Source: Ornithinimicrobium ciconiae | GTDB taxonomy: Bacteria; Actinomycetota; Actinomycetes; Actinomycetales; Dermatophilaceae | Direction: 5' to 3' | DNA: 64,000 nucleotides | Assembly (NCBI RefSeq): GCF_007197575.1 | Contig: NZ_CP041616.1 | Coordinates: 124,001 to 188,000, forward strand | Part shown: positions 1-64,000 of the stretch, piece by piece | Layout of the letters: each line of letters starts with the position of its first letter | How positions within the stretch are numbered: the first letter of the stretch is position 1 | Position numbers and translations under genes: made by a program | Notes under the pieces: generated by a model | What the model saw: only the letters and a program-made list of their open reading frames with translations | Database searches by the model: none | What the model was told of the DNA's origin: nothing

Positions 1-175
1 TCTCCTGTGCCAGCTCGCTGTCGAGGCGCTGGTTGAGCTCGCTGAACTGCACCGTGAAAGCGACCAGGCCCGCCAGCATCAGGCCGATCGTCAGCATCGT
101 CACCACCAGGGTGATCACCCGCACCCGGACCGACCACGGCCGACCGTGAGGAGACGGGAGAGCGCTGCTCGGCAT
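1..175 (-). CDS. Sensor histidine kinase, N-terminal fragment (partial)
   Basis: The reading frame opens at an ATG at 173-175 and runs off the left edge of the window after 58 residues. A basic N-terminus (PHGRPWSVRVRV) is followed by one hydrophobic span of about 20 residues and then a polar segment ending SELNQRLDSELAQ. This is the layout of an actinobacterial two-component sensor kinase entering its periplasmic sensor domain, but no catalytic part is visible. No clear Shine-Dalgarno sequence precedes the ATG. The family call is an inference from the N-terminal pattern only. Confidence 0.45.
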   Translation of the reverse strand, partial: MPSSALPSPHGRPWSVRVRVITLVVTMLTIGLMLAGLVAFTVQFSELNQRLDSELAQE

Positions 176-214
176 GCGGGTCACTGTAGGGGAAGCCCGG
201 CCCGCCAGAGCGGA

Positions 215-1225
215 TCAGGTGGTGAACAGGGCGCTGTAGGCGTTGAGGGCCGGCTGACCACCGAGGTGCGCGTACAGGACGTGGGAGTCCTTGCCGATCT
301 CACCCTGGGTCACCAGGTCGATCAGACCGGCCATCGACTTCCCCTCATAGACGGGGTCGATGATCACACCCTCGAGGGACCCGGTGAGGCGGATCGCGTC
401 CAGGGTGGACTGGACCGGTATGCCGTAGACGTCACCCGCCCAGCCCTCCAGGACGGTGATCTCGTCCTCGCGCAGATCGCGACCCAGCCCGATCAGTTCA
501 GCAGTGCTGCGGGCGATCCGCGCCACCTGCTCGCGCGTGGCGGCGAGGGTTGCGGAGGCATCGATGCCGATCACCCGACGGAGCCGGTCCTGGCCGGCGA
601 ACCCGGCGATCATCCCGGCATGGGTCGAGCCGGTCACCGTGCACACCACGATGGTGTCGAAGAAGACCCCCAGCTCCTGCTCCTGCTGGGCGACCTCCTG
701 CGCCCAGTTGGCAAAGCCCAGTCCGCCGAGCGGGTGGTCGGAGGCCCCTGCGGGGATGCCGTAGGGCCGCCCACCTGCCGAGCGCACATCCTCCAGCGCC
801 TGGTTCCAGCTGTCCTTGAAGCCGATGCCGAAGCCGGCCGGATCCAGCCGCACCTCGGCGCCCATGATGCGCGAGAGCAGGATATTGCCGACCCTGTCGT
901 TGACGCTGTCCGGCCAGTCGACCCACTTCTCCTGCACCAGGACGGCCTTCAGGCCCAGGTGGGCGGCCAGCGCGGCGACCTGACGCGTGTGGTTGGACTG
1001 GTAACCACCGATAGAGACGATCGTGTCAGCCCCCTGCGCAAGGATGTCCGGCACGATGTACTCCAGCTTGCGGGTCTTGTTGCCGCCGAAGGCGAGACCA
1101 CTGTTGACGTCCTCCCGCTTGGCCCAGATGCGCGCCCCACCGAGGTGCGTGCTGAGCCGGTCGAGCGGGTGGATCGGGCTGGGGCCGAAGGTCAGGGGAT
1201 AACGCTCGAAGTCCTGCAGTGACAT
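215..1225 (-). CDS. acdS: 1-aminocyclopropane-1-carboxylate deaminase
   Basis: PLP enzyme that opens ACC, the ethylene precursor of plants, to 2-oxobutyrate and ammonia. The 336-residue product matches the family length. The PLP lysine lies in [10 protein letters not shown] (K50). Y267 and Y293 match the two active-site tyrosines. E294 (VYEGKSM) and L321 (AHLGG) match the pair used to separate true ACC deaminases from D-cysteine desulfhydrases. The start is the ATG at 1223-1225 with GGAGG seven bases upstream; a longer upstream frame lacks family similarity. It lies 80 bp downstream of a GntR regulator on the same strand, so the two probably form one operon. It suggests a plant-associated lifestyle, or use of ACC as a nitrogen source. 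Confidence 0.93.
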
Positions 1226-1305
1226 GGGTTCCTCCGTGGGGCGTGGCGCAGGTGACGCGTGGAATGGGGCGGGGTGGGGCGGGGAGCCCTGGGCGTGCTG
1301 AGTCG

Positions 1306-2004
1306 TCAGCTCCCAGGACGGTGGTTGGGCGTGGCTGGGGAGTCGGTCTCGAGGGCGTCCAGGAGGGGCTCGAGGGCGCACCACGTCTGGTGGGACACGG
1401 ACGCGGCGGCTTCGGCGTCCCCCCGCTCGCAGTGCTGGACCATCTGCTCGTGCAGGCTCACGGACCCCCGACCTGCGAGCGAGCCGAAGCGCAGCCGCTC
1501 GACACGACGCAGCGTGGGGGTGAACTGCTCCAGGACGGTCATCACGGCCCGGTTGGCGGCCGCCCGGACAGGCACGTGGTGGAACTCGTCGTCGGCCGCA
1601 AGCGCAGCATCCACCTCCCCGCGCGACAGCGCGTCGGCAAAGCGTGCGTTGGCGTCTCGCATCTGGGTCAGGTCCGCAGCGGTGAGGCGGCCGACGGCCT
1701 CGCGGACGGCGACCTGGTGCATGGCTGCCACGACCGACTGTGCGTCGCGCACGGCTCTGGCGTCCAGCCCGGCCACCTCGGTCGAGCGTCCCGGACGTGC
1801 CACTACCAGACCTGCCTGCTGCAGCCGCAGCAGCGCCTCACGCACCGGCGTGCGGCTCACACCGAGCCAGGTGGCCAGTTCAAGGTCGCGCAGTTTCTCC
1901 CCGGGCTCGAACGTGCCGTCGACAATGGCGTCGCGCAACCGGCCGTAGACGTCGTCACGCAGCAGATTGCGAGCGACAGAGGCAGACGTTGCAGGGACCG
2001 GCAT
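1306..2004 (-). CDS. GntR-family regulator (FadR/FCD type), probable regulator of acdS
   Basis: A 232-residue transcription factor. The N-terminal winged helix-turn-helix contains [13 protein letters not shown] and [14 protein letters not shown], a classic GntR signature. The C-terminal all-helical half resembles an FCD effector domain ([14 protein letters not shown]). The ATG at 2002-2004 overlaps a perfect 14-bp palindrome and sits at the predicted transcription start, so the mRNA may be leaderless. The gene lies directly upstream of acdS on the same strand, and control of ACC deaminase is the natural role. That regulatory link is inferred from position. Confidence 0.85.
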
Positions 2005-2017
2005 GCAATATATTGCA
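2004..2017. promoter_or_regulatory. Perfect palindromic operator TGCAATATATTGCA
   Basis: A 14-bp perfect inverted repeat touching the start codon of the GntR gene. AT-rich palindromes of this kind are typical GntR sites. Its position over the -10 box and the expected transcription start fits autorepression that would also switch acdS. The palindrome is seen directly; the binding protein is inferred. Confidence 0.7.
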
Positions 2018-2040
2018 GCACGGAACGTCGAACCCGTCAA
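2005..2040 (-). promoter_or_regulatory. Promoter of the gntR-acdS operon (leaderless)
   Basis: On the minus strand TTGACG (2035-2040) is followed by a 17-bp spacer and TGCAAT (2012-2017). Seven bases later comes the ATG. The -35 is near consensus and the -10 weak, and the -10 lies inside the palindrome. Transcription would begin at or next to the A of the start codon. Confidence 0.5.
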
Positions 2041-2080
2041 GACTGGAGTTGGACAGGGTCGATCCGGGGGTGGTGCTGCC

Positions 2081-2314
2081 TCAGGTGGACGAGGAGTCCG
2101 GCACCCAGCAGTAGCCGTCCTCGCACACGGCGGCGTCGGACGAGCCGAACGCCACCAACCCGCCCACGTTCGCACCGTCAGCAGGTGAGGCAGACGGGGA
2201 GCCGGGCAGTCCGCCATACGACGCGGTCGGTGGGGTCAGATCAGCGCCACCCGACGCTCTCGGTGGGGAGACTTCCGACGTGGTAGCGGTCTTCGGCGCG
2301 CGAGGGGAGGTCAT
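2081..2314 (-). CDS. Small protein with C-terminal C-X4-C tail, coupled to the DsbA-like gene
   Basis: 77 residues, low complexity (Ser, Pro, Gly, Ala) until the end, which reads AVCEDGYCWVPDSSST. The start ATG overlaps the stop of the upstream DsbA-like gene as ATGA (2311-2314), so translation is probably coupled. Deinococcus FrnE, a relative of that upstream gene, is known to carry a C-X4-C motif in its own C-terminal tail. Here the tail may instead be made as a separate polypeptide, or joined by frameshifting. No domain match is recognised beyond that motif. Confidence 0.5.
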   Translation of the reverse strand: MTSPRAPKTATTSEVSPPRASGGADLTPPTASYGGLPGSPSASPADGANVGGLVAFGSSDAAVCEDGYCWVPDSSST

Positions 2315-2970
2315 GACGCGGTCCGCTCGTCCCAGGCCTGAGTCAGCGCCTGGACGAAGGTCTGGCTCTCCTGGGCTCCGGAGATCCCATACTTGGCGTC
2401 GACCACGAAGAACGGGACCCCGCTGATGCCGTAGGCGCGCGCCTGCTTCATGTCGGCACGGACGTCGGCGAGGAACTCCTGTGACTCCAGCGCGGCGAGC
2501 ACCTCGGCACGGTCCAGCCCGGCCTCGGCCGCGAGATCCGCGAGCTCCTCGGGGCGGGAGAGGTTGCGTCCCTCCTCGAAGTAGGCCTTGAGCAGGCGCT
2601 CCTTGACCTCGGACTGGAGCCCCCGGGCCTTGGCCAGGTGCAGCACCTGATGGGCCGGCAGGGTGTTGACGTGCACGACCTTGTCGAAGTCGTAGTCCAG
2701 ACCCACCGCACCGGCGATCTCGGTGACCCGCTGGAGCATCTGCTCGACCTGCTCGACGGGCATGCCCTTGCGCTCGGCGAGGTACTCGGTGGTGCTGCCC
2801 TCGAACTCGGGCGGGGTGTCGGGGCTGAGTTCGAAGGAGTGGTACTCCACCTCGACGTCGCGCCCGTCGACACGGAACTCCTCGACGGCACGCTCAAACT
2901 TGCGCTTACCGATGTAGCACCAGGGGCAGGCGATGTCGGACCAGATGTCAACCTTGAGTGGAGTCCTCAT
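2311..2970 (-). CDS. DsbA/FrnE-family thiol oxidoreductase
   Basis: 219 residues with a thioredoxin-fold start: the redox motif CPWC at C15-C18 lies in DIWSDIACPWCYIGK, and the cis-Pro region is ISGVPFFVVD. The inserted helical domain (LPAHQVLHLAKARG) is typical of the FrnE/2-hydroxychromene-isomerase-like DsbA group. There is no signal peptide, so it is cytoplasmic. The ATG at 2968-2970 has no obvious ribosome site and may be leaderless. A small protein ending in a C-X4-C motif overlaps the stop. It is divergent from the M20 amidohydrolase gene. Confidence 0.85.
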   Translation of the reverse strand: MRTPLKVDIWSDIACPWCYIGKRKFERAVEEFRVDGRDVEVEYHSFELSPDTPPEFEGSTTEYLAERKGMPVEQVEQMLQRVTEIAGAVGLDYDFDKVVHVNTLPAHQVLHLAKARGLQSEVKERLLKAYFEEGRNLSRPEELADLAAEAGLDRAEVLAALESQEFLADVRADMKQARAYGISGVPFFVVDAKYGISGAQESQTFVQALTQAWDERTAS

Positions 2971-3041
2971 GTCAGCGGCAACGGCGAGCGGCGCCGCAGC
3001 ATTCCACGCCGCCCCCGGTTGTCCGGGAGCCTGACCTTGGG

Positions 3042-4262
3042 ATGATGACAGGCGTGACCACGCTGCCGGAGGACCTGACCACAGACCTGCACGACCTCTA
3101 TCGCCACCTGCACGCACACCCCGAGCTGTCGATGCAGGAGTCGGCGACCGCCGAACTCATCGAGGAGCGCATGGGCGCGCTCGGCTATGAGACGACCCGC
3201 ATCGGGGGCACCGGCGTCGTCGCCGTGCTGACCAACGGTGAAGGACCGGTCATCGGTTTCCGCGCCGACACCGACGGGCTGCCGGTCGCCGAGGCGACGG
3301 GGCTGGATTACGCCTCCACGGACCGTGGGACGCTGCCCGACGGCACCGACGTGCCGGTGATGCACGCCTGCGGCCACGACACCCACATGACCGCGGCGAT
3401 CGGGGCCGCGACCCTGCTCCAGCAGAGCCGGGAGTCGTGGTCGGGCACCGTGGTCCTGGTCTTCCAGCCCGGGGAGGAGACGGCCGCCGGAGCGGTGGCG
3501 ATGCTGGAGGACGGTTTGTGGGACAAGGTGCCGCGGCCCGAGGTGATGTTTGCCCAGCACCTCTCCGCCGACCTGGCCGGCACGGTCAACCTCTCGACCG
3601 GCCCGGCGCTCGCGATGGCCGACTCCCTCGAGGTCGTGGTGCACGGCCGGGGCGGGCACGGCTCACGTCCGGAGAGCACCATCGACCCGGTGGTCCTGGC
3701 CGCCCACATGATCGTCCGGCTGCAGAGCCTGGTCTCCCGTGAGCTCGCCGCCCAGGACGCCGCGGTGCTGACGGTCGCCACGATCCACGCCGGGATGAAG
3801 GAGAACATCATCCCGGCCGAGGCGGTCTTCACCATCAACGTGCGCACGCTGGATGAGCGGGTTCGCCAGCAGGTGCTGGCCGGGATCCGACGCATCGTCT
3901 CGGCCGAGGCCGCTGCCTCGGGCGCGCCGGAGCCGGAGGTGCGCGAGCTCTACACCTTCCCCCTGGTCCACAATGACGAGGAGACGAGCGCCGCGGTCAC
4001 CGAGGTGCTGGTCGCCGCACTGGGCGCCGACCGGGTCAGTCCGCGGGTGCCGCAGATGGGCAGTGAGGACTTCGGCGCCCTGCCGGAGGCGATCGGTGTC
4101 CCGGGCGTCTACTGGTTCTTCGGCGGGCTGCCGCAGGATGTCATCGACCTGCCCGAGCCGACCCCCTCCAACCACTCGCCGTTCTTCGCGCCGGTCCTCG
4201 AGCCGACCCTGTCGACTGCGACCACGGCCGCCTACGAGGTGATTCGCAGCCGGTTGGGCTGA
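3042..4262 (+). CDS. M20-family amidohydrolase (hippurate/N-acyl amino acid hydrolase type)
   Basis: A 406-residue zinc-dependent amidohydrolase. The metal-binding motif HACGHDTHM (C110, H112) is followed by FQPGEETAAG with the catalytic Glu pair near 145-146, then GRGGHGSRPE of the dimerisation domain, and a late GSEDFG metal-ligand motif. This is the IAA-amino acid hydrolase/N-acyl amino acid amidohydrolase branch; the exact substrate cannot be told. The start is the first of two adjacent ATGs at 3042; a GTG at 3054 is also possible. Confidence 0.88.
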   Translation: MMTGVTTLPEDLTTDLHDLYRHLHAHPELSMQESATAELIEERMGALGYETTRIGGTGVVAVLTNGEGPVIGFRADTDGLPVAEATGLDYASTDRGTLPDGTDVPVMHACGHDTHMTAAIGAATLLQQSRESWSGTVVLVFQPGEETAAGAVAMLEDGLWDKVPRPEVMFAQHLSADLAGTVNLSTGPALAMADSLEVVVHGRGGHGSRPESTIDPVVLAAHMIVRLQSLVSRELAAQDAAVLTVATIHAGMKENIIPAEAVFTINVRTLDERVRQQVLAGIRRIVSAEAAASGAPEPEVRELYTFPLVHNDEETSAAVTEVLVAALGADRVSPRVPQMGSEDFGALPEAIGVPGVYWFFGGLPQDVIDLPEPTPSNHSPFFAPVLEPTLSTATTAAYEVIRSRLG

Positions 4263-4273
4263 GGCCCTGAGGC

Positions 4274-4318
4274 ACGAAACCACTACGAAAAGACGTGGTT
4301 GGCCTACGAAACCACTAC
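4274..4318. repeat. Direct repeat with alternative hairpins, probable bidirectional terminator
   Basis: The 13-mer ACGAAACCACTAC occurs at 4274-4286 and 4306-4318. Between them GTGGTT (4295-4300) can pair with AACCAC on either side (4278-4283 or 4310-4315), giving two mutually exclusive stems. It lies between the converging ends of the M20 gene and ychJ, as expected of a shared terminator. Confidence 0.5.
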
Positions 4319-4731
4319 TAAAATTGGGGGTCGGGGCCGAGGTAGACCCACCGGTTGGCGCGACGCACAAACTGGCTGCGCTCGCGGAGCTCGCCGCGCT
4401 GGTGGTCCGGCGCGGGCGTCGACCAGCGGGCGCGATAGGTCACGAACCCCTCCGCGTCCTCCTCCCCACCGCCGCTGACCTCCAGCACCTCCAGCGAGTC
4501 CCAGCGCAGCGAGGGATCGGGCGCGGTGTCGGCGGGGCGGGTGCGCGGGTGCCAGGTCCGGAAGATGTGGTCGTCCACGCCGAGCGCATAGGCCGTGTAG
4601 CGCGAGCGCATCAGCGCCTCGGCCGTCGGGGCGGGCAGCCCGTCACCGACATACGGACCGCAACAGCGCGCGAAGGCGGCTCCGCTCCCGCAGGGGCAGG
4701 TCCTGGTATGCCGTCCGGCCGGGGTGCTCAT
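4318..4731 (-). CDS. YchJ-like SEC-C motif protein (UPF0225)
   Basis: 137 residues. The N-terminal zinc-binding SEC-C motif CPCGSG...CCGPY uses C12, C14, C23 and C24. The remainder (EALMRSRYTAYALG, RSQFVRRANRWVYL) is the NTF2-like YchJ domain. The molecular role of this family is not established. The gene ends exactly where the putative bidirectional terminator begins. Confidence 0.85.
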   Translation of the reverse strand: MSTPAGRHTRTCPCGSGAAFARCCGPYVGDGLPAPTAEALMRSRYTAYALGVDDHIFRTWHPRTRPADTAPDPSLRWDSLEVLEVSGGGEEDAEGFVTYRARWSTPAPDHQRGELRERSQFVRRANRWVYLGPDPQF

Positions 4732-4764
4732 CCCTGCGAGGGTAGCGGTGCGCCGAGGTGGCGC

Positions 4765-5475
4765 TCAGCGGCCCGCCTCAGCCTGGGGCGAGCCCAGCGG
4801 CCCCAGGAGCGCCCGCGCCACCGTGACGTCCGCTCGGACGCAGAGCCGGGTGACCAGCGGCGCGGTGAGCAGCAGGACCAGGCCGGCCAGCCCCATGGTG
4901 AGGGACTCCCAGAGATACCAGCTGCCGGTGATGTCCACGTCCAGCACAGTGCCCAGCAGCCAGGCCAGCCCGTTGTCGTCGTCCTGTGGGAGGAAGTGCC
5001 CCCAGAGGAACCAGGTCAGTCCGCCGAGCGCACCGGCGAGCCAGGTGACCGAGACGACAAAGGTGGTCAGCCGCAGCGGGAAGGCGACGAGCATGCCGTG
5101 CACCGTCTCCAGCCAAGCCTTGGGGTCACGCAGCATCGTCAGCACCCGGCGCCCGCGATAGGTCGGCTCCTCCACCGGCGCACCCCAGCGTCGCAGCAAC
5201 TCGCGGTTCTCCCGGGCGAAGCCCGTCGCGGTCAGCAGCATGAACCCGGTGATCGGTAGGCCGACCCACACCACAGCGGTCGCCGCACCGAGGGTGAAGA
5301 GCGTCAGGAGCAGGACGAAGCTGACCACGGACAGGAAGAAGCCTGCGGTCAGATAGGCGAGGTCGGTGCCCACCGACCGCCAGGACATCCGGGCAACCGT
5401 GCGCCCGGGGGAAGGGACCCCCAGGGCGGATGCACCGGTGAGTTGTGGGTCTCGCGTGATCGTCTGGGAGCTCAT
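4765..5475 (-). CDS. Stand-alone sensor-domain membrane protein
   Basis: 236 residues with about four membrane spans grouped as two hairpins: YLTAGFFLSVVSFVLLLTLFTLG and VWVGLPITGFMLL, then FVVSVTWLAGALGG and GLAGLVLLLTAPLVTRL. This is the putative sensor domain found at the N-terminus of many actinobacterial histidine kinases, including the usual FARENRELLRRWG and GRRVLTMLRDPKAW segments. Here it ends without a kinase. Such truncated forms occur elsewhere; partner unknown. No kinase lies beside it. Confidence 0.65.
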   Translation of the reverse strand: MSSQTITRDPQLTGASALGVPSPGRTVARMSWRSVGTDLAYLTAGFFLSVVSFVLLLTLFTLGAATAVVWVGLPITGFMLLTATGFARENRELLRRWGAPVEEPTYRGRRVLTMLRDPKAWLETVHGMLVAFPLRLTTFVVSVTWLAGALGGLTWFLWGHFLPQDDDNGLAWLLGTVLDVDITGSWYLWESLTMGLAGLVLLLTAPLVTRLCVRADVTVARALLGPLGSPQAEAGR

Positions 5476-5606
5476 GCCTCAAACCTAGGAAGCCGTGGCG
5501 CCACCAGGCATCACCCGATCGGCTGGTTCCGAGGTGATACCTGAGAGTGAGAACCGCCCGGCTTTCCGGTCGCCGCTCGTCCGGGATGAGACCTACGGTG
5601 GGGGCC

Positions 5607-6755
5607 GTGGTCCACGAACTCTCCCGCCGCGACGCCCGCCGCATCGCCGTGCGCGCCCAGCTGCTGGAGGCCCCCCGGCCCACCGACCTGCGAGTGGTGG
5701 CTCGGCAGCTCACCGTGGTGCAGGTCGACCTGACCGCTGCGGTGGCCCCGCACGCCGACCTGCTGTTCTGGAGCAGGATGGGCTCGGCATACGCCCCAGA
5801 CGACCTGGACGATGCGGTGGCGGCCCAGGACCTGGTGGAGTTCCAGGGCTATCTGCGGCCGAGTGAGGACCTGGCACTTTTTCGGGCGGCGATGGCCGAG
5901 TGGCCCGGCGAGGGTGACGTGGGGCCCTATCGCCAAAGTGTCGCGGAGTGGGTGCAGGACAACCGTGGCTGCCGGCTCGACATCCTCGAGACCCTGCGGG
6001 CCGACGGTCCGTTGCCGGTCCGTGAGCTGCCCGACACGACTGTGCGGCCGTGGCGCTCCAGCGGGTGGAACAACAACCGCAACGTCCGCATGCTCGTGGA
6101 GATCATGGAGGCCCGCGGTGAGGTGGCCGTCGCCGGACGGGAGGGGCGAGACCGCCTGTGGGACCTGGCCGAGCGGATCTATCCAGATGGTCCGACGGTT
6201 CCCACGCAGGAGGCCGAGATCGTCCGCAGCCAGCGTCGCCTGGCTGCGCTGGGGATCGCCCGCGCGAAGACCACCGAGACCCCGGGCGAGCCGAACTCGG
6301 TCGGTGAGGTCGGCGAGGAGGCTGCCATCGAGGGCGTCCGCGGCCGGTGGCGCGTCGACCCGGCACAGCTCACGCGGCTCAGTGAACCCTTCCGGGGTCG
6401 CACCGTGCTGTTGTCGCCGCTGGATCGATTGCTGTTCGACCGCAAGCGGATGGTGGACCTGTTCGAGTTCGACTACCAGCTGGAGATGTACAAGCCCGCC
6501 GCCCAGCGCCGGTGGGGCTACTTCGCCCTGCCCGTCCTGCGCGGCGACCAGCTGGTCGGCAAGGTCGACGCCACGGCCGACCATGAGCGCGGGGTGCTGC
6601 GAGTGGACGCGGTGCACGACGACCACGGCTGGAGCCGCACCGCGCATGCCGAGGTCGACGCCGAGATCGCCTCCCTGGCGCGGTGGCTGGGCCTGCGGGC
6701 GACGGATGTGGCCCCACTCGTGCCTGCGCGCGGACCGAGACAGGGTCAGGAGTAG
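5607..6755 (+). CDS. AlkZ/YcaQ-like winged-helix DNA glycosylase family protein
   Basis: 382 residues. The opening ELSRRDARRIAVRAQLL, the LTVVQVDLTAAVAPHADLLFWSR segment and the later LLSPLDRLLFDRKRM belong to the HTH_42 superfamily. That family includes AlkZ and YcaQ, which unhook interstrand crosslinks and other bulky adducts. The catalytic QxQ/QxD motif appears as LTVVQVD. The start is taken as GTG 5607, since residues before it are not conserved; ATG 5586 is the alternative. It is monocistronic or linked to the GNAT gene that follows. Confidence 0.78.
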   Translation: MVHELSRRDARRIAVRAQLLEAPRPTDLRVVARQLTVVQVDLTAAVAPHADLLFWSRMGSAYAPDDLDDAVAAQDLVEFQGYLRPSEDLALFRAAMAEWPGEGDVGPYRQSVAEWVQDNRGCRLDILETLRADGPLPVRELPDTTVRPWRSSGWNNNRNVRMLVEIMEARGEVAVAGREGRDRLWDLAERIYPDGPTVPTQEAEIVRSQRRLAALGIARAKTTETPGEPNSVGEVGEEAAIEGVRGRWRVDPAQLTRLSEPFRGRTVLLSPLDRLLFDRKRMVDLFEFDYQLEMYKPAAQRRWGYFALPVLRGDQLVGKVDATADHERGVLRVDAVHDDHGWSRTAHAEVDAEIASLARWLGLRATDVAPLVPARGPRQGQE

Positions 6756-6804
6756 TCAGGCTGCCCGCCAGGTGACTGTCACCGGTCCCTGCTTGGCTGG
6801 TCAG

Positions 6805-7407
6805 ATGAACGCATCCAGCACCGCTGTCAGGTGGGAGACGCACCCGGTGACCGAGGACCGCTTCGACGACTTCGCCGCGGTGGTCAACACCAACCGGCGC
6901 GAGACGCACTGCTGGTGCCTGTCCCACCGCCTCCCCGCCCGCGAGATCAAGGAGCTGGGTGGCGGCTCGCGCGAGCAGGCGATGAGGTGCCTGACCCGCC
7001 GCGAGCACGCACCGGGCGTGGTGACCTATCGCGACGGCGTGCCGGTCGGCTGGTGCAGCATCAGTCCACGCACCGAGATCCCGCTCATGGTCGCCTCGAA
7101 AAAGTACCACCCGATCGACGACGTGCCGGTCTGGAGCATCATCTGCGTGGTGGTCCGTGGCGGCCACCGGCGGCAGGGAGTCACCGGGCACCTGCTCGAC
7201 GGCGCCGTGCGGTATGCCGAGGAGCAGGGTGCGCCCGCCATCGAGGCCTATCCCGTGGACCCGCCAGGACGGATGGACCTGACCATGGCCTTCGTCGGCA
7301 CCAAGGCGATGTTTGAGCGCGCCGGCTTCCGCCAGGTGGGCGTCACGGATGCGGTCGCCAGCAAGATGCCGCGCCTGGTGATGCGACGCGACCTCGGGAG
7401 TGGCTGA
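6805..7407 (+). CDS. GNAT-family N-acetyltransferase
   Basis: 200 residues. The acetyl-CoA loop appears as VVRGGHRRQGVTGHLLDGAVRYAEEQGA, and a late MFERAGFRQVGV is typical of GNATs. The N-terminus has a Cys-rich patch (RETHCWCLSHR) as in a common actinobacterial subfamily of unknown substrate. It starts at ATG 6805, 49 bp after the glycosylase gene. Confidence 0.82.
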   Translation: MNASSTAVRWETHPVTEDRFDDFAAVVNTNRRETHCWCLSHRLPAREIKELGGGSREQAMRCLTRREHAPGVVTYRDGVPVGWCSISPRTEIPLMVASKKYHPIDDVPVWSIICVVVRGGHRRQGVTGHLLDGAVRYAEEQGAPAIEAYPVDPPGRMDLTMAFVGTKAMFERAGFRQVGVTDAVASKMPRLVMRRDLGSG

Positions 7408-7410
7408 GCG

Positions 7411-7459
7411 GGCACAGTCGGAGGGCACAGTCGGAGGGCACAGTCGGAGGGCACAGTCG
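7411..7459. repeat. 13-bp tandem repeat (3 full copies plus part)
   Basis: The unit GGCACAGTCGGAG is repeated head to tail at 7411, 7424 and 7437, with a partial fourth from 7450. It lies between the stop of the GNAT gene and the end of the converging sigma gene. Confidence 0.9.
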
Positions 7460-7465
7460 CGCCAG

Positions 7466-8644
7466 TCACCGGCCCCGCAGGCGGGCGGCCTGCCGGGCCA
7501 GGTGGTCGCGCTCGGCAAGGTTGCTGGCCTCACGTGCGGCGACGACATAGAGCTCGGCAGCCGTCGACGTCTCTCCCGCCCGCTCCCGCAGGTGCGCCTC
7601 GGCGGCCGTGCGCCGGGGCACCGACGCCGGCACCTGCTCCAGCGCCCGGAGTCCCGCGCGGGGTCCGTCAGCCTGCCCCACTGCGACGGCCCGGTTGAGG
7701 GCGACGACGGGACTGTCATTGAGGGCGGCCAGCTCGTCATACCACTCCACGATCTGCACCCAGTCGGTCTCGTCGGCGCTGCGTGCGTCGGCGTGCAGCG
7801 CGGCGATGGCTGCCTGGATCTGGAACTCCCCCAAGCGATCTCGCTCCAAGGCCTCCTGCAGGGTGTGGATCCCCTCACCGATCAGGTCGGTGTCCCACAG
7901 CCGCCGGTCCTGCTCGGCGAGGGCCACCAGCGTCCCCGCCGCAGTGAAGCGTGAGGCTCGGCGAGCGTGGTGCAGCAGCATCAGCGCGAGGAGCCCGGCG
8001 ATCTCCGGCTCGGGCCGGCGCCCACCAGCCTGCGCCACCAGCTCGCGGGTGAGCCGGATCGCCTCGGCGGCCAGGTCGACCGCACCGCTGTAGCCCTCGT
8101 TGAAGATCAGATAGAGCACCCGCAGCACCCGTCCGAGGTCACCCGGACCGGACAGCCCCTCGGCCGCGACGGTGCGTTTGGCACGGCTGATGCGCTGCGC
8201 CATCGTGGCCTCCGGCACCAGGTAGGCCTCGGCGATCTGCCGTGTGGTCAGCCCACCCACGGCCCGCAGGGTCAGCGCGACCGCCGAGGAAGGGGTCAGT
8301 GCCGGGTGGCAGCACAGGAACAGCAGCTGCAGGGTGTCGTCGCGCTCCTCGGAGGGGCCCGGTGCTGGCTCCTCGAGCTCGGCCCGCTCCCGACGGTGCC
8401 GGGCGGTCTCGGAGCGGTGCGCGTCGACACACTTGCGCCAGGCGACGGTGACCAGCCAGGCGAACGGGTCCTTCGGCATACCCTCCGGCCAGTGGGCCAA
8501 CGCCTCGATGACGGCCTCCTGCACGGCGTCCTCGGCCGTCGCGAACTCTGCGCCGCGGCGGACGAGGACCCCGAGCACCTGCGGTCCGAGGTGCCGCAGC
8601 AGGTCGGGTGTGCCGTCCTCACCAGGGCTGTCGGCGGGTGCCAC
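7466..8644 (-). CDS. ECF42-type RNA polymerase sigma factor with C-terminal helical extension
   Basis: 392 residues. Sigma region 2 (AEDAVQEAVIEALAHWPEG, DPFAWLVTVAWRKCVD) and region 4 (LTTRQIAEAYLVPEATMAQRISRAK) are followed by a long TPR-like extension (VLYLIFNEGYSG, LLALMLLHHARR, SPVVALNRAVAVGQ) that defines ECF42. These sigmas lack an anti-sigma and are partnered by YCII/DGPF proteins, one of which lies directly upstream. The GTG start is 9 bp after that gene's stop, with GAGG upstream. Target promoters are unknown. A second ECF42 lies at 24.8 kb. Confidence 0.9.
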   Translation of the reverse strand: MAPADSPGEDGTPDLLRHLGPQVLGVLVRRGAEFATAEDAVQEAVIEALAHWPEGMPKDPFAWLVTVAWRKCVDAHRSETARHRRERAELEEPAPGPSEERDDTLQLLFLCCHPALTPSSAVALTLRAVGGLTTRQIAEAYLVPEATMAQRISRAKRTVAAEGLSGPGDLGRVLRVLYLIFNEGYSGAVDLAAEAIRLTRELVAQAGGRRPEPEIAGLLALMLLHHARRASRFTAAGTLVALAEQDRRLWDTDLIGEGIHTLQEALERDRLGEFQIQAAIAALHADARSADETDWVQIVEWYDELAALNDSPVVALNRAVAVGQADGPRAGLRALEQVPASVPRRTAAEAHLRERAGETSTAAELYVVAAREASNLAERDHLARQAARLRGR

Positions 8645-8653
8645 GTGCTCGCC

Positions 8654-9073
8654 TCACTCGGTGACGGTCGGCGCCTCGCCCATCAGCGGACGCACCTCGA
8701 GCCACTCGTGGAGGGGGGCACCGTCCTTGCCCGGCGCTGCGGACAGCTCGGCGGCCGCCTCGTAGGCGCGCTCCTGGGAGTCCACGTCGATGATCATCCA
8801 CCCGGCGATCAGGTCCTTGGTCTCGGCGAACGGACCGTCGGTGACCGGCGGCCTGCCCTCCCCGTCATAGCGCACCCATGCCCCCTCGGGGGCGAGGGCC
8901 TGACCGTCGACAAACTCCCCTCGCTCGCGGAGCCGGTCGGCGAAGTCGTTCATGAACTGGATGTGGTCGGCGATCTCCGGCTCCGACCACTGGTCCATGA
9001 GGATGTCCGCCTGGGGCAGGTTGGTGGGCCCGGTGGTGCGGCGGTAGTGCTTGAGCAACAGGTACTTGGCCAT
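8654..9073 (-). CDS. YCII/DGPF-domain protein, partner of the ECF42 sigma factor
   Basis: 139 residues: KYLLLKHYRR at the start, MDQWSEPEIADHIQFMNDFADRL, then VTDGPFAETKD carrying the DGPF signature. Proteins of this family sit next to ECF42 sigma factors and are thought to be functionally linked to them. Strong AAAGGAG ribosome site eight bases before the ATG at 9071-9073. First gene of a two-gene operon with the sigma factor. Confidence 0.88.
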   Translation of the reverse strand: MAKYLLLKHYRRTTGPTNLPQADILMDQWSEPEIADHIQFMNDFADRLRERGEFVDGQALAPEGAWVRYDGEGRPPVTDGPFAETKDLIAGWMIIDVDSQERAYEAAAELSAAPGKDGAPLHEWLEVRPLMGEAPTVTE

Positions 9074-9119
9074 CAGCTGTCTCCTTTGTCCGTGGGGTCC
9101 GCGGTGCTTCACGAACCCC

Positions 9120-9140
9120 GGTGACCTCATCTGGGTCACC
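9120..9140. terminator. Hairpin upstream of the YCII-ECF42 operon
   Basis: GGTGACC (9120-9126) and GGTCACC (9134-9140) form a seven-bp stem with a seven-base loop. It lies between the permease stop region and the YCII start. It could end upstream transcription or act as an operator. No T-run follows. Confidence 0.35.
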
Positions 9141-9199
9141 TTCACTCCTGGGACGGAGCCGCGGCACCGTTCTCGACATCGGGACGCCGGACAGCCGAC

Positions 9200-10702
9200 T
9201 CAGTCGACGTCCAGCATCGACGGCCGTCCCTCGATCCCCGCCTCCGGGAGACCCGTGGCCAGCCGGCTGTGGTGCCGACCGTAGAGGAAGTAGATCAGGA
9301 AACCCACACCCATCCAGACGATGAACCGGATCCAGGTCTCCACGGACAGGTTCAGGATCAGATAGGTGCACAGGGCGGCCGACAGCCACGGCAGCCCCGG
9401 GCTGAACGGCACCCGGAACCCGCGCTTGAGCTCGGGACGCTTCCGACGCAGGATCGGCACGGCGAGGGAGACCAGGACGAACGCCGACAGGGTGCCGATG
9501 TTGACCATCTCCTCCAGCTTGCCGATCGGGGTGAGCGAGGCGACCAAGGCAATGAGCCCACCCATGATCATGGTCAGCCGCACCGGTGTGCCCGTCCGCT
9601 CGCTGGTGACCCCCAGGCCCGGGGGCAGCAGGTGGTCGCGGCTCATCGCGAAACTCACCCGGGTCGTGCCGATGATCAACGTCATCACCACGGTCGTCAG
9701 ACCAGCCACGGCACCAGCCGCGATCAAGGTGGCATAGCCACCCTTGCCGACCTGCTCGAAGGCGTCGGCGAGCGCGCCCTGCGGGTTGATCTCCGGATAG
9801 GGCAGCATCCCGGTGATGACCAGGGAGACGCCGACATAGAGCACGGTGCAAATCGCCAGGGATCCCAGAATGCCGATCGGCAGGTCCCGCTGCGGGTTCT
9901 TCGCCTCCTCAGCGGTCGTGGCCACCACGTCAAACCCGATGTAGGCGAAGAAGACCAACGCTGCTCCGGACATGATCCCCATCACCCCGAAGGTGGCCGG
10001 GGTCATGCCGGTGATCAGCTGCAGCACTGGGGTGTGGATGCCGCTGGATCCCTCGGCACCGGGAGCGCTCGGCGGGATGAACGGGGACCAGTTGGCGGGA
10101 TCGATGAAGGAGATGCCGGCGACGATCACGAACAGGACGATGAAGACCTTGACGGCGACGAACACCAGGTTGACCCGCAGCGACTCCTTGATGCCCCTGG
10201 CCACCAGCAGCGTCAGCAGGGCCACCAGCACAAAGGCACCGGCGTCGAAGTGGGAGCCGGGCGCGATGCCCGCCGGGATGCTCACCCCCAGGTGGCCGAG
10301 CAGGATCTCCAGGTATGCCGACCAGCCCTGGGCCACGACGCTCGCCCCCAGCATCATCTCCAGGAGCAGGTCCCAGCCGATGATCCAGGCGACCACCTCG
10401 CCGAGGGTGGCGTAGGAGAAGGTGTAGGCCGAGCCGGACACCGGCACGGTCGAGGCGAACTCGGCATAGCACATCGCGGCGAGGGCACAGACGGTCGCGG
10501 CGATGATGAACGACAGGACCACTGACGGCCCGGCGAACTGATGGGCCGCGCGGCCGGTGACCGTGAAGATCCCCGCGCCGATGACCACCCCGACGCCGAA
10601 GACGACGAGGTCGAGCGCGGTGAGGCGGCGTTTCAACTGGTGGTCGGGCTCGTCGGCCGCGGCCATCGAGGCCTCGATCGACTTGGTCCGGAAGATGCTC
10701 AT
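9200..10702 (-). CDS. APC-superfamily amino acid permease (cationic amino acid transporter type)
   Basis: 500 residues with about 12-14 membrane spans. The N-terminal LVVFGVGVVIGAGIFTVTGRAA is the substrate-binding first helix of APC permeases (GAGIF). FFAYIGFDVVATTAEEAKNPQRDLP is the diagnostic segment of the CAT/YfnA subgroup. It is predicted to import amino acids across the cytoplasmic membrane; the substrate cannot be read from sequence. The start is ATG 10700-10702; a long upstream frame continuing from it is antisense to the CorC gene and not coding. Confidence 0.88.
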   Translation of the reverse strand: MSIFRTKSIEASMAAADEPDHQLKRRLTALDLVVFGVGVVIGAGIFTVTGRAAHQFAGPSVVLSFIIAATVCALAAMCYAEFASTVPVSGSAYTFSYATLGEVVAWIIGWDLLLEMMLGASVVAQGWSAYLEILLGHLGVSIPAGIAPGSHFDAGAFVLVALLTLLVARGIKESLRVNLVFVAVKVFIVLFVIVAGISFIDPANWSPFIPPSAPGAEGSSGIHTPVLQLITGMTPATFGVMGIMSGAALVFFAYIGFDVVATTAEEAKNPQRDLPIGILGSLAICTVLYVGVSLVITGMLPYPEINPQGALADAFEQVGKGGYATLIAAGAVAGLTTVVMTLIIGTTRVSFAMSRDHLLPPGLGVTSERTGTPVRLTMIMGGLIALVASLTPIGKLEEMVNIGTLSAFVLVSLAVPILRRKRPELKRGFRVPFSPGLPWLSAALCTYLILNLSVETWIRFIVWMGVGFLIYFLYGRHHSRLATGLPEAGIEGRPSMLDVD

Positions 10703-10880
10703 GCAGACCACCACCTTCGGCGAGTGGCGCCCCCGGGTGTCAAGGGCCAGGACCCATCGCTTCCGAGGGTCAACATAAACCCGCAGCCGGGCTGCGCGCG
10801 AGATGTGAAGAGGTGGACCCGAGGCTCTGCCCGCGACCGCAATTCGGCAGCCAGACTCGCCGTGCAGGACAATAGTTTGA

Positions 10881-10901
10881 GGGGCCGCACGGTGCAGCCC
10901 C
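10881..10901 (+). promoter_or_regulatory. 5' leader hairpin upstream of the CNNM/CorC operon
   Basis: GGGGC (10881-10885) pairs with GCCCC (10897-10901), with GCA/TGC inside. It lies in the likely transcribed leader before a 22-codon upstream reading frame. A -10-like ACAATAG is just upstream near 10869. The role is inferred. Confidence 0.35.
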
Positions 10902-10928
10902 ACACCAACCCCCGAGGAGATCCACCGC

Positions 10929-10997
10929 ATGAGTGACGACGGGCATTTGCCGTGCCCCCTGACGGTCCGCAACCGGCAGGGGGTTGACAACCCGTGA
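10929..10997 (+). CDS. Putative 22-residue leader peptide, coupled to the CNNM/CorC gene
   Basis: An ATG at 10929, well placed after a GAGGAG ribosome site (10914-10919), opens a 22-codon frame reading MSDDGHLPCPLTVRNRQG then VDNP. Its TGA stop (10995-10997) overlaps the GTG start of the CNNM gene as GTGA. The main gene has no good ribosome site of its own. Translation of the leader is therefore probably needed to start the transporter, and could sense a metal or stalling signal. Confidence 0.5.
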   Translation: MSDDGHLPCPLTVRNRQGVDNP

Positions 10998-12478
10998 GCG
11001 CCATCCTCTCGCTGCTCATCGGCCTGGTCGTGATCCTGGCGATCACGGCGGCCACCGCCTTCTTCGTCGCCCAGGAGTTCGCCTACATGACGGTGGACCG
11101 CTCCCGGCTGGGAGCGCGAGCCGCCTCCGGTGACGCGGTCGCCGAGCGCACCCTGTCCATCACCAAGCGCACCTCCTTCATGCTCTCCGGCGCCCAGCTC
11201 GGCATCACCGTGACCGGGCTGCTCGTGGGGTATGTCGCCGAGCCCCTCGTCGGGCAGGCCGCCGGTGAGATGTTTGGCTGGGCCGGTGTGCCCCAGGGCA
11301 CCGGCATCCTGATCGGCACCATCTTGGCCCTGGCGCTGTCGACCATCGTGCAGATGGTCTTTGGCGAGTTGGTGCCCAAGAACCTCGCGATCGCCCGGCC
11401 CGAGCCGGTGGCCCGGGCGCTGTCCCTGCCAACCACCATCTACCTGCGACTGACCGGGTGGTTGGTGTGGATCTTCGACCAGTCCTCCAACCTGCTGCTC
11501 AAGGCCCTGGGCATCGAGCCGGTGCACGACGTCGAGCACTCGGCCTCTCCCCGGGACCTCGAGCACATCGTGGCCGAGTCCCGTCGCAGCGGGGACCTGC
11601 CGGACGAGCTCTCCACCCTCCTCGACCGCATCATCGACTTCCCCGACCGCGACGTCGAGCACGCGATGATCCCGCGCTCCCGGGTCGGGGTCCTGCAGGC
11701 CACGGACACCCTGGGGCAGATCCGCGAGCTGATGGCCCGGGAGCACTCCCGCTATCCGGTGCTCGACGACGACGAGCAGATCCTCGGCGTGGTCCACCTC
11801 ACGGACGTGCTCGTCTCCACCGGACCCGACGACACCCCCGCCACCGAGCTGGTCCGCCCGGCGACGATCGTCCCCACGGTCATGCTCCTCCCGGACGCCC
11901 TCGAGCAGCTCAACGCCTCCGGCAACCAGCTGGCCTGTGTCGTCGACGAGTATGGCGGCCTGGCCGGCGTGGTGACCCTCGAGGACCTCGCCGAGGAGTT
12001 CGTCGGAGAGATCACCGACGAGCACGACCCGGAGCCCCCGCCGGAGACGCTGGAGGAGAGCGACGGCACGTGGGTGCTGGACGGGGACGTCCACGTCGAC
12101 GAGATCGAGCGGGCCATCGGGCACACGCTCCCTGACGGCGATTACGAGACCGCTTCCGGTTTGCTCATCGCCACCCACGGCGCCCTCCCGGACGAGGGAG
12201 ATGTCATCGTGGTGTCGATCGAGCCCGCCAGCGTCCTGGCGAGTGAGGACGAGCAGCTCGAGCTGCACGCGGAGGTCCTCGAGGTCGACCGGCACGTGCC
12301 CTCGCTGCTCAGGCTGACCCTCGCCACCAGTTCACCGCCCGGCACCGAGCCTGGGGCCACGGCCGACCCGGAGGCCACGACCGAGCCGGAGGCCACGACC
12401 GATCCGGAGGCCACGGCCGAGCCTGGGGTCACGACTGGTCCGGAAGCATCCCAGGACGAGCAGGAGGAGCAGCGATGA
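10994..12478 (+). CDS. CNNM/CorC-family membrane protein with CBS pair
   Basis: 494 residues. The N-terminal CNNM (DUF21) domain has about three to four spans (ILSLLIGLVVILAITAATAFFVAQEF, AQLGITVTGLLVGYVAEPLV). A CBS pair (VEHAMIPRSRVGVL, GNQLACVVDEYGGLAGVVTLEDL) and a CorC/HlyC domain (DGDVHVDEIERAIGHTLPDGDYETASGLL) follow. Bacterial members act in Mg2+/Co2+ efflux. The last 45 residues are a repeated acidic Pro-Glu-Ala-Thr tail. GTG start overlapping the leader peptide; the stop overlaps the next gene (ATGA). Confidence 0.88.
   Translation: MSAILSLLIGLVVILAITAATAFFVAQEFAYMTVDRSRLGARAASGDAVAERTLSITKRTSFMLSGAQLGITVTGLLVGYVAEPLVGQAAGEMFGWAGVPQGTGILIGTILALALSTIVQMVFGELVPKNLAIARPEPVARALSLPTTIYLRLTGWLVWIFDQSSNLLLKALGIEPVHDVEHSASPRDLEHIVAESRRSGDLPDELSTLLDRIIDFPDRDVEHAMIPRSRVGVLQATDTLGQIRELMAREHSRYPVLDDDEQILGVVHLTDVLVSTGPDDTPATELVRPATIVPTVMLLPDALEQLNASGNQLACVVDEYGGLAGVVTLEDLAEEFVGEITDEHDPEPPPETLEESDGTWVLDGDVHVDEIERAIGHTLPDGDYETASGLLIATHGALPDEGDVIVVSIEPASVLASEDEQLELHAEVLEVDRHVPSLLRLTLATSSPPGTEPGATADPEATTEPEATTDPEATAEPGVTTGPEASQDEQEEQR
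12355..12440 (+). repeat. 18-bp coding repeats (PEATT-type tail)
   Basis: Imperfect 18-bp repeats built on GAGGCCACG and CCGGAG encode the tail of the first CNNM protein (DPEATTEPEATTDPEATAEP). Copy number is likely to vary between strains. Confidence 0.7.
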
Positions 12479-13500
12479 GCAGTCCGTGGATCGTCGCCGT
12501 GGTGACCGTCGCCATCATCGTGCTGAGCGCCTTCTTCGTCGCCGTCGAGTTCTCCCTGATCGCCGCCAAGCGTCACCGCCTCGAGGACGCCGCGAGCACC
12601 AGCCGGTCGGCGCGCGCCGCGCTGCGCAGCTCGACCGAGCTCACCCTGCTGCTCGCTGGCTCCCAGCTGGGCATCACCGTGTGCACGCTGGCCCTCGGTG
12701 CCATCACCAAGCCCGCGGTGCACCACTGGTTGACGCCGCTCTTCGAGGCCTGGGGCCTGGCCTTCTGGGTGGCTGACGTCGCCGGTTTTGTCCTCGCCCT
12801 GATCATCGTCACCTTCCTCCACCTCGTCGTGGGGGAGATGGCCCCCAAGTCGTGGGCGATCGCGCACCCGGAGCGGTCGGCGACCCTGCTGGCCCTGCCG
12901 ATGCGGGTCTTCATGACACTCACCCGGCCCCTGCTGCGGGCGTTGAACGGCACCGCCAACTGGATCCTGGAGCGCTTCGGCGTCGAGGCGGTCAACGAGG
13001 TCGCCACCGGTCAGAACCCGGACGCCCTGCGGCACCTGGTCGAGCACTCGACCAATGTCGGCGCCCTCGACGCCAGGCTCTCGTCGCAGTTCAGCGGCGC
13101 GCTCAACCTCGAGACCCTGCGGGTCCGCGACCTCCTCGACGGAGCGCCCGTCACCCAGGTGGAGCCGGACGCGACCGTCGCCGAGGTGCGGGCCGCCACC
13201 CACCGCAGCGGCCACCTGCGGATCCTGGTGGGCACGGGCCCGGCCACCGACGGCCTGATCCACGTGCGGGACACCCTGCTCCACGAGGACGCCACCCCGG
13301 TGACCGACCTGGTCCGTCCCGTCTTCACGCTGGACCCGGAGACCAAGGTCTATGAGGCGCTGGCGCGGATGCGGGAGACCGCCACGCACCTGGCCGTGGT
13401 CGCCGACCAGGGCCGGACCGTGGGCGTGGTCACCCTCTCGGACGTCCTGCGGCTGCTGTTTCCGCAGGACAGCAGGGACCTGTCGACGAAGCCGGCCTAG
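12475..13500 (+). CDS. Second CNNM-family membrane protein with CBS domains
   Basis: 341 residues, a paralogue of the gene before it. The CNNM membrane domain (IIVLSAFFVAVEFSLIAAKRHRLED, AGSQLGITVCTLALGAITKP, HLVVGEMAPKSWAIAHPE) is followed by a CBS pair ending VVADQGRTVGVVTLSDVLRLL. It lacks the C-terminal CorC domain. The four-base ATGA overlap means both proteins are made from one message, perhaps as a heteromer for Mg2+/Co2+ efflux. A strong hairpin follows the stop. Confidence 0.87.
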   Translation: MSSPWIVAVVTVAIIVLSAFFVAVEFSLIAAKRHRLEDAASTSRSARAALRSSTELTLLLAGSQLGITVCTLALGAITKPAVHHWLTPLFEAWGLAFWVADVAGFVLALIIVTFLHLVVGEMAPKSWAIAHPERSATLLALPMRVFMTLTRPLLRALNGTANWILERFGVEAVNEVATGQNPDALRHLVEHSTNVGALDARLSSQFSGALNLETLRVRDLLDGAPVTQVEPDATVAEVRAATHRSGHLRILVGTGPATDGLIHVRDTLLHEDATPVTDLVRPVFTLDPETKVYEALARMRETATHLAVVADQGRTVGVVTLSDVLRLLFPQDSRDLSTKPA

Positions 13501-13511
13501 TCCCGAGGGGT

Positions 13512-13544
13512 GGCACCCGGCCCGGACGATGCGGGCCGGGTGCC
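13512..13544 (+). terminator. Strong hairpin terminator after the CNNM operon
   Basis: GGCACCCGGCCCG (13512-13524) and its exact complement (13532-13544) form a perfect 13-bp stem with a seven-base loop, 11 bp after the stop codon. There is no U-tract, as is common for actinobacterial terminators. Confidence 0.8.
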
Positions 13545-13584
13545 GACCCTGGCGCCGCCTCACCTATCCACGGTTGAATGGCAC

Positions 13585-15048
13585 ATGCCAGAGGACGACC
13601 GGCCTGGGAACCCCATCCCCCAGCTCAGCAGGAGCCGTCACATCCGAGCTGCCGCCACCTCGGTCACCGCCTTTGTCGGTGCGTGCACCCAGGGGCCGGT
13701 GGGCAGGCCCGTGCGCGTGGCGACGGCAGCCGACTATCACGACACCTTCGGGCCCAGCCTGGACGCCGCCCGGCCGCTCGGGCACGCCGTGGACCTGTTC
13801 TTTGCCAACGGTGGGGACAACGCGATCATCGTCCGGGCACCGGGAGCGTCAGCGGAGGAGCTGGTGCCGCCGGACGGGACGGAGCATGCCGAGGCCCTCG
13901 ACGGCTCCGGTGTCACGGTGCTCGTCATCCCGGGCCTGACCACTGGACACACTGCCCAGGTGCGGCGTGCGCTGCGCCGCTGCGCGTCATACTCCGCCGT
14001 GCTGCTGCTCGACCCACCGGCCGGGGACTGGCGGGCCAGCACCGAACAGGACCTCACCAGCATCCCAGAGCACCGCGACCGCGCCGCGGTCTATCACCCG
14101 TGGGTGCTGGTCGGCGGGCGGGCCGTGCCACCGACCGGGGCCGTGGCCGGGGTCATCGCGCGCACGGACGCGGCCCGCGGGGTGTGGAAGACGCCCGCCG
14201 GCAGTGACGCCGTGCTGCACGGCATCGAGGGCCTGGCGACTCCGGCCGACCACCAGCTGGCCGAGTCTCTCACCCTGGCTGGGGTCAACCCGTTGCGCGA
14301 GTCACCGGGTCGGGGACCGGTCGTCTGGGGAGCCCGGGTCCTCTCCGCCGCCCAGGCCGGTGGTGCGGCGCAGCGCTACCTCCCGGTCCGCAGGCTGGCC
14401 GATCACGTGCGTCGGTCGATCAGCACGGACCTGGGCTGGGTGGTCTTTGAGCAGGACGAGCCCGACCTGTGGCAGCGGGTCCGCGTCATGACCGAGGAGT
14501 TCCTCATGGCCCTGTTCGAGCAGGGGGCACTGGTCGGGAGCAGACCCCGGGACGCCTTCTTCGTGCAGGTGGGGCTGGGGCAGACGATGACTGCCGAGGA
14601 CGTCGCCGCCGGGCTGCTGCGCCTGGAGGTCGGGATCTCCCCGCTGCGTCCCGCCGAGTTCGAGGTGCTGCGGATCGTGGTCCCCACGGCCTCGGCCCGG
14701 GATGCCGCGAGCCTGCTGATCGAGCGGGCCGACGGGCGTGAGGACGGGGAGCAGTGGGCGGAGAGCCACGAGCGTCTGCCCGGCGGCGCCGGCATCTCGC
14801 TCATCCTGGAGTCCACCACCCGGCCTGGCGTCGGCCCGCGGCTGCACCAGCACCCCTATCCCGAGACGTTCGTCATCCGGCGCGGCTCGGCCGTCTTCAC
14901 CGTGGGCGCCGCGACGGTGCCGGGGCGGGCGGGCCAGATCCTGGTGGTTCCGGCGGAGACCGCCCACACCTTCGTGACCGGTCCGGACGGCTACGAGGGC
15001 CTGCACCTGCACGAGAGCGACACCTTTGAGACCGAGTGGCTCGAATAG
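13585..15048 (+). CDS. Orphan contractile-tail-sheath-like protein fused to a metal-binding cupin
   Basis: 487 residues in one open frame. Residues about 15-365 look like a contractile phage-tail/injection-system sheath: SVTAFVGACTQGPVG (26-40), FFANGGDNAIIVRA (72-85), ARTDAARGVWKTPAGSDA (192-209), WGARVLS (248-254), WVVFEQDEPDLWQRV, ALVGSRPRDAFFVQVG (315-330), GISPLRPAEFEVLRI (350-364). Residues about 397-487 form a cupin whose motif 1 is G-X3-HQH-X3-E-X6-G (H421, H423, E427), with motif 2 ending in H461, so all four metal ligands are present. No tube, baseplate or spike gene lies nearby. ATG 13585 chosen; ribosome site weak. The function of the fusion is unknown. Confidence 0.75.
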   Translation: MPEDDRPGNPIPQLSRSRHIRAAATSVTAFVGACTQGPVGRPVRVATAADYHDTFGPSLDAARPLGHAVDLFFANGGDNAIIVRAPGASAEELVPPDGTEHAEALDGSGVTVLVIPGLTTGHTAQVRRALRRCASYSAVLLLDPPAGDWRASTEQDLTSIPEHRDRAAVYHPWVLVGGRAVPPTGAVAGVIARTDAARGVWKTPAGSDAVLHGIEGLATPADHQLAESLTLAGVNPLRESPGRGPVVWGARVLSAAQAGGAAQRYLPVRRLADHVRRSISTDLGWVVFEQDEPDLWQRVRVMTEEFLMALFEQGALVGSRPRDAFFVQVGLGQTMTAEDVAAGLLRLEVGISPLRPAEFEVLRIVVPTASARDAASLLIERADGREDGEQWAESHERLPGGAGISLILESTTRPGVGPRLHQHPYPETFVIRRGSAVFTVGAATVPGRAGQILVVPAETAHTFVTGPDGYEGLHLHESDTFETEWLE

Positions 15049-15104
15049 CACGGAGCCACGGTCTACAGTGCCCGCATGTTTCGCACGTCCCCGCAAGAGC
15101 CGGT

Positions 15105-16109
15105 ATGACGACCGGGCCGACCTACGCCGACCTCACCGACGAGGAGCAGGCCGAGGCGCTGCGCCCGGTCGCCGTCGCCGCCGCGGCCTCCTTCGGTCTG
15201 CCGGTGGACCGCCTCGACGTGCACCTGCACTCCTACAACACGACCTACGCACTGGACACCGACACCGGTGAACGGTTCGCGCTGCGGATCAACACCAGCT
15301 CCACCAGCCCGCGGGAGGAGATCGCCACCCAGCAGGCCTGGCAGCTGGCCATCGCACAGCAGACCCCCGTGCGGGTGCCGACACCACTGCGCACCACAGA
15401 CGGCCAGTGGTGCGCCGCGGTGCAGTCGCAGGTCCTGGGTCGAGAGCTGCTGGTGACCTGCGCCGACTGGCTGCCGGGTCCCGACGTGGGTGAGCCGACC
15501 CCGCAGGTCGCGCACGCCCTCGGTGCGGCGATGGCACACCTGCACCTGCAAGCCAGGTCCTGGTCGCTGCCGGTCGACGGCATCCTGCCGGTCTTTGACT
15601 CGCCGCTCTTCGGAGCACCCGACCGCCTCGCCACGACGGCTGTGGACGCGCCGACGCGCCAGGTGCTCGACGAGGCGATGGCCCTGGCGACCACGGCCTT
15701 CGCCCGGGTGTATGCCGACGCTCCCGTCCACGCACTGCACGCCGACCTGCACGGAGGCAACCTCAAGTGGCACCAGGACCGGCTCGCGATCTTCGACTTC
15801 GACGACTGCGGGCTGGGGGTGCCGGCGCTGGACCTGGCGATCGCCACGTTCTATCTGCGCGGCGGTGCCGATGACGCAGAGCAGGCGATGCGCGATGGTT
15901 ATGCCTCGGTCACCCCGCTGCCGGAGATCGACCCCCGTGACTTCGAACCCCTCATCGCCGCGCGGCAACTGCTGCTGCTCAACGACATCGTGGCGAGCAC
16001 GACCGCGCAGTTCCGTGAGATGGCCGCGACCTACCTGCCGACCTCAACGGACCGGCTGCGGCACTGGTTGACGACCGGGCACTTCACGCGGGTGCTGCCC
16101 GACGACTGA
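15105..16109 (+). CDS. Phosphotransferase of the APH/choline kinase superfamily
   Basis: 334 residues with a protein-kinase-like fold. The Brenner catalytic loop is HADLHGGN (H212, D214, N219) and the metal-binding aspartate lies in IFDFDDCG near 229-233. The fold start NTTYALDTDTGERFALRI carries the ATP-lysine region, although Arg stands where Lys is usual. This resembles the SrkA/homoserine kinase II-like branch rather than drug-resistance APHs. It starts at ATG 15105, 56 bp after the sheath-cupin gene. Confidence 0.8.
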   Translation: MTTGPTYADLTDEEQAEALRPVAVAAAASFGLPVDRLDVHLHSYNTTYALDTDTGERFALRINTSSTSPREEIATQQAWQLAIAQQTPVRVPTPLRTTDGQWCAAVQSQVLGRELLVTCADWLPGPDVGEPTPQVAHALGAAMAHLHLQARSWSLPVDGILPVFDSPLFGAPDRLATTAVDAPTRQVLDEAMALATTAFARVYADAPVHALHADLHGGNLKWHQDRLAIFDFDDCGLGVPALDLAIATFYLRGGADDAEQAMRDGYASVTPLPEIDPRDFEPLIAARQLLLLNDIVASTTAQFREMAATYLPTSTDRLRHWLTTGHFTRVLPDD

Positions 16110-16185
16110 GCCGGGTGCGACAGCTCGCGCGACCCACCGGCATACTGCGGGTCAGAGACCACAGCAGAGGGGAGCCACCGGACCC

Positions 16186-16962
16186 ATGGCCTTTTTCGAG
16201 CGCGTCAGCGAGTCCAGTTTTCGAGCCACCGAGCACGTCAGCGGGGCCTGGAACCTTGCTGAGCAGCACATTGCTCCAGCCCTCGGGCTCCTCGTGCACG
16301 TGGTGGAGACCGACCTGGCAGCGCGCCGGGATGACCCGATGGTGGTGGGACGCCTCTCCTACGACATCCTGGGCACCCTGCCCGTCGACATCGTGGACTG
16401 CACGGTCTCCGTGCTCCGTCCGGGACGCACCATCGAGCTGGTCGAGGCGCGGCTGGGTCACGGGGGGCGCGACGCGGTCATCCTGCGCTGCTGGCTGATG
16501 CAGCCCGGTGACACCGAGGCGCTGGCCGGGACACCGCTCCAGCCACTTCCGTCGCGGGAGAGCCTGCCTCCCTGGCACGCCGCGGGAGTGTGGCAGGGCG
16601 GGTTCATCGCCTCGACCGAGGTCCACCGGGAGGCCCCCGAGGTCGGGCGGGCCCGCCTGAGGGTCCGGTCCACCCAGGATCTGGTCGAGGGCGAGCAGGT
16701 CAGCCCGCTCGCCCACCTGTGTCGGCTCCTGGACATCGCCAACGGCATGGCGGTGCGCGCCGACCCGCGCGAGGTGCTCTTTCCTAACCTGGACCTGACC
16801 GCCCACTTCTTCACCCAGCCGCGTGGTGAGTGGCTCGGCCTCGACACCACGGTCTCGTTCGGGCCCGGTGGCGTGGGTCTGACCAGCAGCATCCTGCACG
16901 ACGAGAACGGCCCGTTCGGGACTCTTGCGCAGGTGCTCACCGTCCGCCCGCTCACGTCCTGA
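16186..16962 (+). CDS. Acyl-CoA thioesterase-like double-hotdog protein
   Basis: 258 residues. Two hotdog repeats are apparent: the first includes VVGRLSYDILGTLPVDIVDCTVSVLRPGRTIELVEARL, the second LDLTAHFFTQPRGEWLGLDTTVSFGPGGVGLTSSILHDENG. The GPGG...SILHDENGPFG pattern is typical of actinobacterial TesB-like thioesterases that hydrolyse acyl-CoAs. GAGGGGAG precedes the ATG by about 11 bases. Confidence 0.8.
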   Translation: MAFFERVSESSFRATEHVSGAWNLAEQHIAPALGLLVHVVETDLAARRDDPMVVGRLSYDILGTLPVDIVDCTVSVLRPGRTIELVEARLGHGGRDAVILRCWLMQPGDTEALAGTPLQPLPSRESLPPWHAAGVWQGGFIASTEVHREAPEVGRARLRVRSTQDLVEGEQVSPLAHLCRLLDIANGMAVRADPREVLFPNLDLTAHFFTQPRGEWLGLDTTVSFGPGGVGLTSSILHDENGPFGTLAQVLTVRPLTS

Positions 16963-16975
16963 CCACGCCACGAAC

Positions 16976-17022
16976 ACGCCCCGACGACGCCCGACGACGC
17001 CCCGCCGACGCCCCGACGACAG
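16976..17022. repeat. Short imperfect GACGACGCC repeats
   Basis: Four to five imperfect copies of a CCCCGACGACG unit follow the thioesterase gene. They are low complexity and no gene is involved. Confidence 0.6.
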
Positions 17023-17087
17023 CGTTCCCGGCCCGGCAGCGAGCAACGAGGAGGACGGGTGTCGGTGGCGGGCACTAGCGTCCTGCC

Positions 17088-17441
17088 ATGACACTCACCG
17101 TAGGCATGATCACGACCGACACCACCGATGCGGAGTCACTGGCTTCCTGGTGGGCAGAGCAGACCGGCGCCGAGGTCGCCGAGACCAACGACGGCTGGTT
17201 TGCCATCGTCCGGGGCGGCTCGTTGCCGGTCTGGCTGGCCTTCCAGAAGGTCGAGACCGTCACGGCTGGCAAGAACCGGCTGCACCTGGATCTGACGACC
17301 GACACCGACCTGGACGCCGAAGTCGAGCGACTCCTGGCTGCTGGCGCCACGCTGGTGGCGCGGCGTGGGGACGAGAGCTTCCGCTGGGTCACCCTCGCCG
17401 ATCCGCAGGGCAACGAGTTCTGCGTCTCCGGCAAGCACTGA
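17088..17441 (+). CDS. VOC (glyoxalase/bleomycin-resistance fold) protein
   Basis: 117 residues covering one vicinal-oxygen-chelate domain in two beta-alpha-beta-beta-beta halves: MITTDTTDAESLASWWAEQTG, then RLHLDLTTDTDLDAEVERLLAAGA, ending VTLADPQGNEFCV. The last motif is the usual end of the actinobacterial glyoxalase-like family. Substrate not predictable. Confidence 0.85.
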   Translation: MTLTVGMITTDTTDAESLASWWAEQTGAEVAETNDGWFAIVRGGSLPVWLAFQKVETVTAGKNRLHLDLTTDTDLDAEVERLLAAGATLVARRGDESFRWVTLADPQGNEFCVSGKH

Positions 17442-17450
17442 CCCCGGTGG

Positions 17451-18278
17451 TCAGAGGGTCAGCTCGCCGCTGATCAGCACCTGTGCGCGGCCGCTCACCC
17501 ACACCTGCCCGTCTGCCACATACAGTTCGACGTCTCCGGCCCGCCCCAGGGCGGTGCCCTGGCGGACAGTGAAGCGGTCGGGCGCCAGCCCGGTCCTGAT
17601 CAGCCACACCCCGAAGCCGGCGTTGAGGCTGCCCGTCACCGGATCCTCGGTGACACCGAGCCCTGGCACGAACGCACGCACCTCGTAGTCCGCCGGGCCG
17701 CCGAGTCCGTGGGCCCCGATGACCCCGACGTCGAGGCCCTCGAAGGCGGTGTAGTCCGGCTCCAGGGCCAGCACCTCGGCAGCTGAGTCCAGCACCACCC
17801 CCACCCAGCCGGGGCCGTTGTCGATCCACTGCGCGTGCCGGACCTGGTCAGGTCGGATGCGCAGCGCAGCGACAATCTGGCGGAGCTCACTCTCCGACAC
17901 CTCTCCGGAACGGAGAAATCCGGGTGCTGCGAACGCCAGGTGGTCCCCGTCATACCGCACCCGCACCAGTCCCGCCCCGCACTCTTGGACCACCTCGCCC
18001 GGGGTGTGGGGCTGTCCACCCGCAGACAGCCAGGCCCGCGCGCTGCCGAGGGTGGGGTGCCCTGCAAACGGAAGCTCCTCGCTCACGGTGAAGATCCGCA
18101 CCCGGTAGTCGGCTGCGGGGTCGGTCGGCGGGAGCAGGAAGGTGGTCTCCGACAGATTCGTCCAGTTGGCGAAGCGGGCGAGCTGCTCGTCGGACAGACC
18201 CTGCGCGTCGTGCACGACAGCGAGCGGGTTGCCGCGGAGCGGGTCCTGGGCGAAGACGTCGACCTGTGAGAAGCGCAT
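17451..18278 (-). CDS. PhzF-family isomerase/epimerase
   Basis: 275 residues. Family hallmarks: QVDVFAQDPLRGNPLAVVHDA at the start, LSETTFLLPP with the catalytic Glu, FAGHPTLGSA, and EDPVTGSLNAGFG near the end. PhzF itself isomerises a phenazine precursor, but most relatives have unknown metabolic roles, and no phenazine genes are present here. ATG 18276-18278 begins the conserved region; six residues upstream are unlikely. Confidence 0.9.
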   Translation of the reverse strand: MRFSQVDVFAQDPLRGNPLAVVHDAQGLSDEQLARFANWTNLSETTFLLPPTDPAADYRVRIFTVSEELPFAGHPTLGSARAWLSAGGQPHTPGEVVQECGAGLVRVRYDGDHLAFAAPGFLRSGEVSESELRQIVAALRIRPDQVRHAQWIDNGPGWVGVVLDSAAEVLALEPDYTAFEGLDVGVIGAHGLGGPADYEVRAFVPGLGVTEDPVTGSLNAGFGVWLIRTGLAPDRFTVRQGTALGRAGDVELYVADGQVWVSGRAQVLISGELTL

Positions 18279-18305
18279 GGGCCCAGTGTTGTCCACACCT
18301 CCACG

Positions 18306-18363
18306 ACTCAGCGCCGGACCCCTGGACTCAGGACCGGACCCCTGGGCTCAGCGCGGGACCCTG
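18306..18363. repeat. 20-bp imperfect tandem repeat
   Basis: ACTCAGCGCCGGACCCCTGG and close variants occur at 18306, 18326 and 18346. The last copy enters the 3' end of the acyltransferase gene and supplies its stop context. Confidence 0.75.
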
Positions 18364-19778
18364 ACGGCCCGATCCTCGTCGAGCGTCCCCCGTGCCCGGG
18401 CCGGCACCAGCCAGACCAGCAGCAGCCCGACCACCACGAGCACCATTCCCCAGGCCGGGGCGAAGGTGAGCCCGGCCAGTGAGACCCCTCCCCGCTGGAG
18501 CGGATGGGCGAACCCGGCCGAGGCGACCATCGTCATGCCGGCGGCGACCAGGACGGTCGCCGGGACCGCCAGGGTGGTGGGTGGCACGGCCGCCCGGCTG
18601 GGCAGCCATTCGACGAACGTCAGCAGCCGCACCAGCACCGCTGTGATGATCCCGGCGACCAGCAACCACAGGAGCTTGTGCGCCCACCACAGTCCGGTGC
18701 CCGGCTCGGGCAGTGGCAGTCCCACCCCGAGCAGCACCGCGGTGGCGACGACGAATCCGGTGAGGTGCCACAGGAAGATGGTCATCACCGACCGGTTCAC
18801 CACCACGACGGCGAGCCACGTCCACTCCCCCTCCAACCACCGGCTCAGGGCGGGCCGAGCCCACATCAGCAGACAGACCTGCAGGGCACCAGCCAGGATC
18901 ACGCAGACGCTCGGCGGCAGCATGTTGGACATCTGCTCCCCTGGCACCGTGATCATGCTCACCGGATAGGGCCCGATCGCGGTGAGCAGCACCAGCAGTC
19001 CGACGGCCGCCGCCGCACCGAGCGGCCAGACCCACCGGGGTCGTCGGGTGAGCCGACCGTCGGCATACAGCATCCCGAGCTCCTGGGCGAAGCCGAAGAC
19101 GATGAGGTAGTTGACGAATCCCAGGCCGGCCCAGGAGGTGTTCTGGGTGCGGTCCAGCAGCACAGCGAGCAGCGGCAGCACGCTGACCAGCAGCCACGGG
19201 AGCCGACGGTGCACCGCCACCTGCAGCGGTGCGATCAGGGCCAGCACCAGGTAGACCGCGAGGAACCACAGGATCATCGCGGCGTTCTGCCCGGCCGCGT
19301 CGACCAGGCCCTCGTCCACGCCCGCGGCGATGAGCACCGTGCAGAGCACCAGCCACACCCCGATCAGGACCAGGGTCGGCCGGGTGACGCGCTCGACGCG
19401 CCCGACCAGAAAGGCGCGGACCCGTCCCGGTCGGCGCAGCCCCAGGGCGTTGGTGAAGCCGGCTGCGAAGAAGAACAGCGGCATCACCTGCAGCAGCCAG
19501 GTCAGCGGGTGCAGCTGCGGGGTGAACGCCAGGATGTTGTCGACCCGTATGCCGGACCACCCCTCACCCGTGGTCGATCCGCCGTGCAGGGCAGCCATCG
19601 TCCAGTGCCCCAGCACCACGACCACGATGCTCACGGCCCGGACCAGGTCGATGAAACGATCCCGCTGCCCGGTCCCCGCGCCGTCTCTTGTCCCCGCGCC
19701 GCCCCCTCTCCCCGCCCCGCCTCGGGCTCCCTGCAGCCCAAGGTGCCCCGGCCGGCCCCGGGGGCCCTCGCTCTCCAT
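18348..19778 (-). CDS. Membrane acyltransferase (acyltransferase 3 family)
   Basis: 476 residues with about ten to eleven spans. The start FIDLVRAVSIVVVVLGHWTMAAL carries the conserved catalytic-site His of acyltransferase-3 proteins, and VMPLFFFAAGFTNALGLRR is the second family motif. Such enzymes O-acetylate sugars, lipids or antibiotics at the membrane. Gly-rich basic N-terminus of about 35 residues. Start ATG 19776-19778 (a GTG two codons earlier is possible). It is divergent from two ATP-grasp genes with only 35 bp between, so shared control and a joint pathway are plausible. Confidence 0.82.
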   Translation of the reverse strand: MESEGPRGRPGHLGLQGARGGAGRGGGAGTRDGAGTGQRDRFIDLVRAVSIVVVVLGHWTMAALHGGSTTGEGWSGIRVDNILAFTPQLHPLTWLLQVMPLFFFAAGFTNALGLRRPGRVRAFLVGRVERVTRPTLVLIGVWLVLCTVLIAAGVDEGLVDAAGQNAAMILWFLAVYLVLALIAPLQVAVHRRLPWLLVSVLPLLAVLLDRTQNTSWAGLGFVNYLIVFGFAQELGMLYADGRLTRRPRWVWPLGAAAAVGLLVLLTAIGPYPVSMITVPGEQMSNMLPPSVCVILAGALQVCLLMWARPALSRWLEGEWTWLAVVVVNRSVMTIFLWHLTGFVVATAVLLGVGLPLPEPGTGLWWAHKLLWLLVAGIITAVLVRLLTFVEWLPSRAAVPPTTLAVPATVLVAAGMTMVASAGFAHPLQRGGVSLAGLTFAPAWGMVLVVVGLLLVWLVPARARGTLDEDRAVRVPR

Positions 19779-19813
19779 GGGCACAGTGTGCCAGCGGCCA
19801 CTACAGTTCCGAC

Positions 19814-21043
19814 ATGGTCAACGCTGCCTTTGTCGCGCCCTTCCTGCTGGAGGCGACCAGCCACTTTGTCCTGGCCGCCGCCCGAGTTCCTGGAGTGCAA
19901 CTCGCGGTCATCACCACCACACCGCGCGAGCAGCTCTCCCCCGAGTTGCGCGAGGCACTGGCGGGCCACTGGCAGGTCAGTGACGGGCTCGACCCGCAAG
20001 AGATCGTGGACGCTGTCCGCGACCTGCAGCACCAGCTGGGTCCGATCGAGCGGCTGATCGGCATCCTCGAGCAGCTCCAGGTCCCCCTGGCTCAGGCCCG
20101 CGAGGCACTGGGCATCCCCGGGCTGAGCGTCGGGTCGTCCCGCAACGTGCGGGACAAGTCCCGGATGAAAGAGGTGCTCACCGCGGCCGGGTTGCCGTGC
20201 GCCCGCCACCAGCTGGTGCACCAGACCCAGCAGGCGACCGCGTTCCGAGACCTGGTCGGCTTCCCGATCGTCGCCAAGCCGCCGGACGGTGCCGGGGCCA
20301 AGGCCACCTTCCGGTTGGACACGGCGCACGACTTCGACTCATGGCTGGCCATGGCGCAGCGGGACCCCTCGGAGGTGTGGCTGCTCGAGGAGTTCCTCAC
20401 CGGCCGTGAGCACACCTTCGACTCGGTGACCCTGAACGGGCAGACCCTGTGGTCCTCGATCGCGGACTATGCGCCACCACCGCTGGAGGTGCTGCGCAAC
20501 CCGTGGATGCAGTGGACCGTGCTGTTGCCGCACGAGATCGGTGGGGCGGAGTATGCCGAGATCCACCGGGTGGGACCGGCCGCACTGCAGGCGCTCGGGG
20601 TGGACACCGCCTTCTCCCACATGGAGTGGTTCGCCCGCCCGGACGGCTCGGTGGCCATCTCCGAGGTGGGCGCCCGGCCACCTGGTGCGCAACTGGCCGG
20701 CATGATCGGGCTGAGCCACGACGTCGACTTCTTCACCCTGTGGGCACGCCTGGTGCTGCTGGGCCAGTTCGACCGCCCGGACCGGGTCTACGCCGCCGGT
20801 ACGGCCTACCTGCGCGGGATGGGGCGTGGCCGGGTCCGCGCCGTCCACGGAATCGAGGAGGTCCAGGCCGCGCTCGGAGACCTGGTGGTCGCCGCCCGGC
20901 TCCCGTCGCGTGGTCAGGCGGCCTCGCCGTCATACGAGGGAGAGGGGTTCATCACGGTGCGGCACTGGGACACCCACGTGGTGCAGGAGGCGTTGGACCG
21001 CATCGTCAGCACGGTCCGCATCGAGCTCGTCGAGTCGGAGTAG
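19814..21043 (+). CDS. ATP-grasp domain protein (first of a tandem pair)
   Basis: 409 residues. A Rossmann-like preATP-grasp domain is followed by the ATP-grasp fold: NVRDKSRMKEVLTAAGLPCARHQLV, then FPIVAKPPDGAGAKATF (ATP lysine), EEFLTGREHTFDS, and the Mg-binding segment ISEVGARPPGAQ. These are carbon-nitrogen ligases that join a carboxylate to an amine through an acylphosphate. This subgroup resembles L-amino-acid/carnosine-synthase-type ligases; the substrate is unknown. Starts at ATG 19814. Confidence 0.82.
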   Translation: MVNAAFVAPFLLEATSHFVLAAARVPGVQLAVITTTPREQLSPELREALAGHWQVSDGLDPQEIVDAVRDLQHQLGPIERLIGILEQLQVPLAQAREALGIPGLSVGSSRNVRDKSRMKEVLTAAGLPCARHQLVHQTQQATAFRDLVGFPIVAKPPDGAGAKATFRLDTAHDFDSWLAMAQRDPSEVWLLEEFLTGREHTFDSVTLNGQTLWSSIADYAPPPLEVLRNPWMQWTVLLPHEIGGAEYAEIHRVGPAALQALGVDTAFSHMEWFARPDGSVAISEVGARPPGAQLAGMIGLSHDVDFFTLWARLVLLGQFDRPDRVYAAGTAYLRGMGRGRVRAVHGIEEVQAALGDLVVAARLPSRGQAASPSYEGEGFITVRHWDTHVVQEALDRIVSTVRIELVESE

Positions 21044-21055
21044 AAGGGCGTGACC

Positions 21056-22267
21056 ATGAACATCGTGATGCTGTCCCCGGGCTTCCCCTTCGAGCAGGCC
21101 TACTTCACCCGTGCGCTGGCCCAGACCGGGGCCCGCGTCATCGGGGTCGGCGACCAACCCGCCGCCATGCTGCCGCCGGAGGCCCAGCAGCACCTGGCCC
21201 ACTATGAGCACGTCTCCCTGCGCGACGAGGAGGCCGTGCTCGCCGCGCTGCGTGGCCTGTCCCGGCATGTCTCGATCGACCGGGTCGAGTGCCTCTGGGA
21301 GCCCTATGTCGAGCTCGCCGCCCGCATCCGCGAGCACCTGGAGCTGCCGGGAATGACACTGGAGCAGGCCACCTGGTTCCGGGACAAGGAGGCGATGAAG
21401 CAGGTGCTCGACGCCGCCGGGATCCGCACGCCGCGGCACGCCTCCGCCCGCGCCGGTGCGGAGGTGTGGGAGGCGGCCGAGCGCATCGGCTTCCCGCTGA
21501 TCGTCAAGCCGATCGCCGGCGCTGGCTCGGCTGACACCTATCGCGTGGACTCCCCCGAGCAGCTCGCCGAGGTGCAGGCGATGATCCGGCACGTGCCGCT
21601 GCTCAGCGTCGAGGAGTTCATCGACGGCCAGGAGTTCACCTATGACACCGTGTGCGGCGACGGTGACGTGCTCTTTGAGAACGTCAGCTGGTATCTGCCA
21701 CGCCCCCTGGAGCAGCGCAGCCATGAGTGGATCAGCCCGGTCACGCTGTCTCTGCGCGACACGAGTGAGCCCCGACTGGCCGGTGGCCTGGCGATGGGCC
21801 GCGCGGTCCTGAAGGCGCTGAACTTCACCGACGGATTCACGCACATGGAGTGGTATCTGAAGGCGGACGGCGAGGCCGTCTTCGGCGAGATCGGGGCGCG
21901 CCCGCCCGGCGCCCGCACCGTCGACGTCATGAACTACGCCACGGACAACGACCTGTTCCGCACCTGGGCCCAGGCGATCACCACGGGGACCGCGCCGGCG
22001 GTGACGCACAAGTTCAACGCGGCCAGCATGTTCAAACGGGCTCAGGGCACGGGCCGGATCAGCCGCGTCGAGGGGTTGGACCGGCTGATGCGTGAGCTCG
22101 GTGAGCATGTCTGCGTCCTCGATCTGCTGCCGGTCGGGGCTCCGCGCCGTGACTGGCGGGCCACCCTGCTCTCCGACGGCATGATCATCTATCGTCACCC
22201 CGACCTCGAGGAGGTCCTGCGCATCGGCGACCGATTTGCTCGCGAGCTGCAGCTGTATGCCGAGTGA
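21056..22267 (+). CDS. ATP-grasp domain protein (second of a tandem pair)
   Basis: 403 residues, paralogous to the gene 12 bp upstream and surely cotranscribed. FRDKEAMKQVLDAAGIRTPRH begins the ATP-grasp fold, FPLIVKPIAGAGSADTYRV carries the ATP lysine, EEFIDGQEFTYDTV the beta-hairpin, and FGEIGARPPGARTVDVMNY the metal site. AGAAGGG seven bases before ATG 21056 decides the start over GTG 21050. The pair may carry out two successive ligations or act as a heteromer. Confidence 0.83.
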   Translation: MNIVMLSPGFPFEQAYFTRALAQTGARVIGVGDQPAAMLPPEAQQHLAHYEHVSLRDEEAVLAALRGLSRHVSIDRVECLWEPYVELAARIREHLELPGMTLEQATWFRDKEAMKQVLDAAGIRTPRHASARAGAEVWEAAERIGFPLIVKPIAGAGSADTYRVDSPEQLAEVQAMIRHVPLLSVEEFIDGQEFTYDTVCGDGDVLFENVSWYLPRPLEQRSHEWISPVTLSLRDTSEPRLAGGLAMGRAVLKALNFTDGFTHMEWYLKADGEAVFGEIGARPPGARTVDVMNYATDNDLFRTWAQAITTGTAPAVTHKFNAASMFKRAQGTGRISRVEGLDRLMRELGEHVCVLDLLPVGAPRRDWRATLLSDGMIIYRHPDLEEVLRIGDRFARELQLYAE

Positions 22268-22314
22268 GCACCCTCTGGAGTGCCTCCCCAGAGCGTCGGC
22301 GGACATGGCTGTGT

Positions 22315-22336
22315 GCCCGGCCGCGAAGGGCCGGGC
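22315..22336. terminator. Hairpin terminator between converging genes
   Basis: GCCCGGCC (22315-22322) and GGCCGGGC (22329-22336) form a perfect eight-bp stem with a six-base loop, placed between the end of the ATP-grasp operon and the end of the HNH gene. Confidence 0.7.
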
Positions 22337-22350
22337 GCGGGGCAGGGTGG

Positions 22351-23868
22351 TCACACGTGCCAGGTCACGATGGATCCGGCGATGGTGGCTATCAGGTCCT
22401 TGTCGTGCACGAGGGTGTGGTGTCGCGGACAGAGCAGGACCAGGAAGGCGATGTCGGTGCCACCCCCGCGGCACCACCAGATGATGTGGTGCGCGTCGCA
22501 CCACGTGCCGGGCACATCGCAGCCCGGATAAGTGCAGTGCCTGTCGCGGACCATCAACGCTTTGAATTGTCCCGGCGTCGCTAGCCGCACCGTGCGTCCC
22601 AGCCTCAGGGGTTCGCCGTGCTCACCGAGCACGATCGGGGTCAGGTCCCCGATGCACGCCAACCGTCCGGCCTGCGCCGCGTCCAGCACCGCACCGGTGT
22701 TGGACAACGCCGCCCCGGCAGGTTTGCCCGTGTCCGGGTCTGCCTTGACCGTGACCATCACCGACGCCCGCCCCGAGGACGGCGGGGCACCCGGGTTGGA
22801 CATCCCACGGTTGAGCACCATCAGCAACGCGTCGAACTTGCGCTGCCCCGGGCTGCGCAGGTCCAAACCCCCACCATCGTCCAGGGCGGCCTTGTCCGGC
22901 ACCGGTGCCGCCAACGGCCCGTTCAGCACCCCATCGATCAGTGCCGCCTCGACCTCCGGGGCGTCGACGGTGAAGCGGGTCATGCCCCGCCCTAGGGCGC
23001 GGCGCGACACCGTCCGCAGGGCCTGCGCGGTGTCCTTGGTCTCCTCCCGGGGCTTTTCGTCCAGCAGGTCGATCAACAACTTCTTGCACACCACCTGAAG
23101 GTCCGCGTCGCTGATCTGCGGGTCGATCGCCGCGTCCGTAGCGATACCCGCATAATCCTGCGCCTGCTCCGCACTCAGGCACGGCACCAACCGGCGCATC
23201 GTGCGGGCCACCAACGCGCCCCGATCCACCCCCGTGCGCCCCTGCACGACCGCCAACGCCAACGCGCTGCCCCAGTCGCACTCACCGGCACGGACCACGT
23301 CCAGGATCTGGCAGGCCTCCTGCTTCGACAACCACTGGCAACGCACCCGCAACCACGTCGGCAACGACATCCCCACCTGGTTGTGCAACCCCCGCTCCCA
23401 ACACTCCCGGGCCAGGGCCACGACCTGCCCGATCACCTGGTTACGGACCCGCCCGGCCGCTTCCAACCCCGCCACCAGCTCGGACTCAAAGACCGCCACC
23501 AACCCCTCAGCCCCCACCTGCCCGGCCCGCGCCAGGCCCCGACCCGCAACCTCCAACCCACCAGCCAGATCCTGCGCAGGATCAGCCTCCTGCCCCATCC
23601 CCGCCAACGCCTCCTCGACCTCGGCGACCAACGCGGCATACTCCGCACCCTCGGTGTCCGAGACCGCCCCCAACTCAGTCCAGAACTGCCCCTCCCACGC
23701 CCGAGCCGCCGCCAACTCCTCAAGGCTCTCCCCCGGACCAACCGCACCGAGAACGACGTCACCAGAGCCCGACACGCAGTCCAGGTCGAAGGTGCGCCAG
23801 TCCGGCACGCGGCGCTGACCGAGGAGAACACTCTCCCCGACCCGCGCCCCGGCGCCTCTTCCCTTCAT
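22351..23868 (-). CDS. DUF222 protein with C-terminal HNH endonuclease domain
   Basis: 505 residues. A long alpha-helical DUF222 region (GRGLARAGQVGAEGLVAVFES, SLPTWLRVRCQWLSKQEACQILDVV) ends in an HNH nuclease: DRHCTYPGCDVPGTWCDAHHIIWW, then LLCPRHHTLVHD, with zinc-binding Cys pairs and the catalytic His-His. These proteins are abundant in actinobacteria as the 13E12-like family. Their role is uncertain; mobile or DNA-repair roles have been suggested. ATG 23866-23868 chosen; ATG 23887-23889 is an in-frame alternative. Flanking genes look undisturbed. Confidence 0.85.
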   Translation of the reverse strand: MKGRGAGARVGESVLLGQRRVPDWRTFDLDCVSGSGDVVLGAVGPGESLEELAAARAWEGQFWTELGAVSDTEGAEYAALVAEVEEALAGMGQEADPAQDLAGGLEVAGRGLARAGQVGAEGLVAVFESELVAGLEAAGRVRNQVIGQVVALARECWERGLHNQVGMSLPTWLRVRCQWLSKQEACQILDVVRAGECDWGSALALAVVQGRTGVDRGALVARTMRRLVPCLSAEQAQDYAGIATDAAIDPQISDADLQVVCKKLLIDLLDEKPREETKDTAQALRTVSRRALGRGMTRFTVDAPEVEAALIDGVLNGPLAAPVPDKAALDDGGGLDLRSPGQRKFDALLMVLNRGMSNPGAPPSSGRASVMVTVKADPDTGKPAGAALSNTGAVLDAAQAGRLACIGDLTPIVLGEHGEPLRLGRTVRLATPGQFKALMVRDRHCTYPGCDVPGTWCDAHHIIWWCRGGGTDIAFLVLLCPRHHTLVHDKDLIATIAGSIVTWHV

Positions 23869-24050
23869 GCGAACAAGTGTACTAATCATCACTGACAGTC
23901 GCAACCCCAACACGCAAAAATCTTGCGCCACTTGCTGCGATGGTGTCGTATCGGAGGGAGCCCGTTCGTTGAGCTGGTGAAGGGTGGCCACCAAGCCGCC
24001 CGAACCGAGGTCAACCACTGATCTCACCCGAGCCTGAGGAGGAGACGACT

Positions 24051-24434
24051 GTGCCGCAGTATCTGATCGCATTCAACGACGAGTGGGTGCCCGACCACAC
24101 GGTGGAAGAGTTGCGCGCCAAGTCCGAGGCCAGTCTGGCCGTGACCGAGGAGATGGCGGCCGACGGTGCCTACGTCTTCGGCGACGGGGGCCTCGACGCC
24201 TCCACCACACTGTGCAGTGTCGAGAACCGAGACGGTGAGCCGGTGTTCACCGACGGCCCCTTCGTCGAGACCAAGGAGCACCTCGGCGGCTTCTGCGTGG
24301 TGGACGTCCCCGACGATGCCAGGGCACGCTACTGGGCCGGCCGCCTCGCGGTCGCGCTCGACTGGCCGCAGGAGGTCCACCGGTTCCCGACCCGGGCGCA
24401 GATCCTTCAGCTCGACGCACCAGAGGCGGGGTGA
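24051..24434 (+). CDS. YCII/DGPF-domain protein 1 of the second ECF42 operon
   Basis: 127 residues: QYLIAFNDEWVPDHTVEEL, VFTDGPFVETKEHLGGFCVVDV with the DGPF signature. GTG start preceded by a strong GAGGAGGAG. First of a three-gene overlapping operon ending in an ECF42 sigma factor. Confidence 0.87.
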   Translation: MPQYLIAFNDEWVPDHTVEELRAKSEASLAVTEEMAADGAYVFGDGGLDASTTLCSVENRDGEPVFTDGPFVETKEHLGGFCVVDVPDDARARYWAGRLAVALDWPQEVHRFPTRAQILQLDAPEAG

Positions 24435-24439
24435 GGCAG

Positions 24440-24826
24440 ATGCCCAGATATCTGCTGTCCGTCTTCGGATCCGCCGAGCGCACCGATTTCGGCAACTACT
24501 CCTCCAAGGAGGAGATGCTGCAGGCGTTTGCTGACACCGGCGTCTTCAACGAGAAGCTGGAACGCGATGGCCACCTCGTCTTCGCCGACGGCCTCGAGCC
24601 GGCGAGCATCGCCACCACTGTCGACGGCCAGGGCGAGCAGCCGGTGTTCACCGACGGGCCCTACCTGGAGACGAAGGAGCACCTCGGCGGCTTCTGGGTC
24701 ATCGAGGCAGCAGATCTGGACGAGGCACTTGCCCTCGCCGCAGAGGGGTCCAAGGCATGTCGCGGCACGGTCGAGGTCCGGCCGTTCCAATCTGCCGAGT
24801 CCTTCGCGACGCTGTTGGAGTCGTGA
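24440..24826 (+). CDS. YCII/DGPF-domain protein 2 of the second ECF42 operon
   Basis: 128 residues: RYLLSVFGSAERTDF, VFTDGPYLETKEHLGGFWVIEA (DGPY in place of DGPF). Close to the first YCII protein in layout. Start ATG 24440; a GTG at 24431 overlapping the previous stop is possible. Its own stop overlaps the sigma start (GTGA at 24823-24826), so all three genes are translationally linked. Confidence 0.87.
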   Translation: MPRYLLSVFGSAERTDFGNYSSKEEMLQAFADTGVFNEKLERDGHLVFADGLEPASIATTVDGQGEQPVFTDGPYLETKEHLGGFWVIEAADLDEALALAAEGSKACRGTVEVRPFQSAESFATLLES

Positions 24827-26064
24827 CCGACCGGGAACTCGAGGAGGCCATCACCCGTGTCCACCGTCAGGAGTGGGCGCGGGTGGTCGCCGGCCTGACC
24901 CGACGCTTCGGTGACCTTGACATCGCCGAGGATGCCGCTGCCGAGGCATTTTCCCTGGCGGTGGAGCGCTGGGCGCGGGACGGCATACCTCCTCATCCCG
25001 GCGGGTGGCTGACGACCACGGCCACGCGGAAGGCGATCGACCGGATCCGCCGCGAGTCCCGACGGGACGCCAAGCACCAGGAGGCCCTCATGGTGACGGA
25101 CGACAGCCGCCCCGATCCGGTCGGCCCGATCGAGGACGACCGCCTCCGTCTGATCTTCACCTGCTGCCACCCGGCACTGGCCATGGAGGCGCGGGTCGCC
25201 CTCACGCTGCGGCTGCTGGGCGGCCTGACCGTCGCCCAGATCGCCCATGCCTTTCTCGTCCGGGAGACCGCTCTGGCACAACGCATCACGCGCGCCAAGG
25301 CGAAGATCAAGACGGCTCACATCCCCTACCGCGTGCCGCTCGAGCAGGACCTGCGGGTCCGCCTCGCCGGCGTGCTGGCCGTGGTCTATCTCATCTTCAA
25401 CGAGGGCTATCTCGCCAGCCAGGGTGACGATCCTCTGCGCGTCGAACTGACCGATGAGGCGATCCGGCTCGGCCGGTTGCTGCACGAACTCCTGCCCGAC
25501 GAGGGCGAGGTGACCGGACTCCTGGCGCTCATGCTGCTCACCGACGCGCGCCGGGCCGCGCGTGTGTCGCGCACCGGTGAGCTGGTGACTCTGGACGAGC
25601 AGGACCGTGGGGCGTGGGATCGTGCCCTGATCGCCGAGGGAGCATCGCTGGTGGCCGAGGCCGGGTCAGCCGTCGCCGGAGCGGGATCCGTGGGTCGCTT
25701 TCAGCTGCTCGCCGCGATCAACTCCGTGCACACCGCCGCCCCATCTGTCCGGGACACCGACTGGTCCCGCATCGTCCGGTTGTATGACGGGCTGGTCACC
25801 ATCGATCCCTCGCCGATCGTGCGTCTCAATCGTGCCGTCGCCGTCGCCGAGGTGGATGGACCGGCGGTCGGGTTCGCCGAGGTCGAGCGGTTGGCGGAAC
25901 CTCTCAGCGGCTATCACGCCCTTCACGCGACGCGAGCCGACCTGCTGCGGCGGCTGGGTCGCAGCGCTGAGGCGGGCGCGGCCTATGACCGGGCGATCGC
26001 CCTGGCGGGAAACGCTGCTGAGCGTGCCTATCTCAGCCGTCGGCGCGGCCAGCTCGGAGGCTGA
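24823..26064 (+). CDS. ECF42-type RNA polymerase sigma factor (second copy)
   Basis: 413 residues. Region 2 (LDIAEDAAAEAFSLAVERWARDG, WLTTTATRKAIDRIRRES), region 4 (LTVAQIAHAFLVRETALAQRITRAKAKIK) and the ECF42 TPR-like extension (VVYLIFNEGYLAS, RFQLLAAINSVHT, PIVRLNRAVAVAEV). GTG start overlapping the stop of the second YCII gene. The 3' end overlaps the converging P-type ATPase gene by 32 bp. It differs clearly from the ECF42 at 7.5-8.6 kb, so the two are not recent duplicates. Confidence 0.9.
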   Translation: MTDRELEEAITRVHRQEWARVVAGLTRRFGDLDIAEDAAAEAFSLAVERWARDGIPPHPGGWLTTTATRKAIDRIRRESRRDAKHQEALMVTDDSRPDPVGPIEDDRLRLIFTCCHPALAMEARVALTLRLLGGLTVAQIAHAFLVRETALAQRITRAKAKIKTAHIPYRVPLEQDLRVRLAGVLAVVYLIFNEGYLASQGDDPLRVELTDEAIRLGRLLHELLPDEGEVTGLLALMLLTDARRAARVSRTGELVTLDEQDRGAWDRALIAEGASLVAEAGSAVAGAGSVGRFQLLAAINSVHTAAPSVRDTDWSRIVRLYDGLVTIDPSPIVRLNRAVAVAEVDGPAVGFAEVERLAEPLSGYHALHATRADLLRRLGRSAEAGAAYDRAIALAGNAAERAYLSRRRGQLGG

Positions 26065-27940
26065 CGGGACTCTGCTGCTCCGAACCCCCGGAGGGCAGGC
26101 GCAGCTCCGGATGGCTCGTGCCGCCCTTCAGCGCCCGGAGCGCATAAAGGATGCAGGCCAGGTCCACGAGTTCCTGGGTCAGGGCTCCGGCGACCGCCGG
26201 GATGTGCCCGAACGCGGCGACCACCATGAGGCCCAGGCTGAGCACGACGCCGATCCAGATCGCGGTGAGGGCCACCCGGTAGGTGTGCCGACCGATGGTG
26301 ACCGCCTGGACGACCTTGCCCACGTCGTCCTTCATGATCACCACGTCTGCCGACTCGCTCGCTGCGGTCGAGCCACGGGCACCCATCGCGATCCCCACGT
26401 CTGCGGCCGCTAGGACGGGAGCATCATTGACCCCGTCGCCGACCATGACGACGATCGGGGGCAACTCGCCGACCAACCGGACCTTGTCCTCCGGCAGGAG
26501 CCCACCGTGGGCCTCGTCAATCCCTGCCTGGGTAGCCAGCGAGCGGGCGGTCGCCTCGTTGTCGCCGGTCAGCATCACGACCCGGCCCACCCCCTCCTCG
26601 CGCAAGATCCGGACCGTCGCGGCGGCGTTCTCGCGCAGGGTGTCCCGCAGGATCAGGGAGCCCACCCATCGCCCGTCGACCGCCACCGCAACAGCGGTGT
26701 GGCCCGGCTCGAGCTCCGGGAAGGTGGCGGTGGGGTCGACCTCCTGGACGAAACGCAGCTTGCCGACCCGCACGGTGTGGCCGTCGACCATCGCCTCAAC
26801 CCCGTTGGTTGCGGTCTCGCTCGCCGAGTCAACGGGAGACAGTGCCAACCCCCTGTCGTGGGCGGCCTGCATCACCCCCGCTGCCAGCACGTGGGAGGAC
26901 CCTTGCTCGGCCGAGGCGGCGAGTCTCAACAGCTCGTCCGGATCTGCACCCTCGACAGGGTCGATCTCAGTCAGCGCTGGTCGGCCGTGCGTGAGGGTGC
27001 CCGTCTTGTCGAAGGCGACCGACCGCACCCGCGCCAGCGCCTCCAGCGTCCCGCCGCCCTTGACCACGACACCGGAACGGGCCGAGCGGCTCATACCGCC
27101 CAGGAAGGCGACCGGCGCGGCGATCAGCAGGGGGCACGGGGTCGCGAGCACCAGCACCTCCGCGAAGCGCACTGGGTCTCCGGAGGCCCACCACGCGATG
27201 CCGGCGATCACCAGGGACACGACGGTGAAGGGAACGGCGAACCGGTCGGCGAGCCGCACGGTCGGTGCCTTGGACTCCTGGGCCTCGGTCACCAGGGTCA
27301 GGATCTGTTGATACTGCGAGTCTGCGGCGGAGGCACTCGCGCGTATCCGCAGGGCCACCTCTCCGTTGACCGCTCCGCTCATCACCGACTCGCCCCGCAC
27401 CCGCTCGACCGGCAGGCTCTCACCGGTCAGCGACGACTCGTCAAAGACGCCCACCTCATCCAGCAGCTCGCCGTCGACAGGGACGACCTCTGCGGGGCGC
27501 ACGAGCAGCACGTCACCGATCTGCACCGCTGCGATGTCAACATCCTGGACCTGGCCGTCCTCAGCCAGTCGTCGGGCTCGCTGCGGGGCGCCCTCCAGCA
27601 GGGCGGTCAGCTCCGAGCGGGCCCGCCGGGCCGCGAACTCCTCCAGCGCCTCGCCACCGCTGAGCATCAGCACGATGATCAGGCCCGCGACATACTCCCC
27701 CACCGCGATGGTCGCGACCATCGCCACGACGGCGAGGATGTCGAGGCCGTAGTGCCCACGCAGTATGTCGCGCACCATCCCGACTGCGGTGTGGATCACG
27801 ACAGCGCCCACGTAGAGACTGGCCAGCCAACGCGCAGCCTCGCCCTGACCCGACGCGAGCAGGCCAAGGACCACCGCCAGCACTGCGACCGTCAGTGCGA
27901 CGACCGGATAGGTGACGATGAGGACGCGTGCCTTGCGCAT
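26033..27940 (-). CDS. P1B-type heavy-metal ATPase with TPC transport motif
   Basis: 635 residues. A-domain TGES (172-175), transport motif TPC (267-269, in LATPCPLLIA), phosphorylated D311 in DKTGTLTHG, and GDGVNDAP in the P domain. TPC replaces the CPC of Cu pumps and SPC of P1B-4 pumps, so the metal is uncertain. The usual His-Pro pair of P1B N domains reads SSHVLA. No N-terminal metal-binding domain. Expected to pump a divalent metal out of the cell. Next to the ECF42 operon, tail to tail. Confidence 0.87.
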   Translation of the reverse strand: MRKARVLIVTYPVVALTVAVLAVVLGLLASGQGEAARWLASLYVGAVVIHTAVGMVRDILRGHYGLDILAVVAMVATIAVGEYVAGLIIVLMLSGGEALEEFAARRARSELTALLEGAPQRARRLAEDGQVQDVDIAAVQIGDVLLVRPAEVVPVDGELLDEVGVFDESSLTGESLPVERVRGESVMSGAVNGEVALRIRASASAADSQYQQILTLVTEAQESKAPTVRLADRFAVPFTVVSLVIAGIAWWASGDPVRFAEVLVLATPCPLLIAAPVAFLGGMSRSARSGVVVKGGGTLEALARVRSVAFDKTGTLTHGRPALTEIDPVEGADPDELLRLAASAEQGSSHVLAAGVMQAAHDRGLALSPVDSASETATNGVEAMVDGHTVRVGKLRFVQEVDPTATFPELEPGHTAVAVAVDGRWVGSLILRDTLRENAAATVRILREEGVGRVVMLTGDNEATARSLATQAGIDEAHGGLLPEDKVRLVGELPPIVVMVGDGVNDAPVLAAADVGIAMGARGSTAASESADVVIMKDDVGKVVQAVTIGRHTYRVALTAIWIGVVLSLGLMVVAAFGHIPAVAGALTQELVDLACILYALRALKGGTSHPELRLPSGGSEQQSPVSLRAGRADG

Positions 27941-27998
27941 GCTCCATATCTATCGGATTTTGCCGACTGATGCCACGGAGGAGAGGCTTGGCTCAGCC

Positions 27999-29504
27999 CT
28001 ACCGCACCGAGGTGACGAGCTCGCTGGCTGTGTCGAACTCGTCCTCCAGCTCGGGGTTCTCCTGATAGGTCATGTTGCTGACGACAATCGCCACGACCAG
28101 GTTGAGCAGGAAGCCCGGCAGGATCTCGTAGACGGTGAAGATCGAGGCGTCCGTCCAGCCCTCCAGTGCATCCCACAGGAAGACGGTCACCGCGCCGGTG
28201 ATCATGCCGACCAGGGCGCCCCAGTTGCTGAGCTTGCGCCAGAACAGGCTGAGCAGCACGATCGGCCCGAAGGCGGCACCGAAACCGGCCCAGGCAAAGC
28301 CGACCAGCTCGAGGATGGTGTCGTTGGGGTTGAGAGCCAGCAGGATCGCGACGAGCGCCACCCCGAGGACGCACAGCCGGCCCAGAAGCACGAGGCGCTG
28401 CTGGCTGGGCGGCTCCTTGGCCCGGACCCGATAGAGATCCTCCACCAGCGCCGAGGAGCAGACGATCAGCTGGCTGGACAGGGTCGACATGATCGCCGCG
28501 AGCACCGCGGCCAGCACCAGGCCGGCGATGAACGGGTGCAGGAGGGCCTGGGACATGACCAGGACGATGGTCTCGGGGTTGTCCAGGGTGACGTCGCTGC
28601 GCTGGATGTAGGCGATGCCGATGAACCCGGAGACCACCGCTCCGACGAGGGAGACGATCATCCAGGTGATGCTGATGCGACGGGCCGGCTTGGCGCTCGC
28701 GACGCTGCGCAGCGCCATGAAGCGCACGATGATGTGTGGCTGACCGACATAGCCCAGGCCCCAGGCCAGTGAGGAGATGATCCCGAACCACACCAGGGTG
28801 TCCATGTTGGCGGGGAACAGGCCGGACAGCTCCGCGCCGGACTCGCTGATGCCGTCCTGCACGTCGGACAGCCCGCCGACGGTGAAGAAGGCGATGAGCG
28901 GCACGATGACCAGCGCGATCACCATCATCAGCCCCTGCACCACGTCCGTGAGCGAGGCTCCCAGGAACCCACCGAAGAGGGTGTAGAGCAGGGTGACGCC
29001 GGCCACGAGCAGCATCCCGACCTGATAGTTGGAGTCGAACGAGGACTCGAAGAAGACACCACCGGCGACCATGCCGGAGGAGACATAGAAGGTGAAGAAG
29101 ATGAGGATGATCAGGCCCGAGACGATGCGCAGCAGCCGGGACCGGTCGTGCAGCCGGTTCTCGAAGAAGCTGGGGATCGTGATGGAGTTCTGCGCCACCT
29201 CGGTGTAGGCGCGCAGGCGGGGCGCCACGACGAGCCAGTTGAGGTAGGCACCCACCGTGAGACCGATCGCGATCCAAGCCTCGATCAGCCCGGCGGCGTA
29301 GATGGCGCCGGGCAGGCCCATCATCAGCCAGCCCGACATGTCGGAGGCACCGGCGCTCAGGGCTGCCGTCATGGGGTTGAGCCCACGCCCGGCGAGCATG
29401 TAGTCCTCGTGGCTGCTGGTCTTGCGGAAGGCGTAATAGCCGATTCCGATCATCGCCAGGAAGTAGACACCGATCGCGAGCAACTGGAAGTTGGTGTCGG
29501 ACAT
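27999..29504 (-). CDS. putP: Sodium/proline symporter
   Basis: 501 residues, about 13 membrane spans, solute:sodium symporter family. Sodium and proline site helices include YMLAGRGLNPMTAALSAGASDMSGWLMMGLPG near the N-terminus, and GLGYVGQPHIIVRFMAL. It imports proline with Na+ as nutrient or osmoprotectant. GGAG lies just before the ATG at 29502-29504. Isolated gene, no putA nearby. Confidence 0.92.
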   Translation of the reverse strand: MSDTNFQLLAIGVYFLAMIGIGYYAFRKTSSHEDYMLAGRGLNPMTAALSAGASDMSGWLMMGLPGAIYAAGLIEAWIAIGLTVGAYLNWLVVAPRLRAYTEVAQNSITIPSFFENRLHDRSRLLRIVSGLIILIFFTFYVSSGMVAGGVFFESSFDSNYQVGMLLVAGVTLLYTLFGGFLGASLTDVVQGLMMVIALVIVPLIAFFTVGGLSDVQDGISESGAELSGLFPANMDTLVWFGIISSLAWGLGYVGQPHIIVRFMALRSVASAKPARRISITWMIVSLVGAVVSGFIGIAYIQRSDVTLDNPETIVLVMSQALLHPFIAGLVLAAVLAAIMSTLSSQLIVCSSALVEDLYRVRAKEPPSQQRLVLLGRLCVLGVALVAILLALNPNDTILELVGFAWAGFGAAFGPIVLLSLFWRKLSNWGALVGMITGAVTVFLWDALEGWTDASIFTVYEILPGFLLNLVVAIVVSNMTYQENPELEDEFDTASELVTSVR

Positions 29505-29581
29505 AGGAGTCTCCCGTTCGTAGGGCCAGCGAGTCTAGCGAGGAATCTCCTGAGTGAACAGGGAAACGCGCAGTCTGGTGC

Positions 29582-30073
29582 CTACTCCTGCTCGCCCGCC
29601 AGGTCCGCGGCGAGCTCAGCCTCGTCCTCCTCCGAGAGGGAGGTCTGCAGCACGGTTCCGCCGAACTCCGCCATGGCCTTGTTGAACTTGTCCTCGGTGA
29701 TCTTGCCGGCCATGACCACCACCGCCGCGCTGCCCGGGGTGAGCATGCCCTCGACGCGCTCCCGGAAGGACCTGTCGATCCCGGCCTTGCTCAGCTTGCC
29801 GCTGAGGGCACCGAAGGCCCCGCCGAGCAGCAGCCCCAGGCCGGGGGCCAGGAAGAGCAGGCCCACCAGGACTCCCCAGAGTCCGCCGGCGGTGGCCGAG
29901 GCACCGACGATCTTCTGCGGCATCTCGACATGCTTCTTGCCCTTGTCGTCGATGTGCACCGTGGCCAGGCCGTTGAGTTCGACGACGAAGTCTCGCTGCA
30001 GGTCCATCACCTTGTTGTAGGCGCGGTCTGCCGTCTCGTGGTCGTCGTAACCGATGATGATGAGTTCAGACAT
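29582..30073 (-). CDS. DUF1269-family membrane-associated protein
   Basis: 163 residues. Starts MSELIIIGYDDHETADRAYNKVMDLQRD, as in the DUF1269 family. A central Gly-rich hydrophobic stretch (GGLWGVLVGLLFLAPGLGLLLGGAFGALSGKLS) could form a hairpin in the membrane. It ends with an acidic SEEDEAELAADLAGEQE tail. Function unknown; relatives are often stress-linked. Confidence 0.8.
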   Translation of the reverse strand: MSELIIIGYDDHETADRAYNKVMDLQRDFVVELNGLATVHIDDKGKKHVEMPQKIVGASATAGGLWGVLVGLLFLAPGLGLLLGGAFGALSGKLSKAGIDRSFRERVEGMLTPGSAAVVVMAGKITEDKFNKAMAEFGGTVLQTSLSEEDEAELAADLAGEQE

Positions 30074-30135
30074 CTAAGGTTCTCCCAGATCCGGGGCCGC
30101 CGAGCTAGTCCCGGGAGCGCACCCACTCAGTATCC

Positions 30136-30151
30136 CGCACCCAGGGGTGCG
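30136..30151. terminator. Small hairpin after the LLM oxidoreductase gene
   Basis: CGCACC (30136-30141) and GGTGCG (30146-30151) with a four-base loop, just past the end of the minus-strand LLM gene. Confidence 0.4.
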
Positions 30152-30155
30152 CGCG

Positions 30156-31187
30156 CTATACCCCCTGCGGATGACTTTGGTCAGTTCCCCTGTGCTGCAG
30201 CCGAGCAAGGGCGGCATCGGACGCGTCCTGCGCAGCTCGATCGAAGGTCGAGCTGAAGGCGATGACCTCGGCGGCACCGGTGCGAGCGACCAGGTCGCGC
30301 AGTCTCTGGGCGACCTGGTCCGCCGTGCCGTGCACGGTGCGTTCCACGTGCTCCTCCACCAGTGCCTGCTGACGGCCAGTGAGCCCGTGCGGCTCATGGT
30401 CCGACAGGGGTGGAAAGGCGCCGGTGGACCGCGACGCCACCATCGCCCAGGCCTCGGGCAGCGCAAGGTCGCGAGCGCGCTCCGGGGTCTGGGCGATGAG
30501 GACGTCTGCACTGATGATCAGGTGCGGCTCGGGCCAGTGGGCGCTGGGGCGGAACTGGCGCCGGTAGTCGGACAACGGCTCCAGGTCGCCGTGGAGCACC
30601 GGCCCACCAACCACGACGGGGAGCCCACGCTCTGCGGCGGTGGCGAGTCCGGAACCGGTCGCGAGGACAAAGAGGGGTGGTGCGGCGATCCCGGGTGGCA
30701 TGACGGTCACCGGCCTGGTGTCGTCGAGGAACTCCTGGAGGGCGCCCAGGTCCTGCGCGAAGTTCTCGGGCCGGTACTGCGTGACACCGAGCGCTTCGCG
30801 CACCGGGGCTGTGAATCCGAGGGACCGCCCGACGCCCAGATCGATGCGGCCGGGGTGCAGGGCCGCCAGCATCCGAGCCTGCTCCGCCACGATGAGCGGC
30901 CGGTGGTTGGGGAGCATGATCCCGCCCGAGCCGACCCGGATCCGTCGGGTGGCGGCTGCGACCGCCGCCATCAGCACCGGCGGACTCCCACTGGCGATCC
31001 CAGGCACCGCGTGGTGCTCGGCGACCCAGAACCGGTGGAATCCGAGCTCCTCGGCGCGCACGGCCCGATCGACGGTGGCCCGCAGCGCGACCCCCGCCTG
31101 CTCACCCTGACGGATGCGGGAGCGGTCGAGCAGGGAGAGCGGCACGCCCAGGACCAGCGCGCTCGGAGTCTGCGTCAGCCCATCCAT
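30156..31187 (-). CDS. LLM-class (luciferase-like) flavin-dependent oxidoreductase
   Basis: 343 residues, TIM barrel. ALVLGVPLSLLDRSRIRQG at the start, EELGFHRFWVAEHHAVPGIASGSPPVL, RIRVGSGGIMLPNHRPLIVAEQ and HPGRIDLGVGRS are standard for the YhbW/MsnO8-like branch of bacterial luciferase-like monooxygenases. Uses FMN or F420; substrate unknown. Monocistronic, divergent from the ankyrin gene by 26 bp. Confidence 0.88.
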   Translation of the reverse strand: MDGLTQTPSALVLGVPLSLLDRSRIRQGEQAGVALRATVDRAVRAEELGFHRFWVAEHHAVPGIASGSPPVLMAAVAAATRRIRVGSGGIMLPNHRPLIVAEQARMLAALHPGRIDLGVGRSLGFTAPVREALGVTQYRPENFAQDLGALQEFLDDTRPVTVMPPGIAAPPLFVLATGSGLATAAERGLPVVVGGPVLHGDLEPLSDYRRQFRPSAHWPEPHLIISADVLIAQTPERARDLALPEAWAMVASRSTGAFPPLSDHEPHGLTGRQQALVEEHVERTVHGTADQVAQRLRDLVARTGAAEVIAFSSTFDRAAQDASDAALARLQHRGTDQSHPQGV

Positions 31188-31213
31188 AGTGACGTCGACC
31201 GTACGCTGTCACG

Positions 31214-31594
31214 ATGGAGGAACCCAGCCAGGAGTCGGTCGAGTTCGCCCACCAGCTGATGGATCTCGCGCGGCAGGGGGCGACGGCTCAGCTCGTTGCC
31301 TATCTGGACGCCGGGGCTCCACCCAATCTCACCGACGCATCGGGCAACACGCTGCTGATGCTCGCGGCCTATCACGGCCACGCCGACCTGGTCCGTGAGC
31401 TGGCGTCCCGAGGAGCCGACGTCGACCGGCTCAACGACCGCGGACAGTCGCCTCTGGCGGGCGCGATCTTCAAGGGTGAGCCGGCCGTGGTGGCCGCCCT
31501 GCTGGAGCATGGCGCGGACCCCGAGGCGGGAGCGCCGACTGCTCGCGCGACGGCCGAGATGTTTGGCAAGACCGACCTGCTCCCGCCCCCCTGA
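31214..31594 (+). CDS. Ankyrin-repeat protein
   Basis: 126 residues with about three ankyrin repeats: ATAQLVAYLDAGAPPNLTDASGNTLLMLAAYHGHADLVRELASRGADVDRLNDRGQSPLAGAIFKGEPAVVAALLEHGADPEAGA. Cytoplasmic, no signal. Typical of small actinobacterial ankyrin proteins that bind a partner, commonly an enzyme. Here it stands alone between LLM and GNAT genes. Confidence 0.88.
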   Translation: MEEPSQESVEFAHQLMDLARQGATAQLVAYLDAGAPPNLTDASGNTLLMLAAYHGHADLVRELASRGADVDRLNDRGQSPLAGAIFKGEPAVVAALLEHGADPEAGAPTARATAEMFGKTDLLPPP

Positions 31595-31656
31595 CACCTC
31601 CTCGACGACCGGAAATCCCGATGCGCCGCCCCCCGCAGACGTGATGCGATCACCGC

Positions 31657-32559
31657 ATGACGATCACACTGGACCGGCCAAGGCTGCGTGACCTCGACGG
31701 CGTCGTCGAGGCGCTGCGCAGTTGGCAAGAGGACAGCACACCCTTCCAGCTGCACCCGGGCGACCTGGGTTGGCTCTGGCGCACGGGAACCGACGCCACG
31801 ACCGCTGCTGTGCGCACCTGGACGCGCGACGGTGGGCTGGTCGCGATCGGCATACTCGACGGCCCTGACCTGCTCCGCCTCGCGATGGCACCGACGGCGC
31901 ACCGGGACGAAGAACTGGCCCAGCACCTGGCAGCGGATCTGTCGGCACCGGAGCGGGGAGTGTTGCCAGCCGGGACGGTGTCGCTGGAGTCACCTCCGGG
32001 AGCGCTGCTGCCCGAGCTCCTCGACGAGTCCGGCTGGCACGCCGATGAGGTGTGGACCCCGCTGCGTCGCGACCTGAGCGACCCCGTCGAGAACCCGGGA
32101 GTCCGGATCGAGACGGTCGGACCAGCCGACGCTCCGGACTGGGCGCGGGTGCAGAAGTCCGCCTTCGGCTCCGCCCTGAGCCTGGAGGAGATGGTGCACC
32201 GCTGGCACGCGATGGCTCAGGGAATCCCGTATGCCGATGCCCGCTCCCTCGTCGCCCGCGACAGTGCCAACGCTGCCGTGGCAGCGATCACCGTGTGGTC
32301 GGCGGGGCCGGGACGCTGTGGTCTGATCGAGCCGATGGGTGTGCACGAGGACCACCGCGGCCACGGATACGGCCGTGCGATCACGATGGCCGCAGCGGCG
32401 GCGCTGCGCGACCTCGGATCCTCGGCCGTCCTGGTGGCCACGCCCAGCGCCAACGTCGGCGCCGTCGCCGCCTATCGGTCAGCTGGGTTTGCGGCGCTGC
32501 CCGAGAGGGTGGACCGTCAGCGGCCCCCACACCGCGGTTCGGCCACCATAGGGGCATGA
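31657..32559 (+). CDS. GNAT-family acetyltransferase with two GNAT-like domains
   Basis: 300 residues. A degenerate N-terminal GNAT half is followed by an active-looking C-terminal half: IEPMGVHEDHRGHGYGRAITMAAAAALRDLG is the acetyl-CoA pyrophosphate loop, ANVGAVAAYRSAGF the terminal strand. Stop overlaps the HAD gene start (ATGA), so GNAT, HAD and lyase form one operon. Confidence 0.85.
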   Translation: MTITLDRPRLRDLDGVVEALRSWQEDSTPFQLHPGDLGWLWRTGTDATTAAVRTWTRDGGLVAIGILDGPDLLRLAMAPTAHRDEELAQHLAADLSAPERGVLPAGTVSLESPPGALLPELLDESGWHADEVWTPLRRDLSDPVENPGVRIETVGPADAPDWARVQKSAFGSALSLEEMVHRWHAMAQGIPYADARSLVARDSANAAVAAITVWSAGPGRCGLIEPMGVHEDHRGHGYGRAITMAAAAALRDLGSSAVLVATPSANVGAVAAYRSAGFAALPERVDRQRPPHRGSATIGA

Positions 32560-33233
32560 GCGACACATCTGCCCCCATCGCCGCCATCGTCTTTGACATG
32601 GACGGTGTGCTGACCGACACCGAGACCATCTGGGACGAGGTGCGCCGCGGCCTGGCCGCGCAGGATGACCTCCCGTGGCCCGAGGGTGCCACCGAGGCGA
32701 TGATGGGTATGTCGACCCCCGAGTGGGCGCACTACCTCACCACCACCGTCGGCATCCGCGGGGACGCCGCCCAGCGCACCCTGGAGGGGATGGCCGCACG
32801 CTATCGCCAGCACCTGCCGACGATGCCCGGCGCCGTGGAGGCAGTGCGTCGGCTAGGCTCGCGCTGGCCGCTGGGGCTGGCCTCGTCCTCACCCCGCACC
32901 CTGATCGACTCCTCGCTGGAGGCGCTCGGCCTGACCGACCAGTTCCAGGTGTCGGTCTCGACGGAGGAGGTTGCTGCCGGCAAGCCCGCACCGGACGGCT
33001 ATCTGCGGGCCTGCGACCTGCTCGGCGTCGACCCGGGCTCGGCCGTGGCGATCGAGGACTCCAGCAACGGGATCCGCTCCGCCGCCGCCGCAGGACTGCA
33101 GGTCATCGCCATCCCGCACCAGGCCTTCCCCCCGGCCCAGGACGCGCTGGCCCTGGCCGCCGTCGTCGTGGGCAACCTCGATGAGGTGACCCCCGACCTG
33201 GTGGCCGGACTCGCCGGATCGGCAGACCGATGA
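32556..33233 (+). CDS. HAD-superfamily phosphatase (beta-phosphoglucomutase/CbbY type)
   Basis: 225 residues. Motif I DMDGVLTD (nucleophile D14, acid/base D16), motif II GLASSSPRTL, motif III lysine in AAGKPAPDGYLRAC, motif IV VAIEDSSNGIRSA. The helical cap between residues 20 and 90 fits subclass IA. A sugar-phosphate substrate is likely. Overlaps its neighbours by four bases on each side. Confidence 0.88.
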   Translation: MSDTSAPIAAIVFDMDGVLTDTETIWDEVRRGLAAQDDLPWPEGATEAMMGMSTPEWAHYLTTTVGIRGDAAQRTLEGMAARYRQHLPTMPGAVEAVRRLGSRWPLGLASSSPRTLIDSSLEALGLTDQFQVSVSTEEVAAGKPAPDGYLRACDLLGVDPGSAVAIEDSSNGIRSAAAAGLQVIAIPHQAFPPAQDALALAAVVVGNLDEVTPDLVAGLAGSADR

Positions 33234-34294
33234 CGCTCTGGTTCAGCAATCCCGCTGCCCGACAGTGGCCCTCGACCGACGGTGCAGCAGTCGATGCCGT
33301 CCGTGTCTTCCACCGCGGTCTGGACGGCTATGCGCCGACGCCTCTGGTCGACCTGCCTGCCCTGGCCGCCGAGCTCGGTGTGGGCCGGGTGCTGGTCAAG
33401 GACGAGTCTGCGCGCCTCGGGCTGCCCGCCTTCAAGATCCTCGGGGCCTCGTGGGCCTGTCGGCAGGCGCTCGATCGCACTCCGGGGGCCACGCTGGTGA
33501 CCGCCACGGACGGCAACCACGGCCGGGCAGTCGCGCGGATGGCCCGCGAACTGGGCACGGGCGCAACGATCTTCGTCCCCGCCGTCATGCCGGAGAGCAC
33601 CGCGACGCTCATCGCCTCCGAAGGCGCCGAGGTCATCCGGGTGGCCGGTGACTATGACGAGACGGTGCGCACCGCCGCCGCGTATGCCGACGAGCAGGGA
33701 AGTGCGTCCGGCGCACCCCGCGCACTGGTGCAGGACACCGCCTGGGAGGGATATGAGGAGGTGCCGCAGTGGATCGTCCACGGCTACGCGACGCTGCCCG
33801 AGGAGGTGGACGAGGCGCTGGGCCGTCAGCCGGACCTGTTTGCCGTCCCGGTCGGGGTGGGCTCGCTGGCTCAGGCAGTCGTGTCCCACTACCGTCACGG
33901 GACCAGCGGCACCCCCGGCACCCCCCGCACCAGTGTCCTCGCGGTCGAGCCCGACTCAGCGGCGTGCGTGCTCACCAGCCTGCGCGACGGCATACCCACC
34001 TCGGTGCCCACCGCAGCGACGGTGATGGCGGGCCTGAACTGCGGCACTGTCTCCAGCCTGGCCTGGCCGGTGCTGCGCGAGGGGTGTGACGCCGCGGTGG
34101 CGGTCAGCGACGAGGCGGCACTGACCGCCTCCCGCGATCTCGGCGAGCTCGGCGTCTCATCGGGACCGTGCGGTGCCGCCACGCTTGCCGGCGTGCGGGC
34201 AGCCCTCAGTGATCCGGACCGCAGGGCAGACCTCGCCTTGCCTCCGGACGCCGTCGTCGTCCTGCTGTCGACGGAGGGCGTCGACTCGGCCTGA
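33230..34294 (+). CDS. PLP-dependent ammonia-lyase (diaminopropionate ammonia-lyase-like)
   Basis: 354 residues, fold type II PLP enzyme. PLP lysine in LGLPAFKILGASWA, TATDGNHGRAVARMA, phosphate-binding VGVGSLAQAV (in place of the common GGGG loop), and VMAGLNCGTVS. The order and motifs fit the diaminopropionate ammonia-lyase group, slightly short of the usual roughly 400 residues. Would release ammonia and a keto acid from 2,3-diaminopropionate or a related amino acid. Last gene of the operon. Confidence 0.8.
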   Translation: MTLWFSNPAARQWPSTDGAAVDAVRVFHRGLDGYAPTPLVDLPALAAELGVGRVLVKDESARLGLPAFKILGASWACRQALDRTPGATLVTATDGNHGRAVARMARELGTGATIFVPAVMPESTATLIASEGAEVIRVAGDYDETVRTAAAYADEQGSASGAPRALVQDTAWEGYEEVPQWIVHGYATLPEEVDEALGRQPDLFAVPVGVGSLAQAVVSHYRHGTSGTPGTPRTSVLAVEPDSAACVLTSLRDGIPTSVPTAATVMAGLNCGTVSSLAWPVLREGCDAAVAVSDEAALTASRDLGELGVSSGPCGAATLAGVRAALSDPDRRADLALPPDAVVVLLSTEGVDSA

Positions 34295-34381
34295 CCGCGA
34301 GTCTGACCGTCGGCACTGGCCCGTCTCGGCCTGACCCGCTCGGCCGTTGCTCCGCTGACCGACGACCCGATCAACCTGGGG

Positions 34382-34627
34382 TCAGACGCTGTCCCCGCGC
34401 CAGTAGTTGTTGGCGGCTGCGATCGTGGCGAACTCGACGGCCACGACGTGGCCCGCCGCCGTCAACGAGTCGGCGCTCGTCGCGTAGCCGGGCCGCAGCA
34501 CCTGCCGGACCTCCGCGTCGGGCTGCATCGCCCCGATCGTCTTGCGGGCCATGGTGATCGCCAGTTCGCGGCCCTCCTGCGGCGTGGCGGTGATCAGTGT
34601 GTTTCCCGGGACGAGTTCCACGGTCAT
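34382..34627 (-). CDS. Small conserved-looking protein, function unknown
   Basis: 81 residues, MTVELVPGNTLITATPQEGRELAITM at the start and VVAVEFATIAAANNYWRGDSV at the end. GAGGAGAAGG directly before the ATG supports it as a real gene. No signal peptide or known domain recognised. Monocistronic, between the lyase operon and purU. Confidence 0.65.
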   Translation of the reverse strand: MTVELVPGNTLITATPQEGRELAITMARKTIGAMQPDAEVRQVLRPGYATSADSLTAAGHVVAVEFATIAAANNYWRGDSV

Positions 34628-34842
34628 CCTTCTCCTCTGTCGGCGGTGTCCGCTCCAACGCGGTCCTGTCTGCCGATCGTGGCACCGAACGCGATCCTGA
34701 TCCATGCTCCATATGCGGTAAACCCGAGATATGGCTCCAGTGGGGAGAGGTGGCTACGCACCGCATCCCTCGGCGATGAGTCCGACCCGGACCCGCTAGT
34801 GCCAAGATGTCCGAACGGCGATCGTCCAGGGAAGGAACCCTC

Positions 34843-35745
34843 ATGACCCAGCCAGCTCCCCCACCGGCACCCGGCGGGCTGCCCCAGGGTCCGGCATACG
34901 TCCTGACCCTTGACGCTCCGGAACGCCCCGGTCTCGCCCACTTGGTGACCGGCTTCCTGCAGGACTGGCACGCCGACATCCTCGAGCTCAAGCAGTTCGA
35001 CGACTTCCGCGCCGGACGCTTCTTCCTCCGGGTCCACTTCGTGCTCGACCAGGCACATGACGACCCCGGTGAGGAGGGTCTGCGCACGGCCTTCACCCCG
35101 CTGGCCGAAGGGGTCGAGGGGGCGTTCACGATCCGTGGCGCAGCGACCCGACGGCGTGTGCTGATCATGGTCTCCAAGTTCCCCCACGCCCTCAACGACT
35201 TGCTCTTTCGCGCCCGCAACGACGAGTTGGGCGCCGAGATCGTGGCGGTGGCTTCCAACCATCCGGACTCCCAGCAGCTCGTGGAGTGGCATGGGGTCCC
35301 GTTCTTTCACATCCCGATCACCCGGGAGACCAAGCGCCAGGCCGAGGCTGAGCTGCTCGAGCTCATCGACCGGTTCGACGTGGAACTGGTGGTGCTGGCG
35401 CGCTATATGCAGATCTTCAGCGACGACCTGTCGCGACGGCTCAGCGGGCGAGCGATCAATATCCACCACTCGTTCCTGCCCAGTTTCAAGGGAGCCAAGC
35501 CCTATCACCAGGCGTATGACCGTGGGGTCAAGACGGTCGGGGCCACCGCGCACTATGTCTCCAGCGACCTGGACGAGGGGCCGATCATCGCGCAGAGCGT
35601 GCAGGAGGTGGACCACGCCTTCGGTCCCGAGGAACTGATCGCGACCGGTCGGGACACCGAGTGCAAGGCACTGTCCAACGCCGTCCGCTGGCACTGCGAG
35701 GGTCGGGTCTTCCTGCACGAGCACCGGACCGTGATCCTGCGCTGA
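34843..35745 (+). CDS. purU: Formyltetrahydrofolate deformylase
   Basis: 300 residues. N-terminal ACT domain (YVLTLDAPERPGLAHLVTGFLQDW) and C-terminal formyl-transferase fold (RRVLIMVSKFPHALNDLLFR, INIHHSFLPSFKGAKPYHQAYDRGVK) with the catalytic Asn-His...Asp set (N and H in INIHHSFLPSF, D in SSDLDEGPII). Releases formate from 10-formyl-THF, feeding purine synthesis and balancing one-carbon pools. GAAGGAA ribosome site before ATG 34843; a longer upstream frame is less likely. Last clearly core gene before the accessory zone. Confidence 0.93.
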   Translation: MTQPAPPPAPGGLPQGPAYVLTLDAPERPGLAHLVTGFLQDWHADILELKQFDDFRAGRFFLRVHFVLDQAHDDPGEEGLRTAFTPLAEGVEGAFTIRGAATRRRVLIMVSKFPHALNDLLFRARNDELGAEIVAVASNHPDSQQLVEWHGVPFFHIPITRETKRQAEAELLELIDRFDVELVVLARYMQIFSDDLSRRLSGRAINIHHSFLPSFKGAKPYHQAYDRGVKTVGATAHYVSSDLDEGPIIAQSVQEVDHAFGPEELIATGRDTECKALSNAVRWHCEGRVFLHEHRTVILR

Positions 35746-35749
35746 CCTT

Positions 35750-35838
35750 GGGGGTCGTTTGCCAGCAGCGGCAGGCCCGACTCCTGCCGGGCCGTCCGCG
35801 GCATACTCCGCGGCGAAGGCGTCATAGTCGGTGCCCAC
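35750..35838 (-). pseudogene. N-terminal remnant, possibly of a SAM-dependent methyltransferase
   Basis: GTG 35838 opens MGTDYDAFAAEYAADGPAG, which looks like the start of an actinobacterial methyltransferase (xDYDAFAEEYA). The frame then runs into antisense of purU with no catalytic motifs. A separate frame ending LHAVGDTIETLSSWKS stops seven bases upstream. Both look like debris. Weak call. Confidence 0.3.
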
Positions 35839-36050
35839 TGCTCAGCTCTTCCACGAGGAGAGTGTCTCGATGGTGTCGCCGACTGCGTGGAGAGCCCGGC
35901 GGTCCTGCTCGCTATCCTGTGAGGTGGCTTCGGCCCAGCCCGCACCCTCCTCCCCCGGCGCCACCCTTCCGACCCTCCACTCCGGTCCGACCCCGCCGCA
36001 CCCCCGCCCTCCACTCCCGGCGTCGACGCGGCCTTCCTCGCCCGTCTTCG

Positions 36051-36106
36051 AGCCGGACATGTCTCTGACAGCCGGTTATTTCCGGCTGCGAGAGACATAT
36101 CCGGCT
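36051..36106. repeat. Long near-perfect inverted repeat (about 25-bp stem)
   Basis: Left arm AGCCGGACATGTCTCT, two bases, CAGCCGG; loop TTATTT; right arm CCGGCTG, two bases, AGAGACATATCCGGCT. Only one mismatch and one 2x2 internal loop in the whole stem. Much longer than a terminator; it could be a mobile-element end, a REP-type sequence or a replication/recombination structure. Confidence 0.8.
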
Positions 36107-36323
36107 GCAAGTTGCCTCAGAGTCACGGTCATCAGCGTCTCGGGCCGCCAGGGCAGCCCACCACCGAGCTTCTGGGGACCAAAGACGCCCTGAAGCGGGA
36201 ACAGGCGGGCGACGCGATCGGCATACTGGCGCTGCTGGCCTGGATCACCGTGGCCGGGTTGCAATAGTTCCCCGAGCTGACCGACGGTGAGCGCGACGGC
36301 ATGCTGACGCTCGCGCAGCTCAC

Positions 36324-36449
36324 GGATGGGGCGTTCACGCAGTCGGCGACATAGCGCAGGAATCCGCCTGCCGTGCCTCCGTCGCACACTCGGTGGTCGA
36401 AGATGAACGACAGCTGGGTGACCTTGCGCCGCGCCACCTGTCCTTCATG
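36324..36449 (-). pseudogene. C-terminal fragment of a 2-oxoacid dehydrogenase E2 (dihydrolipoyl acyltransferase)
   Basis: The minus strand reads ARRKVTQLSFIFDHRVCDGG then TAGGFLRYVADCVNAP. This is the catalytic C-terminus of an E2 subunit (DHRVCDG is the DHRxxDG active-site motif). Nothing of the lipoyl or linker domains precedes it, and the frame breaks afterwards. A deletion has joined this scrap to the end of the CoA-transferase gene. Confidence 0.75.
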
Positions 36450-37296
36450 CGCACCTGACGAGCGGGATGTCGTGCTCGTTGGCCCAGGTCTGCCAGTCGG
36501 TGGCGGTGCGCTCAGCGAAGACCTGGCTGAGCCGCTCCCGGGTGCAGTCCTCGGGTGAGAGGCGAAGGGCAACCAGCAGCGCCTTGGTGAAGTGCGGCTC
36601 GAGAGCGGCCAGGGCGATCTGGCCATCCAGAGTGTCGTAGACGCCATAGACGGGCAGGCCTCCGCCGAGCAGTTGCCCGGGGCCCGTCAGGCCGGCGCGC
36701 AGCGGGCCGGAGAGGGTCTGCGCGAGGTCCGACAGTGGCACCTCGCGACGGACCCCCTCCCCCAGGCGGGCGCGTGCGATGAGTGCGGCGCAGGCTTCCG
36801 CAGCCGCCCGCTCGGAGCCGGCGAGGTCGACCATCAGGGCTGACGGCATGCGTCCGTCGACGATGAGGCCGTGCCCTGCCTGGTAGGTCAGGTCATGACC
36901 GGCGGTCTCTGCCTGGTCTCCGGGGTAGCCGACGATGTCGACCTGGCAGAGCTGTGGGTGCCGCGCGTGCACGCTGGTGAAGTCCAGGTGCAGTCTTCGC
37001 AGCGCGGACGGCCGCGAGGAGGTGATCAGGATGTCCGCGGTCGCGAGCAGGTCGTCGAGATCGGACTGGCCGGCCTCTGACTTGAGGTCGATGGTGCGCA
37101 GCTCCTGACCGACGTGCAGCTCATCGAAGTAAGCCCTTGCGTACTGCTGCATCGGGTCCCCGCCTGGCGGGAGCACTGTCACCACGGCGGCGCCCTGGGC
37201 GGCAAGCCGCGCGACGGCGGCCGGGCCGGGCAGGTTGATCGCGATCGAGACGACGGTGATGCCGTCGAGAGGTTGGTCGTTGCTCATGGTGCTCAC
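36445..37296 (-). CDS. CaiB/BaiF-type CoA-transferase, possibly 3'-truncated
   Basis: 283 residues, family III CoA-transferase: LDGITVVSIAINLPGPAAVARLAAQGA, then DILITSSRPSALRRLHLDF, GHDLTYQAGHGLI and LPVYGVYDTLDGQIALAAL. Ends at NEHDIPLVRCA, where relatives continue at least a few residues (DIPLVAVR type). The stop arises at the junction with the E2 fragment, so the last residues may be foreign. Catalytic Asp expected in the DLTYQAG region is present. Confidence 0.78.
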   Translation of the reverse strand: MSTMSNDQPLDGITVVSIAINLPGPAAVARLAAQGAAVVTVLPPGGDPMQQYARAYFDELHVGQELRTIDLKSEAGQSDLDDLLATADILITSSRPSALRRLHLDFTSVHARHPQLCQVDIVGYPGDQAETAGHDLTYQAGHGLIVDGRMPSALMVDLAGSERAAAEACAALIARARLGEGVRREVPLSDLAQTLSGPLRAGLTGPGQLLGGGLPVYGVYDTLDGQIALAALEPHFTKALLVALRLSPEDCTRERLSQVFAERTATDWQTWANEHDIPLVRCA

Positions 37297-37334
37297 TCCC
37301 GTGCAGTGTCTGTGGTTGGTCCGTCAAGCCGGGG

Positions 37335-37826
37335 TTACAGGTTGCGGGAGACCGAGAGCCCGATCCCGACGACCACGCTGAGGATGAGGAAAGCCACAAA
37401 CAGCAGGTATGCCGTGGCGAGCGGCCGCTGCTCCTGCCGGAAAGTGCGCACTGCGGCGGCCCAGGACGCCAGCGCCCCCACGAGCAGGACGCTGCCGGCC
37501 ACGACGAGCCACACCTGATCGAGGACGGTGCCGGCGATGATGGCCAGGCTGCCGACATTCCAGGCCGCGAGCTCGAGGAGCAGCCGGGGTGGCGGCACGG
37601 TGGCGACGGCAGGAAGCCACGCACGTCCCGCGCCAAAGACTGCCTGCGCGACCCCGACCACGAGGACCAGATAGGCCGCGGCCCAGGAGCCGTGCCTCAG
37701 ATCGAGCGGGCCGGTGACGGCAGCGACCAGTCCGCCGGCGAGCACGCCGAGGAGGGCCAGGCCGACAAAGGGACGCGCCACCCGCCACCGAGCACGGGAG
37801 ATCAGCAGGTCGTCGGAACGGTTCAC
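37335..37826 (-). CDS. Four- to five-span membrane protein, function unknown
   Basis: 163 residues. Hydrophobic spans: PFVGLALLGVLAGGLVAAVTG, WAAAYLVLVVGVAQAVFGAG, WNVGSLAIIAGTVLDQVWLVVAGSVLLVG and ATAYLLFVAFLILSVVVGIGLS. No known family recognised. The ATG overlaps the stop of the amidase gene (ATGA at 37823-37826), and the CaiB gene follows after a short gap, so the three may be one operon. Confidence 0.7.
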   Translation of the reverse strand: MNRSDDLLISRARWRVARPFVGLALLGVLAGGLVAAVTGPLDLRHGSWAAAYLVLVVGVAQAVFGAGRAWLPAVATVPPPRLLLELAAWNVGSLAIIAGTVLDQVWLVVAGSVLLVGALASWAAAVRTFRQEQRPLATAYLLFVAFLILSVVVGIGLSVSRNL

Positions 37827-39334
37827 CTCTCCACTGTGCCAGCGTCCCCTGGGGCGTCCCTCAGGGGCCGGAGTTGAGGGCGTCGCTGCGCCCAGGGACG
37901 GGCAGCCTCCAGCTGGGAGGCGAGCCGCAGCAGCACTCCCTCTGAGCCGAGCGAGCCGACGAACTGCGATCCGATCGGCAGGCCGTCCGGCGTCCAGTGC
38001 AGCGGCACGGACATGGCCGGACGACCGGTCATGTTGGCGAGCTGTGTGTAGGGCACCCAGCTGTGGTTGGCGCCGATGATCTGGTCGATGAGCGACGTGA
38101 ACCGCAGCAGCCCGGCACCCTTGACCTTGATGAGCCTGGCCTGCATGGCCTGCAGCCGCGGCGGCAGATCAAACGCCCCGATGCGCGGGGGTGGGGTCGC
38201 GGTGGTCGGGGTCAGCAGCAGGTCGTGGGTCTCGTGGAAGGCTGCAAGACGACGGATGTGCACCTGGCGGTTCTCGAGCGCCTGGATCAGCTCCATCGGT
38301 TTCGTCGCCCGACCGAGGGCGGCCATGGTGAGGGTGTCGGGCTCAAACTGCGAGTCGTCGGCACCACTCGCCCGCTTGGCAAGATCAACCTCGTAGGCGG
38401 CATAGGCAAACCAGATCGTGAGGAAGTCCCGAGCCAGTTCGGCGTCGTCGAACGGTGCCTGCTCGAGCTCGACCACCTCGTGACCTAGCTCGGTGAGCAG
38501 GTCGGCCGTGCTGCGCACGGCGGCGATCGCCTCAGGATGCGGGTCAGCGTTGATCGAGCTCGACGTGCACATGCCGACCCGGAGCCGACCCGGGTCCTGC
38601 CCCACCTCGTCGGCGTATGCCGTGCGCGGCACCGCCGCCAGGTATGGCGACTCAGCGGACGGCCCGACCAGGACGTCGAGCATCGCGGCACTGTCCCGGA
38701 CCGTCCGCGAGATCACGCCGCTCGTGGCGATCCCACCCAGCGCCTCCGACACGGCCGGGCCGGACGGCACGAGACCGCGCGACGCTTTGAGACCGAAGAG
38801 ACCGCACGCCGAGGCGGGGATGCGGATCGAACCACCACCGTCGCTCGCCGCCGCGCACGGCACGATGCCGGCCGCCACGGCCGCAGCTGCCCCGCCGGAC
38901 GATCCACCCGGAGAATGGTCGGTGTTCCACGGGTTGCGGGCCGCTCCATAGACGGCAGGCTCGGTCACTCCCTTGGCCCCGAACTCCGGGGTGTTGGTCC
39001 TGCCAAAGATCACCAGGCCGGAGTCGAGCCACCGTTGCACCGCCGTCGCGGTCTCGGCGCGGGGCAACCCCACCAGCGACCGGCTGCCGTCGCTGCACGC
39101 CTGCCCCTCGACATACTGTCCGAGGTCCTTGAGCAGGAACGGGACCCCGGAGAACGGGCCGTCGATCCCCTCACTGGCGACCGGCGGGTCGAGGTCCATG
39201 ACGACGGCGTTGAGCCGGGGGTTGACCTCGTCACGGCGCCGTCGGGCCTCAGTGAGCAGCTCATCCGGCGTGACCTCGCCCTGGCGGACAAGAGCGGCCA
39301 GCGAGACCGCATCGTGCACCTGGTAGTCCTCCAC
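37823..39334 (-). CDS. Amidase-signature-family amidase
   Basis: 503 residues. Ser-cisSer-Lys triad: lysine in FSGVPFLLKDLGQ, serines in DHSPGGSSGGAAAAVAAG and GGSIRIPASACGLFGLKASRG. Full amidase-signature length with a closing VPLHWTPDGLPIGSQFVGSLGSEGVLLRLA. Hydrolyses an amide, substrate unknown; no GatB/C nearby, so not an amidotransferase subunit. Confidence 0.9.
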   Translation of the reverse strand: MEDYQVHDAVSLAALVRQGEVTPDELLTEARRRRDEVNPRLNAVVMDLDPPVASEGIDGPFSGVPFLLKDLGQYVEGQACSDGSRSLVGLPRAETATAVQRWLDSGLVIFGRTNTPEFGAKGVTEPAVYGAARNPWNTDHSPGGSSGGAAAAVAAGIVPCAAASDGGGSIRIPASACGLFGLKASRGLVPSGPAVSEALGGIATSGVISRTVRDSAAMLDVLVGPSAESPYLAAVPRTAYADEVGQDPGRLRVGMCTSSSINADPHPEAIAAVRSTADLLTELGHEVVELEQAPFDDAELARDFLTIWFAYAAYEVDLAKRASGADDSQFEPDTLTMAALGRATKPMELIQALENRQVHIRRLAAFHETHDLLLTPTTATPPPRIGAFDLPPRLQAMQARLIKVKGAGLLRFTSLIDQIIGANHSWVPYTQLANMTGRPAMSVPLHWTPDGLPIGSQFVGSLGSEGVLLRLASQLEAARPWAQRRPQLRPLRDAPGDAGTVER

Positions 39335-39391
39335 GTCGCCTCCGCGCGGTTGGTGAGTTCTTTGCGCTGAAGCCTAGGCGGGCGGCTCTGC

Positions 39392-39694
39392 TTATCGGGC
39401 GAGGCCCACGAAGGCCATCCGTGCTCTCTCGACCTCCACGAGGCTCTCGGGGCGAAGTCGTCCGACGCGAGAAACGACGTTGTCGCGCGGCACGGTCGTC
39501 AGTTTGTCGATCATGATCTGGCTCTCCTGCTGGAGGCCAGTGACCTCGTCAGCGTCGACCCGCACCCGTAGCAGAGGTGCGTCGACCAGCGTGCTGATCA
39601 GTGGTACGACAGTCACGGAAGTGGTGGCCTCGAAGAGGTCGGGCTTGGAAGCATGGACACCGCCGGCGACCGTCCACAGCTCACCGCGCCTCAC
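39392..39694 (-). pseudogene. MazF/PemK-like toxin with internal deletion
   Basis: Reads VRRGELWTVAGGVHASKP then DLFEATTSVTVVPLISTLVDAP, GLQQESQIMIDKLTTV and VGRLRPESLVEVERARMAFVGLA. It is MazF-like throughout, but relatives have about nine residues (RPAxIVQDD type) between KP and the Phe-Glu-Ala segment. That strand carries part of the RNA-binding loop. The loss is in frame. No antitoxin gene lies upstream. Start GTG 39692-39694. Probably inactive. Confidence 0.7.
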
Positions 39695-39735
39695 TCCTCG
39701 TCCCAGGGACTGCTCGGACCGGCCCGCCGTCCCGC

Positions 39736-40680
39736 TCACACCCGTTCGACGCGGTCGGCCTGTGGTCCTCGATCACTCTGTCGCACCTGGTATCGGACCC
39801 GATCGCCCGGGTGCAGCGCCTCGGCGCCTCTAAGAACCGACACGTGCACGAACAGGTCCGCGCCTCCCGTGTCCGGCGCGATGAAGCCGAACCCCCGCTC
39901 CGTGTCGTAGCGCGCGACCACTCCCTCGCCGCCGCGCGCCGGGACGACCGATGGCTCCCGTTGTCCCGACCGACCGCTGCTCGTCGACGTCGCGGGTGCA
40001 CCCCGCGGTGTCGAGCTGCGCACGAGGCGCACGTCGCGGGCCTGCGGGCCCTTCTCGCTCACGACGATGTCGTACGTCACCCGGTCCCCCTCGCGCAGCT
40101 CGGAGTGCCCGTCGGGCAGCGCCCGGATGTGGACGAAGACATCGGGGCCGCCCGACTCGGGGGTGATGAACCCGAAGCCCTTGTCCCCGTCATACCAGGT
40201 CACGGTGCCGTCCGCCCCGTCGGATGCCACGGCCTGCTGGCCGGCCTCTGCTCCCAGGGGGAGCAGATAGTCAGCCTGCGGTCCTTTCTCTCCGTCAACG
40301 ACGAGGAACGCCACCCGTTGCCCCTCCGAGACCACGCCACCGACCATGATGGCCGAACTGTGCATGAAGATCTCGGCACCACCGCCGTCGGGCGCGATGA
40401 AGCCGTACCCCTTGGCAGGCTCATACCAGGAGACGGTGCCGAGCAGGCCCAGCGGTGTATCGGCGGTTTGGTCGGCGATGACCCGGACGCGGCGTGCCTG
40501 CGGGCCGCGGTCGCCCTCGCCGATCTCGAACTCGACCACCTGTCCCTCCCGGAGCAACTTCACTGCGCCGTCGCTGATGATCTCGGACGCATGCACGTAC
40601 AGGTCCTCCGCCTCCTGCCCCAGGGCGATGAAGCCGAAACCCCGGTCGGCATCGAACCAGCGGACGGTTCCCTCGGTCAC
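39736..40680 (-). CDS. Protein of four tandem cold-shock domains
   Basis: 314 residues containing four cold-shock (OB-fold) domains: about 2-67, 79-139, 157-220 and 252-314. Each keeps both nucleic-acid motifs: RGFGFI/LYVH, KGYGFI/IFMH, KGFGFI/VFVH, RGFGFI/LFVH. Each ends near GPQA. A Ser/Pro-rich linker (residues 222-250) precedes the last. Ordinary bacterial Csps have a single domain of about 67 residues. GTG start with AAGGAGT upstream. Expected to bind single-stranded RNA or DNA; role unknown. Confidence 0.88.
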   Translation of the reverse strand: MTEGTVRWFDADRGFGFIALGQEAEDLYVHASEIISDGAVKLLREGQVVEFEIGEGDRGPQARRVRVIADQTADTPLGLLGTVSWYEPAKGYGFIAPDGGGAEIFMHSSAIMVGGVVSEGQRVAFLVVDGEKGPQADYLLPLGAEAGQQAVASDGADGTVTWYDGDKGFGFITPESGGPDVFVHIRALPDGHSELREGDRVTYDIVVSEKGPQARDVRLVRSSTPRGAPATSTSSGRSGQREPSVVPARGGEGVVARYDTERGFGFIAPDTGGADLFVHVSVLRGAEALHPGDRVRYQVRQSDRGPQADRVERV

Positions 40681-40752
40681 GTCTGACTCCTTCTCGAAAC
40701 TGCGGTCGGTGTTCCCCCAGTGTCCCCGACGGGACTGAATGGCACGTCCTAG

Positions 40753-41109
40753 GACCTGGGCGTCGGTCCCGTACAGGACCTTGGCCTGCTGGACTCCGCA
40801 GCCCACCGCCCAAACGCCAGCGTCTTCGGACGTGACGCCTACCCCGACATCGACACCAAGGCTGGCCCGCTGCTGGAGTCCATCGTCGTCAACCACCCGC
40901 TCGTCGATAGCAACAAGCGACTGGGATGGCTGGCCGTGGTCGTGTTCTACGGCCTCAACGGTATCGACCTCCAAGCACCCGACGGCGACGCCTTCGACCT
41001 GGTGATAGCCGTTGCCAGCGGTACGGCCGACCACCAGATGGCCGCTCGTCACTTGGCCAAGTGGTACCAGCGCACGCAAACGGCTTGCGGCGGTCTAGGA
41101 AGCGTCTGA
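40753..41109 (+). pseudogene. Doc/Fic-family toxin, 5'-truncated
   Basis: After an in-frame TAG at 40750 the frame reads VQDLGLLDSAAHRPNASVFG, DAYPDIDTKAGPLLESIVVN, HPLVDSNKRLGWLAVVVFYG, LNGIDLQAPDGDAFDLVIAVASG. The Fic core HPLVDSNKR is present (HxFxDGNxR type; the usual Gly is Ser). About 25-30 N-terminal residues and any start codon are missing, and no Phd antitoxin precedes it. Confidence 0.78.
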
Positions 41110-41320
41110 AAGGCGCCGTACGAGGTACTCGTTCAGGCTGAGGTGTTCCTGGGCGGCGTTCACGGCTAGCTGGCGGTGTAGGTGCTCCCCTACGCGCAGG
41201 TTGAATTTGCCTGGGTAGTTGCGGGTCGCAAAGGGCACGGGCACGGACTCGCCGGTTCTCGTACCGCACGTTGCGAGGGTTGGCTCTCATCGAGTCCATG
41301 ATCTTCTCGACGGACGGCAC
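41095..41320 (-). pseudogene. Collapsed hicA-hicB toxin-antitoxin locus
   Basis: From GTG 41318-41320 the frame reads MPSVEKIMDSMRANPRNVRYEN, the start of a HicA-like toxin. It then shifts, and another frame continues TGESVPVPFATRNYPGKFNL, RVGEHLHRQLAVNAAQEHLS, LNEYLVRRLSDAS-stop, the ribbon-helix-helix end of a HicB-type antitoxin. The middle of both genes is gone. A TGCGG...CCGCA inverted repeat (41333-41348) just upstream may be the old operator. Confidence 0.65.
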
Positions 41321-41332
41321 GCTCTATGTAAC

Positions 41333-41348
41333 TGCGGACGGTACCGCA
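41333..41348. promoter_or_regulatory. Inverted repeat upstream of the hicAB remnant
   Basis: TGCGGACGGTACCGCA, five-base arms around ACGGTA, 13 bp before the remnant's start codon. Fits a toxin-antitoxin autoregulatory operator. Confidence 0.4.
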
Positions 41349-41530
41349 ACTCGACGACTGAGGGTCGTGCTTTCGCTGGGCTATCGGGCAAGATCAGGTG
41401 CCGGAGGATCGACGTGCAGGTATTGACCACTCCGTTGGCCTACCCCCGCGACTGGCCGTTTTGAGCAGCCCCGCGCGAGCATCCCGAACCACCTGCGGCA
41501 GGTGCGGTCGCTCGAAGGGCCTGGCAAGAC

Positions 41531-41547
41531 ATAACGCGACGCGTTAT
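41531..41547. promoter_or_regulatory. Perfect operator palindrome of higBA
   Basis: ATAACGC-GAC-GCGTTAT, seven-bp arms and a three-base centre, ten bp before the higB start. AT-rich arms and position are those of a HigA operator overlapping the promoter. Confidence 0.75.
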
Positions 41548-41556
41548 GCTGATCGT

Positions 41557-41838
41557 GTGATCAGGTCGTTCCGGAACACTGCGACGGAGCGTCTCTGGTC
41601 TCGCCAGCGGGCTAAGGGCGTCGACCCTCGGATAGAGAGGGTCGCCCTGCGCAAGTTGGTCATGCTGGACGCCGCCGAGACCCTGGACGACCTCAGGGTG
41701 CCGCCCGGCAACCGGCTCGAGGCGCTCAAGGGCGACCGGGCCGGCCAGCACAGCATCAGGATCAATCAGCAGTGGCGGATCTGCTTCGTCTGGACAGAAG
41801 CCGGTCCGCAGGACGTCGAAATCGTCGACTACCACTAA
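41557..41838 (+). CDS. higB: HigB-family toxin (RelE superfamily)
   Basis: 93 residues: VIRSFRNTATERLWSRQ, LVMLDAAETLDDLRVPPGNRLEALKGDRAGQHSIRINQQWRICFVWTE, ending VEIVDYH. All the usual HigB signatures are present, including the C-terminal His. A ribosome-dependent mRNase. Starts at GTG 41557, placed right after the palindrome. Toxin first, antitoxin second is normal for higBA. Confidence 0.9.
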   Translation: MIRSFRNTATERLWSRQRAKGVDPRIERVALRKLVMLDAAETLDDLRVPPGNRLEALKGDRAGQHSIRINQQWRICFVWTEAGPQDVEIVDYH

Positions 41839-41852
41839 GGAGGCACCCAGGC

Positions 41853-42149
41853 ATGACCGCGACAATCACCCCAATCCACCCCGGCGAAGTGCTGCTCGAG
41901 GAGTTCCTCGGACCCCTGGGAGTCACCCAGCACCACCTAGCCGTCTCCATCGGCGTGCCCCCACGGCGCATCAACGAGATCGTGCACGCCAAGCGCAGCA
42001 TCACCGCCGACACGGCCCTGCGCCTGTCCCGCTACTTCGGGACCAGCGATCGGTTCTGGATCAACCTGCAGACCCGGTACGACCTGGAGACCCGCAGGGA
42101 CGTCATCGGAGCCGACCTGGACCAAATCCACCCTCTCCAGACTGCCTGA
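41853..42149 (+). CDS. higA: HigA-family antitoxin
   Basis: 98 residues with an Xre-type helix-turn-helix: IHPGEVLLEEFLGPLGVTQHHLAVSIGVPPRRINEIVHAKRSITADTALRLSRYFG. It binds HigB and represses the operon. A strong AAGGAGG overlaps the higB stop and precedes ATG 41853. The pair looks complete and functional, unlike the loci just upstream. Confidence 0.92.
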   Translation: MTATITPIHPGEVLLEEFLGPLGVTQHHLAVSIGVPPRRINEIVHAKRSITADTALRLSRYFGTSDRFWINLQTRYDLETRRDVIGADLDQIHPLQTA

Positions 42150-42219
42150 GCCACATCACCCACGCGGCAAAGTCGGTACGGCAGGCCCAGAACAGGACGT
42201 TCACCTGCAGCCTAATAAG

Positions 42220-42233
42220 GCCACACTTGTGGC
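42220..42233. promoter_or_regulatory. Palindrome over the relB start
   Basis: GCCACA-CT-TGTGGC, six-bp arms, overlapping the GTG start of the antitoxin gene. It fits an antitoxin autoregulation site. Confidence 0.5.
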
Positions 42234-42516
42234 TATGACTGTGGATCCTGCGATGGCCCTGCGAGATGTGAAGAATCGGCTGTCCGAGGTGGTGGACCAG
42301 GTCGAGCGGGAGCATGACCGGGTCGTGATCACTCGTCACGGCAAGCCGGCGGCGGTGGTCATCCGCGCCGACGACCTCGAGTCGTTGGCGGAGACGCTGA
42401 AGGTCGTGAGCCGACCCAAACTCAACACACAGGTCCGAGACAGCCTTGCCGAGCTCGCGGCCGGCGAGGCCGAGGTCCTCAGCAAAGACGAAGTCGTTGC
42501 AACGCTACGCGCCTGA
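42229..42516 (+). CDS. Phd/YefM- or RelB-type antitoxin
   Basis: 95 residues: MALRDVKNRLSEVVDQVEREHDRVVITRHGKPAAVVIRADDLESLAETL is the Phd/YefM DNA-binding fold. The C-terminal tail (AAGEAEVLSKDEVVATLRA) would wrap the toxin. GTG 42229 lies nine bases after TAAGG; ATG 42235 is an alternative. It forms a pair with the RelE-like gene that follows. Confidence 0.85.
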   Translation: MAMTVDPAMALRDVKNRLSEVVDQVEREHDRVVITRHGKPAAVVIRADDLESLAETLKVVSRPKLNTQVRDSLAELAAGEAEVLSKDEVVATLRA

Positions 42517-42775
42517 TGGTGGAGCAGTACAGGTCGCGTGGACGCCGACGGCCAAGCGCGCCCTGCAGCGACCGCCCGAAAAGGTGGCTACGGCGGCTAT
42601 CGAGGTCATCTACGGTCCACTCGCGAGCAACCCCCAGCGCGTCGGCAAAGCCCCGCGTTTCGACCTCGAAGAGCTGCACAGCGCTCGACGTGGTGACGAC
42701 CGGATCCTCTACCGGATCAACGAGCGCGTGACCATCATCGCAATCGAACATCGTGCGGACGTCTATCGATCATGA
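42497..42775 (+). CDS. RelE-family toxin with unclear start
   Basis: The conserved part reads VQVAWTPTAKRALQRPPEKV, IEVIYGPLASNPQRVGKAPR, LEELHSARRGDDRILYRINE and IIAIEHRADVYRS: a full RelE/ParE-type toxin. In this frame no ATG or GTG exists near the expected start. The ATG at 42516 that overlaps the antitoxin stop is in another frame. Translation may use TTG 42497, inside the antitoxin gene, or a one- or two-base indel has silenced the toxin. Confidence 0.7.
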   Translation: MQRYAPDGGAVQVAWTPTAKRALQRPPEKVATAAIEVIYGPLASNPQRVGKAPRFDLEELHSARRGDDRILYRINERVTIIAIEHRADVYRS

Positions 42776-42956
42776 CCTCCGGCTGCAGCGGCGTTCCGCG
42801 GAACCCATCGAGCCAGTTCGTCCAGCGACCCACCAACGGCATGTCAGGACGGTTCTGCCTATTCGTAGTTGGTCCACATCCGAAGCGCAGCAAGATGGAC
42901 GGTCACCAGTTCGCCATACCTTGAGCCGCCCACCACGGGGTCGGTCGACCAAGTCG
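42776..42956. other. Intergenic stretch, nothing recognised
   Basis: Between relE and the end of the converging beta-lactamase-like gene. Only short frames without motifs. Confidence 0.5.
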
Positions 42957-44378
42957 TCACGGGGCGCTGAGCAAGCGGCGCAGCATGGTGGTCGCCTCGT
43001 CGTTGTCGGGGTCCAGCTCGACCGCCCGCTGCAGGTGCTCCGCTGCGGTCTGCAAGCGCCCGGCGATCTCGTGGGCCCATCCCGTGTTGCCCCACGCTGG
43101 GGAGGACCTCGGTTGGACCAGCCGCCAGAGCTCCAACAACGGCCAGGCGAGGTCGGTGCGATGCATCTCGATCAGACCCCATACCGCGTCCTCGAACCCC
43201 TCCTCGTCGACGTCCGCGGTCGGCGGGTCAGCAGCCGCGAGCCGACGGTAGAGGTCGGCGGCCGCTGACACCCCAGACCGCTCAAGCACGGACGCCAGCG
43301 GCACGGTCACCGGCGGGAGCGGCGGGTCGGCCGGCTCCCGCCCGAGCAGCACGTCCAGCGCCGCCCTGGTCAGACCGAAGATCGGGGCGGTGTTGCTGTT
43401 AGCCAGGACGCTGACCCCGAGCCCGAGTTCCGGCATCAGGGCCAGGTTGGTCGCGAAGCCGGGGTCGGAGCCAGAGTGGTTCACGACCAGGTGCTCACGG
43501 TGGGTCCCCCAGAACCAGCCGAGCGCCATGTGCGCGTGCCACTCGCTACCGCTCTCGACCACCGGCGTCCACATCACCTCGTGGGTCCCCGGGGACATCA
43601 GCCCGGCTCCGTCGGCGAGGTGGGCGACCATCCACCGCCCCAGCTCGGCGGCGCTGCTGTGCAGGGTCGAACTCGGTGCGTGCTTGCGCGTGTAGGGATA
43701 CGCCCCCTCCACCACCTGCGGCGGTAGTCCCAGGTGGGGACTGGCGCCCAGATGGGGCGACACGTCGGCGCGCAGGAAGGTGCTCGTCGCCATCCCGACC
43801 CGGTCCAGCACCCGCTCCTTGAGATGAGCCTCGAACGACTGCCCGCCGATGGTCGCGACGAGGTGGCCGAGCAGTTCGTATGCCGAGTTGGAGTAGGCGA
43901 AGCCCGCACCCGGGTCCTGCTCCAGCGGCCAGCCTGCGACACGGGTCGCGAAGCGGGCCAGCGCCCCGCCGTCGAGCTCCGGCTCGTGCCATCCGTAGTC
44001 GCTCACGTCACCGATCCCGGACCGGTGGGACAGCAGCTGCCGGAGCGTGATCCCGCTCGCTGGCGGGTCGGCCCACTGCAGGGCAGGCAGGTATGTTGTG
44101 ATGCTGGCGTCGAGGTCCAGCTCGCCGTCCTCGACCAGCTGCAGCACGGCCGTGGCCACAAACGACTTGGAGATCGAGGCCAGGTGGAACAGCGTGTCAG
44201 CGGTGACCGGCTCCCCCTTGGAGCGGTCCCGGGTGCCGAAGCCGCGGGCCGCGACCCTGTCGCCGTCGTGCACCACGCAGAGGGCCACCCCGGGCAGCGC
44301 CCAGGTCTCGACGACACGCTCGACGAACGGCCACAGCAACGCCTCGATGCGGTGCCCGGTGTTCGCACCGTAACTCAC
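42957..44378 (-). CDS. Serine beta-lactamase-fold hydrolase with C-terminal TPR-like region
   Basis: 473 residues. Class C/DD-peptidase fold: SISK (SxxK) in LFHLASISKSFVATAVL, YSN in FAYSNSAYELLGHL, and HSG in VVNHSGSDPGFATNLALMPE. The last about 100 residues are helical with a TPR motif (AGRLQTAAEHLQRAVELDPDNDEA). No signal peptide, so cytoplasmic esterase or peptidase activity is more likely than drug resistance. Confidence 0.85.
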   Translation of the reverse strand: MSYGANTGHRIEALLWPFVERVVETWALPGVALCVVHDGDRVAARGFGTRDRSKGEPVTADTLFHLASISKSFVATAVLQLVEDGELDLDASITTYLPALQWADPPASGITLRQLLSHRSGIGDVSDYGWHEPELDGGALARFATRVAGWPLEQDPGAGFAYSNSAYELLGHLVATIGGQSFEAHLKERVLDRVGMATSTFLRADVSPHLGASPHLGLPPQVVEGAYPYTRKHAPSSTLHSSAAELGRWMVAHLADGAGLMSPGTHEVMWTPVVESGSEWHAHMALGWFWGTHREHLVVNHSGSDPGFATNLALMPELGLGVSVLANSNTAPIFGLTRAALDVLLGREPADPPLPPVTVPLASVLERSGVSAAADLYRRLAAADPPTADVDEEGFEDAVWGLIEMHRTDLAWPLLELWRLVQPRSSPAWGNTGWAHEIAGRLQTAAEHLQRAVELDPDNDEATTMLRRLLSAP

Positions 44379-44447
44379 GGATCGAGGCTACTCCTGGGTG
44401 AGCTCTCCCGGCGTCGCCCGAACTGAATACGGGGAAGCGGGCGACCC

Positions 44448-44765
44448 TCAGCGACCGATGGAGTTCACCCGTTCCCAGGGCCATGCCTCGGCGAGCCAGG
44501 CGGCGACGGCGCCGGCGAGCGGCACGTCAGATCGGCCCGGTCTGCACGGACCCACGACTGGACGATCACGTCGTGGCCCGCAGACCTCGTGGGGTAGAGG
44601 TACACGCAGCCAATCACGTCGCTCTCCCCTGGGTCGAGCACGGTGAACGCGAACCCGGTCTCGGCGGCACGTCGGCGGAAGGTCGGAGAGATTGGCCTCG
44701 AGCGACATCCCGCTGAGCGGTGGCCAGTCACCGTCGGGGTAGCCCGGCGTACATGAGCTATGTCT
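44448..44765 (-). pseudogene. GNAT acetyltransferase broken by frameshifts
   Basis: Pieces of one protein lie in two frames: MSLEANLSDLPPT, then RAAETGFAFTVLDPGESDVI and GCVYLYPTRSAGHDVIVQSW in a second frame, then DVPLAGAVAAWLAEAWPWER back in the first. Together they give the C-terminal half of an actinobacterial GNAT-like protein. At least two indels are needed. Confidence 0.65.
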
Positions 44766-45507
44766 CTCCAGTCGTGCTGCGGAGCAGGTGCAGGATCGTG
44801 ACGTAGTGCTCGGTCACCGGCCCCGGTTGTGCCGCAGCAGCGGCTTGGACCGCGTCGAGTTCTGCTTGGTCCTGCCAGTCGCTGAAGGTTGCGAAGAGGG
44901 CACGGATCTGGGTCGCGTCCAGGTCGGTCTGCCATGGCCATTCCCAGGTACGGACCAGTCGGAACCTACTCCCCGCTTCCAGCTCCGCCACCGTTGGTCG
45001 CGGCTCCAGCGGGTCGGTGCGTGGGATGGTCTCGTCCCGACCAGCGACGATCTCATCCACGGCTCGACGGAATGGCGTCTGCACTCGCGGGTCCCCGAAC
45101 ACCGTCCGCCAGACCGCAAGAAGCCCACCTTGCTCCAACGCCTGGCCGAGCCTGGGCAGCACCGTTGGCAAGTCGACCCAGTGCATGGACGTGGCCGCCA
45201 CAACCGAATCGAATCGGTGCGCAGCCAGGTCCACGTCTTCGATCTGCGAGACCAGCACGCTCGCTTCTGGGCACGCCTGCCGGAGACGGGCGGCCAGCTC
45301 GGGGCCGGGTTCGACCGCGAAGACCGCGCCTCCGCGACGGACGAGCTCACCGGTGGCCTCACCGGTGCCGGCTCCGATCTCCAGGACCCGACGTCCTGGT
45401 CCAATCACTCCCTGCTGGACCAGTGTGTCGTAGAGCTCGCTGGGATAGTCAGGCCGCGCCGCCCGGTACGACGCAGCGATCGACTCGAAAAGCCCGGGGT
45501 CCCTCAT
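44758..45507 (-). CDS. Class I SAM-dependent methyltransferase (copy A)
   Basis: 249 residues. Motif I RRVLEIGAGTGEATGELVRRG, post-I VFAVEPGPELAARLRQACP, motif II region FDSVVAATSMHWVD (UbiE/methyltransferase-11 type). Substrate unknown. Start at ATG 45505-45507, which begins MRDPGLFESIAASYRAARP. A paralogue about three-quarters identical lies at 52.8-53.6 kb, but that copy is frameshifted at its start. Confidence 0.85.
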   Translation of the reverse strand: MRDPGLFESIAASYRAARPDYPSELYDTLVQQGVIGPGRRVLEIGAGTGEATGELVRRGGAVFAVEPGPELAARLRQACPEASVLVSQIEDVDLAAHRFDSVVAATSMHWVDLPTVLPRLGQALEQGGLLAVWRTVFGDPRVQTPFRRAVDEIVAGRDETIPRTDPLEPRPTVAELEAGSRFRLVRTWEWPWQTDLDATQIRALFATFSDWQDQAELDAVQAAAAAQPGPVTEHYVTILHLLRSTTGET

Positions 45508-45666
45508 GCCCACATTCTTGCCGCGCCGAGCCTCCGCACGGTCACCGGACATCCGACCACCGAGCAGTTGGGGGTGCCGTCTGCCCGGAGTGCTGAGGGT
45601 TACGGCCTACACAGAGACGGTCACCTCGACGCAGCGCCTCCACTGCGATGTGACTGGCAGGGCAAA

Positions 45667-45684
45667 CACCTCTAACTAGAGGTG
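45667..45684. repeat. Small perfect hairpin CACCTC/GAGGTG
   Basis: CACCTC-TAACTA-GAGGTG, six-bp stem and six-base loop, just upstream of the first family 1 repeat. Confidence 0.5.
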
Positions 45685-45699
45685 ATCACAACAGGACAG

Positions 45700-45920
45700 A
45701 TCGATAAGGGACCGGAATGTTACATACGCACGGTTGCTGCGCAAGGCGTGATCGACTCCTGCCCTATCGATAAGCAGGAGGAATGTTACATAGGTTGGGC
45801 GGCTGTGCAAGATTGGCTGCTGTCGAGATGCAGCGGAGGTTGCACAACCCTGAGCGGCGAACCTTGCACAATCGAGTCCGTCGCGGCTGGTCGCGCAAAG
45901 TAGGCGTTCTCTGTCGGCGG
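45700..45920 (+). repeat. Family 1 repeat, copy 1
   Basis: The left module (ATCGATAAG, a few bases, GGAATGTTACATA, then CTGTGCAAG or CTGCGCAAG) occurs twice in tandem, at 45700 and 45766. The second runs into the core TGTCGAGATGCAGCGGAGG (from 45821) and the right module (GCACAACCCTGAGCGGCGAA, then CCTTGCACAATCGAG). TGTGCAAG at 45803 can pair with CTTGCACA at 45863, giving an imperfect stem of about 68 bp. Confidence 0.75.
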
Positions 45921-45979
45921 CATGTGCGGATACTTACTCGTCCAGCCTGCGATGAGCGCAGCTGGCTGCGCCCCGAAGG

Positions 45980-46537
45980 TCAGCCGACGAGGTCCTCAAG
46001 TGTCGGCTCAGGGCACTTCTCGAGCATGCGGGGGCCTTGGTCTGGTGGTACCGCGGCGTGAGGGTTCCAGGTCTCGACGTTTGTCCCCACAGCCGCGGCA
46101 CGGTGTGCCTCCACGAACACGTCCTCGGAGGGAGGCTCAGGGACCGTTATCCCTTCGGCTTCTAGACAGGCTGCGACCTCCAGGTTGAGCGCGAAGTATG
46201 CCCGGATCTCGGCATCGCTGAGTGGCTGATAAGTCGGCAGCGGCCCCGCTTCCAGCGTGCATGCGTCGAGATCCTGGTTGTAACGTTCGCCAACCTCGGG
46301 TCCGGGATCCACACCGTCGTAGGTGATGCCTCCGCCATCATCAGTCAACTTAACTGGCCAACCTCGCTCAGTCAGGCACGACATCACGCTGGTCTGGAAA
46401 TCATTCGCACGTTCGATCTCTGCCGACCGCGGCTCAGTCTCACCTGTGCCAACAGATTCTTCTGAGGCATCACTCGAGCAACCACTCACGACCAGCACCA
46501 CTGCTAGCGCGCCAACACGGAGCGATCTGGACCACAT
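45980..46537 (-). CDS. Putative lipoprotein, function unknown
   Basis: 185 residues. Signal peptide with lipobox: SLRVGALAVVLVVSGC, lipidated Cys at 20, then an acidic Ser/Glu linker. The mature part (FQTSVMSCLTERGWPVKLTDDGGGITYDG, FALNLEVAACLEAEGI) has the paired-Cys pattern of a family of small actinobacterial lipoproteins of unknown role. Strong AAGGAGG before ATG 46535-46537. Single gene between two family 1 repeats. Confidence 0.8.
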   Translation of the reverse strand: MWSRSLRVGALAVVLVVSGCSSDASEESVGTGETEPRSAEIERANDFQTSVMSCLTERGWPVKLTDDGGGITYDGVDPGPEVGERYNQDLDACTLEAGPLPTYQPLSDAEIRAYFALNLEVAACLEAEGITVPEPPSEDVFVEAHRAAAVGTNVETWNPHAAVPPDQGPRMLEKCPEPTLEDLVG

Positions 46538-46894
46538 AGATATCCTCCTTGGTCAGGGCTCGAGACCCACCCATCGCGCCCGAGCGCCAATTCTGGGCGA
46601 GCAGTGCCCAGCACTGACTCCCACACTATGGGCGGTCCCTCCGAATACCGTCCGACTCTCGGCATGAGGGTGAAACAACGAGCCTTGCGCGGCGCGTCGG
46701 TGAGGGTCTGCCCTCGCTTCGATCGGACCGCCACGCGCGACGACATCGCATCGACGAACGCCTATGCCACATAGAAGTGGGCGTTGGCTGCATTGTCGAG
46801 ATGCAGCGAAGACTGCACACCGGCACGCGTGGCATCTTGCACGAACACCGTCCCTGGCCAGCGGTCGCGCAAACATCGCGCGGAACGTGGCAGA
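46538..46894. other. Intergenic stretch holding a family 1 repeat
   Basis: Contains CGGCATGAGGGTGAAA (near 46660), a degenerate family 2-like motif, and family 1 copy 2. No gene is supported. Confidence 0.55.
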
Positions 46895-46905
46895 TCAGGA
46901 CGTCA
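46764..46905 (+). repeat. Family 1 repeat, copy 2
   Basis: ATGCCACATAGAAG, then core TGTCGAGATGCAGCGAAG (46794-46811) and ACTGCACACCGGCACGCG, CTTGCACGAAC, GTCGCGCAAA. Same order and orientation as copy 1, with a shorter left module. Confidence 0.7.
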
Positions 46906-47506
46906 GTGGAAGTATCCAGTCGTGGTCAGGGCAGACCAGGGATAGGGCTTGGGCAAGCCAAGCACGTTGGTCCGCAGCGAGCAGCGGGAGTGCCGTCTGG
47001 AAGTCTTGCTGGTCCTTCTCCCGTGGCGCCGAGGCCTTGTAGAAAAGCTGAATCTCGGGGGCCAGGTACGGGATACCCGCTGGGGACGTTCTCCTTGCGT
47101 GCGCGAGCGGCATCCGCACTCGGTGGTCGCGACGGGAGATGAGGTCCTCCCCGTCGGACTCGTCGAACATGAGCTGCAGCTGCCAGGAGGAGGATCCGCG
47201 CCGGCGGCACCAGATGTCGTGCACGCCCTGGTACAGCGTTTCGCCTGCCTGCCATGGGCGCAGGGTGCCGGGAGGGTCAGCTGCGAAGAACTCCCAGCCG
47301 GCCAGATGCTCTTGCACGGCGTGCTGGTCGCGTCGCAGCACGAGGACGTCAGTGTCGCCATGCGGTCGGGTCTGTCGTCCGATGAACAGGTCGATGGCCC
47401 ATCCACCTGCAATGAACCACATGCAGTCTGCGCCGGTGAACAACTCGGCGACCACAGATGGGGTCAGGGGCACCCAACGTGCAGCGACGTCCACGGATGC
47501 GTCCAC
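46895..47506 (-). CDS. Nucleotidyltransferase (aminoglycoside adenylyltransferase-like)
   Basis: 203 residues. The nucleotidyltransferase core is WFIAGGWAIDLFIGRQTRPH followed by GDTDVLVLRRDQ, carrying the G-G-W and D-x-D metal motif. Later GIPYLAPEIQLFYKAS is typical of the ANT/lincosamide nucleotidyltransferase-like family. It may adenylylate a small molecule; drug resistance is possible but not shown. GTG 47504-47506 chosen; GTG 47492-47494 also possible. Confidence 0.75.
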   Translation of the reverse strand: MDASVDVAARWVPLTPSVVAELFTGADCMWFIAGGWAIDLFIGRQTRPHGDTDVLVLRRDQHAVQEHLAGWEFFAADPPGTLRPWQAGETLYQGVHDIWCRRRGSSSWQLQLMFDESDGEDLISRRDHRVRMPLAHARRTSPAGIPYLAPEIQLFYKASAPREKDQQDFQTALPLLAADQRAWLAQALSLVCPDHDWILPLTS

Positions 47507-47595
47507 CGGAACATGGTCGCACCGCGTGACTGACCGAGGGTCCGGCGGTCCTCGCCCCTGGCGGCATGAGGGTGCGCTGGGTGGTAACGCCGACG

Positions 47596-48543
47596 TTAGC
47601 CGAGACGTCGGAGTGCGTCCTTCAGTGTGGTTTCGACGCGCTGGGTCGCGCCCGTCTCGTCGAAGGTGCGGCGGCCGGCGACCTGGCGGCGGATCCATGC
47701 GGGTTGTTGGTCGTCGTGGTGCAGCAGCGCGTAGATGTCCCACCAGGGGTCCAGGCTCTGTCCGATGATGAGCTCGTACTGCGACCGGAGTTGTTGTGCC
47801 CACTCGGGAGAGTGCAGCGCAGCTAAGTAGCGACGGCAGTGCCCGATATCGACCGCGCGCGGGCCGCGGTGGATCCCGTTCCAGTCAACCAGGCCGGTGA
47901 CCTTGCCCCTGGACCACAGCACGTTGACCGGCAAGAAGTCGCCGTGCAGAAAGACGGCCGGGACAGACGCTGGTGTTTCGCGAATTACTGCGAACGCCGC
48001 GGTCCACACCCCGTGCTGGTGAGCCCCGGCCGGCACCCGCAACTCGTGTCGCGGGGCAATCCACGAGTCCTGCCAAGGGCGCAGCATCGGCGCGGGAAGA
48101 TCCAGCGCGTGCACCCTGGCCGCAAGTTCTGCGATCGCGCGCAGCCAGGACCCGGGGTCGGCGGGGGTGAGATCGACATGGCCAGGAAGGTGGGTCATCA
48201 GCACCGATGGTGCCCCACCGGTCCGATCCCCGTCGATGTCTGCGGCGATGACCCGCGGAACCGGCAAGCCGCTGTCGGCCACCACCGCGAGGTTCTCCAC
48301 CTCTTGGCGCACCGCCTCATTGAGACCCAACGCGCCTGGGTACTGACGAAGCACATACGAACTGCGGACACCGCCCCGCTCGACCGTGATCCGGTGGACA
48401 ACAGACGAGACACCACCCGTCATCCGCCGACAGCCGGTGACACGACCCCCTCCCGTGCCGATGGAAGCAGCCACCCACTCAAGCGTCTCCGCCGACGGTC
48501 GACTCCGCGAGAACGACCCAGCCCTCCAATCAGCATCCGGCAT
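47596..48543 (-). CDS. APH-family phosphotransferase
   Basis: 315 residues. Kinase-like fold with catalytic loop VFLHGDFLPVNVLW (H-G-D-x4-N) and metal-binding Asp in GLVDWNGIHRGP. N-lobe GGVSSVVHRITVERGG, SSYVLRQYPG, where Arg stands for the usual ATP lysine. May phosphorylate an antibiotic or a metabolite. Second gene of a small block with the nucleotidyltransferase. Confidence 0.83.
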   Translation of the reverse strand: MPDADWRAGSFSRSRPSAETLEWVAASIGTGGGRVTGCRRMTGGVSSVVHRITVERGGVRSSYVLRQYPGALGLNEAVRQEVENLAVVADSGLPVPRVIAADIDGDRTGGAPSVLMTHLPGHVDLTPADPGSWLRAIAELAARVHALDLPAPMLRPWQDSWIAPRHELRVPAGAHQHGVWTAAFAVIRETPASVPAVFLHGDFLPVNVLWSRGKVTGLVDWNGIHRGPRAVDIGHCRRYLAALHSPEWAQQLRSQYELIIGQSLDPWWDIYALLHHDDQQPAWIRRQVAGRRTFDETGATQRVETTLKDALRRLG

Positions 48544-49055
48544 GACCGTTCACGCTACCGCTCAACGAGCATCAGCTCCGCACCCTCGGCATGAGGGCGA
48601 GATTCCGACCCTTGCCTGCTACCAGGCTGCCTTGCCCGAAGGCCCGCGGGCCAGGACGGCCGCCCGCTCGGGCGAGCCGCCGTGCCCAGAGGCATCAGGG
48701 ACCGTGCCAGCGAAGATGGCAACGCGGAATCGCAGGAGTCCGTAACACGCGGTTTATGACACATACGAACCCGGTTTGTGACATCTTCGCTGCATCTCGA
48801 CAATAGGTAGCAAACCGACCAAGGCCCACCCAACACTGAGTTACCTTTCACATAACGTCACCCTATTGATTCAAACGAGGGACGTTTGTGAACGATTGGC
48901 TGCATCTCGACAGCATCTGTCGAGATGCAGCGAAGATTGCGGGCCTGTCAGCACGGAACCTTGCGCGATCGAAGGCGGTGAGCTTCGTCGAGCAGGGTAG
49001 GCGCGGGTCAGTTAGGATTCTTGGCACGTTCGACCAGACCGATTGGGGTGTGGGC
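48544..49055. other. Intergenic stretch dominated by a full family 1 repeat
   Basis: Between the APH gene and the unknown gene at 49056. It carries CGGCATGAGGGCGAGA near 48590 and the complete family 1 copy 3. No gene supported; a frame across the repeat is not credible. Confidence 0.6.
48700..49000 (+). repeat. Family 1 repeat, copy 3 (full length)
   Basis: Left part GGTTTATGACACATACGAAC, CGGTTTGTGACAT, CTTCGCTGCATCTCGACA (48785-48802); middle with CATAACGTCA; perfect hairpin TGCATCTCGACAG-CAT-CTGTCGAGATGCA (48901-48929); right part GCGAAGATTGCGGGCC, CCTTGCGCGATCGA. The outer CTTCGCTGCATCTCGACA at 48785 and its complement at 48918-48935 act as terminal inverted repeats of a 151-bp element. 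Nearly the same order as copy 6. Confidence 0.8.
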
Positions 49056-49526
49056 ATGATTTTCGGAAGACGACGACGTCAGGAACCAGACCCGCAAGTA
49101 GTGGCGGTGGCGCGGTTCCGTTACGTGATGCGCACCGCGGACGAGGAGCTCCTCAGTAAGATCCTGGGCGAGGGTCTTGCGAGACTCACCGAGGCCGAAC
49201 GAGTGGACTGGGTAGAGGCGCTGGCTCAACACCACCTCGTGCTGCGGATCGCGAACACGGACGCCGACGCACTCACCAGGGAGGTTCTGAGCCGGGTGTC
49301 AGAACGCGGTGCCGAAGGCCGGACCTGTCTGGCTGACTCGCACACCGCAGCCTTGGTTGAATCAGTTCGCAGATCTGGCGCGGTCAGCCAGGCCTACGAG
49401 GGCTTCTTGTCATCCCCGGAAGCGGCGGAGGCCGGGGTCCCCGACGTCGGGGACGGCGTGGCTCAGGGGCGGCCAGTACCCCAGCCACCTGCCTTCCTGG
49501 GGACTCATGCGGGCGGACGTCGCTGA
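49056..49526 (+). CDS. Protein of unknown function
   Basis: 156 residues. A basic start MIFGRRRRQEPDPQ is followed by a helical, charged region (VMRTADEELLSKILGEGLARLTEAERVDWVEALAQHHLVLRIAN) and a Pro-rich end. Starts at ATG 49056; the frame continues upstream into the repeat but that part is not coding-like. The 3' end overlaps the amidohydrolase gene by 20 bp, suggesting coupling. Confidence 0.55.
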   Translation: MIFGRRRRQEPDPQVVAVARFRYVMRTADEELLSKILGEGLARLTEAERVDWVEALAQHHLVLRIANTDADALTREVLSRVSERGAEGRTCLADSHTAALVESVRRSGAVSQAYEGFLSSPEAAEAGVPDVGDGVAQGRPVPQPPAFLGTHAGGRR

Positions 49527-50868
49527 GATCGACAACGTGCAGCTCAGCCGCCGCTCGTTCGGCGCAGGTCTGCTCGGGGTGGTCCTGGCCGGCTGCAGTT
49601 CGGCGGATCCTGGCGATAGCCCAAAGCTGACCAGCGGTCCGGTTCCGTCGTGGTCACCTCCAGCGCATCCGCGACCGTTGCGCCCTGACGTCGTGCTCCC
49701 TACGCAGTTCAGCTCGCCCAGGCCGACGCTGATGACCGATGTCCTCATCTTTGACGGAGAGGTGCTGAGGGGGCCCACTGACCTGTTCTTGCAGGACGGC
49801 TTGATCAGTAGAGTGGGAGAGGGACCAGTTCCCTCTGGCGCTGAGGTGGTGAATGGCGGCGGCAACACCGTGCTACCAGGGCTGATCGACTCCCACGTCC
49901 ACTACGATCCGCCGACCGCCCTCATTCCCAGCGCCGTCCGCTTCGGCGTGACCACCCAGCTGGACCTCTACAGTGCCCCGGACCCGAAACGGACTGCTGA
50001 ACTGAAGCGCACGGGGATGCTGGAGGAGTCTGATCTGATCACCGCCGGATTCCTGGCCACGGCGCCCGGCGGGCACCCGCCCCGCAACAGTGACCTCCCG
50101 CGGCTGGAGCATCCGGAGGAGACCGAGTCCTGGGTGGATGCCAGGGTCGAGGAAGGGTCCGAGTTCATCAAGGTGGTCGTGGAGAGTACGGACATGCCGA
50201 CGCTGCGTCCTGAGACAGTGTCAGCGCTGGTCCAAGCGGCCCATAACCGGGGCCTGATCGTCGTGGCGCACGCCAACTTCCTGGACGACGTCACGGTGGC
50301 AGTCGAGGCGGGCATTGACGGTCTGGCCCACGCCTTGGCCGCCCCTGCCTATCCCGACGAACTGCTCACGCGGATGGTCGACCAACAGGTGTTCGTCACC
50401 ACCACGATGGGCATCATCCACGACTCCGCTGACCGCGAGATCCTCAGGGACCCCCTGATGGAGGCCCTCTCAGCCTCAGCCAGAGCGCATCTAGGCCGGG
50501 GCCTGCGTGGCTACACCGACCTTTTCGACCCCCAAGAGTTGCGGCAAAGCGTGCAGCAGGCATTCCAGGCAGGGGTGCCGGTGCTTGCCGGCACCGACGC
50601 TCCCAACCTCGGAACTCTGCCGGGCGTCGGCTTACTCGTGGAACTGGACTTGCTGGTCTTGGCCGGCTTGTCACCCGTTGAGGCTCTGCGGTCGGCGACC
50701 TCCGCACCAGCGACCTCGTGGGGACTCCACGACCGCGGTCGCATCCATCCCGGGCTCCGGGCCGACCTCGTGCTCGTCGAAGGGAACCCCACCGAGGACA
50801 TCACTGCCCTGCGGCGAGTTGTCCGGACATTTCGACTCGGGCACGCGGTAGAACCACTCACCACTTAG
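49507..50868 (+). CDS. Secreted lipoprotein amidohydrolase
   Basis: 453 residues. Twin-arginine/lipoprotein signal: LSRRSFGAGLLGVVLAGCSS, lipidated Cys near 30. The metal-dependent amidohydrolase barrel follows: LPGLIDSHVHYDPP (H-x-H), VVVESTDMPTL, LIVVAHANFLDD, and GVPVLAGTDAPNLGTLPG with the late Asp. Ends with the typical GLRADLVLVEGNPTEDI. Acts outside the membrane on an unknown amide or ester. Start ATG 49507 with weak ribosome site; coupled to the gene before. Confidence 0.83.
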   Translation: MRADVAEIDNVQLSRRSFGAGLLGVVLAGCSSADPGDSPKLTSGPVPSWSPPAHPRPLRPDVVLPTQFSSPRPTLMTDVLIFDGEVLRGPTDLFLQDGLISRVGEGPVPSGAEVVNGGGNTVLPGLIDSHVHYDPPTALIPSAVRFGVTTQLDLYSAPDPKRTAELKRTGMLEESDLITAGFLATAPGGHPPRNSDLPRLEHPEETESWVDARVEEGSEFIKVVVESTDMPTLRPETVSALVQAAHNRGLIVVAHANFLDDVTVAVEAGIDGLAHALAAPAYPDELLTRMVDQQVFVTTTMGIIHDSADREILRDPLMEALSASARAHLGRGLRGYTDLFDPQELRQSVQQAFQAGVPVLAGTDAPNLGTLPGVGLLVELDLLVLAGLSPVEALRSATSAPATSWGLHDRGRIHPGLRADLVLVEGNPTEDITALRRVVRTFRLGHAVEPLTT

Positions 50869-50954
50869 CGGAAGCCGCAGCACGGTGTGATTGTCGACCA
50901 AGCACGCGTGAAGCCAGCCCGTCACATATGTAACGCAGTACGTCTCCGTTCATC

Positions 50955-51070
50955 ACGTGAAGGGATGTTTCATAGCAGGCGCGGCTGCGCAAGATTGGTG
51001 TAGGGGATGCAGCGAAAACTGCACGACAGACCTGCCAACCTTGCCCGACCAGGGTCTCGCTGCACGCTGG
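50955..51070 (+). repeat. Family 1 repeat, copy 4 (degenerate)
   Basis: GAAGGGATGTTTCATAGCAG, GCGGCTGCGCAAGATTGG, GGGGATGCAGCGAAAACTGCAC and CCTTGCCCGACCAGG correspond in order to copy 1. The TGTCGA part of the core is altered. Confidence 0.6.
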
Positions 51071-51124
51071 GCTCAGAGCGCAGGGCGGCCTTGCCACAGG
51101 TTTTGAAGCGATCCGACCCGAGCC

Positions 51125-51526
51125 CTACTGCGGAATCGGTTCGCCGATCTCGGACAGGAATGACCGAGCGAGATCCATCCACTCCTGAGGAGTAGCGCCC
51201 TCAACCCAGATCTCGAGGTACTCCTCTGGAGTCATCCCTCTGGGCGCGGTGTTGAGCGGGCTGCGGTCGTAGCCGTCGAACGGTGACGTGCTCTTCACGG
51301 CGAAGAGGATGTCCCGCGCCTGGGAGCTGCGGCCGTCGGCGGCACCACCGACCCGAACCGTGCGGAAGACCTTGGTGTCTCTCGCGGGCGGCCACTTCGC
51401 CCATGCGCGGTAAAAGGCGCCCTCCCACTCGTGGTGAGCCCAGTGCCAGGGGCCGTCAAAGCCTACGGCCGCGAGGGCCGCGAGCAGTCCTTCTGCTGTG
51501 TTCTTGAGCTTCTGCTGCTTGTTCAT
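51125..51526 (-). CDS. Protein of unknown function
   Basis: 133 residues, MNKQQKLKNTAEGLLAALAA at the start; contains GPWHWAHHEWEGAFYRAWAKWPPARDTKVFRTVRVGG and a helical end (EEYLEIWVEGATPQEWMDLARSFLSEIG). Rich in Trp; soluble. No family recognised. Single gene between family 1 copy 4 and a small plus-strand gene. Confidence 0.55.
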   Translation of the reverse strand: MNKQQKLKNTAEGLLAALAAVGFDGPWHWAHHEWEGAFYRAWAKWPPARDTKVFRTVRVGGAADGRSSQARDILFAVKSTSPFDGYDRSPLNTAPRGMTPEEYLEIWVEGATPQEWMDLARSFLSEIGEPIPQ

Positions 51527-51576
51527 GTTGGCCCTTCTTAGTCGTCACAGGTCGTCCGGCGGCGTGACTAGGACGA

Positions 51577-51759
51577 GTGTCGCGAACGACGATTGCCTTG
51601 GAGCCGGTCCGCGCGCGCCTCACGTGGGAGGTGGAGGTGCTAGCCACGGTCCTGAACCAGCCAGAGCGTCCGTCCTACGAGCAGCGGCTCACGCTCGCGA
51701 CGGCGCTAGCTCATCGTCGATGGGCCTTGGAGCGGTACCCCTCGCGAGACGAAGCCTGA
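51577..51759 (+). CDS. Small protein of unknown function
   Basis: 60 residues from GTG 51577: SRTTIALEPVRARLTWEVEVLATVLNQPERPSYEQRLTLATALAHRRWALERYPSRDEA. Helical and charged, no cysteines. No clear ribosome site. Reported with caution. Confidence 0.35.
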   Translation: MSRTTIALEPVRARLTWEVEVLATVLNQPERPSYEQRLTLATALAHRRWALERYPSRDEA

Positions 51760-51927
51760 CGCTTCAAGGGTGTCTATGGATCGCCGATCTTACGTGCGCC
51801 ATAGGCCTTGCCCTTCTTGGCCTGGTTGCGGTGGCAGGGCCGAGTTGCTGGAGCTGCACGCGGTAGCGCGGACACTGCATGGTTGGAGCTTGCGCCCGCA
51901 GCGGCATGTCTGGTCGATGCCAGAGTC

Positions 51928-52815
51928 TCAGCCCGAGTCGATGCCAAGCTCGGCAAGCCGTCTCCTGGCATCGAATAAGCCCTTTTCGTTCTCTGCCTGA
52001 TCAATCACTCCTGTGAGCTCCGGGGCGGCCAATCGCCCGGCAAAGTACACACCTTGAACGACTTCCCTGAACCGCCGGAACACGTCGATGTGTAGCCACT
52101 CCTCAACTCCCAGCAGCCCTTGGGACTGGTACCTGGCGAGGAACGCCGCTGCGTGCTGTGTCCCGCCCAGGTACATCACAGCGGATGCAATGTCGTAGAG
52201 AACGGGACCTCGCCTTGCCCCCGCCCAGTCGACCAGGCCGGTCACCCCGGTTCGGTCGTCGTGGATGAACGCTTCTGGGGCAGGATCGGTGTGCAGCACA
52301 GACCAGGTGACGATCAACGGGTCGGTCTCGGCTCGCACCGTCTCGATGGCTACAGGGAGCCAAGGGTGAGCCGCAACCCCCGGCATCAGCGGTGAGAGCC
52401 AGTCCGGTGCAAACGTGGCGACTCCCGGTCCGCTAGTCGGGCTGTTAGCAGCGTGAACACGAGCCAGAGTGTTGGCTATCCATTCCTGCTCGTCATGAGC
52501 GTCGCCATCCAGTTCGCGGCCCGGCACATGCTCAAGTAGAGCCAAAGCGGGATCCGTCACGACGAGCCGGCCGTCCCGAGTGGGAACTGGTCGGCCCGTA
52601 ACGAGTCCGGCCTCGGCGAGAGTCGTGGCCACTTGACACCCAGCGAGCAGATCCGCAACCCCAGCAGACGAAACGGACTTTGCGACGTACGCGGATCCCT
52701 GATGAACAACCGACCACGTCCGCGAATTCATGCCGCCACCCAGCGGACTCACGAGGGCCGACTCAAGACCCCAGAACCGCCTCAGGCTCTCAGTAGGGTC
52801 CCTCACGAACGGCAT
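51928..52815 (-). CDS. APH-family phosphotransferase with altered catalytic loop
   Basis: 295 residues. N-lobe GGGMNSRTWSVVHQGSAYVAKSV with the ATP lysine in AYVAK. The catalytic loop is SVLHTDPAPEAFIHDD: His and Asp are kept but the Asn four residues on is absent. TGLVDWAGARRGPVLYDIAS carries the metal Asp. A recurring variant in actinobacteria or a weakened kinase. Overlaps the methyltransferase B gene by 26 bp at its start. Confidence 0.78.
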   Translation of the reverse strand: MPFVRDPTESLRRFWGLESALVSPLGGGMNSRTWSVVHQGSAYVAKSVSSAGVADLLAGCQVATTLAEAGLVTGRPVPTRDGRLVVTDPALALLEHVPGRELDGDAHDEQEWIANTLARVHAANSPTSGPGVATFAPDWLSPLMPGVAAHPWLPVAIETVRAETDPLIVTWSVLHTDPAPEAFIHDDRTGVTGLVDWAGARRGPVLYDIASAVMYLGGTQHAAAFLARYQSQGLLGVEEWLHIDVFRRFREVVQGVYFAGRLAAPELTGVIDQAENEKGLFDARRRLAELGIDSG

Positions 52816-53562
52816 CTTTCTCTCCGGTCGTGCCGCGGAGCAGGTGCAGGATCGTGACGTAGTGCTCGGTCACCGAACCTGGTTGTGCTGCGGCAGCGGC
52901 CTGGACTGCATCGAGTTCTCCCGGGTCCCGCCAGTCACTGAAGGTAGTGAATAGAGCACGGACTTGGAGTGCGTCCAGGTCGATCTGCCACGGCCACTGC
53001 CAACTTCGGATGTGGCGGAATCTTCCCCCAGCTTCCAACTCCTCCACGGTCGGGCGCGGATCCAGCGGGTCACTGCGTGGGACGCTCGTGCCACGACCAG
53101 CGACGATCTTGTCCACGGCCTGCCGGAACGGCGTCCGCACCCGAGGATCCCCAAAGACCGTCCGCCACACGGCCAGCATCCCACGCGGCTCCAGTGCCTG
53201 GCCGAGCTTGGGGAGCATCGTCGGCAGGTCGACCCAGTGCATTGACGTGGCCGCCACCACCGAGTCGAACTGGCGCGCAGCCATATCCATATCCTCAAGC
53301 CGGGACACGACAACGGTCGCATCCGGGCACTCTCGCCGGAGGCGGTCGGCCAGTTCCGGACCTGGTTCGACTGCGACCACCTTGCTTCCGCGACGGACAA
53401 GTTCACCAGTGGCCTCACCACTGCCAGGCCCGATCTCCAGGACCCTAAGATCAGGCCCGATCACTCCCTGCTGCGCAAGGGTCTCGTAAAGCACAGTCGG
53501 GTACGGAGGCCGGGCGGTCCCGTACGAGGCTGCCACTGACTCGAAATGCCGCCGTCCTTCAT
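52790..53562 (-). pseudogene. Class I SAM methyltransferase (copy B), frameshifted at codon 6
   Basis: Paralogue of the gene at 44.8 kb, with RVLEIGPGSGEATGELVRRG, VVAVEPGPELADRLRRECP, FDSVVAATSMHWVD. ATG 53560-53562 begins MKDGG, but one base is missing before FESVAASYGTARP, so the rest is out of frame. Translation could restart at GTG 53534-53536 (MAASYG...), losing nine residues. Either an inactive copy or a slightly shortened one. Runs into the APH gene. Confidence 0.7.
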
Positions 53563-53597
53563 GAACACCATCCTTTCCCAGGCAGCACCGACGCGCG

Positions 53598-53678
53598 CAC
53601 TTTATCGATGAGACCGCCCGACACCTGGCGCATCTGGACCTGCTGCGGGAGCAACTCGACGGAGTTGGCAGCTACTGA
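53598..53678 (+). pseudogene. C-terminal remnant of a DinB/DUF664-type protein
   Basis: Plus strand reads HFIDETARHLAHLDLLREQL then DGVGSY-stop. This is the last helix of the DUF664/DinB (mycothiol-transferase-like) family, whose usual end is HMIEExARHxGHxDLLRE. The rest of the gene is gone. Confidence 0.65.
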
Positions 53679-53753
53679 GCGTGCTGACCATCTCGCGATG
53701 CCCCACACTGCGGTAGTTGCCCTGCCCCGCAACGCATGGACACGCCGTTGCCC

Positions 53754-54191
53754 TCACTCATCGACGAGGGCGCCGATCATGTTGCTTAGCCCGCCTGCAA
53801 GGACGTGCGCCTGCTCCAAGGGCACCCACCGGCACTCCCAGCTCGACCCGGTTCCGCCGTCGTCCGGGTCTGGCTCTCCGGCGATCCAAGGAGCGGCCGG
53901 GGCATCGTCTGTTGTGATCTCGAAGAAGTGGCGTCGCATGACTTCATGTCGGTAGGGGCTGATGTCGTAGTCGGCTTCGCCCAACTTCCGCACGATCTGA
54001 AGAGTTGTGAGTCCGGTCTCTTCACGTGCCTCGCGCAACGCTGCATGCTCCGGCGTTTCGCCCGGCTTCATGGTGCCCGCGGGTACCTGGATGCCCACCT
54101 CGGACAAGGGGTGGTCAAGGTGGCGGAACGTCAGGATCCAACCGTCCCGCACGATGTAGCAGACGACCTTGTTGGTGCGTGCCTCCGCCAC
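53754..54191 (-). CDS. Nudix hydrolase
   Basis: 145 residues with a perfect Nudix box G-x5-E-x7-REAREETGL within PAGTMKPGETPEHAALREAR. Hydrolyses a nucleoside diphosphate-linked compound. GTG start 54189-54191. Single gene, converging with the DinB remnant. Confidence 0.88.
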   Translation of the reverse strand: MAEARTNKVVCYIVRDGWILTFRHLDHPLSEVGIQVPAGTMKPGETPEHAALREAREETGLTTLQIVRKLGEADYDISPYRHEVMRRHFFEITTDDAPAAPWIAGEPDPDDGGTGSSWECRWVPLEQAHVLAGGLSNMIGALVDE

Positions 54192-54689
54192 GTCCCGAGC
54201 CTACGGTTCTCGCTCCGCGGCTGGCACTGAAATCAGCGTGACAAGCCCAAAGGTCCTGCCTCAGGAAGTACAGGGCGATGCCGCACGTCGCGCATCCCAG
54301 AGCTGATCGGCACCTCAGTGCCCACTTCGCTGCGTCTCAATACCAAAGCATTACTAACACATTCGATTAGATTGTGTTATGCGACATAGAAGTACCAGTT
54401 ACGAAAAGTTCGCTGCATCTCGACAACTGCATCTCGACATCTTGTCGAGATGCAGCGAAGACTGCACGCCCAACCCGACCAACCTTGCACGATCCGGCTC
54501 TGTCGTCGGAGTTGTGCAAAGTAGCGCGCCGCGCGGCAAAGTCGGGCGCTACGTATCGTCGTGACGGGCATACTCGCGGACCATGCGCCGCGGGGGTCAG
54601 GGGAGGGCTGGCGCGCGGCAGCGCGGATGCCGGTCCGGTTACGCTAAACAGCTTGCGGCCGGACGCCCTGCTGGACGACGCTCCTCGGT
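54192..54689. other. Intergenic stretch holding a family 1 repeat and a family 2 motif
   Basis: Contains family 1 copy 5 and, at 54.53 kb, GCGGCAAAGTCGGGCG, the start of a family 2 element. No gene supported. Confidence 0.55.
54375..54560 (+). repeat. Family 1 repeat, copy 5
   Basis: ATGCGACATAGAAG, GTTCGCTGCATCTCGACA (54408-54425), hairpin TGCATCTCGACA-TCT-TGTCGAGATGCA (54428-54454), GCGAAGACTGCACGCCC, CCTTGCACGATCCGG, TGTGCAAAGTAG. Ends in a family 2 motif. Confidence 0.75.
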
Positions 54690-55760
54690 ATGTCGATTCA
54701 CGCCGTGCTCCTGCCTGTCCCCGCCGCCGACGCTCCCCCGGGCGAGGGGCTCAAGCAGGTGGCTGCTGTCGAGGCCGCGCATGTCGAGCATGTGCTCGGG
54801 CACGCCGACCTCGCCGAGGCACCTGAGGTCTACGCAGTCGGCTACCGATCACAGGAGACGACCCGCAAGCACTATCTCTTGGCACGCGACACCGAGGGAC
54901 AGGCCGTCGGCTACGCCTCGGTGCGGATGCCGCTGAAGGACAACCTGTCGGTCGCTCACGTCTTCCCGAGCTGGCTGCCGGGCAGCGCACCCGAGAAGCA
55001 GGTGTATGACGCGCTCTGGACCGAGTGCCTGCCGCTCATCGAGACGGGTGGCCGCTCGGTCGTGCATAGCTGGACCATGCACCCCGCCGTTGACGTCGGT
55101 CATGGCTGGGTCGAGCCGCAGAGCGGCGTGGGCCGGCTGGGCCGGGACGACCGGGCGGACTGGCTGGAATCTCAGGGCTTCGTCCTGGAGCAGGTCGAGA
55201 TCGCCTCGACCCTGACGGTCACGGCCGACCTGATCACCTCCGCAGGTGAGGTGATCGCCGCCGCTGACGGCACGGCATACAAAGTCAGGTCGTGGCTCGG
55301 CCCGACGCCACCGGAGCTGCGGGGCGAAATGGCGAGGCTTAGGGCACGGATGAGCATCGACGCACCCAGCGCAGGCATGGAGCAAGAGGATGAGCACTGG
55401 GACGAGGCCGAGGTGGTGCGCGTCGACCGTGTACGCGACGAGTGGGGTCGCGACTATGCGACCGCGGTCGCGCTCGGGCCCGATGGTCAGCCGGTCGCCT
55501 ATTCCGAGCTCGCCCACCCGCGGGACCGGCCACAGGTCGCGATCCAGGACGACACCCTGGTGCACGGCGACCATCGCGGCCACGGCCTGGGTCTTCTGGT
55601 CAAGGCCGCGGCCTTGACCGAGCTGACCCGCAACGTCCCAGCCCTGCGGCGGATCCACACCTGGAATGCCGCAGAGAATACTCACATGCTCGCGATAAAC
55701 CGTCGCCTCGGCTTCGTGCCACTCGGAGTGACCGGGGCCTGGCAGCTGCGCCGAGGGTAG
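54690..55760 (+). CDS. GNAT acetyltransferase with two GNAT domains
   Basis: 356 residues. N-terminal GNAT-like half (YLLARDTEGQAVGYASVRMP, ADWLESQGFVLEQVEI) and C-terminal active half: TLVHGDHRGHGLGLLVKAAALTELTRNVP (acetyl-CoA loop), NAAENTHMLAINRRLGFVPLG. Same layout as mycothiol-synthase-like tandem GNATs; substrate unknown. Start ATG 54690. Confidence 0.85.
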   Translation: MSIHAVLLPVPAADAPPGEGLKQVAAVEAAHVEHVLGHADLAEAPEVYAVGYRSQETTRKHYLLARDTEGQAVGYASVRMPLKDNLSVAHVFPSWLPGSAPEKQVYDALWTECLPLIETGGRSVVHSWTMHPAVDVGHGWVEPQSGVGRLGRDDRADWLESQGFVLEQVEIASTLTVTADLITSAGEVIAAADGTAYKVRSWLGPTPPELRGEMARLRARMSIDAPSAGMEQEDEHWDEAEVVRVDRVRDEWGRDYATAVALGPDGQPVAYSELAHPRDRPQVAIQDDTLVHGDHRGHGLGLLVKAAALTELTRNVPALRRIHTWNAAENTHMLAINRRLGFVPLGVTGAWQLRRG

Positions 55761-55837
55761 CCTGCAACCTTCTGGCCGCCTGCGATGTGATGCTTGGATC
55801 ACATTCGCCTATCGCTGCACACCGCGGTCGATTGTGC

Positions 55838-56168
55838 GAAGTTCGCTGCACCTCGACAACTCCCCCCGCAGCCCCCAGCAGCAGTCTGTGACATCTTCGC
55901 TGCATCTCGACAAAGGAGCCGAACGGAGAGTCGCAGTAATCCATAACTCTTGGTTTATGACACATACGAACCGCGTTTGTGACATCTTCGCTGCATCTCG
56001 ACAGTGTGACGCATAACGTCAGGTGATTCTTGGAATCGACTGTCGTTCTTACACGATTGGGTGCATCTGTTGAGATGCAGCGAAGGTTGCACAACCCTGA
56101 GCGGCGGACCTTGCACGCTCGAGTCCGCCGCGGCTGGTCGTGCAAAGTAGCGGTTCACTGTCGGCGGC
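55838..56168 (+). repeat. Family 1 repeat, copy 6 (full length, with extra left modules)
   Basis: GTTCGCTGCACCTCGACA at 55841, then CTTCGCTGCATCTCGACA at 55895 and 55986, each after TGTGACAT (except the first). GGTTTATGACACATACGAAC at 55951 repeats copy 3 almost base for base. The outer repeat at 55986 and TGTTGAGATGCAGCGAAG near 56068-56085 bound an element of about 100 bp. Right module GCACAACCCTGAGCGGCGGA is nearly identical to copy 1. Confidence 0.8.
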
Positions 56169-56203
56169 AAAGTCGGACGAGCGTAGCCGTCCTCCACGCG
56201 GCA
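56164..56203 (+). repeat. Family 2 repeat (GCGGCA-hairpin), single copy
   Basis: GCGGCAAAGTC-GGACG-AGCGTAGC-CGTCC-TCCAC-GCGGCA; five-bp stem GGACG/CGTCC. Directly follows family 1 copy 6. Confidence 0.75.
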
Positions 56204-56343
56204 GAACAGGATGTCTCGGGTTCGCCGTGCCGGTCGTCATGGCGGGAGCGGTGACCGCACGAGCCGCAACAGGCGGTGACGCTGGCGTCATGTGGACATT
56301 GACCATGCGAGCCATCTGCTGCCAGTGAGGGATGATAGTGGGA

Positions 56344-56360
56344 AAGGAGCTCTAACTCCT
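56344..56360 (+). promoter_or_regulatory. Leader hairpin AGGAG/CTCCT
   Basis: AGGAG-CTCTAA-CTCCT upstream of the gene at 56404. May alternate with the next hairpin; role inferred. Confidence 0.35.
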
Positions 56361-56379
56361 ACCCGGGTTGGTGTGCCTC

Positions 56380-56401
56380 CCCGTAGGGTAAATCCTACGG
56401 G
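56380..56401 (+). promoter_or_regulatory. Hairpin that masks the ribosome site of the next gene
   Basis: CCCGTAGG (56380-56387) pairs perfectly with CCTACGGG (56394-56401), loop GTAAAT. The right arm contains the GGGAG Shine-Dalgarno sequence just before ATG 56404, so the fold would block translation. Confidence 0.55.
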
Positions 56402-56403
56402 AG

Positions 56404-56790
56404 ATGGGAGAACTGGTGATTCTCGTGACACGGGTTGACGTCGAGGACCGGCAGAGCAGCAAGGAGAACGCCAAGTGTTTGCTGTCCATCGAGTTGGACG
56501 ACGGTGAGCGTGTTCCTTTGCTCACCGATCGAGGGTGGGGTAGCAGCGGGCCTTGGAGCGGGACCAGCATGGAGGAGATGGAAGTCATGGCGCTGACTGT
56601 GGTCGGTCCTGATGCTCCGTTCGGGGAACTGACCGAGGAGGAGATGGCACGCGGCTACTGGCAGCAGTTGGAGCGTGAGGCTCGGGACCGGAACGTAGCT
56701 ATCAGTGCGGAACAGTTGGCCGGCCTCCCGCACCATGTCGAGTTCACCGAGGAGGTCTTCGCCCGCGTGGAAGGACGTGGTGGCCGCTAA
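56404..56790 (+). CDS. Protein of unknown function
   Basis: 128 residues: VILVTRVDVEDRQSSKENAKCLLSIELDDGERVPLLTDRGWGSSGPW, then FGELTEEEMARGYWQQLEREARDRNVAISAEQLAGLPHHVEFTEEV. Acidic, soluble. No family recognised. Its ribosome site lies within a hairpin (56380-56401), so translational control is likely. Bounded by family 1/2 repeats upstream and three family 2 units downstream. Confidence 0.6.
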   Translation: MGELVILVTRVDVEDRQSSKENAKCLLSIELDDGERVPLLTDRGWGSSGPWSGTSMEEMEVMALTVVGPDAPFGELTEEEMARGYWQQLEREARDRNVAISAEQLAGLPHHVEFTEEVFARVEGRGGR

Positions 56791-56817
56791 GTACTCACAG
56801 GACACCACGTTCGCCCT

Positions 56818-56925
56818 GCGGCAGATTCGGACGAGCGTAGCCGTCCTCAGTGCGGCAGATTCGGACGAGCGTAGCCGTCCTCAGTGCGGCAAAGTCGGAC
56901 GAGCGTAGCCGTCCTCCACGCGGCA
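56818..56925 (+). repeat. Family 2 repeat, three tandem 34-bp units
   Basis: GCGGCA starts at 56818, 56852, 56886 and 56920, exactly 34 bp apart. Each unit is GCGGCA, GATTC or AAGTC, stem GGACG, AGCGTAGC, stem CGTCC, TCAGT or TCCAC. Lies just past the unknown gene and before the converging GNAT gene. Confidence 0.85.
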
Positions 56926-56935
56926 AAACAGGGCG

Positions 56936-57346
56936 TTATCGCTTGAGGCGGAGCAGCCCTGCGGCGGTCGAGCGGAGGCCACATCGTGCCTCGTAGAAGT
57001 CGGTCAGTTGGGGCTCGTAGTCAGCGTGTAGCCATTGGCAGCCGCGGTCACGGGCTTCATGCGCCGCGTGCGCGACAAGCTGTGCGCCAATGCCGCGACC
57101 CTGGAGGCTTGGAGCAACGCACGTGTCCAGCAGGATGGCGTGAGCTCCACCGTCGCCGACGACGTTGACGAACCCCACGAGGATGTCTCCATGATGCGCC
57201 GTCACCCAGAAGAGGCTGTGGCGCTCCAATCGTGCACGCCATGGTGCCCCGACCGGCGAACCACCGAACGCGGCCGCATGCAAGGCGTCCAGTTCGCTGT
57301 CATCGATTGGAGGGCTCACGGCGAAAGACAGGTCGGAGTGCTCCAC
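56936..57346 (-). CDS. GNAT-family acetyltransferase
   Basis: 136 residues from GTG 57344-57346: LDALHAAAFGGSPVGAPWRARLERHSLFWVTAHHGDILVGFVNVVGDGG, then LDTCVAPSLQGRGIGAQLVAHAAHEARDRG (acetyl-CoA loop Q-G-R-G-I-G-A) and DFYEARCGLRSTAAGLLRL. Single gene between family 2 elements. Substrate unknown. Confidence 0.85.
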   Translation of the reverse strand: MEHSDLSFAVSPPIDDSELDALHAAAFGGSPVGAPWRARLERHSLFWVTAHHGDILVGFVNVVGDGGAHAILLDTCVAPSLQGRGIGAQLVAHAAHEARDRGCQWLHADYEPQLTDFYEARCGLRSTAAGLLRLKR

Positions 57347-57499
57347 AGCAGAAGCGTAGGTGCGGCGCGCCGACAGCGGCAGTAGCGGATGTGCACAGGG
57401 CCCGCTGCGCCCAGGCAAAGTGGGGTGCTCGCCCTAGAACTGTTCCATTGACGCGGCGGTTCAAGGTGGGTAAGACGCGATGAACCTAGTTGAGGACGA

Positions 57500-57709
57500 T
57501 CACCCACCGAACTTGCGGCGGAGCTCCCTCTCGTTCACGTCTTGGACGCCGTACCTCCGCAGTACACGGGCGAACGCTCGTGCCTTGCCAGCCGGCGTCG
57601 ACTCCTTGTCCGCCGCCTTGTTCGCCTCCGCTTCTGCCCTCTTCAGGTCTTGACTTATCGCCCTCTCCAGGTCAGCCATGCCATTCTTATCGAACTTGAA
57701 GTTCGCCAT
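57500..57709 (-). CDS. Small basic-acidic protein, function unknown
   Basis: 69 residues: MANFKFDKNGMADLERAISQ then a charged helix rich in Lys, Glu and Ala (DLKRAEAEANKAADKE) and VLRRYGVQDVNERELRRKF. GGAGGG stands before ATG 57707-57709. Looks like a small helical DNA- or protein-binding protein, perhaps phage-derived. No family recognised. Confidence 0.6.
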   Translation of the reverse strand: MANFKFDKNGMADLERAISQDLKRAEAEANKAADKESTPAGKARAFARVLRRYGVQDVNERELRRKFGG

Positions 57710-57869
57710 TGTCCCTCCGTTACCCCACTCGGGCCCCGTGCCCGAGACGCTGATCACTCTCTCAGGAAGGTCCGACAGACCCGTCGCGCGAGTTCCGCCA
57801 CGCCTAGGCGTCATGCTCGGGCAGCGGCGTGGGCGGATGCCGGCGATGCGCTATGCGTCGTCGCCGGGG

Positions 57870-58412
57870 TCAGGATCCATCCGAGAGCTGGTGGTCGGAC
57901 GTGGTCCGCTTGTGGCGCACGATAGCCACGACGGCCGGCACGATGTGCCCCCGGTACACCTCGTCCAAGCGGTGCGCCCATGCATCTGACGCTCGCACTG
58001 TGCCTCGGCAGGTCGCGTCACCGCAACGGCACTGCATTTGAAAGTCGGGGTCCGTCGTCGAGGCCGCATAGTCGCTGGTGACTTCCTCACCAGCTGGGAT
58101 GTCGCGACGGGCCACCAGGTCGAAGGGGCCGACCCACCATAGGTTCGGGTTGCATGAGTGATTGCCGTGATGGTTCAGAACTCCAGACGGCAGTACGAGG
58201 TGCTGATCGTCTGCGACCGTGATCGTGTCGACGTACTCCTCGCTCTCATCGAACAGTCGGTGCAACTGCTCGGTGGAGACCAAGCGCCCTCCTAGCCGGG
58301 AGACCAACGCACCGGCGGGTATGGGTCGTACTGCGAACAAGCCAGTGCCCTCGATCTGAGACTCCCGCACAGCGACGCTAGGCGAGAGCCAGCACGTCGG
58401 TCCGGGCTTCAC
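57870..58412 (-). CDS. SET-domain protein (putative lysine methyltransferase)
   Basis: 180 residues. VRESQIEGTGLFAVRPIPAGALVSRLGG opens the SET fold, VLNHHGNHSCNPNLWWVG carries the NHSCNPN pseudoknot motif (84-90), EEVTSDYAAS the catalytic Tyr (115), and QCRCGDATCRG is a post-SET-like zinc motif (C128, C130, C135). SAM-dependent methylation of a protein lysine is expected. The target is unknown. Confidence 0.85.
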   Translation of the reverse strand: MKPGPTCWLSPSVAVRESQIEGTGLFAVRPIPAGALVSRLGGRLVSTEQLHRLFDESEEYVDTITVADDQHLVLPSGVLNHHGNHSCNPNLWWVGPFDLVARRDIPAGEEVTSDYAASTTDPDFQMQCRCGDATCRGTVRASDAWAHRLDEVYRGHIVPAVVAIVRHKRTTSDHQLSDGS

Positions 58413-58499
58413 GTGACAAGCCTACGGGCAGGCGCCGGCTGGGGCCGGGGACGCAAATGAACTCGTGCTCATCAAACACGACCGGCGGCAGTTGCATGT

Positions 58500-58985
58500 T
58501 CAGTGCGTTGGTGCTAGCCCGCTCGAGCGACGGCGATAGGAGCTGACCCACAAGCCGGGGATGACTTCCTGGTCCTCAGCATGGGTGAAGCCCAGCGCCT
58601 CGTACAGCCGCCGTGCCGGCGTGTTGTCCCGACCGGTCGACACCACTGCGGGGCCGGCGGGCAGTGATCCGATGAGTGTTTTGGCCAACCCATGTCGATG
58701 CCGCTGCGGCGAGACCATGAGCCGATCAATGTCGATGAGTCCGTCCTCTTCGATGAGGGCCAACGCGGCCACGATCTCACCGTCCATGCGGAGGACGTGC
58801 CAAGTGAGACCGGAGGACAGCAACTCCTCGGCGGTCTCAGTCAGAGGAGGAATGCGGTCGTCACCGATCAACTCCGCCTCCACCGCGTACGCGCTTCGCT
58901 GCAGCCGTACCAGGTCATGAACGTGGCAGGCCACCTCGTCGGGCGTGAGCCGCGATACCGATGCCACCTGCTCGACGTTGGTCAC
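58500..58985 (-). CDS. GNAT-family acetyltransferase
   Basis: 161 residues from GTG 58983-58985: HDLVRLQRSAYAVEAELIGDDRIPPLTETAEELL, WHVLRMDGEIVAALALIEEDGLIDIDRLMVSPQRHRHGLAKTLI and DNTPARRLYEALGFTHAEDQEV. The acetyl-CoA loop is R-H-R-H-G-L-A. Substrate unknown. TTG 59021 is an alternative start. Confidence 0.83.
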   Translation of the reverse strand: MTNVEQVASVSRLTPDEVACHVHDLVRLQRSAYAVEAELIGDDRIPPLTETAEELLSSGLTWHVLRMDGEIVAALALIEEDGLIDIDRLMVSPQRHRHGLAKTLIGSLPAGPAVVSTGRDNTPARRLYEALGFTHAEDQEVIPGLWVSSYRRRSSGLAPTH

Positions 58986-59099
58986 GCCCCCATCACACTG
59001 GATGGCGACCTTCGCGAGCAACTTCGTCAGGACGCGCAGCGCGGCAGATCAGCGCGGTCGCCGCACAAGATGCCTGGTGGTTGCTCCTAGCATGTAGTC

Positions 59100-59618
59100 G
59101 TGCGGATCGAGCCGGAGTCTGTGATCGCCACCGGCACGGTGGTGCTGCGGCCGTGGTGCGCAGGTGACGTTGAAGCTCTGACCGCGATCTACGGTGATCC
59201 GCTGTCGGCCCAATACGTCGAAGTTCCGCAACCGTACGACGCGGCGCAGGCGACCAAGTTCGTGCGGCGAGCCATTAGATCTCGCGCTGCAGGGACCACG
59301 TTCCACTACGCGGTGACCCTGCCCGTGGCCGACACGGTAGTGGGGTCGGCATACCTGCACGACTGCGCCCCCAGCGAGGCCGCGGCCCATGTCTCGTACC
59401 TGATCCACCCCAATCATCGCGGACGAGGACTGGCAACCGCCGCGCTGATCGGACTCACTGAGGCTGCTCTGGCGGCCGGCTTTCTGCAGGTACTTGCGCG
59501 GATCGAGCCGGGCAATCGCGCCTCCGAGACGGTTGCCGCCAAGGCGGGCTTCAGCGTCCTCTGGTCCAACGACGAGGAAACCTGCTGGCATAGGACTGCG
59601 CCGAACGCCTCGACGTAG
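59100..59618 (+). CDS. GNAT-family acetyltransferase (RimJ/RimL-like)
   Basis: 172 residues: TGTVVLRPWCAGDVEALTAIYGDP, VVGSAYLHDCAPSEAAAHVSYLIHPNHRGRGLATAALIGLTEAAL, RIEPGNRASETVAAKAGF. Matches ribosomal-protein/antibiotic acetyltransferase-like members. GTG start. Short gap from the divergent GNAT gene before it. Confidence 0.86.
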   Translation: MRIEPESVIATGTVVLRPWCAGDVEALTAIYGDPLSAQYVEVPQPYDAAQATKFVRRAIRSRAAGTTFHYAVTLPVADTVVGSAYLHDCAPSEAAAHVSYLIHPNHRGRGLATAALIGLTEAALAAGFLQVLARIEPGNRASETVAAKAGFSVLWSNDEETCWHRTAPNAST

Positions 59619-59660
59619 AACGGTCCAACCCTCTCGGACGGACTGTCCGACTTGCAGATC

Positions 59661-59740
59661 GCGGCAGATCCGGGCGAGCGTAGCCGCCCTCAGTGCGGCA
59701 GTAGCGTGCGGCCACGCTCAGTGCGGCAGGAGCGTGCACC
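59661..59740 (+). repeat. Family 2 repeats, one 34-bp and one 28-bp unit
   Basis: GCGGCA at 59661, 59695 and 59723. The first unit has stem GGGCG/CGCCC, a compensatory change from GGACG/CGTCC elsewhere. The second is the 28-bp type with stem GCGTG/CACGC and matches the array at 60.6 kb exactly. Confidence 0.85.
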
Positions 59741-59810
59741 CTCGAGCCTAGAATCGGCAGCCAGGCGCTCCTGGCATACCCTCGCACCGGAAGGATCTTC
59801 CTTGCCCAGG

Positions 59811-60500
59811 ATGAACGAGTTCGATCAGCCCGTCGGCGACCCTGTGCCTGGCTGGGCATCGGCCCCCCTCCCATCGGCGGATGTGCTGAGCGGGAGGTTC
59901 TGCGCACTCGAACGTCTCGACCCAGACCGACACGCGGTGGATTTGTATGCCGCATACGCGTCGGCTAGCGATGACCGTGCTTGGACCTACATGGCTTTCG
60001 GACCGTTTCTATCGTTTGAAAGCTACTACCAGTGGTCGGTCGCTGCCGCCGATAGCCCCGATCCTCGGCACTACGCCCTCACCGACGCAGCAACTGGTAG
60101 GGCACTCGGCACCCTCGCGCTCATGCGCCATGACCCGGCTAATGGAGTCATCGAAGTCGGCTCTATTGTCTTGTCTCATGTCCTGCAACGCACAGCGGCG
60201 GCGACCGAGGCGCAGTTTCTCCTCATGCGCTACGTCTTCGAGGACCTGGGATACCGGCGCTACGAGTGGAAATGCGACAGCCTCAACGAACCGTCACGGA
60301 AGGCTGCCGAACGATTAGGGTTCACATACGAAGGGACCTTTCGCCAGGCGCTTGTGTACAAGGGCCGCAATCGCGACACGGCGTGGTTCGCCCTTACTGA
60401 GAAGGAGTGGCCTGCCGTTCGCGCTGCTTTCGAGACGTGGCTCAACCCTGCCAACTTCGACACGCAAGGACGCCAGCGCAAGAAGCTCCAAACCCGGTGA
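59811..60500 (+). CDS. GNAT-family acetyltransferase
   Basis: 229 residues: LSGRFCALERLDPDRHAVDLYAAYASASDDRAWTYMAFGPF, VGSIVLSHVLQRTAAATEAQFLLMRYVFEDLGYRRYEWKCDSLNEPSRKAAERLGFTYEG, FRQALVYKGRNRDTAWFAL. Typical of the group related to RimL and to ribosomal alanine acetyltransferases. Start ATG 59811. Confidence 0.86.
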   Translation: MNEFDQPVGDPVPGWASAPLPSADVLSGRFCALERLDPDRHAVDLYAAYASASDDRAWTYMAFGPFLSFESYYQWSVAAADSPDPRHYALTDAATGRALGTLALMRHDPANGVIEVGSIVLSHVLQRTAAATEAQFLLMRYVFEDLGYRRYEWKCDSLNEPSRKAAERLGFTYEGTFRQALVYKGRNRDTAWFALTEKEWPAVRAAFETWLNPANFDTQGRQRKKLQTR

Positions 60501-61014
60501 CCGGCCTGGGATGACGTGCGCCCTCGGCGATCACGCCGCTCCTGGTCTCCTTCGTTGATGGCGAGTGGGAGACGGTCAGCAGGCTGCCCACCCCCGGCCG
60601 ATGAGTATTTCGCGACAAGGTGAGACTCCCGAGGTGCGGCAGTAGCGTGCGGCCACGCTCAGTGCGGCAGTAGCGTGCGGCCACGCTCAGTGCGGCAGTA
60701 GCGTGCGGCCACGCTCAGTGCGGCAGTAGCGTGCGGCCACGCTCAGTGCGGCAGTAGCGTGCGGCCACGCTCAGTGCGGCAGTAGCGTGCGGCCACGCTC
60801 AGTGCGGCAGTAGCGTGCGGCCACGCTCAGTGCGGCAGTAGCGTGCGGCCACGCTCAGTGCGGCATGAGCGCGCACAACTGATGCGCACGTCGCCCGCGG
60901 GCGTTCTCTTGATCGTGGCGCAGGCTACGTGCGTCCTTCAGCTTCCTGGGGAACCATTGCAGCCGGATGGGCGTCTGAGTTCGCGAACCCCCACAGCGAT
61001 AGGAGGGGAGCTGC
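60501..61014. other. Intergenic stretch holding the tandem array
   Basis: Apart from the array at 60634-60865 nothing coding is supported. A good AGGAGGGGAG for the next gene stands at the end. Confidence 0.65.
60634..60865 (+). repeat. Eight identical 28-bp tandem repeats (family 2, short type)
   Basis: Units begin at 60634 and every 28 bp to 60830, all identical: GTGCGGCAGTA, stem GCGTG, loop CGGC, stem CACGC, TCA. A partial ninth starts at 60858 and breaks at GCATGAGCG. Perfect identity means recent expansion; copy number is probably strain-variable. Confidence 0.95.
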
Positions 61015-61578
61015 GTGACGGCGAACGTGCGCGTTCCTTGCGTCCTGGGTGTTGCTGGCATCCTCATCTTCGTGGTCGGGTGCGACGCCCCGCAGTCCGC
61101 GAACATCTCCGACCCGGTAGTGCAGACCGTCGCGGACGAGAACGTCCCGACGGCCACCGGTAGCCCTGCGGGCGCCTTCGCGGTCCAGAAAGTCTCTCCT
61201 GGAGAGTCGTGGGAGAAGGCAGTGCAACCGCTGATCGTGAGGGTCAGCAATCAGTCTTTCGACGACCCGGACGTGAATCTGAGCGCGACTCTTGACGGTG
61301 TGGCCCTGTTCGATGAGGTATTCGCGGTCGAGGGTCAGCATGCGGTCACCTTGTTCGGCGTCGACGTGGCACCGGGGTCGCACACGCTCACCGTGGTCTC
61401 CGACAGTGGAGCTGTAGTCGAGCAGGCCTTCGACCTGCCGGTAGGCGAGCAGCGATGGCTCGTGGTCGACTACTGGTACTTCGACCCTGACACTGAGGGG
61501 GAGTCCTGGGGAGGGGAGCAAGAACCCGGCCCCTCGTTTAACGTGTCCGTGTCTGACGAGCCGGTCTACATTTCCTGA
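61015..61578 (+). CDS. Putative lipoprotein, function unknown
   Basis: 187 residues. Signal peptide with lipobox (VLGVAGILIFVVGC, lipid Cys 23), then an Ala/Ser/Thr-rich linker and a beta-rich domain (LIVRVSNQSFDDPDVNLSATLDGVALFDEVFAVEGQHAVTLFGVDVAPGSHTLTVVSD) like a carbohydrate-binding or Ig-type sandwich. Strong AGGAGGGGAG, GTG start. Confidence 0.8.
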   Translation: MTANVRVPCVLGVAGILIFVVGCDAPQSANISDPVVQTVADENVPTATGSPAGAFAVQKVSPGESWEKAVQPLIVRVSNQSFDDPDVNLSATLDGVALFDEVFAVEGQHAVTLFGVDVAPGSHTLTVVSDSGAVVEQAFDLPVGEQRWLVVDYWYFDPDTEGESWGGEQEPGPSFNVSVSDEPVYIS

Positions 61579-61611
61579 CGGTGCTGACCTGGCGGCCCGC
61601 CTGGTGACGAG

Positions 61612-61670
61612 ATGCAGAGGAGACAGCACGGCGCCGTCCAGGCAAACCGTGCACCATCAAAGTTCTTCTG
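61612..61670 (+). repeat. Degenerate family 1 right module
   Basis: GAGATGCAGAGGAGACAGCAC then CGTGCACC resembles GAGATGCAGCGAAGACTGCAC with CTTGCAC of family 1. Weak match. Confidence 0.35.
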
Positions 61671-61703
61671 CAGGAACCGAAGTTCGTCAACTTGGTGCGC
61701 CTC

Positions 61704-61750
61704 GCGGCATGATCGGACGCGCCGCAGGCTAGCGTCCTCAGCGCGGCATG
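61704..61750 (+). repeat. Family 2 repeat, variant with six-bp stem
   Basis: GCGGCA at 61704 and 61743. Between them GGACGC (61714-61719) and GCGTCC (61732-61737) pair. Lies at the 3' end of the next minus-strand GNAT gene. Confidence 0.7.
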
Positions 61751-61767
61751 AGCGTGAAGTCGCTGGG

Positions 61768-62427
61768 TCAGGTCACGCCGAGGAACGCCTTTAGTTGGGG
61801 TGCGCCAGCGACATCGATGGGAGCCCCGCGCACGAAGGTTTCTGGGGAGAGTAGGAGCCGCTCTTGCTCGGCTGCCGTACCTCGCCGGACTACCCACTGA
61901 CGGCCGTTGGGTCGGTAACCGACCTTGCGGCTCACAGCTAGTGAGGAGGGGTTGTCGAGGAAGGCGGAGGAGGTGATGCGGTGCGCCCCGAGGTGGTCGA
62001 AGGCTAGGGCGCAGACGGCCTGCCGCATTCGGGTGCCGATGCCTTGACCGTGGAAGCGGCGCGCTAGCCATGATCCGGTCTCGAGGGTGCGCGTCACGTG
62101 GAAGTCCTCGCCCTCCAGCGCCTGGATGCCTACGACGTGCCCGGCCTGACGGACGACGAGTTGCAGGCTCAGAGACTGCGCCGACTGGGTAGCCAACACA
62201 CGGCTGACGTAGCGGACGTAGTTCGCCGGCAGCTCATTTTCCGGCGCATCGGTCCACGGGAAGAGGAAGGGCATGTGCGCCGGGTCGTGTATCCCGTCGA
62301 GGACGAGGTCGACCAGCTCGGGGATGTCCGCCTCGCGCACCGCTGTCAGGACCAAGTCCTCCGTCTCCACACGAAGGGCGAACGGGGGCCAGATCTCTTC
62401 CAGTCTCAGGCGGGGCATGGGGTTCAT
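61768..62427 (-). CDS. GNAT-family acetyltransferase (RimJ/RimL-like)
   Basis: 219 residues: RVETEDLVLTAVREADIPELVDLVLDGIHDPAHMPFLFPWTD, then VVGIQALEGEDFHVTRTLETGSWLARRFHGQGIGTRMRQAVCALAFDHLGA with the acetyl-CoA loop HGQGIG, and NPSSLAVSRKVGY. Substrate unknown. Start ATG 62425-62427. Confidence 0.86.
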   Translation of the reverse strand: MNPMPRLRLEEIWPPFALRVETEDLVLTAVREADIPELVDLVLDGIHDPAHMPFLFPWTDAPENELPANYVRYVSRVLATQSAQSLSLQLVVRQAGHVVGIQALEGEDFHVTRTLETGSWLARRFHGQGIGTRMRQAVCALAFDHLGAHRITSSAFLDNPSSLAVSRKVGYRPNGRQWVVRRGTAAEQERLLLSPETFVRGAPIDVAGAPQLKAFLGVT

Positions 62428-62520
62428 TGTGCGTGATCAAGGCACCAGAAGTGCCACTGGTTTCAACACGTACCCCTTCTGCGTGCGCCTCAACCGGGAG
62501 CGGCAAATCAGTTCGTTTGG

Positions 62521-63405
62521 TCAGGTCTGTTCCCGGAGCCGGGTCACGGTGTCGTTGACAACTTCTTTCACACCGCCCACGAGGAGCACTAGCGCTTCCT
62601 GGGTGGTGCCTGCGGCGACGAGAGACTGTGCGGCGCGTGCGGCGAAGTCGTGGCTGTCGACGTCGAGGAGGCCCACGTCGACGACCAAGCCCTTCTCGTT
62701 TGTCGGCCAACTTCCAGCTGCGGCGTGCCAGGCGTGGGCGCACAGCATCAGGGCCGTCGAGCAGCACAGCAGGACGTAGGCGATGTCTTGCTTGGCGGTT
62801 CCCTTCCCTGCGGCGTCGACGAGGAAGCCGGCCTGCCACAGGTTTCCCACCAGCGACTCCCGCAGGGCCGAGGGATATGGCTGGACACGTGCACGAAGTT
62901 CCTTGACGACGCCAGTCGGGTCGGCCAGCGGACGGCAGGTGGCTACCTCGCCGGCGTAGCTGACGTCGAGGAAGCCCAGCGGGTGGCCGGGCTGGGCGTG
63001 GAACGCGTAGGCACCTTGGACGGCACGGTCGCACTGTTGCCGAACCCGGGAGATGTCGCGCAGGATCCAGTCGACTGCCGTGTCGTCCACGGTGAGCCAC
63101 CCGCCACCGTCGACCCAGGGCCCCCAGTCGCCCGGGCCGCTGACCTGTACGGCCCCGGTGTCGGAGAAGCGTTCGGCAACCCGGGAGAGCGCGTGAAGGT
63201 CCAATCGCTCGTGGTCGTAGTAGAGGCCTAGGTCGACGTCGGAGCCTCGATGATGCGTTCCTCGGGCACGGCTGCCGCCGAGCACGACGGCCTGGACGCC
63301 GCGCACCGTGACCAGGGCCTGAGCCATGTCGTGAAGACGCTCATCAGAAAGCACGCGAAGAGTCTGGGCGGCCAGACCCGGACCCGCAACGCAATTCGAC
63401 TCCAC
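62521..63405 (-). CDS. Nucleotidyltransferase-domain protein
   Basis: 294 residues from GTG 63403-63405. The core VRGVQAVVLGGSRARGTHHRGSDVDLGLYY has the G-G-S and D-x-D of the minimal nucleotidyltransferase fold (a kanamycin nucleotidyltransferase/MNT-like type), followed by an all-helical C-terminal half (ESLVGNLWQAGFLVDAAGKGTAKQDIAYVLLCCSTALMLCAHAWH). Could modify a metabolite, antibiotic or toxin partner. ATG 63325-63327 is an alternative start. Confidence 0.78.
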   Translation of the reverse strand: MESNCVAGPGLAAQTLRVLSDERLHDMAQALVTVRGVQAVVLGGSRARGTHHRGSDVDLGLYYDHERLDLHALSRVAERFSDTGAVQVSGPGDWGPWVDGGGWLTVDDTAVDWILRDISRVRQQCDRAVQGAYAFHAQPGHPLGFLDVSYAGEVATCRPLADPTGVVKELRARVQPYPSALRESLVGNLWQAGFLVDAAGKGTAKQDIAYVLLCCSTALMLCAHAWHAAAGSWPTNEKGLVVDVGLLDVDSHDFAARAAQSLVAAGTTQEALVLLVGGVKEVVNDTVTRLREQT

Positions 63406-63419
63406 GACCTCGGCACCAC

Positions 63420-63459
63420 GCGGCAAAGTCGGACGAGCGTAGCCGTCCTCCACGCGGCA
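63420..63459 (+). repeat. Family 2 repeat, single 34-bp unit
   Basis: GCGGCA at 63420 and 63454, stem GGACG/CGTCC. Between the divergent starts of the nucleotidyltransferase and the P-loop gene. Matches the copy at 56164 almost exactly. Confidence 0.8.
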
Positions 63460-63499
63460 AAGTAGTGCGTCTGGTGCCCAGCATCCTAGGGTTCTCGGC

Positions 63500-63982
63500 A
63501 TGGCTGTTGGAAGCGTGCATCTCTTCTATGGGCTCGCGGGCTCGGGCAAGACCACTCTGGCTCGCGAGCTCAGCAGCGGCGGCTGCGGCGTTCGCTTCAC
63601 CCTCGACGAGTTGATGCTGCGTCTGCATCCCGACCTCAATTTTGAGTCCGTCGATTATGGCGAGAAGGCAGCTGAGGTACGTGAGGTGATCTGGACGATC
63701 GCCGAGCAGATCCTCGTGGCCGGTGTTGACGTCATCCTGGACTGGAACAGTTGGTCAGTGGCTCGTCGCAGCTGGGTCGTCGAACGCGCATCAGCGATCG
63801 GAGCGCCCGTCCTTCTGCACACGTTGACCGCTTCCCTCGAGGTGGCCTCCAATCGCGTCCAAGACCGCACGGCAAGTGGCGCGCGATTCGCTCACCCAGT
63901 GACTACGGAAGGCAACCAGCACCTCGCCTCGTTGATGGAAGAACCGTCCAACTCGGAGGGTATGGAGATCCACCGTTACTGA
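63500..63982 (+). CDS. P-loop kinase (zeta-toxin/AAA_33-like)
   Basis: 160 residues. Walker A GLAGSGKT (11-18) near the N-terminus, LDELMLRLHPDLN, then VDVILDWNSWSVARRSWVVERASAIGAPVLLHTL with the Walker B-like DW. This is the layout of small actinobacterial kinases of the zeta/AAA_33 type that phosphorylate small molecules. No epsilon antitoxin nearby. Last gene of the window. Confidence 0.8.
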   Translation: MAVGSVHLFYGLAGSGKTTLARELSSGGCGVRFTLDELMLRLHPDLNFESVDYGEKAAEVREVIWTIAEQILVAGVDVILDWNSWSVARRSWVVERASAIGAPVLLHTLTASLEVASNRVQDRTASGARFAHPVTTEGNQHLASLMEEPSNSEGMEIHRY

Positions 63983-64000
63983 GCGCGTCAGGAGCAGAAT

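Follow-up and report, generated by a model that had tools for sequence, protein, structure and literature searches.

A sheath–cupin fusion gene and its neighbourhood

The window, i.e., the whole 64,000-nucleotide stretch of Ornithinimicrobium ciconiae DNA that was analysed, carried on the plus strand (13585..15048) a single frame encoding a 487-aa sheath–cupin fusion protein (P0001), which was identified by profile and structure comparison. Contractile sheaths occur in phage tails, tailocins, T6SS and eCIS. P0001 matched the contractile sheath fold (Phage_sheath_1) in both sequence profile and fold, making its membership of this fold family clear; the structure-comparison rows spanned the sheath half for both the window model and the model of P0028. 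The N-terminal arm (residues 1–20; 13585..13644) was eroded, with PGNPIPQ in place of the PGVYVEE of eCIS-like sheaths, and was modelled with low confidence. The compact sheath body (residues 21–367; 13645..14685), delimited by profile and model, was complete to the C-terminal strand, which follows the PAEF motif at residues 360–367 in the predicted model, and the V conserved after PAEF in eCIS-like sheaths was replaced by E. A complete small cupin, also delimited by profile and model, occupied residues 376–487 (14710..15045) and carried the ligands H421, H423, E427 and H461. The sequence-only reading had described this frame as a sheath body joined to a C-terminal cupin with an intact metal site, and the match of residues 15–365 to sheath profiles and structures, together with the four intact ligands, bore out this description. 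Scans of P0001 against NCBIfam (E 0.01) and PADLOC (E 0.001) returned no match, and the literature searched, judged on titles and abstract openings, described no sheath–cupin or lone sheath–AAA protein.

A survey of related genomes recovered the same fusion in G023 and G007, with 63%–64% identity over residues 1–487. Database copies of the other full-length fusions were P0003 and P0004 (the latter from Ornithinimicrobium cavernae), and a 188-aa protein (P0256) comprised the sheath end and cupin of a fourth fusion. Because the fusion recurs in four different genomes or contigs, a sequencing artefact joining two genes was ruled out.

In the cupin half, the Cupin_2 profile scored 31.6 bits against a cut-off of 27.2, and the strands of a cupin barrel were predicted at residues 405–476. 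All four metal ligands were retained in 4/4 fusions. A search at E up to 1e-5 returned 401 relatives, identifying the cupin as a widespread small protein; among the 120 relatives listed, most were 110–123 aa long, the organism-named ones were actinobacterial, identity of the stand-alone proteins to the fused cupin was 61%–76%, and 115 carried the ligand pattern. Whereas these stand-alone actinobacterial Cupin_2 proteins (about 110–123 aa) are free, no stand-alone twin of the fused cupin was matched in the three fusion genomes (G000, the genome of the window, G007 and G023). A search by sequence found no solved close relative, the best PDB match having an E value of 0.021. A quick 129-row tree set the window cupin apart from the other fused cupins, but the separate origin that this would imply was not retained, as a 62-row tree counting P0256 among the fused cupins united all four (support 72/44, 68% of bootstrap trees). 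A single origin of the fused cupins is thus favoured, though not proven.

The tube, baseplate, spike and ATPase companions expected of a working eCIS sheath were not found near P0001: no contractile-system gene was recognised by Pfam among 32 scanned frames between 146 and 34294, a selection of the frames in that part of the window. Within this scope, the orphan status proposed for the sheath was upheld. Upstream of the fusion were two CNNM/CBS transporter-like genes (10994..13500, plus strand), for which the fetched parts of the other two fusion loci showed no counterpart. The gap that separates the CNNM gene from the fusion contained a perfect 13-bp inverted repeat (13512..13544, unstranded). 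With RNA parameters, 48 bases around it were computed to fold into a strong hairpin (−41.6 kcal/mol) that resembles a terminator but has no T run, and the fusion gene may therefore start its own transcript. Downstream were an APH-family phosphotransferase frame (15036..16109, plus strand), for which an ATG at 15105 appeared by eye a likelier start than the GTG at 15036, and a gene for a glyoxalase-like protein of 117 aa (17088..17441, plus strand). An APH relative was found near the fusion in both other fusion genomes and the glyoxalase gene at most about 6 kb from the fusion in 3/3, so that both genes were common to the three full-length fusion loci within a few kb. Elsewhere in the window, two adjoining ATP-grasp-like proteins (weak matches) were encoded beside a PhzF-like protein and an acyltransferase at 19688–22267, possibly a small biosynthetic cluster, and two ECF sigma factors with DUF6596 were encoded at 7466–8644 (beside a YCII protein) and 24757–26064.

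Across the clade of lone sheaths to which P0001 belongs, no operon partner was common to all 16 loci compared (L035–L050, one being a split copy), and a clade-wide partner was rejected. OsmC and MarR genes adjoined the sheath in five of these loci (L038, L041, L042, L044 and L046), and the remaining neighbours tracked local synteny. A subtilase was also rejected as a partner, its GTSMA-type motif occurring beside the lone sheath in L047–L049 only. In these three related genomes, the subtilase gene was divergent to the lone sheath; the L047 protein had S8, PA, Fn3 and CWB2 domains and was secreted and cell-wall-binding, and those of L048 and L049 were assigned by motif and homology.

Distribution and evolutionary rate of lone sheaths

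An intact lone sheath was present in 16 of the 31 genus genomes; in addition, the copy in G003 was split, and G016 retained a remnant (27% identity, five stops) whose kinship to the clade is unsure. A gp19-type tube gene (PF06841) was recognised in eight genomes (G000, G001, G012, G017, G018, G023, G028 and G030). Lone sheath and tube occurred together in five genomes, and three of the eight tube genomes had no lone sheath; presence of the two was not associated (Fisher p 0.69, 31 genomes). No tube gene was recognised in 11 of the 16 intact carriers, including the cupin-fusion genome G007, which argues that the lone sheath is more than an eCIS part encoded at a distance. Eight carriers that were at least 98% complete (G002, G004, G007, G011, G014, G022, G027 and G029) matched PF04984 nowhere else and gave no tube match; G015 had a second sheath and no tube match, and two carriers were incomplete (G005, 84%; G019, 75%). 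In 14 control genomes, PF04984 matched three and PF06841 none; thus, the reach of the tube profile is known from the genus alone, and divergent tubes may be missed. Sheath-region matches in 66 further genomes, with eCIS and lone sheaths pooled, were 33%–46% identical.

The genome of the window encoded a second sheath at 3,940,473 with the normal PGVYVEE arm, and the ten frames scanned around it included a gp19-type tube, a Pvc16-type cap, a WHD-AAA ATPase, an HSP70-like protein, a spike-type protein and a baseplate-J protein. This eCIS locus (G000:C1, about 3926900–3951800; L033 and L034) contained more than one tube gene. Compared with eCIS sheaths such as those of the Streptomyces coelicolor CIS, PVC (Pvc2) and AFP (Afp2), P0001 differed in having no recognised contractile partner nearby, an eroded N-terminal arm and a C-terminal cupin. 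In the case of the clade, the distribution contradicts membership of a working contractile system; for P0001, such membership is unsupported, and the protein probably stands alone and is not a regular eCIS part.

Evolutionary rates differed strongly between the two kinds of sheath. Between G000 and G023, the eCIS sheath was 93% identical (dN 0.036, dN/dS 0.09), whereas the lone sheath was 62% identical (dN 0.327, dN/dS 0.44), an approximately ninefold higher dN in this one genome pair. The dN/dS values were 0.045–0.10 in six eCIS sheath pairs and 0.31–0.44 in six lone-sheath pairs, the rate set excluding L047–L049, which were also left out of the alignment for want of the start landmark. Of the neighbouring genes in the G000/G023 pair, the glyoxalase gave 87% identity and a dN/dS of 0.17 and APH 62% and 0.54; since APH (dN/dS 0.38–0.54) evolved as fast as the lone sheath, speed alone is no special mark of the sheath within the locus. 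Within the fusion, dN was 0.086–0.17 for the cupin and 0.26–0.33 for the sheath; relative to the window protein, the fused cupin (0.15–0.17) was more constrained than its carrier sheath (0.27–0.33). The fusion frame was intact in three diverged species (sheath dS 0.71–0.75), and dN/dS was < 1 in every pair computed. The higher dN/dS of lone sheaths therefore indicates a weaker or different constraint, still below neutrality and with intact frames; values of 0.36–0.44 could represent weak constraint.

The lone-sheath clade, its C-terminal modules and its arm

A quick 112-row sheath tree, from which eight rows without the PAEF landmark were left out, placed the cupin group as one branch (SH-aLRT 97) within a 38-row clade (100). 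The cupin group had four rows, P0002 being the window's own protein, and hence represented three species. Classified by motif, the 38 rows comprised 29 with an AAA piece, five with the sheath only and four with a cupin. The named members belonged mainly to Ornithinimicrobium and Serinicoccus, with one Ornithinicoccus MAG and one Tessaracoccus. The Tessaracoccus member (P0019, from Tessaracoccus sp. G1721) lies outside the genus and may represent a transfer or a mislabelled genome. The lone sheaths with an AAA+ fragment share the sheath-body clade with P0001 (47%–59% identity for matches covering ~70% of the query) but end in a P-loop-less, eCIS-type ATPase piece where P0001 ends in a cupin.

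This C-terminal AAA piece spanned the pore loop (SRYIGETEKN) to Walker B (DEADALFG), without the P-loop, and corresponded in P0005 to positions 27–96 of the 131 of the Pfam AAA profile. The piece in P0019 shared 55% identity with the own-genome eCIS ATPase across 77 residues. In P0028, taken as a representative, it was predicted as beta-alpha-beta-alpha-beta, with block pLDDT values of 81–92 over most of its length and 49–61 in a loop and the tail. Special conservation of the fragment was ruled out, as the mean pairwise identity in 10 proteins (45 pairs) was about equal for the AAA piece (71%) and the sheath (67%). The shortest form, L045 (G019), had a piece of about 45 residues joined straight after PAEF and retained the N-terminal arm. 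Pvc15, a characterised eCIS ATPase, is reported to have Lys-Tyr in its pore loop and DEAD as its Walker B motif (PMC11495950), to which the motifs of the clade AAA piece probably correspond.

Many database proteins, most of them metagenomic and spread over several branches in the sheath tree, were also sheath–AAA fusions. These proteins (P0116 and others) resemble P0001 in joining a sheath and an extra domain in a single chain, but mostly retain the N-terminal arm motif, have a larger AAA part and lie on other branches. The P-loop pattern was present in 23 of 46 sheath-first fusions; these 46 were picked by the pore motif, so that its retention is built in, and the count includes misfiled rows (P0161 and P0165 are probably AAA-first, and the match of P0127 is spurious). 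P0116 and P0122–P0171 were mostly from metagenomes or MAGs, with one Candidatus Bathyarchaeum (P0171); about half were without the P-loop pattern, and a few carried the AAA part first. Among 80 sheath-match loci, most matches covered the sheath part only. In Salegentibacter tibetensis (L082:7234–12166), a 727-aa sheath–AAA fusion, the sole PF04984 match of the genome, lay beside a divergent subtilase, with farther neighbours that looked mobile-element-like by eye; in Achromobacter (L075), the only match was a sheath whose following AAA piece lies in a different frame.

The arm motif was present in 61 of 71 eCIS-like sheaths (P0045–P0115, labelled by the absent C-terminal AAA part alone and including some fragments), 43 of 48 sheath–AAA fusions, 1 of 39 non-cupin clade sequences (P0005–P0043, a few of which, such as P0035 and P0039, have no AAA piece) and two of three cupin fusions. 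For genus loci, the frame upstream of the sheath was also inspected for the arm. Some motif-negative sequences (P0015) were cut at the N-terminus, and P0019, P0035 and P0039 retained a shortened Y(I/V)EE arm. P0003 and P0004 kept a PGTY arm, and the window protein retained PG but not the rest. Of 102 columns conserved in 30 eCIS-like sheaths (labelled in the same way), 68 were kept at ≥ 80% in 27 lone sheaths and 10 at ≤ 20%, the latter including the PGVY arm and the position that follows PAEF; the VFEPND stretch was degraded in lone sheaths. All three cupin fusions kept 69 of the 102 columns.

These features bear on the proposal of the sequence-only reading that the protein may build a different particle or filament, for instance a cupin-decorated filament or ring of the sheath type, formed without a tube as an ordered metalloprotein array. 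The complete sheath body with its C-terminal strand, the PGTY arms in two of the three full-length fusions and the retention of most core columns are consistent with such a polymer. However, sheath subunits of AlgoCIS are interwoven by a conserved handshake, according to its description (PMC8894135), so the loss of the arm, which is eroded in the window protein and whose motif only one of the 39 other clade sequences retains, speaks against polymerisation of the usual sheath kind. The sheath half also evolved faster than the cupin, unlike the slow eCIS sheaths. A polymer therefore appears unlikely; the lone sheath, the fusion, the metal site and the neighbourhood stood as first described, whereas the particle or filament has so far found no support.

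A freed sheath fold as the favoured explanation

Considering fold, ancestry, distribution and rate, P0001 might be best explained as an eCIS-type sheath that left its contractile machine and was put to a new use as a free-standing protein. In most of the clade, the C-terminal position is held by a piece of an eCIS-type AAA+ ATPase, and in the lineage of this species a small actinobacterial cupin, found at the same position, may have replaced it. The protein would be a soluble, non-contractile monomer or small oligomer, whose sheath body may bind a partner or itself and whose cupin may bind a divalent metal as well as a small ligand, with an enzymatic or sensory role at that site. We assign this reading as a whole, a freed sheath with an exchangeable C-terminal module, a probability of about 0.5. 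More tentatively, the clade could be a tube-free, fast-evolving lone-sheath family carrying exchangeable modules (AAA+ ATPase, P-loop-less half-AAA or cupin), perhaps as conflict sensors or decoys; such re-use would be comparable in kind to that of the phage capsid fold in encapsulins.

A specific form of conflict, in which P0001 acts as a decoy or poison subunit, either capping or blocking contractile tails (of phages or of rival injection systems) or sensing components of these, is quite improbable. The fast-evolving sheath half, whose frame is open in 16 genus genomes, the arm loss that might be expected of a chain-terminating subunit and the exchangeable C-terminal modules hint at it weakly and indirectly. 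Conversely, PADLOC gave no match for P0001, the IetA matches of its relatives stemmed from the AAA part alone, the sheath was nearer to eCIS than to phage sheaths, and no defence gene recurred beside the sheath among those neighbours that were identified.

A decaying relic without function would fit the split copy in G003, the five-stop remnant in G016 (of unsure kinship), the high dN/dS (0.31–0.44) and the patchy presence, but is difficult to reconcile with intact frames in 16 genus genomes and three diverged fusion species, dN/dS < 1 in all computed pairs and intact metal ligands in all four fusions, and we consider it still less probable. Least probable is an extra sheath or cap subunit for an eCIS encoded elsewhere in the genome: the genome of the window has such a locus, and characterised eCIS can use several sheath paralogues (Afp2–4, Pvc2–4), but most intact carriers, including G007, have no recognised tube gene, the two genes are not associated, and the constraint is very different from that on eCIS sheaths.

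The freed-sheath reading, if true, would mean that a clade present in about half of the genus genomes, mostly tube-less and with the arm motif gone, uses the sheath fold without contraction. It could account for annotations of “phage tail sheath family protein” outside any cluster and would call for caution in surveys that infer an injection system from a sheath gene. Furthermore, the recurrent joining of a sheath to an eCIS-type AAA+ domain hints at a direct sheath–ATPase contact in real eCIS.
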